From a virus, in IMG/VR virus record IMGVR_UViG_3300012147_000099, positions 1-21,770 of that record: a stretch of DNA of 21,770 nucleotides; one strand, 5' to 3'. The notes beneath the pieces were generated by a model, which was given only the letters and a program-made list of their open reading frames with translations, was not told the origin of the DNA and did not search any database. Position numbers and translations under genes: made by a program. Shown piece after piece: positions 1 to 21,770 of the stretch (position 1 is the stretch's first letter; each line of letters begins with the position of its first letter).

Positions 1-1
1 T

Positions 2-127
2 TATGGTTCTGGTTATAGTTCTGGTTATGGTAATGGTTCTGGTTATGGTTCTGGTAATGGTTCTGGTGATGGTTCTGGTGATGGTTATGGTGATGGTGAT
101 GGTAATGGTAATGGTAATGGTTATGGC
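2..127 (+). repeat. Degenerate hexanucleotide tract encoding Gly-X repeats
   Basis: Forty-two consecutive codons follow the pattern NAT or TCT alternating with GGT, with one GGT-to-AGT break at 17-19 and a closing GGC. The tract continues to or beyond the left window edge. Use of a single glycine codon keeps the DNA itself repetitive, so the tract can probably change length by slippage or unequal recombination. It is in frame with the partial gene at 2-586. Confidence 0.9.
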
Positions 128-586
128 ATAAAATCAATCAGTGGGCATATAATATATAAAATAGATAGAATACCCACTGTTTTAATTTCAATCAAGGGGA
201 ATATAGCAATAGGATGTATATTAAAAGATAATCTAGCCTTAGAAAAATGTTTTATAGCTAAAGTCGATAATAGTTTTGCGCATGGTAAAACAGTAAAGCA
301 AGCCATGAGAGATGCTTACTCTAAAGCATTTCAAGAGAAGTCGGAAGAAGAACGTATTGAAGAGTTTAATAATCATTTCAATAAGATAGATAAATATGAA
401 GTTGATGAGTTTTACGATTGGCATAACAAATTAACAGGAAGTTGTAAAATGGGTAGAGACAATTTATTAAAAGAAAAAGGTTTAGAAATGACTGACTTAT
501 TTACGGTTTTTGAATTTATTGATATTGTTAAAGATGAATTTGGTGGGGAAATTATTAAGAAAATTCACAAAAGTGAGGAGAAATAA
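2..586 (+). CDS. Partial phage protein with Gly-X tract, 5' end outside window
   Basis: Reading frame 2 is open from the left edge to TAA at 584-586, giving the last 194 residues of a longer protein; the ATG at 305 is only an internal methionine. Residues 1-42 alternate glycine with Tyr, Ser, Asn or Asp. A compact C-terminal region follows. It contains IDRIPTVLISIKGN, FAHGKTVKQAM, FNNHFNKIDKY, a WHNKLTGSC motif and an acidic, Lys-rich end. I recall this arrangement from uncharacterised proteins of Gram-positive phages, often with Gly-rich or pentapeptide-like N-terminal repeats, but I know no established function. No membrane segment or signal peptide is visible in this portion. The next gene starts 6 bases downstream, so they are probably cotranscribed. 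The frame is very likely real; the function is unknown. Confidence 0.88.
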   Translation, partial: YGSGYSSGYGNGSGYGSGNGSGDGSGDGYGDGDGNGNGNGYGIKSISGHIIYKIDRIPTVLISIKGNIAIGCILKDNLALEKCFIAKVDNSFAHGKTVKQAMRDAYSKAFQEKSEEERIEEFNNHFNKIDKYEVDEFYDWHNKLTGSCKMGRDNLLKEKGLEMTDLFTVFEFIDIVKDEFGGEIIKKIHKSEEK

Positions 587-592
587 AAAAAA

Positions 593-859
593 ATGAATAC
601 AAGAGAAATAATTGATATGGATGGGAATAAATGTGGTATAGTTGGTGATATTACGCCTTTACTATATAAAGATGGTACTCATGTGCAAGTTGGAGACGTA
701 GTAATAAATACAAGAGATATTAGTGGTGTTTGTGGAGAAACATTTATAGTTGAAGGTGATGGTTACTATCGTTCAATGGGACTAAAAAATGGCTCTTTAG
801 ATGGTAACATGTATAATGATTGGACTATTGTCCCATCTAAAAAAATATTGGGAAGTTGA
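593..859 (+). CDS. Hypothetical phage protein, 88 aa
   Basis: ATG at 593 follows an AGGAG at 576-580 with a 12-base A-rich spacer, and the preceding gene stops 6 bases upstream. The product is acidic, soluble and rich in Gly, Asp and Val. Segments such as VQVGDVVINT and GETFIVEGDGYY suggest a small beta-rich domain. No signal peptide, transmembrane segment or zinc motif is seen. It ends in TGA at 857-859, and the next ORF overlaps or follows at once. I do not recognise a family. Confidence 0.75.
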   Translation: MNTREIIDMDGNKCGIVGDITPLLYKDGTHVQVGDVVINTRDISGVCGETFIVEGDGYYRSMGLKNGSLDGNMYNDWTIVPSKKILGS

Positions 860-887
860 AGTAGGTGAGATTATTAGATGTTTTCAA

Positions 888-1115
888 ATGGTAGAATTTA
901 AAAATATTGGAGAGGTTGAATTGGAAGACTTTGAAGATTTTAGATTTACAGTCCGTGGAAAAGATACAGAATATACTACCATTGTACTCATGGGAGAAGT
1001 TATGATTTTTTGGCTAGAAGAAGATGGTCATGAATATTTTGGGTTTAACTCTTCTAGCAAAAAACAAGCAGAAGAGATGTTAACTTTGGGGACATGGATT
1101 GTGTGTAAAAATTAA
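888..1115 (+). CDS. Hypothetical phage protein, 75 aa
   Basis: The frame is open with ATG codons at 801 and 888. I prefer 888 because the 801 start would overlap the previous gene by 59 bases and has no ribosome site; 888 itself has only an AGGTGAG at 862-868, rather far away. From 888 the product is acidic and reads as short beta strands (FRFTVRGKDTEYTTIVLMGE, then VMIFWLEEDGHEYFGF) followed by a helix, a small alpha/beta fold. No known motif was recognised. Translation may be coupled to the upstream gene. The start is uncertain, the frame moderately sure. Confidence 0.62.
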   Translation: MVEFKNIGEVELEDFEDFRFTVRGKDTEYTTIVLMGEVMIFWLEEDGHEYFGFNSSSKKQAEEMLTLGTWIVCKN

Positions 1116-1196
1116 TATTTATTTTGTCACTAATTCTATATAGTTTTAGTAACCAAATAAATAAAACGCCAATTTTAACACGGAAATGAGATATAA

Positions 1197-1412
1197 ATGG
1201 CAAAATTGTTAGGAGTAAGAGTTATATTTGATAGCAGAAAAGAAATTTATAATGCAATGAATACTTGTCCTATTTGTAAGAGTCATAATTATACAACTAA
1301 AAAATATTGCGCTTCTTATAGAGTAAACGCTCAATTTATAAGCGTGTATACTCAAGAATGTTTGAGTTATAATTCAAAATGGGAAGTAGAAATAGACGAG
1401 GAAGATGAATAA
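1197..1412 (+). CDS. Small Cys-containing (zinc-ribbon-like) protein, 71 aa
   Basis: CPIC at residues 24-27 followed by Cys38 and Cys55, then a KWEVEIDEEDE tail, resembles small phage zinc ribbons in which two CxxC pairs bind one zinc. Here the second pair is incomplete: the ECLSYNSKW stretch has one Cys where CxxC would be expected, so metal binding may be weakened. ATG 1197 has only a poor ribosome site; an internal ATG at 1257, just before the CPIC motif, is a possible alternative (51 aa). It follows an 81-base gap with no clear promoter and precedes the strong promoter at 1449. Function unknown. Confidence 0.6.
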   Translation: MAKLLGVRVIFDSRKEIYNAMNTCPICKSHNYTTKKYCASYRVNAQFISVYTQECLSYNSKWEVEIDEEDE

Positions 1413-1448
1413 AATTAGGATTTTATCAATTATTATTATAAAATATAC

Positions 1449-1477
1449 TTGACAATTGTAGGTATATATGCTATAAT
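1449..1477 (+). promoter_or_regulatory. Sigma-A type promoter
   Basis: TTGACA at 1449-1454, a 17-bp spacer, and TATAAT at 1472-1477 with TGC directly before the -10 (extended -10). Both hexamers match consensus exactly. Transcription should begin near 1484, giving a short leader before the ribosome site of the gene at 1508. Confidence 0.88.
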
Positions 1478-1507
1478 TAATTATATTAATAAACAAAGGA
1501 GAATTGT

Positions 1508-1732
1508 ATGAAGATTATTAAAATTACAAGTCAAAACAGAAGAGATTTTTGGGCAGATTATGAATGTGAAAATTGTGGTGATATTGTAAATAATAGCGGA
1601 TATGACGATAGAAATTTCCATGACAATGTTATTCCAAACATGAAGTGTAAAAAATGTGGGAAATCAGCAAACGACATTGGAGCTGAAATTAAAAAAATAG
1701 AAACAAAATATGAAGCATGGGAAACTGTTTAA
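1508..1732 (+). CDS. Small four-cysteine zinc-ribbon protein, 74 aa
   Basis: A strong AGGAG lies just before ATG 1508. Two CxxC pairs, CENC at residues 20-23 and CKKC at 47-50, flank a loop with GYDDRNFHDNVIP, which fits a single zinc ribbon. The N-terminus KIITSQNRRDFWADYEC-like segment and the YDDxNFHxxxxP loop recall small zinc-ribbon proteins common in phages of Gram-positive bacteria, whose function is not established. It is the first gene after the perfect promoter at 1449-1477, so it is probably expressed early by host RNA polymerase. The next gene follows after 41 bases. Confidence 0.85.
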   Translation: MKIIKITSQNRRDFWADYECENCGDIVNNSGYDDRNFHDNVIPNMKCKKCGKSANDIGAEIKKIETKYEAWETV

Positions 1733-1773
1733 CTCATAATAAAAGAAGAGTTTTATAATAAAAGGAGAAATAT

Positions 1774-2358
1774 ATGAGATATGATTTAAAAATAGGAGAA
1801 GTTGTTTTTGTGAATTCTGAGTGTCAAACAAATGGTATGAGCGGAGTAATAACAAAAATAACTCAAAAACATGGCAAAACGTATGTTACTTTAAAAATAG
1901 AGGGTGTAAAAACCGTACAAGTATACCAAGGTGACTCACTGAATAAGTTAAATATTACCAAAGAAATAGTAGATAGCGAAAACACTATAAATATAGTAGG
2001 CGTTAATTTTATACAAGGTTCAAATACTTATAAGCAATATAGTTTTATTTCATATCAAAAAGATATTAAAATAGGAGATATAGTTGTATGTGATACTAGA
2101 TTCGGACTTAACTTAGCCAAAGTAATTGATTTACAAATACAGCCAATTGGCGAGCCTACAAAGTACACAAAAGAGATAGTATCCATTGTAGATACAAGCG
2201 AATTTGATAGCAGAGCCAAAAATAGACAGAGAAAATCTGAGATAAAAATTGAAATGGATGAAAGAGTAAAAAAATTACAAAATATTGCAATTTATAAATT
2301 ATTATCAGAAAGCGACGAAACTCTAAAAGAATTGCTAAAAGAGTATGAGGAATTATAA
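1774..2358 (+). CDS. Hypothetical phage protein, 194 aa, two beta-barrel-like repeats
   Basis: AAAGGAG precedes ATG 1774. Residues 1-55 (KIGEVVFVNSE, then GVITKITQKHGKTYVTLKI) and about 72-120 (VGVNFIQGSNTYKQYSF, then IKIGDIVVCDTRFGLNLAKVIDL) each look like a KOW/SH3-type barrel in which a basic strand is followed by GDxVVV. The C-terminal third is a charged, probably coiled helix ending in KELLKEYEEL. Similar proteins carrying a VGVRF...Y.F...GD.VVV.T..G...G.V pattern occur in Gram-positive phages without known function. It probably shares the transcript from 1449. Confidence 0.82.
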   Translation: MRYDLKIGEVVFVNSECQTNGMSGVITKITQKHGKTYVTLKIEGVKTVQVYQGDSLNKLNITKEIVDSENTINIVGVNFIQGSNTYKQYSFISYQKDIKIGDIVVCDTRFGLNLAKVIDLQIQPIGEPTKYTKEIVSIVDTSEFDSRAKNRQRKSEIKIEMDERVKKLQNIAIYKLLSESDETLKELLKEYEEL

Positions 2359-2362
2359 TTAC

Positions 2363-2448
2363 ATAACGTAATAAAAGACAGATTTTATGGTCGAAAATAG
2401 GTCAAAAAACGTTAATATTTACCTAAAAACATCATTATATTACGTTAT
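2363..2448 (+). repeat. 10-bp inverted repeat flanking the leader of the methylase gene
   Basis: ATAACGTAAT at 2363-2372 is exactly complementary to ATTACGTTAT at 2439-2448, separated by 66 bases. An inner AGGT (2399-2402) / ACCT (2421-2424) pair could lie within. In RNA this could form a long stem with an internal loop; in DNA the ACGTAAT half-sites could be operators. There is no T-run after it, so a terminator is unlikely. Confidence 0.4.
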
Positions 2449-2493
2449 TTTGAGTAAAAATGAGGTTAATTGTGCAAAAAAGGAGATTATTTA

Positions 2494-3372
2494 ATGGAAA
2501 ACAGTAATATAGTAGACAGTCCTTTTCTTTGGTCTGGAAAGAAGACAAAATTGCTTCCACAGTTGAAACCGTTGTTTCCAAAAGCTAAATTATTTGTAGA
2601 TTTGTTTGGTGGTAGTGGTAGTGTGGCAATAAATTCAGAATACGAAATAAACATGTACAACGATTTGTTTATGGGAACTTTAATACGTGTAGTATTGGAG
2701 ACGAGTGTAATGGAAATATTAGACCATGTCGATAGTAGAATATTAGAATTTAATTTATCAAGCTCCAATAAAGAGGGGTATTATAATTTTAAGAGAACAA
2801 TAACAGATAGAAAACTCAGAGATGATTCTTATTACTTAGATTTATTTACTATATCGTTGTTTGCATTTAATGGCTCTTTGGAGTTTAATATGCAAAAAGG
2901 ACTAACTTCTAGCTTTGGGAAAAGGAACAGAAGAAAAGTAGTTGAGCAAATTCTAGTTGACTTTAAAGAGAAGGATAAAAAAACGAATTTACAAGTGTCT
3001 GAGATGGATTATAAATTATATGTAGACCATATAGTTGATATAGTGAATAGCTCAAAAATGGACTTTAAAGACGTTTTTATATATGTGGACTGCCCTTATA
3101 GTATTACTAGAATAAATGGATATAAGTCTGACTATAATGACTTTGACCTATTTGTAATTTTAAATAAACTTGATGAGCTAGGTGTACAATGGGGAATGAG
3201 TAATGTGTTTGAGCACAAAGGTATTATTAATAGTGAGTTGATTGAGTTCAGTAGAAAACACAATGTAAACTATTTGAACTATGACTATAACAACTTAAAT
3301 AGAACAATGAGTAGCGAACTCTTAAAAGAGAAAAGTAATAAGACTGTAGAAGTGTATATAACTAACTACTAG
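2494..3372 (+). CDS. Dam-type (D12 class) adenine-N6 DNA methyltransferase
   Basis: The start is ATG 2494 behind AAAGGAG; a TTG at 2470 extends the frame but lies upstream of that site. The 292-residue product has the D12 family layout: the N-terminal FLWSGKKTKLLPQL segment, motif I for S-adenosylmethionine DLFGGSGS at residues 36-43, NDLF further on, and the catalytic motif IV as DCPY at 199-202 instead of the usual DPPY. The family transfers a methyl group to adenine N6; the target site (GATC in Dam itself) cannot be read from sequence. It stands alone, without a restriction partner, so its likely role is to protect phage DNA from host restriction or to mark phage DNA. Length is normal for phage Dam proteins and it appears intact. 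Confidence 0.88.
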   Translation: MENSNIVDSPFLWSGKKTKLLPQLKPLFPKAKLFVDLFGGSGSVAINSEYEINMYNDLFMGTLIRVVLETSVMEILDHVDSRILEFNLSSSNKEGYYNFKRTITDRKLRDDSYYLDLFTISLFAFNGSLEFNMQKGLTSSFGKRNRRKVVEQILVDFKEKDKKTNLQVSEMDYKLYVDHIVDIVNSSKMDFKDVFIYVDCPYSITRINGYKSDYNDFDLFVILNKLDELGVQWGMSNVFEHKGIINSELIEFSRKHNVNYLNYDYNNLNRTMSSELLKEKSNKTVEVYITNY

Positions 3373-3431
3373 TTAAAATATTAGTTTTATATTCACAAAC
3401 CGAGATTATTACGAAGGACGAGGGAAGTTGT

Positions 3432-3581
3432 ATGAAATGTTTATTATGTTTAAATAACACAAAAAGTAATTCAATATATATGCTTAAAAAAACACATCAA
3501 CTAGGAGTAGTTTGTTTTAAATGTAAAATTAGTGGGAAATTAAAATTAAATGACTGTAAAAAACAAAGTTACAAATACTAA
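3432..3581 (+). CDS. Tiny Cys-rich protein, 49 aa, zinc-ribbon-like
   Basis: A short ORF from ATG 3432 (with GAGGGA about 8 bases upstream) to TAA at 3579-3581. CLLC at residues 3-6 and CFKC at 28-31 form two CxxC pairs about 21 residues apart, with a Lys-rich tail holding one more Cys. This is the spacing of a minimal zinc ribbon, and such mini-proteins are frequent in this type of phage. It lies 59 bases after the methylase gene. The CxxC pairs and start context support it, but the small size leaves doubt. Confidence 0.6.
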   Translation: MKCLLCLNNTKSNSIYMLKKTHQLGVVCFKCKISGKLKLNDCKKQSYKY

Positions 3582-3626
3582 ATAGTTAATTCGCAAATGC
3601 AAGATAATAAGAAGGAGGATAAACGA

Positions 3627-3797
3627 ATGAGTGGTATGCGTAGTAGAAAACAAATCGACCAAGAGTACGGTATATGAGAAACCGACAAGAAATGCCCGAA
3701 ATGTGGTGCAGACATAAAGCATTTTGATGATGGTGACCAAGGTGGTGTACCTTTTGATTACTGTGAGAACGATGATTGTAATTATGAAGGTAGATAG
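3627..3797 (+). pseudogene. Zinc-ribbon ORF interrupted by in-frame TGA
   Basis: A near-perfect ribosome site, AAGGAGGAT at 3612-3620, precedes ATG 3627, but the frame meets TGA at 3675-3677 after 16 codons. It then continues open for 39 codons to TAG at 3795-3797. The downstream part encodes KKCPKCGADIKHFDDGD and then YCENDDCNYEGR, a clear zinc ribbon with two Cys pairs. There is no suitable restart between the TGA and the first Cys. TGG elsewhere encodes Trp in this window and TGA ends other genes (859, 5122), so the simplest reading is one TGG-to-TGA change in a 56-residue protein; readthrough is possible. Sequencing error cannot be excluded. Confidence 0.65.
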
Positions 3798-3870
3798 AAG
3801 TGTAGAAAATTATGAATGAAAACGATATTTTATAGCAAAATTTAAAATAGTAAAAACTTTCTCAAAACAC

Positions 3871-3899
3871 TTGACAGAAGTGTTGAGGTGTGGTATAAT
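3871..3899 (+). promoter_or_regulatory. Perfect sigma-A promoter of the candidate RNA
   Basis: TTGACA at 3871-3876, exactly 17 bases, then TATAAT at 3894-3899 with TGG directly before it (extended -10). The segment GTGTGGTATAATA is repeated at the promoter near 6727, as is the downstream ACTATAAG. The predicted start near 3906-3908 opens the gene-free structured region, so this promoter appears dedicated to it. Confidence 0.92.
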
Positions 3900-3905
3900 A
3901 GTACT

Positions 3906-4580
3906 ATAAGGTAGATTGGTTACATGTTCCCAATAATAAAAAACATGGGGCGTTAAGCAAGCTTAAGCGAACAATTACTTAAGGGCTTATACAAGTATTA
4001 CAGAGTAAAGTTCGGTGGGGCTGTAATACATGTCGAGGTAGAGACGTGAAACCTACCTCCAATAATGGTCTCATTTGTGCCGATAAGTCAAATGCAGTGT
4101 ACATACCAATACATAGAAGGTGTTTACTCATCGCCATAAATAAATGAGAATTGGTATGGTGGAGCTAATATAGTAGGTAGGCTCAAATCAGTAGTGGTTG
4201 GTCAAGGCTGATAATTAATATGAGTACATTCTTATGGAGATTGTAAGATGTCAGTTCGGAAAAAATCTCATTAATGAGACAAACGTATACTGCTGACTGA
4301 AAAACTTATAGAGGTTCGAGACCTTGGTACTCACTTATACACTGCCGATATTGTAGAAGTACAATGCTAAAATTATAGCTCAAACGTGGAAGCGTAATCC
4401 GTGCGAGGCAGTGTGCATTGTGGAACAAGTAAGAATAAAGGTTTGTAGTACTACAAGTTTAAATTGAAAGCAAACGAGTAACCTTGAAAGACACAGGTTT
4501 TACTTCTATTCTATGGTGATATGGATTAAACGCTATAAGCCCTCAAAAGTAAAATGCTCGCTCTTAGGCTTTCAGTCCAC
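3906..4580 (+). ncRNA. Candidate large structured RNA, about 670 nt (ROOL/GOLLD-like size)
   Basis: Between the promoter at 3871-3899 and the ribosome site at 4594-4599 there is no credible gene but many complementary segments. They are 3923-3928/3942-3947; 3995-4003/4021-4029 (9 bp, extended by 3991-3993/4031-4033); 4035-4041/4053-4059 (7 bp); 4072-4077/4089-4094; 4102-4110/4150-4158 (9 bp) enclosing 4127-4131/4144-4148; 4221-4227/4327-4333 (7 bp) enclosing 4250-4254/4293-4297 and 4266-4270/4275-4279; 4339-4346/4407-4414 (8 bp) enclosing 4350-4355/4360-4365; and 4443-4448/4451-4456. A possible closing pairing joins 3918-3923 to 4478-4483. The base composition looks less A-rich than in the neighbouring genes. 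It lacks group I core motifs and any visible group II domain V. ROOL and GOLLD are phage-associated RNAs of several hundred nt. The 3' end is unknown; no intrinsic terminator was seen, so it may continue into the gene at 4606. Confidence 0.72.
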
Positions 4581-4605
4581 AATAATATATATAAGGAGGT
4601 TTTAT

Positions 4606-4812
4606 ATGAAGACGAATGATATTGTTCAAGTTAATGTAAAAGGTATATGGAAGACGGTTGATTTTTCAGAGTTGGAAAAAGGAAAAATGGTTAGATTTGT
4701 TAGAGACGGAAGAAAAGTGGTCGACGAAAGAGGTAGGGGAGTTTATACTACTAGTTCAAAACCTTATGTAAACAGTAGAGGTGAGGAAGTAGTGGAAGTA
4801 TATAGTGGTTAA
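4606..4812 (+). CDS. Small basic hypothetical protein, 68 aa
   Basis: ATG 4606 stands behind an excellent AAGGAGG at 4593-4599; the ATG at 4513 in the same frame would place 31 residues inside the structured RNA region and has no ribosome site. The product begins with DIVQVNVKGIWKTVDFSEL and is rich in Arg, Lys and Val. It probably forms a compact beta-rich fold. It is the first gene downstream of the candidate RNA and may be translated from a readthrough transcript. No family was recognised. Confidence 0.78.
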   Translation: MKTNDIVQVNVKGIWKTVDFSELEKGKMVRFVRDGRKVVDERGRGVYTTSSKPYVNSRGEEVVEVYSG

Positions 4813-4822
4813 TGGTTTTAAT

Positions 4823-5122
4823 ATGAAGGTTTTAGTATTGGCAGATAATTTAAAAGACTTATATAATTTGTTTTCACAGGTGGCTGTAGACGAAAATAAG
4901 AGTATTCAGTACGATGTTAGGTTATTTGATAAAGATAATCTAAATAGTGTTAGAGCAGACCAAATAATATACTCAATAGAATCAGATAGGGATTTACTTC
5001 TTATTTCAGATAGAATATTATTGTATTCTTGTGTTCCTATTAACCATAGGATTAAAAAAGTAAAGAGAGGGAAAAACAGTGAACAAATCAAACCAAATAA
5101 GGATTTGGGGTACTCTGTATGA
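4823..5122 (+). CDS. Hypothetical protein, 99 aa, possible paralog of 5677-6030
   Basis: The frame is open from a GTG at 4805 that overlaps the previous stop; ATG 4823 begins a typical first beta strand (KVLVLADN), so I prefer it, though a GGAAG before the GTG makes 4805 possible. The product pairs this strand with a helix (LKDLYNLFSQVAV), later RADQIIYSI and a final SCVPINHRIKK. The same order of elements (ILAKN, helix, RFDQVIY, CSKVP) occurs in the protein at 5677-6030, suggesting distant paralogs with a small Rossmann-like fold. It ends in TGA, and the next gene begins inside its 3' end. Function unknown. Confidence 0.7.
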   Translation: MKVLVLADNLKDLYNLFSQVAVDENKSIQYDVRLFDKDNLNSVRADQIIYSIESDRDLLLISDRILLYSCVPINHRIKKVKRGKNSEQIKPNKDLGYSV

Positions 5123-5237
5123 GTTAGTGGAAGAAGTATTAGTAAGCGACCACACAGTTGATTTAAACCATGTTATAGAGGCTATAGCAGAGGCTTTAGT
5201 TGATGTTGAGTGCGTATACGAAGAAGAGAACGGATAG
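5079..5237 (+). CDS. Small acidic hypothetical protein, 52 aa (GTG start)
   Basis: GTG 5079 lies 8 bases after AGAGAGG (5064-5070) within the previous gene, which it overlaps by 44 bases in another frame. The ORF runs to TAG at 5235-5237 and encodes NKSNQIRIWGTLYELVEEV followed by a mostly helical acidic stretch ending in CVYEEENG. Without this ORF the 127 bases between 5122 and 5250 would be empty in an otherwise tightly packed region. The next gene starts 12 bases later with its own strong ribosome site. No known family was recognised. Confidence 0.68.
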   Translation: MNKSNQIRIWGTLYELVEEVLVSDHTVDLNHVIEAIAEALVDVECVYEEENG

Positions 5238-5249
5238 GAGGGGGATTTT

Positions 5250-5450
5250 ATGAAATTGTTTTTTCAACGGTCAAATGGCGAAGAGTATTTTTTACGTGAG
5301 GTTGACAGTGTTGAAAGTGCCTCTGATGCGATTGTTAAGTTCCTAGCCGATAAAAACTATAAGTCATACTATAAAATATGGACTGAACTAGAAGATAAAT
5401 ATGTTGTAGATGTTGGTTCGTGGAGTGAGTTTCTTATACTGTATAAGTAG
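5250..5450 (+). CDS. Hypothetical phage protein, 66 aa
   Basis: A TAGGAGGGGG ribosome site precedes ATG 5250. The product reads KLFFQRSNGEEYFLREV, then a helical DSVESASDAIVKFLADKNY, then KIWTELEDKYVVDVGSWSEFLILY. This is a small alpha/beta domain that I associate with uncharacterised proteins of Gram-positive phages. No zinc, membrane or catalytic motif was seen. The ORF ends in TAG directly before the strong hairpin at 5453-5495. Confidence 0.8.
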   Translation: MKLFFQRSNGEEYFLREVDSVESASDAIVKFLADKNYKSYYKIWTELEDKYVVDVGSWSEFLILYK

Positions 5451-5452
5451 CC

Positions 5453-5495
5453 TATACCCCACAAAAATACAATATAAATGGATTTGTGGGGTATA
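5453..5495 (+). promoter_or_regulatory. Strong intergenic hairpin without U-run
   Basis: The 13 bases at 5453-5465 (TATACCCCACAAA) are exactly complementary to 5483-5495, with a 17-base loop. The 3' arm is followed by A-residues and GGGG, not by a T-run, so it is not a classical intrinsic terminator on the + strand. It sits between a stop codon and the ribosome site of the next gene, where it could protect or mark a processed mRNA end, or bind a regulator. Confidence 0.7.
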
Positions 5496-5510
5496 AAAAA
5501 GGGGATTACT

Positions 5511-5684
5511 ATGAGAAGTGAGTTCAAAAAACTAACATATGAGGATAAATTTGATAGAAAATTTGCTTGTTGGGCGAACAATCATGATGGTTGGTCTAAA
5601 GCTAAGAAGCAAAATAGAAAAGAGGCTAGACAGAAACTCAAAGAAGAGCTAAAAAAAGAGCTAGAGAGGAACCAATATGTTTAA
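5511..5684 (+). CDS. Small highly basic helical protein, 57 aa
   Basis: AAAGGGGATTACT precedes ATG 5511; the in-frame ATG at 5478 lies inside the hairpin loop and is less likely. The product is rich in Lys, Arg and Glu. A helix (SEFKKLTYEDKFDRKFACWANNHDGW, in part) is followed by a long charged helix KAKKQNRKEARQKLKEELKK, probably coiled coil. Nucleic-acid or protein binding is plausible but unproven. Its last 8 bases overlap the start of the next gene (5677), suggesting coupled translation. Confidence 0.75.
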   Translation: MRSEFKKLTYEDKFDRKFACWANNHDGWSKAKKQNRKEARQKLKEELKKELERNQYV

Positions 5685-6030
5685 AATAGGAATTTTAGCG
5701 AAAAATAAAACAAGCTTAACACAAATGATGAGAGTGATTAGTGAGAACTACCTAAATGAAGATGCTATGACTGTATACGAAAGGTGTGTTTCTATCCAAA
5801 TTATTCGTGAACCTACAGATAACGTGGTTGAGTATAGGGGTGTAACAGTAACGTCTGTAGAAAACTTAATGGGATATAGGTTTGACCAAGTCATTTATGA
5901 ACCATCTATATTCGATGACAAAACCAACGAAGAAATTCAAACAATTGTGAGTTTGATGTGGCAAATGACTATTTGTAGTAAAGTTCCAAGAGACTTTGAT
6001 GAGTTGTTATTGCAAACTTGGGATTGGTAG
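5677..6030 (+). CDS. Hypothetical protein, 117 aa, possible paralog of 4823-5122
   Basis: ATG 5677 overlaps the previous stop and follows AGAGAGG. The first strand FKIGILAKNK is followed by a helix, a central beta region with the VVEYRGVTVTSVENL segment, then YRFDQVIYEP, a helix, TICSKVPRDFDELL and a Trp-ending tail. The order of elements matches the shorter protein at 4823-5122. No enzyme motif (Walker A, metal site) was seen. It belongs to the packed run of small genes after the candidate RNA. Function unknown. Confidence 0.8.
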   Translation: MFKIGILAKNKTSLTQMMRVISENYLNEDAMTVYERCVSIQIIREPTDNVVEYRGVTVTSVENLMGYRFDQVIYEPSIFDDKTNEEIQTIVSLMWQMTICSKVPRDFDELLLQTWDW

Positions 6031-6043
6031 AGGGGGGGACGAT

Positions 6044-6343
6044 ATGAATATAAATATGGAAGGTTTCTTCAATGGCTTTGAGGAGTTTAGTGGGTTTCAA
6101 CAACAAGTCTTACTTCTGTTTAAAATTCAAATTTGGCTAGGAGATGCTCTAGTTGACAATCAACAAATGCAAACATCTGAGCAAATGGCAGAGATACAAT
6201 TTAAACAAATTATTATGCAATTGGCAAACGACCCTAGACCTATGAAAGCTAGAATTAGTATTGATTATCAATTAGAAGATGGTAAAATGACTGAGGACTC
6301 AATAGAGTTTACAAACAAGGTTTGGGACAATGCTCATAAGTAA
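6044..6343 (+). CDS. Hypothetical phage protein, 99 aa
   Basis: ATG 6044 lies behind a G-rich ribosome site (AGAGGGGGGG); the longer reading from 5996 overlaps the upstream gene and has no such site. The product is mostly helical up to about residue 65 (FNGFEEFSGFQQQVLLLF, then WLGDALVDNQQMQTSEQMAE), then has beta strands in RISIDYQLEDGKMTEDSIEF. The Met/Gln-rich middle is unusual. No recognised family. A small hairpin (6354-6359/6364-6369) follows the gene. Confidence 0.78.
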   Translation: MNINMEGFFNGFEEFSGFQQQVLLLFKIQIWLGDALVDNQQMQTSEQMAEIQFKQIIMQLANDPRPMKARISIDYQLEDGKMTEDSIEFTNKVWDNAHK

Positions 6344-6399
6344 TTTACTACTAACAGAAAAAATTCTGTAGCACTGGGGTTTATATAAGGAGAAATAAA

Positions 6400-6723
6400 G
6401 TGAAAAGTAGAACAAAAAACGAGATGATGAGGCAATTAAAACAAAAAGCAAAACAAAATAAAGCCAAAGCAATGCTTTCTTTTATGGATGCAGTTGGAGA
6501 AAAAGAAAGAGACTATGATGGACATCTTGTAAAGTTAGTATTGGACGACTTTGTAATGAGAGCTCAAAACGAAGAGTTGTCTAAAGAGTTCGTAAATTGG
6601 CTTGAAGAACATGGAGAAGAGGTATTTGTAGCAAGGAAGGACACCAAACTTAAAAATTTCTACTCTTTTGATGGAGTGGAGCCTTGGATTTTTAATTCAA
6701 AAGATTTAAAAGATTGTAAATAG
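6400..6723 (+). CDS. Hypothetical phage protein, 107 aa (GTG start)
   Basis: GTG 6400 is placed after AAGGAG at 6388-6393, a normal spacing, and no better in-frame ATG lies near. The N-terminus is strongly basic (KSRTKNEMMRQLKQKAKQ and onward), followed by acidic helices (FVNWLEEHGEEVF) and a C-terminal part with SFDGVEPWIFNSKDLKDCK. The basic N-terminal helix could contact nucleic acid, but no family was recognised. The promoter at 6727 begins immediately after its TAG stop, so it may be the last gene of its transcription unit. Confidence 0.78.
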   Translation: MKSRTKNEMMRQLKQKAKQNKAKAMLSFMDAVGEKERDYDGHLVKLVLDDFVMRAQNEELSKEFVNWLEEHGEEVFVARKDTKLKNFYSFDGVEPWIFNSKDLKDCK

Positions 6724-6726
6724 TAC

Positions 6727-6755
6727 TTGATGAAACCACTATTGTGTGGTATAAT
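6727..6755 (+). promoter_or_regulatory. Sigma-A type promoter
   Basis: TTGATG at 6727-6732, a 17-bp spacer and TATAAT at 6750-6755, preceded by TGG (extended -10). The stretch GTGTGGTATAATA and the nearby ACTATAAG are shared with the promoter at 3871. It would drive the Gp157-family gene at 6790 and probably genes beyond. Confidence 0.82.
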
Positions 6756-6789
6756 ATAACTATAAGATAAATAAAAGAGAGGAATTAGA

Positions 6790-7290
6790 ATGATTAAATC
6801 GCTTTATGAAATAACAGACGACTTTAAAAAGTTAGAATTTATGTTGGAAGAGGGAGAGTTTGACGAAGAAGCCATTCAAGAAGCTATTGCAGACGTTCTC
6901 AAAGATTTAGATGTAAAGGCAGAGGGGTATATGAAGTTTATTAAAAACCTTGAGTCTCAAGAAAATGCAATTAAAAGTGAGATTGATAGACTGAACACTA
7001 GAAAGTCTGAAATGGCTAAGAAGAAAGAGAGTATGCTCAAAGGTCTTCAAAACGCTATGGAGATTACAAGTAATGATTCTGTAGGTGGAGATTTGTTCAC
7101 AGCTAAATTGAGAAAAAGACCAAAAAGTGTTATTATTTTAAATCAAGATTTAGTTCCTAAAATATATATCAATACACCTATTCCAGAACCCAAAGTTGAT
7201 AAAAAGGCTGTGGCAGATGCAATTAAGCGTGGAGAAGTGGTTGATGGTGTAGAATACAAGAGTTTAGGAAATACTTTAAAAATATCCTAA
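6790..7290 (+). CDS. Siphovirus Gp157-family protein
   Basis: The 166-residue product matches the layout I know for the Gp157 family of Gram-positive phages. It has an N-terminal LYEITDDFKKLEFMLEEGEF with EEAIQEAIADVL, a central coiled coil with KFIKNLESQENAIKSEIDRL and RKSEMAKKKES, LKGLQNAMEIT, then a beta part TAKLRKRPKSVIILN, VPKIYI and a closing DKKAVADAIKRGEVVDGVE. The family was named from a Streptococcus thermophilus phage and is usually found beside recombination genes; its biochemical role is not settled. Here it likewise sits upstream of a putative ssDNA-binding protein and a Sak4-like ATPase. The start follows AGAGAGG, directly behind the promoter at 6727. It appears complete. Confidence 0.85.
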   Translation: MIKSLYEITDDFKKLEFMLEEGEFDEEAIQEAIADVLKDLDVKAEGYMKFIKNLESQENAIKSEIDRLNTRKSEMAKKKESMLKGLQNAMEITSNDSVGGDLFTAKLRKRPKSVIILNQDLVPKIYINTPIPEPKVDKKAVADAIKRGEVVDGVEYKSLGNTLKIS

Positions 7291-7297
7291 AAAAGAC

Positions 7298-7326
7298 TTG
7301 ACGGATACAGTTTTATATGTTATACT
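7298..7326 (+). promoter_or_regulatory. Sigma-A type promoter
   Basis: TTGACG at 7298-7303, a 17-bp spacer and TATACT at 7321-7326, preceded by TGT (extended -10). It lies in the 69-base gap before the gene at 7360 and probably boosts transcription of the recombination genes. Confidence 0.8.
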
Positions 7327-7359
7327 ATAGTAAGACCAATAAGAAAGGAGAAATAAATT

Positions 7360-7584
7360 ATGAAATTTTTAAGAAAACCTTACAAATCATTTGAAACATT
7401 TGACAAAAAGACGATTTCTGTTGGAGATAAGATTAGCTTCGAAGTCTCGGATGGCTCAACTGTCAAAGGATACTTAATCAACGTTAGTCAAAAAGTAGTT
7501 GAGATAGTTAGAAATAGCGAGTCTTTAAACTCTGAAAAATGGCTCTTAGTAGACGTTATCGAAGGAACTATGGAAAAAATTTAA
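7360..7584 (+). CDS. Small hypothetical protein, 74 aa, SH3/KOW-like
   Basis: GAAAGGAG precedes ATG 7360. The product begins with a basic KFLRKPYKSFETFDKK and continues as predicted beta strands: ISVGDKISFEV, STVKGYLINVS, KVVEIVRN and KWLLVDVIEG. The GDxI..E..DG..VKGYLI pattern suggests a small barrel, possibly a nucleic-acid binding fold, but this is inference. It is the first gene after the promoter at 7298 and lies 51 bases before the putative ssDNA-binding protein gene. Confidence 0.8.
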   Translation: MKFLRKPYKSFETFDKKTISVGDKISFEVSDGSTVKGYLINVSQKVVEIVRNSESLNSEKWLLVDVIEGTMEKI

Positions 7585-7635
7585 GAAAACATACAAACAA
7601 AAACACAAATACTAAATTGAAAAAGGAGAAATAAA

Positions 7636-8565
7636 ATGGAAAATAAGACAACGTTAAGAGAAAGTTTTAACAAGGTATCAATCGTTGGTGTTGTGAAAGA
7701 AAATAATTTAGAGTACTACGAAAAAGAAGGTAGAAGAGCAGTTCGTGGTGACTTAGTTATTAAAACTGGAGAAAATTCAGAGCATAAGTTAAAGTGTTAC
7801 GCAGGTGAGATTACTTCTAAAGGTAAGGTCAATCCTTCTTTTAACTCACTTGAAAAGGCTATGTCTTATACTTCACTAGCTACACTTATGGCTTCTGGGA
7901 TTTCTAAAGAAGACGCTTTAGAGCAAGCTTCTAAGGTAGTTGTTGATGGTGCAAAATTAAAAATGAATGACTATTACAATAGTAATAAAAAAGACATCTC
8001 TAGCTATCCAGAAATTAGCTTTAGTTTCATAGAGACTGTTAAGAAAGAGTTTACTCCTCAAGCATTCTTTGATATCGAGGGAGTAGTTACTAAGATGACT
8101 CCAGAAATTAAAGATGAAGAAGAAACTGGTAGACTTAGAATGACTGTTGTTAGTTTTGATTACCATGGTAATGCAATGCCTTTCGAATTTGTAACAAGTC
8201 AAGAGGCAGGAAGTTATCTTGAAGCTAACTATGAAATTGGAAAAACTTCAAATCTTTGGGGTGAGTTAGTGTCTACGATAGATGTAGTAGTTCAAGAGAA
8301 AGAAGGGTTTGGTAGTTCCAAGACACAAACTTTTGAAAACATTACTAATGAAATGCTCATTCTTTCTGGTAAACCAGAACAATATGACGAAGACGATTCA
8401 AAAGCCTATAACGTAGAAGCTGTTAAAACTGCCTTGGCTAATAGAGAAATTGTTTTAGAGAAAATGAAGTCTGATGGCGAGAGTGGCAGTGATGTAAAAA
8501 AAGGTTTCTCTCAACCTAATCAAGCACCAAGTCAAAACAACACTCAGAAAAAAGTAAGTTGGTAA
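7636..8565 (+). CDS. Putative phage ssDNA-binding / recombination-associated protein, 309 aa
   Basis: A canonical AAAGGAG precedes ATG 7636. The N-terminal region (FNKVSIVGVVKENNLEYYE, AVRGDLVIKTG, HKLKCYAGEIT) and the middle (AFFDIEGVVTKMTPEIKDE, RLRMTVVSFDYHG, MPFEFVTS, IGKTSNLWGELVST) each look like OB-fold strands. The C-terminus (from about residue 280) is a flexible Gly/Ser/Gln/Asn-rich tail ending in KKVSW, as is common for single-stranded DNA-binding proteins. The position directly before a Sak4-like ATPase agrees, since Sak4-type genes often have an SSB-like neighbour. I did not recognise a specific family; the ssDNA-binding role is inferred from fold impression, tail and context. 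The gene is followed by a strong hairpin. Confidence 0.62.
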   Translation: MENKTTLRESFNKVSIVGVVKENNLEYYEKEGRRAVRGDLVIKTGENSEHKLKCYAGEITSKGKVNPSFNSLEKAMSYTSLATLMASGISKEDALEQASKVVVDGAKLKMNDYYNSNKKDISSYPEISFSFIETVKKEFTPQAFFDIEGVVTKMTPEIKDEEETGRLRMTVVSFDYHGNAMPFEFVTSQEAGSYLEANYEIGKTSNLWGELVSTIDVVVQEKEGFGSSKTQTFENITNEMLILSGKPEQYDEDDSKAYNVEAVKTALANREIVLEKMKSDGESGSDVKKGFSQPNQAPSQNNTQKKVSW

Positions 8566-8596
8566 TATAGCAGTAGTTTAGTAAAATAACAAAACC

Positions 8597-8620
8597 CCCA
8601 CGTATTGTTTAATACGTGGG
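8597..8620 (+). promoter_or_regulatory. Strong intergenic hairpin without U-run
   Basis: CCCACGTATT at 8597-8606 pairs perfectly with 8611-8620 around a GTTT loop, and is followed by TATGAAAAGGAG rather than a T-run. It sits immediately upstream of the ribosome site of the Sak4-like gene, like the hairpin at 5453-5495. It may act as an mRNA processing or stabilising element or a regulator site rather than a full terminator. Confidence 0.7.
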
Positions 8621-8638
8621 TATGAAAAGGAGAAAAAA

Positions 8639-8932
8639 ATGGCAATTTTAGATATATTTAATCCAAATATTAGTAAGGTTACTAGAGGATTAGAAGGTAA
8701 GACTATTCTTGTTTATGCTAGTAACTCAACTGGTAAGACAAAGCAAGCAACTAGAGCAAAAAAACCTTTTTACTTAGGTTTCGAAGCAGGAATTAATGCT
8801 ATTGCAAATGTTCCGTTTCTACCTATGAATAGTAGATGGGCAAACTTTAAGAAAATTAATAAGCAGTTAACATCAGAAAAAACTGTTGACCAAGCAAGAG
8901 AGCAATACTCAACTATAATTTTTGATACTGTT
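8639..8932 (+). CDS. Sak4/RecA-like recombination ATPase, exon 1
   Basis: ATG 8639 follows AAAAGGAG. This exon encodes about 98 residues: the N-terminal domain start, Walker A at YASNSTGKT (G32, K33, T34) and, at its very end, the Walker B strand STIIFDTV. The frame then runs into a stop at 8939-8941 within a group I intron, and the protein resumes at about 9532. Together the exons give a protein of about 339 residues of the phage RecA-fold ATPase group (AAA_24/Sak4), which promotes single-strand annealing or exchange, usually with an SSB partner. The 5' splice site is 8931 or 8932; both keep the motif DTV. Confidence 0.85.
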
Positions 8933-9531
8933 AAAGGGTAAATACCATAAAGTCTTTGTAGATTGAGGTAGCGTGGAAAAAACAATTGTATTAGTAAAAA
9001 ATGCTAGCAATAAATATGAAACTACAAAGAAGCAAGAAAAATTGATAGTTAGGTGGTACTTGGAAGAAAAGCTTTCTCCTCCACAAATAGCCAAAAGAAC
9101 AAATGTTGGGGTTTATGTTATAAGAAGAATAATACTACAACAAGGTTTGAGCTTAAGTGTTAATATGAGAAAGAGTAGAAAGTTCCACTTTAATGAAAGC
9201 TATTTTGATAAAATAAATATGGAAAATACCAATGACCATTCATGTAGTAATGCGTGAAATGAAGATGGTGAACTTAGAAATCTAAGGTGTGTGTCAATAT
9301 GACATGCTAACGGTTCAGAGCTAGAGATAGTTTATGAGTAAGGAAGGCTAAATCCTAAGTAAGGACAAGCTAATACCGTGCCAAGCCTCAATGGAGGAAG
9401 GTGTAACGACTAAGGAGTAGTGTCCTGTAGGCTATGGGTGAAAATCCCATACCGAAGTGCCATCTATCCTTAATAAGGATAAAGAGATAGTCTAGTCCCC
9501 TAATAAATATCGGGAAACCGAGGGTATTTCG
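8933..9531 (+). mobile_element. Group I intron 1 (in Sak4-like gene)
   Basis: Core motifs are visible in order: a P2-like hairpin (CTTAGA/TCTAAG, about 9276-9291), GCTAACGG opening the P3-P4 region (about 9306), Q element AATACCGTGCCAAGCC (9372-9387), R element GGTGTAACGACTA (9400-9412), a P8 hairpin with TATCCTTAATAAGGATA, and S element AGATAGTCTA (9484-9493) that pairs with R as P7. Then comes a P9 region with the GAAA-capped TCGG/CCGA hairpin. The last 31 core bases (9496-9526) are identical to 19835-19865 of intron 2. A possible guide GTAGTA at 9244-9249 can pair with exon bases 8926-8931. The ends are approximate (8932/8933 to 9524/9531). Confidence 0.85.
8973..9257 (+). CDS. Truncated homing-endonuclease remnant in intron 1, 94 aa
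   Basis: GTG 8973 follows a GAGG, inside intron 1. The N-terminal half carries a helix-turn-helix (KQEKLIVRWYLEEKLSPPQI, then AKRTNVGVYVIRRIILQQG), as in the DNA-binding regions of intron endonucleases. The segment KFHFNESYFDKINMENTN is what, in LAGLIDADG enzymes I know, leads into the first catalytic motif (roughly YFxxIDTEEKAYWLGFLYADG). Here it breaks off into NDHSCSNA and stops, so the whole catalytic part is missing. It is therefore probably an inactive relic of a deleted endonuclease gene. The surviving protein might still bind DNA or RNA. The frame is clear; assignment to LAGLIDADG is from motif memory. Confidence 0.65.
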   Translation: MEKTIVLVKNASNKYETTKKQEKLIVRWYLEEKLSPPQIAKRTNVGVYVIRRIILQQGLSLSVNMRKSRKFHFNESYFDKINMENTNDHSCSNA

Positions 9532-10257
9532 GAAGCATCAGCACAGTTGTGTCAAGATTATATCTGTCAAAGAGAAGGTGTTTCTACAATTGGTGAGATT
9601 CCTCATGGTGGTGGATATAAAATGTATGAAGTGGAGTTTTGGAGAGAGATTAATAAGTTAACTTCTGCTGGTTTTACAGTTTATTTTATATCTCATGAGG
9701 GACAAAGAACGTTTTTGAATGACAAAGGCGAAGAGTATACAAAGATTTATCCTAAAGGGGACAAACGCTCAATTGACCCAATTTGTGACCTCTGTGATAT
9801 TATTCTATACTTAAAACCAAATGGACTTGACGAAACAGGTAAGGAAATACCTAGTTCAGCTTTCATAGTAAACACCCCAGAATATTTAGCTCGTTCTAGA
9901 TTTGATTATATGGTTAACTATTTGAAAGAGTTTAGTATAGAAAACTTAGAGCAAGCAATCTCAGATGCAATAGATGAAGAAGAAAAAATTAGTGGTGTCG
10001 GTTCTGTTGTTTCTTTCACTGAAAATCAAGAGTTAACCAAAGTTAAAGAGAAAACATTTGACGAAATCATGCAAGAGATTGAAAAGTACGCAATGTTTTT
10101 AAATGAAAAAGGTAAAATAGATGACTATATAACGATTGTTGAGGAGCATTTAGGAAAAGGCAATGGTGCTTCAACCGCAACTAAGAATCAAAAACAACAA
10201 TTAGACATGGTTCTTTATGACTTAGAAGACGCATTTAAAGAAGAACTAGAAGCCTAA
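9532..10257 (+). CDS. Sak4/RecA-like recombination ATPase, exon 2
   Basis: The frame is open upstream of the TTG at 9547 into the intron end, and EASAQLCQDYICQREGV continues naturally from the exon 1 end IIFDTV. Then come GEIPHGGGYKMYEVEFWREI, the strand-helix VYFISHEGQR typical of these ATPases (sensor-like His/Glu), DPICDLCDIILYLKPNG and IVNTPEYLARSRF. The acidic, helical C-terminal 100 residues (FDEIMQEIEKYAMFLNEK and beyond) are probably a partner-binding or regulatory region. There is no plausible ribosome site at 9547, which supports splicing rather than a separate gene. A terminator-like hairpin follows at 10264. Confidence 0.85.
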   Translation, partial: EASAQLCQDYICQREGVSTIGEIPHGGGYKMYEVEFWREINKLTSAGFTVYFISHEGQRTFLNDKGEEYTKIYPKGDKRSIDPICDLCDIILYLKPNGLDETGKEIPSSAFIVNTPEYLARSRFDYMVNYLKEFSIENLEQAISDAIDEEEKISGVGSVVSFTENQELTKVKEKTFDEIMQEIEKYAMFLNEKGKIDDYITIVEEHLGKGNGASTATKNQKQQLDMVLYDLEDAFKEELEA

Positions 10258-10263
10258 TGTTCT

Positions 10264-10294
10264 ATAGGTGGTAGAAATACTACCACCTATTTTT
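10264..10294 (+). terminator. Intrinsic terminator-like hairpin
   Basis: ATAGGTGGTAG at 10264-10274 pairs perfectly with 10280-10290 around an AAATA loop, and T-residues follow (10290-10294). It lies 6 bases after the stop of the Sak4-like gene. The T-run is short, so termination may be partial and the helicase operon may depend on readthrough. Confidence 0.72.
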
Positions 10295-10307
10295 CAAAGG
10301 AGAAGCT

Positions 10308-10808
10308 ATGAGTGTTAATAAAAAGTGTAAGTACTGTGGAGAAGACATATTAAAAACAGATGCGGTTAAAAAGCTTAAAAATACAACGTATCATGTCAAG
10401 TGTTATAAGGATTTCATAAGGGAAAAGTATGAAAAGAACACAGAAGAGATGGACGAAAAGCAAGAATTGTATGACTATATAAATGAATTATATGGCACTA
10501 AAGAGCTAAACCCTAAAATAATGGCACAAGTTGATAAATACCACTTAGAGTATGAGTTAACATATACTAAAATGTTCTTAGTGTTGAAGTATTTTTATGA
10601 TATAATGGATAATAAGGTAAACAGTGAATATGGAATTGGGATAATTCCTCATGTTTATATGGACGCTCAGAGGTTTTGGGTGGGGAAAAATACAGCGATA
10701 GACTCAAATAAAAACAAAGATGTGGCTCACTCTGTAAGTCAGAGATTGGTTGTAAAGCCACTTCAAAAAAAAGAAGAAGTCTATTTAATAGATATAGATA
10801 GCCTATAG
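10308..10808 (+). CDS. Unknown zinc-binding protein of the replication module, 166 aa
   Basis: AAAGGAG precedes ATG 10308. CKYCGEDI at residues 7-14 with HVKC near residue 29 forms a Cys3-His zinc site. The middle, LYDYINELYGTKELNPKIM, YTKMFLVLKYFYDI and NSEYGIGIIPHVYMDAQRFW, follows a helical pattern that I associate with uncharacterised proteins of Gram-positive phages and mobile elements encoded beside replication genes. It lies 13 bases before the helicase gene, so it could be a helicase loader or a replication-fork adaptor. That is inference from position alone. The C-terminus is basic then acidic (KPLQKKEEVYLIDIDSL). Confidence 0.8.
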   Translation: MSVNKKCKYCGEDILKTDAVKKLKNTTYHVKCYKDFIREKYEKNTEEMDEKQELYDYINELYGTKELNPKIMAQVDKYHLEYELTYTKMFLVLKYFYDIMDNKVNSEYGIGIIPHVYMDAQRFWVGKNTAIDSNKNKDVAHSVSQRLVVKPLQKKEEVYLIDIDSL

Positions 10809-10821
10809 GAGAGGATTTTCA

Positions 10822-13506
10822 ATGTTTGATAAAGCTACGATATTACAGGTTTTTGGTTGTTTGTTATTAGAACCAAACCTACTACTAGAAGAGGAATATG
10901 GAGACTTAAGAGTAGAAGACTTTCCAGAAAAGTTTCATCAAATTGTTTTTGGAGCTATTCATAACCTAATAAAAAGCAATGTTAAAAACTTATCTCCTAT
11001 GGAAGTGGATAGTTTTCTATCTTCTTATAATAAAAATTATACTATTTTTACAGATAATAATGGAATTGAATATATAGATAAATGTATGCAGTTGGCAAAA
11101 GTGGAAAACTTTCAGTATAACTACAAAAGACTTAAGAAGTTTAGCCTATTAAAATTTTATAGAGACCAAGGTTTTGATACAAAGGTCATATATAATGACC
11201 AACTCTTAGACACTAAACAGCAAGAGGAGCAACAAGTTAAGTTCGACACAAGAGAGATAGACGAAATTATTGATTATTTTGACACCATTGTTATTCAGTC
11301 TAGAGATGAGTATGCAAAAAACTTAGGTCAAGAGGGACAACAAGCTGGTAAGAAGCTGAAAGAACTAAAAGAAACACTCAAACTTACTCCAGAAATGGGA
11401 GCACCTTTAGACAGTGGTATATTAACAACTATAACTAGAGGGGCTAGGAAGAAGAAGTTTTATATTAGGTCGGCTGAAAGTGGTTTAGGAAAAGCTATTC
11501 CAAACTACTTTAAAATTCCAACTCCTAGTGGTTGGAAAACAATAGGGGATATAAAGGTTGGAGACGAGCTTTTTGCTAGAGATGGTAAGACAACAAAAGT
11601 GTTACAAATACATCCACAGCCTACTAAAAAAGAAGTGTATGAGGTTCACTTTAAAGATGGTAGAGTAGTCGAATCATGTGAAGACCATTTATGGGAATAC
11701 TCTTACCAAAAAGATAGACCTAGAGTTGTTGAGACAACGAAGCAGTTACTAGATAGAGCTGAGGGTTTGGGTGGATTCAAAAGTGGTAGAGGTTTCAGAT
11801 ATAAAATTCCCATGAACCAAGCTGTAGAGTATCCAACAAAAGAGTTTAGTTTACATCCCTACACAATGGGAACAATGCTTGGAGATGCTAGTTTTAGGAC
11901 TAGTGCTAAAAATAAGTCTTTAGAGTACTCTTCCTATGACTTGGAAATCGTTTCTAAGATAGCTAATCTTGAAAATTGGGGTTTTAGTAAATCTAATGCG
12001 AATAACAACACTTGGCATTTTGAGCATAAAAACGTGGCTAAGGTAGGAAGATATCACAATATGGTTTGGGTTGAAGAGGCTTTGGCTGATTATCCAAATC
12101 TATGGAACGTGAAAAGTGGAGACAAGTTCATTCCACAACACTATTTGTTAGGGGATGTAGAGCAGAGAAGATTTCTATTACAAGGTCTACTAGACACAGA
12201 TGGGAGTATTTCTAAAAAAGGCGGTAGAGTGGGTTTTTCGACAACAAGTGAGAAGATGAAAGATGGTATTATCGAACTTTGTAGAAGCCTTGGATACGTT
12301 GCAAATTTTTCTAAAGACACAAGAGAAGATAAATATACAAATGGGGTTTGCTACGAAATTAGAATATTAACGCCCAAGAGCGAGAAAGTTAATATGTTCT
12401 CATATACACCTAAAAAACAAAAAGCAATAGACTATGTAAGTGTAGAAAAAAGGTCAGAAGCAAACGATTGGTTGGCTATATCTGACATAGTGAGAACAAA
12501 AAAACTTGTTGACATGACATGCTTTACAGTTGATAATGAAGAAGCTTTGTTTCAAGTGGGTGATTTCATTGTTACGCACAATACGAGATTGGCAATTGGT
12601 GATGCTTGTAAAATAGCAATTAGAAATGTATACGATACAGAGCTTGGAGAGTGGATAGATAGGAAGTATAGTGAACCTACTCTATTTATAACAACAGAGT
12701 TAGAAATAAATGAAATACAAACTCCCATGGTTGCCTATGTGAGTGGTGTAGATGAGGACAAACTTCTCTCCTTTACATATAATGAAGAAGAAGAAAAGAG
12801 AATTGATAGAGCAATAGAAATAATAGCAGAGTCACCTATTTGGATTGAGCATATTCCTAGTTTCAATATGACAGATATAGAGAGAGCTATAAAAAAATAC
12901 AAAGTTAATCACGATGTGTCGTATGTGTTTTTTGACTATATTTTTACTTCTCCTAAGATGTTAATGGAAATAGCTAGTCAAACAAGGGGTATGAAACTTA
13001 GAGAAGACAATGTTTTGTATTTATTTGCTGATAGAATGAAGTACCTATGTAATACATTAGATGTGTTTATATATAGTGCTACACAAGTAAATGGGGAAAT
13101 AAAACATGTAAAAACAGCAGATGAGGCAGTACTTAGAGGAGCAAAGTCAATTGCCGATAAGATTGACATAGGATTGATAGCAATGCAAGTTACTAAAGCT
13201 GACTTGGAAAGCCTAGCTAACATACTTCCAGCTTTTTCAGTTCTTCCCAATCTTGTTTACAATATATACAAAGTAAGAAAAGGTAGATTTGTTAGGGTTA
13301 AGCTTTGGTGTTATATAGACTTAGGAACTTGTCGAACAAAAGACTTGTTTTTAACAAACAATGACTATGAGGTTATAGATATAGAAGCTACCACAGTTGA
13401 ACAAATACTAGATAGTAATATGTACACAAAAGAAGAAATGGAAGCATTAGAAGCTCCTATAGAAGCAATGGAAGAAGAAAAAGAAGAGGGGGGCTTTAAG
13501 TGGTAG
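10822..13506 (+). CDS. dnaB: DnaB-type replicative helicase precursor with intein
   Basis: AGGAGAGG precedes ATG 10822. The 894-residue precursor contains an N-terminal helical domain, a linker, and a RecA-like motor interrupted by a 363-residue intein (residues 225-587). Spliced, the helicase would be 531 residues: Walker A SGLGK|T at the insertion site, H1a FITTELE, Walker B YVFFDYIF, and H3 SATQVNG with its conserved Gln. The DnaB family unwinds parental DNA ahead of the replisome as a hexamer. The extein tail is acidic, ending in KEEGGFKW. The primase gene overlaps its stop by 7 bases, matching the usual helicase-primase partnership. Without splicing the P-loop is broken, so activity depends on intein removal. 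Confidence 0.9.
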   Translation: MFDKATILQVFGCLLLEPNLLLEEEYGDLRVEDFPEKFHQIVFGAIHNLIKSNVKNLSPMEVDSFLSSYNKNYTIFTDNNGIEYIDKCMQLAKVENFQYNYKRLKKFSLLKFYRDQGFDTKVIYNDQLLDTKQQEEQQVKFDTREIDEIIDYFDTIVIQSRDEYAKNLGQEGQQAGKKLKELKETLKLTPEMGAPLDSGILTTITRGARKKKFYIRSAESGLGKAIPNYFKIPTPSGWKTIGDIKVGDELFARDGKTTKVLQIHPQPTKKEVYEVHFKDGRVVESCEDHLWEYSYQKDRPRVVETTKQLLDRAEGLGGFKSGRGFRYKIPMNQAVEYPTKEFSLHPYTMGTMLGDASFRTSAKNKSLEYSSYDLEIVSKIANLENWGFSKSNANNNTWHFEHKNVAKVGRYHNMVWVEEALADYPNLWNVKSGDKFIPQHYLLGDVEQRRFLLQGLLDTDGSISKKGGRVGFSTTSEKMKDGIIELCRSLGYVANFSKDTREDKYTNGVCYEIRILTPKSEKVNMFSYTPKKQKAIDYVSVEKRSEANDWLAISDIVRTKKLVDMTCFTVDNEEALFQVGDFIVTHNTRLAIGDACKIAIRNVYDTELGEWIDRKYSEPTLFITTELEINEIQTPMVAYVSGVDEDKLLSFTYNEEEEKRIDRAIEIIAESPIWIEHIPSFNMTDIERAIKKYKVNHDVSYVFFDYIFTSPKMLMEIASQTRGMKLREDNVLYLFADRMKYLCNTLDVFIYSATQVNGEIKHVKTADEAVLRGAKSIADKIDIGLIAMQVTKADLESLANILPAFSVLPNLVYNIYKVRKGRFVRVKLWCYIDLGTCRTKDLFLTNNDYEVIDIEATTVEQILDSNMYTKEEMEALEAPIEAMEEEKEEGGFKW
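11494..12582 (+). mobile_element. Class 3-like intein with LAGLIDADG endonuclease in helicase P-loop
   Basis: Helicase residues 225-587. The intein begins with Ala (no Cys/Ser nucleophile at position 1) and ends in VTHN followed by Thr+1. It shows the features described for class 3 inteins: Trp291 in CEDHLW (block B), Cys567 in DMTCFTV (block F) and Thr585 in VTHN (block G), the so-called WCT set, in which the block F Cys starts splicing. Two endonuclease motifs, MGTMLGDAS (Asp355) and LLQGLLDTDGS (Asp460), look intact, so homing may be active. The insertion lies between Lys and Thr of Walker A. Confidence 0.88.
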
Positions 13507-14597
13507 ATAAGGATTTACTATTGGAAAAGATTACCAATGAAGATATTGTCCAAATAGTAGAGGCTCTTGGGGGAGATTACCACGAAGAAGTTTTTGAGGG
13601 TGGTGATGTGACAACTATAAAGTTTCCAACTGTTTGCCACCATGGAGATAGTAAAAAGCTATACTACTACACAGATAGTAAACTCTTCCATTGTTACACT
13701 GGTTGTCAAGAAAGTTTTAATATTTTTGGATTGGTTATGAAATCTCTCAACGAAGGTTTTTATGAATCTCTTATGTGGGTTTCTAATCTATTAGGATACT
13801 CAACTCATTCAAAAAAGATAGGTTTTTTTGATGTTAAGAAGATAAATGATTGGGATATATTAGACAAATACTTCAAACTAACAGAAGAGAAAGAAGTGGT
13901 TAGTTTAAAGAAGTTTAACAAAGAAATCTTAGGTGTATTTGCTAGTGGATACTATAAAGGTTGGTTGGAAGAGCATATAGAGGCTCCTACTATGGAGAAA
14001 TATGACATAAGTGTTGACATAACTAGGTCAAGAATAGTCATACCACACTTCAATGAGTTTGGAGATTTGATTGGAATTAGGGGTAGAGCGTTAATTAAAG
14101 AAGACGCAGAGAGCGGAGCTAAATATTTACCATTAAAAATAGAAAAAATCGACTATCGACATCAAACAAAACACAATCTTTTTGGGTTAAATCACAACAA
14201 AGATGCAATAAAAAGGATTAAAAAAGTGATGATAGTCGAAGCAGAGAAGTCGACAATGCAATGTGATTCATACTACGGAGAAAACAGCTTCACTTTAGGT
14301 GTTAGTGGAAGTAGTGTCAGCAACTACCAAAGAGACAAAATAGTTGAACTTGGTGTTAATGAGGTTATAATAGCATTGGATAAACCAGAACAAACAGATA
14401 GTAAGATAGATGCTTTTAATAAAAACGTTCTCAGAATAGCTGATAAGTTTATAAACTATTGCACTGTTTACGTTATTGTTGATGATAAGAACCTAACCTT
14501 AGAAAAAGATAGTCCTACTGACAAAGGTAAGGAAATATTAGAAGAGCTAATGAAAAACAAGGTAGAGATAAAGGGAGACATAGATTATGAAATATAA
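13500..14597 (+). CDS. dnaG: DnaG-type primase
   Basis: GTG 13500 overlaps the helicase stop and follows AGAGGGG. The 365-residue product has an N-terminal zinc site, with Cys46-His47-His48, then FHCYTGC (Cys65, Cys69) in place of the CHC2 pattern. Later come IVIPHFNEFGDLIGIRGR typical of the primase core, and a TOPRIM domain from about residue 241 (KVMIVEAEKSTMQ with catalytic Glu247, then LGVSGSSVSNYQ, and VNEVIIALDKPEQ with Asp294). It makes RNA primers for lagging-strand synthesis. It is shorter than bacterial DnaG and lacks a separate helicase-binding domain, as in other phage primases. Its end overlaps the next gene by 11 bases. Confidence 0.88.
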   Translation: MVDKDLLLEKITNEDIVQIVEALGGDYHEEVFEGGDVTTIKFPTVCHHGDSKKLYYYTDSKLFHCYTGCQESFNIFGLVMKSLNEGFYESLMWVSNLLGYSTHSKKIGFFDVKKINDWDILDKYFKLTEEKEVVSLKKFNKEILGVFASGYYKGWLEEHIEAPTMEKYDISVDITRSRIVIPHFNEFGDLIGIRGRALIKEDAESGAKYLPLKIEKIDYRHQTKHNLFGLNHNKDAIKRIKKVMIVEAEKSTMQCDSYYGENSFTLGVSGSSVSNYQRDKIVELGVNEVIIALDKPEQTDSKIDAFNKNVLRIADKFINYCTVYVIVDDKNLTLEKDSPTDKGKEILEELMKNKVEIKGDIDYEI

Positions 14598-16335
14598 AAG
14601 AATAGGCACAAACAATTACAAAGCACTTCCAATGAAAACTCTTGCAAAAAATAGAGGCATTGAAAGTTTAAATGGTTTGATTAACTACAGTGAAGACAAT
14701 GTAGATAGTCCTTTTATAATCAAAAATATGAGAGAGGGGGTTGATTTGCTAGTCAAGTCAATGAAAAACGATGAGAAAATTAGGCTCATAATAGACTCTG
14801 ACGTGGACGGTAGTACTAGTTCAGCCCTACTCTACCTTTACCTTTGTAAGGTGTATGATAAGAATAAAATATCTTGGTTAAACCATAGTGGTAAAAAACA
14901 TGGGATTATTATAGAGGAGATGGGAGATTTTGATTTCGATGTGTTGTTAATAGCAGATGCTGGTTCTAGTGATTATGAACAACATAAGATATTAAAAGAA
15001 ATGGGTAAGAAAGTTGTTGTTTGCGACCATCATGAGGCAGAAAGATATAGTGATGATGCAGTGGTTATAAATCCTAAAATGGACAGCTCTCCAAATAAGG
15101 AGCTTTCTGGTGTGTCTGTTGCGTACAAGTTTTGTAAAGCTATTGATGAAGCTTACAATATGAACCACGCAGACTACTTCTTAGACCTTGTGGCTGTTGG
15201 AATGGTTAGCGATTTAATGGACACCACGGTGTTGGAAAACAGATACTACATAATGGAGGGACTATCCAACGTAAACAATCTGTTTCTAAAACATCTGATT
15301 AACTATTATGGTAATAAGATAAAAAGCTTCCAAATGGATAGTATTAGCTTCTATATAGCTCCACTAATAAACGCAGTTCACAGAATGGGTACGCTAGAGG
15401 AGAAGAATTTACTCTTCAAATGTCTTATTGATGAAAATAGCATTGTTTTTAATAGCAATCCATTCTCCAATAAGAGTAAGAAGAAGGGGTTTATCAAGCC
15501 TAATTCTTTTATAGAGTCGCAAATTCCCAAACTTATGGATATAAAAAAAGCACAAGATGATATTAAAAACGAATTGTTGGAAAGTAATAGAAGTGAGATA
15601 GAGAGCAAGTTGAGAGACAAAGTAATTAGTCTAGTGATACCAATTGAGAGAAGGTCTTTTACTGGACTTTTGGCTAACTCAATAGCAAGTGAATACAATA
15701 AACCAACGTTCGTAGTGGTTGAAAACAAAGATGGCATTGGTTTTAGTGGAAGTGGTAGAAATTTTAGCAATTCTCCCATTGAAGACTTGAGAGAGAAGTG
15801 TGATAGTATGGCAAGTGTTAATTGGGCTAGAGGGCATGCAAGTGCGTTTGGAATAAACATCAATAATAGTTCAGACCTACAAGATTTTGTTAATTCAATG
15901 AATGAAGAGTTAGAAAGTTCTGTCGAGGGAAAGGTTTATGAAGTAGATTTCGAAATACAAGCAAAAGACTTAAAAAGTGATTTTATGTCTGTGGTGGGAA
16001 GACACGAACAACACTATGGCAAGGGTTTCGAGGCTCCATGTATTTGTGTGAAAGACATTATAGTGGATAAAAGTCACATTTTATACAATGAGGCTAAAAC
16101 CATGGTAAAGTTCCAAATAAACGACTCAAAAGACATCTTAGCCATATCTTTCAAGAATGTAGAGAAGACTGTTCTAGACCTAGATGAGGCATTTTTAAAT
16201 AGTGATAAGCTCTCAATTAATATAATAGGTAGAGTTAATATAAATGAATGGGCTGGAAAAACTTTTTATCAATTAATCATTGACGAATATGACTTTGTGT
16301 GTTATAATAAAAGAAAGACAGAGTTTTGGTTTTAG
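14587..16335 (+). CDS. recJ: RecJ-like DHH/DHHA1 single-strand exonuclease
   Basis: ATG 14587 overlaps the primase end and follows AAGGGAG. The 582-residue product carries the RecJ motif series: DSDVDG at 70-75, LIADAGSSD at 121-129, CDHH at 146-149 (the DHH motif), GMVSDLMD at 205-212, then the DHHA1 part with SGSGRNFSNSP and RGHASAFG around His417. A final OB-like segment (FEIQAKDLKSDFM onward) resembles the RecJ C-terminal domain. RecJ proteins are Mn/Mg-dependent 5'-3' exonucleases on single-stranded DNA, used in recombination and repair. Within this operon it may process lagging-strand or recombination ends. All core metal-binding residues seem present. The promoter-like signal at 16280 lies in its 3' end. 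Confidence 0.88.
   Translation: MKYKRIGTNNYKALPMKTLAKNRGIESLNGLINYSEDNVDSPFIIKNMREGVDLLVKSMKNDEKIRLIIDSDVDGSTSSALLYLYLCKVYDKNKISWLNHSGKKHGIIIEEMGDFDFDVLLIADAGSSDYEQHKILKEMGKKVVVCDHHEAERYSDDAVVINPKMDSSPNKELSGVSVAYKFCKAIDEAYNMNHADYFLDLVAVGMVSDLMDTTVLENRYYIMEGLSNVNNLFLKHLINYYGNKIKSFQMDSISFYIAPLINAVHRMGTLEEKNLLFKCLIDENSIVFNSNPFSNKSKKKGFIKPNSFIESQIPKLMDIKKAQDDIKNELLESNRSEIESKLRDKVISLVIPIERRSFTGLLANSIASEYNKPTFVVVENKDGIGFSGSGRNFSNSPIEDLREKCDSMASVNWARGHASAFGININNSSDLQDFVNSMNEELESSVEGKVYEVDFEIQAKDLKSDFMSVVGRHEQHYGKGFEAPCICVKDIIVDKSHILYNEAKTMVKFQINDSKDILAISFKNVEKTVLDLDEAFLNSDKLSINIIGRVNINEWAGKTFYQLIIDEYDFVCYNKRKTEFWF
16280..16308 (+). promoter_or_regulatory. Sigma-A promoter inside 3' end of recJ-like gene
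   Basis: TTGACG at 16280-16285, exactly 17 bases, TATAAT at 16303-16308, preceded by TGT. It overlaps the coding end of the exonuclease and lies 41 bases before the polymerase ATG. That position, with a predicted start near 16315, fits an internal promoter for the polymerase gene. Confidence 0.72.
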
Positions 16336-16348
16336 AGAGGAAGTAATT

Positions 16349-18854
16349 ATGGCTGAAAGATATGAAAAAATAACAGAAATACACGCTCATGATGAAATGA
16401 GTAATCTTAGAATAATTGACTGCAATATTAGGGTGGAAGATTTAATAAATAGAGCCTTTGATATTGGACTGAATGGTATAGCAGTAACAAATCACGATGC
16501 TCTAGGCTCTCATTTGAGAGCCATAAGAGCTTATAATAAAATAAAAGAGGATAATCCAAACACTGATTTTAAAGTTCTCTTAGGTAATGAAATTTATTTG
16601 AACGAAAGCCTTGAACCTAGTAGGAGGTACAATCACTTCATACTAATAGCAAAAGATGAAATTGGTTACAGACAACTCAAAGAACTTAGTTCGTTTGCTT
16701 GGAAAAACAGTTTTTTTGACAGAGGTTTGGAGAGACCAACCACAACCTATGACAAATTAAAAGAGGTCGTTGGTAAAGATAAGGGTCATTTAATTGGCTC
16801 TACTGCTTGTCTAGGGTCTTTTTTAGGCTCTAAGATATTAGAGCTACTCTATATGGAAAACCCAAATGAAGAGCAAATAAGAGATGATGTAGATGGCTTT
16901 CTAAACTATATGACAAGTGTGCTTGGGGAAGATTTTTACATAGAGATGCAAGCTGGTAAGTCAGAGGAACAAAAAGAATACAATAAAGTTCTTTTAAAAA
17001 TAGCAAACGCTTATGGAATTAAATATGTAATAGCAAACGATGTTCATTATCTCAATGAGGAAGAGAAGGAATTGCACTCTGCTTTTTTAAGAAGTAGAGA
17101 TGGGGATAGGGAGACAGAGGAGTTTTACAACAGTACTTTTTTGAAAACAGCTAGTGAGATATATGATTGGATGCCTTACCTATCACAAGAAGAGGTAGAA
17201 GTTGGGCTAAGAGCAACAATGGAAATACACGACAAATGCTCTGATGTTAATCTGTTTCAACCAACAGCAATACCAAATGTACCACTACCTAGTAATATTA
17301 AGCTAGACCATATTTTCAAAGACTACTACAGCAGTCATAAAAACATAGACTATTTTAGTAAAAGTGAAAGTGGTAGTGATGTGTTTCTACTTTGGAATAT
17401 TGAGCAAGGGTTCTCAGAGAAAAAACAGGAATTTAACAAAGAGAATATTGATAGAATAGATATAGAGTTAGAACAAATTAAACTTATAAGTCAAGAGTTG
17501 GGACAAAGCTTATCCTCTTATTATAATCTAGTTGATATTATTGTTGATATTATGTGGGATGACAGTAAAGGAAATTCACTAGTAGGTGTTGCTAGGGGGT
17601 CAGTTACAGGATTTTACCTATGCTACCTAACAGATATATCCCAATTAAATCCAATTGAGCACAATCTTCCTTGGTGGAGACATATACACCATACAAAAAT
17701 AGAACTTGCTGACATAGACTTGGATACAGAAGCCTCAAAAAGAGAGCAGATATTTCAAGCTGTTGCAAAAGAATTTGGTAGTGACGAATATGGTTATGAC
17801 AAAACAATAAACATATGTACGTTTAAAAAAGAAGGAAGTCGCTCTGCTTTATTAACTGCATGTAGGGGATTGGGAATAAACAATGACATAGCACAAGAGT
17901 TGGCAGACTACATAAAATCAGAAAGAGGTCAACAATGGTCTCTAGACGAATGTTTATATGGAGATGAAGCAAAGGAAAGAAAAAAGGTAGATGGTTTTAA
18001 AGAGAAGATAGACGCATATGAACATGTAGAAGAAACGGCTAGAAAGATAGAAGGTTTGATAGTTGGTCGCTCTACTCATGCTAGTGGGGTTATTATATAT
18101 CCAACCACAATACTAGATTACAACTCCATAATGACGTCTCCAAATGGCAAGCTTGTTACTGCGTTCGATATGAATGATTCAGAGGATATGGGTGGGCTAA
18201 AGGTAGACTTCTTAACAATAGAGGGTTTAGACAAAATAAGAACTGAGTTAGACCTACTAATACTTGATAAAGTAGTCGAACATAGTGGAAATATAAGAGA
18301 TACCTATAATAAAATTCTTCATCCAGACGTTTTAGAATACGATGATGAAAAAATGTGGGAGTATCTTGACAATAGTGAGATTATATCACTGTTTCAATTT
18401 GATACAGACGTTGGAAACCAAGCACAAAAGAAAATAAAGCCTAGAAGTTTGAAAGAACTAGCTCTTGCTAACTCTGTTATGAGACTAATGAGTTCAGATG
18501 GAGAGACACCAATGGACAAATTCGCTAGGTATAAGAACGACATAAAAGAAGCGTATAAGGATATGGCTAAGTATGGCTTAAATGCAAAAGAAATAGCAGT
18601 TGTTGAGAGACATCTTTTGGATAAAAACATGATGGCTATAGAGCAAGAAGACGTAATGGAGTTGACAATGGATAAAGATATTGTTGGTTTCGATATGGTT
18701 GGTGCAAACAAACTTCGTAAAATAATAGCAAAGAAGAAGACAAAAGACATAGAAGAAATGACAGTGCTGTTCTTTGAAGTGGGTAAGAAGCTAGGAACTA
18801 GACCAAATTTCCTAAACTATATTTGGAAAGAGTGTATTGGTATCCAATTAGGGT
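16349..18854 (+). CDS. dnaE: C-family (DnaE-like) DNA polymerase III alpha, exon 1
   Basis: ATG 16349 follows AGAGGAAG; upstream in-frame codons lack a ribosome site. Exon 1 encodes 835 residues plus one base. The N-terminal PHP domain shows HAHDEM (12-17) and TNHDALGSH (47-55), then VIANDVHYLNE. The palm shows GVARGS (413-418), the catalytic DID at 455-457 and the third Asp620 in KVDFL. FQFDTDVGNQAQKKIKPRSL and VMRLMS belong to the fingers. The sequence ends in CIGIQLG and is interrupted by an intron; joined to exon 2 it gives QLGYSFSRNHTVPYS, the block corresponding to FNKSHAxxY in bacterial DnaE. The full protein would be 1311 residues. No proofreading exonuclease domain was noticed. It is the phage replicative polymerase. 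Confidence 0.9.
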
Positions 18855-19871
18855 AAAAACATTATGCCCTATTAAAATTTTGTGAACGCTATTGCCTAGC
18901 GGTGTCTACTTAACTTTTGGAGTCATGGGAAATAATGACTAATGAGTAGGCTAACAGGGGAAGTCTAAGTTGGAAACAATATGATAATCCTGTGCCAAGC
19001 CTTGAAAGAGGAAGGTGCAACGACTATCCCGTAAGGGAGTAGGGTGGGAGATAGGCTACCATTCGAAGTGCTAAGTGTGTGGAAGTAGAGAGAGTAGTGA
19101 AATGAATAAAAGAGTTTTTTTAAACAACAGTGAAACAAAGTATTCGATTTATAGTAACGGTGACTGTATAAACACAGAAACAAACAGACTGTTAAAAAGA
19201 AAGTTTAATCGTACAAACGGCTATGAGTCTTATACTCTAAGTCATAAAAACAAACAATACACAAGATATGTTCACAGATTAATAGGAGAGTATTTTTTAA
19301 GGTTGGATATAGACACCAAGCTTCAAATAAATCATATTGATGGCAACAAAGTAAACAACATGCTTGAAAACTTGGAAGTTGTTGATGCAAGCGGTAATAT
19401 GCAACACGCCGTGAGAACAAAACTACTAAAAACAAAAAACGTTTATCAATACAACATTGATGGAACATTTGTTGAAAAATATGGTAGTGCACAACAAGCT
19501 AAGAGTAAAACCAATGTCTCAATAAAAAGTATATCTATTTGTGCTATTGAGGGTGGAATTGGTGGTGGGTATGTTTGGTCTTACTCAAGACTAGAACCAA
19601 ACGATGGGGTTTTTAAAAAGAGTAGGATGATGAAAAATGTTAAGGTTGGTCAATATGATATGCAAGGTAGTCTAATCGAAACTTACGAAAACTTGAAAAG
19701 TGCTTACAAAGCAATAGACAGAAAAGATAACGGTGCAATAACTAGAGTTTGCAAAGGAGAGAGAAAATCTCACTTAAATTACAAATGGAAATTTATATTA
19801 TAGACAAATCTTCCACACACAAGATATAGTCTAATCCCCTAATAAATATCGGGAAACCGAGGGTAGAAATG
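18855..19871 (+). mobile_element. Group I intron 2 (in polymerase gene) with HNH gene
   Basis: The 5' exon end TAGGGT (18849-18854) pairs with guide GCCCTA at 18866-18871, including the required U.G pair at the splice site. TTAT at 18862-18865 can pair with exon 2 ATAG (19872-19875) as P10. Core elements are a P2-like hairpin CGCTA/TAGCG, Q AATCCTGTGCCAAGCC (18986-19001), R GGTGCAACGACTA (19014-19026), S AAGATATAGTCTA (19821-19833) pairing with R as P7, P8 (19075-19085/19810-19820, 11 bp) whose loop holds the HNH gene, and P9 with TCGG-GAAA-CCGA. The intron ends at G19871. Length 1017 nt. Confidence 0.93.
19102..19803 (+). CDS. HNH homing endonuclease with NUMOD-type repeats (intron-encoded)
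   Basis: ATG 19102 lies in the P8 loop of intron 2. The 233-residue product has an N-terminal NUMOD4-like/HNH part: YVHRLIGEYF (57-66), INHIDGNKVNNMLENLEVV (76-94) and a GNMQHA segment, the signature of HNH enzymes of the I-HmuI type. Two NUMOD1-like DNA-binding modules follow (about 112-155 with VYQYNIDGTFVEKYGSAQQA, and 185-233 with VGQYDMQGSLIETY...AITRVCKG). Such enzymes nick or cut intronless alleles and spread the intron; the target here would be the polymerase exon junction. The gene looks intact, in contrast to the relic in intron 1. The ribosome site is weak (AGAGAG), usual for intron ORFs. Confidence 0.88.
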   Translation: MNKRVFLNNSETKYSIYSNGDCINTETNRLLKRKFNRTNGYESYTLSHKNKQYTRYVHRLIGEYFLRLDIDTKLQINHIDGNKVNNMLENLEVVDASGNMQHAVRTKLLKTKNVYQYNIDGTFVEKYGSAQQAKSKTNVSIKSISICAIEGGIGGGYVWSYSRLEPNDGVFKKSRMMKNVKVGQYDMQGSLIETYENLKSAYKAIDRKDNGAITRVCKGERKSHLNYKWKFIL

Positions 19872-21301
19872 ATAGTTTCTCTAGGAATCACACTGTGCCT
19901 TACTCTGCAATAGCATTACAAGAGATGAACTTATATCACAGATTTAACAAGTTATATTGGAACACTTCTGTTTTAACTGTTAACGCATCGGCAATAGAAG
20001 ATGAGTCAATCAATAATAAAAAGAAGGTTACTAATTATGGCAAGATAGCAATCGCAATAGGTGATATTCAAGGCAATGGTGTTAGTATTTCATTACCACA
20101 CATCAACAAAGCTAAGTTTAGTTTTTACCCAGATATTGAAAACGATGCAATAGTCTTTGGTTTGAAAGGTATAAATGGGATAGGAGATGATGTTGCTAAC
20201 CTAATAATAGAGAATAGACCATATTTATCTCTTGCCGACTTTATAGAAAAGACAAATTTACCAAAACTTGCTATGATAAACCTAATAAAAGCTGGTGCTT
20301 TTGACGAAATTGAGAAAATAAATGGAAATAGGGTTGACACTATGAAGAGTTTCTTGTATAATATACATATACTAGGAAACAACAGAGAGAAGCCTTTGGA
20401 CTTTGGCAACTTAGCAAAGCTAGTAGAGATGGAATTAATTCCAAAAGAATTATTAGGTCAAGTTAGGGAATACATGTTCCTAAAACTCATAAACACAAAA
20501 GAGTATTTTGTTGGTAAAAAGGGAAATAGAAAGTGGAATGTCTTGCCTAACAGAGATGATGTACTAGAGTATTTTTCTGAAATATTTGTTGGTGAGTTAA
20601 AAGAGGGAGAGGATTTTGAATATACAGATGACTGCACAGTAGAATATAGGACAAGTTCAATTGAGAAAGTAGTTTCCAAACATATCGAAAAACTATCTGA
20701 TTGGTTAGGTTTAGAAAGTACGTTGGAACTGTATAGGGATAATATTGTAAGTTTGGGAATGAGTGGGGATTGGGACAAGTATTGTAATGGAACAATATCT
20801 AAATGGGAAATGGATAGTTTGAGTTTTTACTACCATGAGCATGAAATGTCTAAGTTAAATAAAGATGTTTATGACTTGTCAAACTTCTTTGAGTTGCCAT
20901 CTATGGAAGCTTTCGAAGTGGTAAGGACAAAAAACAAAGAGTTTAAAAAGTATCAATTAACTAGAATAGGTGGAACTGTGCTAGATAAAAACAAGATGAA
21001 GCATAGTGTTACATTACTAACAGAGTTTGGAGTAGTTAAGGTTAAGTTCTACCAAGGGGCTTTTAGCAATTACGACAAACAAATGTCAATTTACAATGAA
21101 GATAGTGGCAAGAAGAAAATTATGGAGAAATCTTGGTTCACAAGAGGTGCTAAAATAATGGTTGTTGGGTATAGAAGAGACGACCAATTTATCCCTAGAA
21201 ATTATGCCAATAGTGTGTATCAGCACAGTGTGGCAAAAATAGAGGAGATATACGAAAATGGAGAAGCCTCAATAACAACAGAAAGGTTTGAGTATGAATA
21301 A
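19872..21301 (+). CDS. dnaE: C-family (DnaE-like) DNA polymerase III alpha, exon 2
   Basis: Bases A19872 and T19873 complete a Tyr codon with T18854, then SFSRNHTVPYSAIALQEMNL continues the finger domain. LKGINGIGDDVANLI and the ENRPYLSLADFIE segment form the helix-hairpin-helix region and PKLAMINLIKAGAFDEI its end, as in DnaE. A poorly conserved helical stretch follows, then an OB-type domain (RIGGTVLDKNKMKHSVTLLT and FGVVKVKFYQGAF). The frame is open upstream of the GTG at 19895, and no ribosome site is seen there, so it is not a separate gene. The C-terminus overlaps the next gene by 8 bases. No clear beta-clamp motif was identified. Confidence 0.9.
20334..20362 (+). promoter_or_regulatory. 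Perfect promoter-like sequence inside polymerase exon 2
   Basis: TTGACA at 20334-20339, 17 bases, TATAAT at 20357-20362, both full consensus, with a TTG before the -10. It lies within coding sequence, about 930 bases before the next gene start. It may be an internal promoter for the helicase gene or a chance match in AT-rich DNA. Confidence 0.4.
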
Positions 21302-21770
21302 AAGACCAATGCTAAAAGGAAGGTTTAAAGTCAATTCAATTATGCACCCAAAGGGAGCTTCAAGTGTCGAAAGTGGCACTTGGGGGGTTGCCCTTTGCAC
21401 TCTTGTAGAGAGTATGGACGGTAAGTTTAGAAAAAACAAGTATGGAAATTATAAGCTTGTGGGACTGCTTCCTAGTTTAGATTTAAAAGACAATGTTGAG
21501 TACATAGTGTACGCAAAGGAAATAGACAACGAATATGGTGTATCGTATGAAATAGACTACTCCTTTACAGACTATGCTATTGAAACAGATGAGCAAAAGA
21601 AAGACTTTTTATCTATATTCTTAACAAGTAAACAAGTAGAAAACCTGTACCTAGAGTTAGAAAATCCTTTTGATTGTATAGTAAATGAAGATAGAGAGGC
21701 TCTTTTGAGTGTTAAGGGGATTGGAGAGTCTACCTTTGATAAAATAATCTCCAAATATGAAAACAATAAA
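21294..21770 (+). CDS. RecD2-like helicase, N-terminal part (runs off window)
   Basis: ATG 21294 overlaps the polymerase stop and follows GAAAGG; the frame stays open for 159 codons to the right edge. A basic N-terminus (NKRPMLKGRFKVNSIMHPKG) leads to an OB-like region (GTWGVALCTLVESM, YGNYKLVGLLPSL, VEYIVYAKEID) and then to a helix-hairpin-helix (ALLSVKGIGESTFDKIISKY). This order, an N-terminal OB-type region followed by a KGIG helix-hairpin-helix, is that of RecD2/YrrC-type SF1 helicases, which unwind DNA 5'-3'. The ATPase motifs should lie beyond the window, so the call rests on the N-terminal region and context. Confidence 0.65.
   Translation, partial: MNKRPMLKGRFKVNSIMHPKGASSVESGTWGVALCTLVESMDGKFRKNKYGNYKLVGLLPSLDLKDNVEYIVYAKEIDNEYGVSYEIDYSFTDYAIETDEQKKDFLSIFLTSKQVENLYLELENPFDCIVNEDREALLSVKGIGESTFDKIISKYENNK

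Follow-up and report, generated by a model that had tools for sequence, protein, structure and literature searches.

The window, by which we mean the whole 21,770-nt stretch of DNA analysed, is a virus record of 21.8 kb whose replication module is SPbeta-like; the best matches of its RecJ, with 32-34% identity, are in Geobacillus virus E3 and in SPbeta phages. The window starts with a run of 6-nt Gly-rich repeats (GGTTCT/GGTTAT/GGTGAT; 3-138). A small Zn-ribbon-like ORF (3627-3797) possesses an in-frame TGA at codon 17, and its exact sequence is absent from the sister contig described below. The DnaB-like helicase gene (10822-13506) contains an intein carrying LAGLIDADG/Hom_end domains. A group I intron with a 94-aa ORF of unknown family (8940-9546; E 5.6e-6 when scanned as a slice) interrupts a Sak4-like (AAA_24) recombinase gene, and a second (18855-19886), located in a PolC-type DNA polymerase gene, holds an HNH_3/NUMOD1 endonuclease ORF (19102-19803) and has two blocks, of 45 nt (96%) and 42 nt (83%), in common with the first. 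The preliminary description held nearly all DNA outside the region discussed here to be coding, which is broadly correct, but for these two introns.

The gene-free stretch and its promoter

The features of the region are collected in Table 1. The sigma-A promoter that had been proposed is indeed there, TTGACA and TATAAT being separated by 17 bp with TG ahead of the -10 hexamer. The repeat of its -10 region and first transcribed bases (86% identity) lies upstream of a Gam-like gene. No ORF of 60 aa or more is found inside 3906-4592, in agreement with the claim that the stretch is free of genes; one longer frame alone (4513-4812) reaches into it, by extending in the upstream direction the 68-aa ORF beginning at 4606, to which no Pfam or PHROG family could be assigned. 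We found no terminator between the RNA and this ORF, and the full-length RNA may therefore be the leader of the ORF 4606 operon, processed or not, rather than a free RNA of 670 nt.

Table 1. Features of the putative RNA and its surroundings (positions in the window)
Feature	Position	Strand	Basis or remarks
Sigma-A promoter, extended -10 (TG)	3871-3899	+	12/12 consensus positions; -10 and initial transcribed part repeated at 6744-6772
Gene-free putative RNA, about 690 nt	3906-4592	+	Predicted transcript ends; no ORF; MFE z -2.6; no Rfam match
5′ domain without known relatives	3906-4428	+	blastn/nhmmer: same virus population only
5′ arm, 33 nt, complementary to 4534-4571	3959-3991	+	Duplex -33.0 kcal/mol
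Family member, permutation B (open at P2)	4429-4575	+	Held-out model R1: E 7.6e-10, 54.3 bits
Pseudoknot 5′ strand AAAGGUU (4437-4443) and conserved UGU-AGUA	4437-4450	+	Family alignment
P2 strand UUGAAAGC	4464-4471	+	8 bp with 4568-4575; covaries across the family
AAAC, GAGU, AACCU (pseudoknot 3′ strand), UGAAAGACAC; most conserved block	4472-4494	+	XaC1 25-nt match; family alignment
P1, hairpin-capped in this permutation: GUUUUACUU (4497-4505) / AAGUAAAAU (4547-4555)	4497-4555	+	Sequence; open outer helix in permutation A
C-GCUC-UUAG, then P2 strand GCUUUCAG (4568-4575)	4559-4575	+	GCUC (4560-4563) pairs with GAGU (4476-4479)
68-aa ORF, first gene after the RNA	4606-4812	+	RBS AAGGAGG (4593-4599)

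The region had also been called highly structured. Its minimum free energy is -173.2 kcal/mol, and none of 20 dinucleotide shuffles was equally stable. Taken alone, such energies are weak evidence, because in a window-wide folding scan of 500-nt segments, where the region scored z -1.2 and -2.8, scores went down to -2.5 in coding stretches and to -3.2 in a group I intron; the region ranks high in stability within the window, yet is not unique.

When the slice 3850-4620 (771 nt) was compared with all 4227 Rfam families by cmscan (E≤10), only chance snoRNA and PreQ1 matches were returned, far below the cut-off. None of the ROOL, GOLLD, HEARO, raiA and OLE models, which had been named as candidates, matches the slice, nor does Intron_gpI or any domain V/group II family, as expected from the earlier view that this is neither a group I nor a group II intron. 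Short slices are needed for such scans: the Rfam scan of the whole window missed the two clear group I introns, whereas the slice method detects the one at 9232-9514 (Intron_gpI, E 5.6e-6) and is negative on 3850-4620.

A module shared among phages

Blastn of the region against phages and plasmids gave no match at E≤0.01. At E≤10 there was a single match of 25/25 nucleotides, window 4470-4494, within a gap in the annotation of the Xanthomonas jumbo phage XaC1; both sequences also carry AAAGGTTTGTAGTA upstream of it. Used as a query, the XaC1 gap revealed this stretch again between genes of Proteus, Erwinia and Klebsiella phages, several of these copies lying beside tRNAs in tRNA arrays, and the copy of Klebsiella phage KP13-26 in turn led to 68 INPHARED phage records. 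Pattern scans of IMG/VR added lists of 5, 31 and 45 contigs, a few contigs being in more than one list. T4-like, T5-like, Vequintavirinae-type, jumbo, Cellulophaga, Rhizobium and Xanthomonas phages are all represented, and each of the ten records searched whole holds one copy. The family is nearly absent from bacterial genomes: among approximately 85,000 prokaryote species genomes, one pattern had two matches and the other none.

Some candidate matches were set aside. Those at query positions 543-580 in SPbeta-like phages lie inside a coding gene there and are probably due to chance, and the other matches of the first degenerate pattern were chance matches in coding DNA. Relatives reached by way of the neighbouring genes belonged to the same virus population only, and the polymerase relatives of the window's virus do not carry the RNA.

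Two MAG contigs, from genomes of about 1.0 and 0.8 Mb, possess a tRNA-like chimera with the module, situated between genes that resemble, as read from the sequence, a DHH phosphoesterase and tsaD. Since only 2 of the 49 genomes of the hit genome's family carry the module, transfer from a phage is suggested for these copies. The idea of a general cellular RNA of small-genome bacteria was rejected on this count and on that for the phylum (1 of 287).

The family is absent from Rfam 15, as judged from the window slice and the family loci scanned, and no description of it was found among 5.39 million open-access papers, few of them preprints. It looks like a new viral RNA family of wide distribution, with members in dozens of bacterial viruses that are not related to one another, and it is missing from every RNA catalogue and paper searched. 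Of the two options offered in the preliminary description, a member of a giant phage RNA class or a structured RNA of a new class, it is the latter that is borne out; the former is not supported, since what is conserved is the 3′-terminal module of some 80-100 nt (4429-4575) and not the entire 690 nt. The 5′ portion of about 520 nt (523 nt) has no relative, by blastn or nhmmer, in phages, plasmids, 36 related viral records or any of the loci fetched.

Fold, circular permutations and housings

The family is characterized as a pseudoknotted module of about 80-100 nt, with some 25 near-invariant nucleotides and a strongly covarying helix, P2. In the order of permutation B the consensus reads P2b 5′ - GAAY AAGGGUU NNN AGUA - P2b 3′ - P2 3′ - AAAC - GAGU - AACCC - YGAAAGACCC - P1 - GCUC - UUAG - P2 5′. 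GAGU pairs with GCUC; the pseudoknot, GGGUU/AACCC or AGGUU/AACCU, joins the P2b loop to the strand after GAGU; and P2, which adjoins UUAG and AAAC, brings distant strands together. Helix P2 is the strongest structural evidence, by covariation, and here the helices do covary in homologues as the earlier account had required: the first 37 members (30 distinct P2 sequences) form on average 6.4 bp, versus 2.4 ± 0.2 with shuffled partners, and in an eight-sequence MAFFT alignment that was not fitted to the structure 95.6% of the cells pair, versus 81.3 ± 2.2 when shuffled and at most 51.5% when slid. The table of pairings for 61 members was fitted to the pairing, and its pseudoknot counts are biased, two search patterns having prescribed a compensated pair. 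Independent evidence for the pseudoknot comes from XaC1 and the window, which have A-U where the phages found by BLAST have G-C at the same pair.

We built a covariance model (R1) from eight type B sequences, leaving the window out. Besides the window, R1 matched 23 further loci; it gave no match in 41 control phage loci (0.84 Mb), nor in E. coli rRNA, tmRNA or T4 rnaC/rnaD. Searched against the whole record of the sister contig (39.8 kb), it scored 36.3 bits (E 7e-6). This contig is identical to the window over 3731-4606, and therefore contributes no covariation, and differs by 12 substitutions clustered at 3572-3730.

Homology of the members, the existence of two circular permutations and the variety of housings are shown by these comparisons. 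Type A is open at P1 and has ACGCUC-UUAG first (XaC1, KP13-26, RaK2, G2469, IME260 and others); type B is open at P2, with P1 capped by a hairpin and GCUC-UUAG-P2 last, and comprises the window, the Cellulophaga copies and most of the loci numbered L139-L164. The sequence CGCTCTTAGG is common to the window and type A members, in which it lies upstream of the core.

The module is housed in the tRNA arrays of T5-like, T4-like, Vequintavirinae-type and jumbo phages. Most of the type A members examined lie within approximately 230 nt of a tRNA, the distances ranging from about 19 to 230 nt on either side. For instance, in the T4-like phage G2469 the module (1188-1287 of the locus) is located between tRNA-Met(cat) and tRNA-Arg(tct), close to the position of the homing endonuclease gene segB in T4. 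The tRNA array of KP13-26 also contains, next to the module at about 1410-1430 of that locus, TTAAGTGCAGCTAGAAATC, which resembles ToxI, an antitoxin RNA from a type III toxin-antitoxin system, and may be a decoy. In Klebsiella phage KP12 a type A module forms an insertion at P5 of a group I intron (Intron_gpI, E 8.5e-18).

In 23 cases a type B module replaces the anticodon arm of a tRNA-Leu-like body. The acceptor stem is of 7 bp in 19 of these, with compensatory changes such as AGUGAGG/CCUCACU and AGUAGAG/CUCUAUU; the T stem is of 5 bp in 22, the discriminator is A in 18, and the D arm is of the tRNA-Leu type (GGCGGAAUUGGUAGACGC). That the insert might be an intron was rejected on inspection, no way being found to rejoin the flanks into an anticodon stem. 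Locus L157 represents a stand-alone form, with a TTGACA/TATAAT promoter, then an RNA of 95 nt and, after it, a U-run; in both L157 and L183 the U-run comes after the closing stem, with a start codon nearby. In the window the module is the 3′-end of a putative 690-nt leader. The genes downstream of the module differ, and include that for the ssDNA-binding protein in XaC1, ligase-like genes, short unknowns and tRNAs.

In the window copy AGGUU (4439-4443) pairs with AACCU (4480-4484). The end-to-end pairing suggested earlier, 3918-3923 with 4478-4483, is complementary as sequence (GGTTAC/GTAACC), but 4480-4484 is the pseudoknot strand and is put to another use by the family. The copy is atypical, having a 12-nt insertion between AGUA and P2, a weak P2b, and AGG for GAA before P1; the loop-E-like AGUA/GAA beside P1 is missing.

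A much stronger complementarity than 3918-3923/4478-4483 joins the 33-nt 5′ arm to 4534-4571. Its duplex energy compares with -16.5 ± 3.2 kcal/mol in 500 shuffles (one as low as -33.3) and exceeds that of all 2000 random pairs of other window segments, the best of which reached -27.9. This helix occupies the P1 3′ strand, GCUC, UUAG and part of the P2 5′ strand, and thus excludes the module fold by dissolving P1, P2 and GCUC/GAGU. Free-energy folding favours it, at -173.2 versus -158.9 kcal/mol with the module, so that forcing the module fold costs about 14 kcal/mol before any pseudoknot energy is counted. From this we surmise that the window encodes a genuine two-state RNA or, less probably, a decayed module.

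Known RNAs and possible roles

Nearest in kind are ROOL and GOLLD, large ORF-less phage RNAs that often lie near tRNA islands; in GOLLD the 3′ region is conserved whereas the 5′ region varies (PMC12286853), a layout like that seen in the window. They are not relatives by any test in this analysis: neither model matches the window slice or the family loci scanned, and the conserved unit of the new family, of some 80-100 nt, also occurs alone, in tRNAs and in an intron. The theta (HDV-like) ribozymes are likewise small pseudoknotted phage RNAs in tRNA contexts, and cleave within 5 nt of a tRNA 3′-end (PMC10879173); the module differs in its variable distance to tRNAs, in lying also inside tRNA bodies and in matching no HDV-type model. 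Like tmRNA, the tRNA-Leu-like housings keep acceptor, D and T arms, lack an anticodon arm and carry a pseudoknotted insert, but they are Leu-type rather than Ala-type, no tag frame was noticed in them, and the module also occurs without any tRNA part. Neither window nor module has an Rfam match to tmRNA, and the local similarity of the module to E. coli ssrA is not beyond chance. T4 rnaC and rnaD are unexplained stable RNAs in a phage tRNA cluster, and the G2469 module is found near the position of T4 segB, rnaD and rnaC, yet the module matches neither by sequence or model. As to group I introns, KP12 carries the module as a P5 extension and the window's phage has two such introns elsewhere, but 3906-4592 itself has no Intron_gpI match.

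Phages of Proteobacteria, Bacteroidetes and probably Firmicutes have a structured RNA in common. An RNA that is so widely shared, nearly absent from the hosts and present in one copy, and that has been preserved while it was permuted and transplanted into tRNAs, an intron and leaders, must have a general use during infection. With 4429-4575 as a member of the new family, we tentatively favour, as a reading a little short of probable, that the module is a trans-acting RNA ligand binding a conserved partner. Phages would keep one copy per genome and express it in differing housings. A rigid, near-invariant face, consisting of GAAUAAGGGUUNNNAGUA docked by the GGGUU:AACCC pseudoknot together with UUAG/AAAC and YGAAAGACCC, would bind one conserved host or phage partner, which might be a component of the ribosome or of translation, an RNase, RNA polymerase or a defence protein. 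Expression, processing and stability would be served by the housing: by ends that RNase P/Z define in tRNA arrays and tRNA bodies, by an own promoter and U-run where the module stands alone, and by the intron P5 in KP12. In the window, the strong sigma-A promoter would give rise to a 690-nt leader with the module at its end, and the 5′ arm, in competing for the GCUC-UUAG-P2 strand, may silence the module or hold back its folding until the remaining RNA has been made. We infer action in trans because the downstream genes differ, which argues against one cis-regulated gene, because some copies of the module have a promoter to themselves, and because it has been transferred whole from one RNA context to another.

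An unpaired face that hardly varies points to recognition by a conserved partner, or else to catalysis; so many strictly conserved unpaired nucleotides in a small pseudoknot would also fit an aptamer for a small molecule, or a ribozyme. A ribozyme of a new class, self-cleaving or catalytic in some other way, whose core would cut the backbone at a fixed site and, beside tRNAs, help to mature their ends, is unlikely on balance. Circular permutation, which hammerhead and twister also show (PMC10085705), and a nested pseudoknot rich in invariant unpaired bases are features typically met in small ribozymes, and the proximity of most type A members to tRNAs recalls the theta ribozymes at tRNA 3′-ends (PMC10879173). 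Those members, however, lie at varying distances on either side, unlike theta; cleavage by the type B copies inside intact tRNA bodies, or by the type A copy on the group I intron P5, would cut the host RNA; and no Rfam ribozyme model (HDV-like/theta, hammerhead, twister or others) matches the window slice or the family loci scanned. Alternatively, the tRNA-like housings could point to a part played in translation itself. A leucylated, anticodon-less tRNA-like RNA, or the module alone, might enter or block ribosomes in the manner of tmRNA, which we consider rather improbable. LeuRS is known not to need the anticodon, and the 23 chimeras, whose acceptor, D and T arms are canonical, the D arm being of the tRNA-Leu type, and whose discriminator is mostly A, would suit such a role, as would the type A members in tRNA arrays; on the other side are the stand-alone, intron and leader versions, which have no tRNA part, a resemblance of the module to tmRNA and rRNA that is not beyond chance, and, as far as was noticed, no tmRNA-tag-like reading frame. 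It is conceivable, if doubtful, that we are dealing with a new catalytic or ribosome-directed class of RNA that is exchanged as a plug-in, works in both permutations and, in large freshwater phages, takes the place of the anticodon arm in a tRNA-Leu that can be charged, yielding a viral anticodon-less aminoacyl-RNA.

There are two further explanations. The module in the window ends 17 nt ahead of the RBS with no terminator between, the long-range helix and the module are mutually exclusive, and L157 and L183 have a closing stem followed by a U-run and a nearby start codon, all of which would befit a riboswitch-like leader that controls the next gene in cis, the 5′ arm and the module of the window being its two switch states before ORF 4606. 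Given that the genes which follow differ and that many copies, being placed between tRNAs or within them, have no gene to control, we regard such a leader as distinctly improbable. The atypical window copy, in which free folding prefers the long-range helix, could also be decaying, a point that weighs against the ligand reading for this copy. Yet it is scarcely credible that the 690 nt are spacer DNA and the resemblance a functionless relic: the 5′ domain has no relatives and the usual P2b and loop-E-like details are lost, but all core elements are present in order, with an 8-bp P2, a compensated pseudoknot and a highly significant match to R1, behind a perfect promoter, and no change separates the sister contig from the window over 3731-4606, versus 12 substitutions in the 160 bp just upstream.

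The consensus, the covariance model and some 60 members turn unexplained gene-free phage DNA into tractable RNAs of about 95 nt, and the tRNA-Leu chimeras raise the question of their charging and of their fate on the ribosome. Mimicry of E. coli 16S, 23S or 5S rRNA or of tmRNA, an idea prompted by CGCUCUUAGG being shared with ssrA, was rejected as not exceeding shuffled sequences. At locus L143 (minus strand), a second promoter-like sequence is found directly downstream of the module, followed by a structured-looking stretch with GGCGAACGAGTAGCC, which is perhaps a diverged or further permuted relative of the family.
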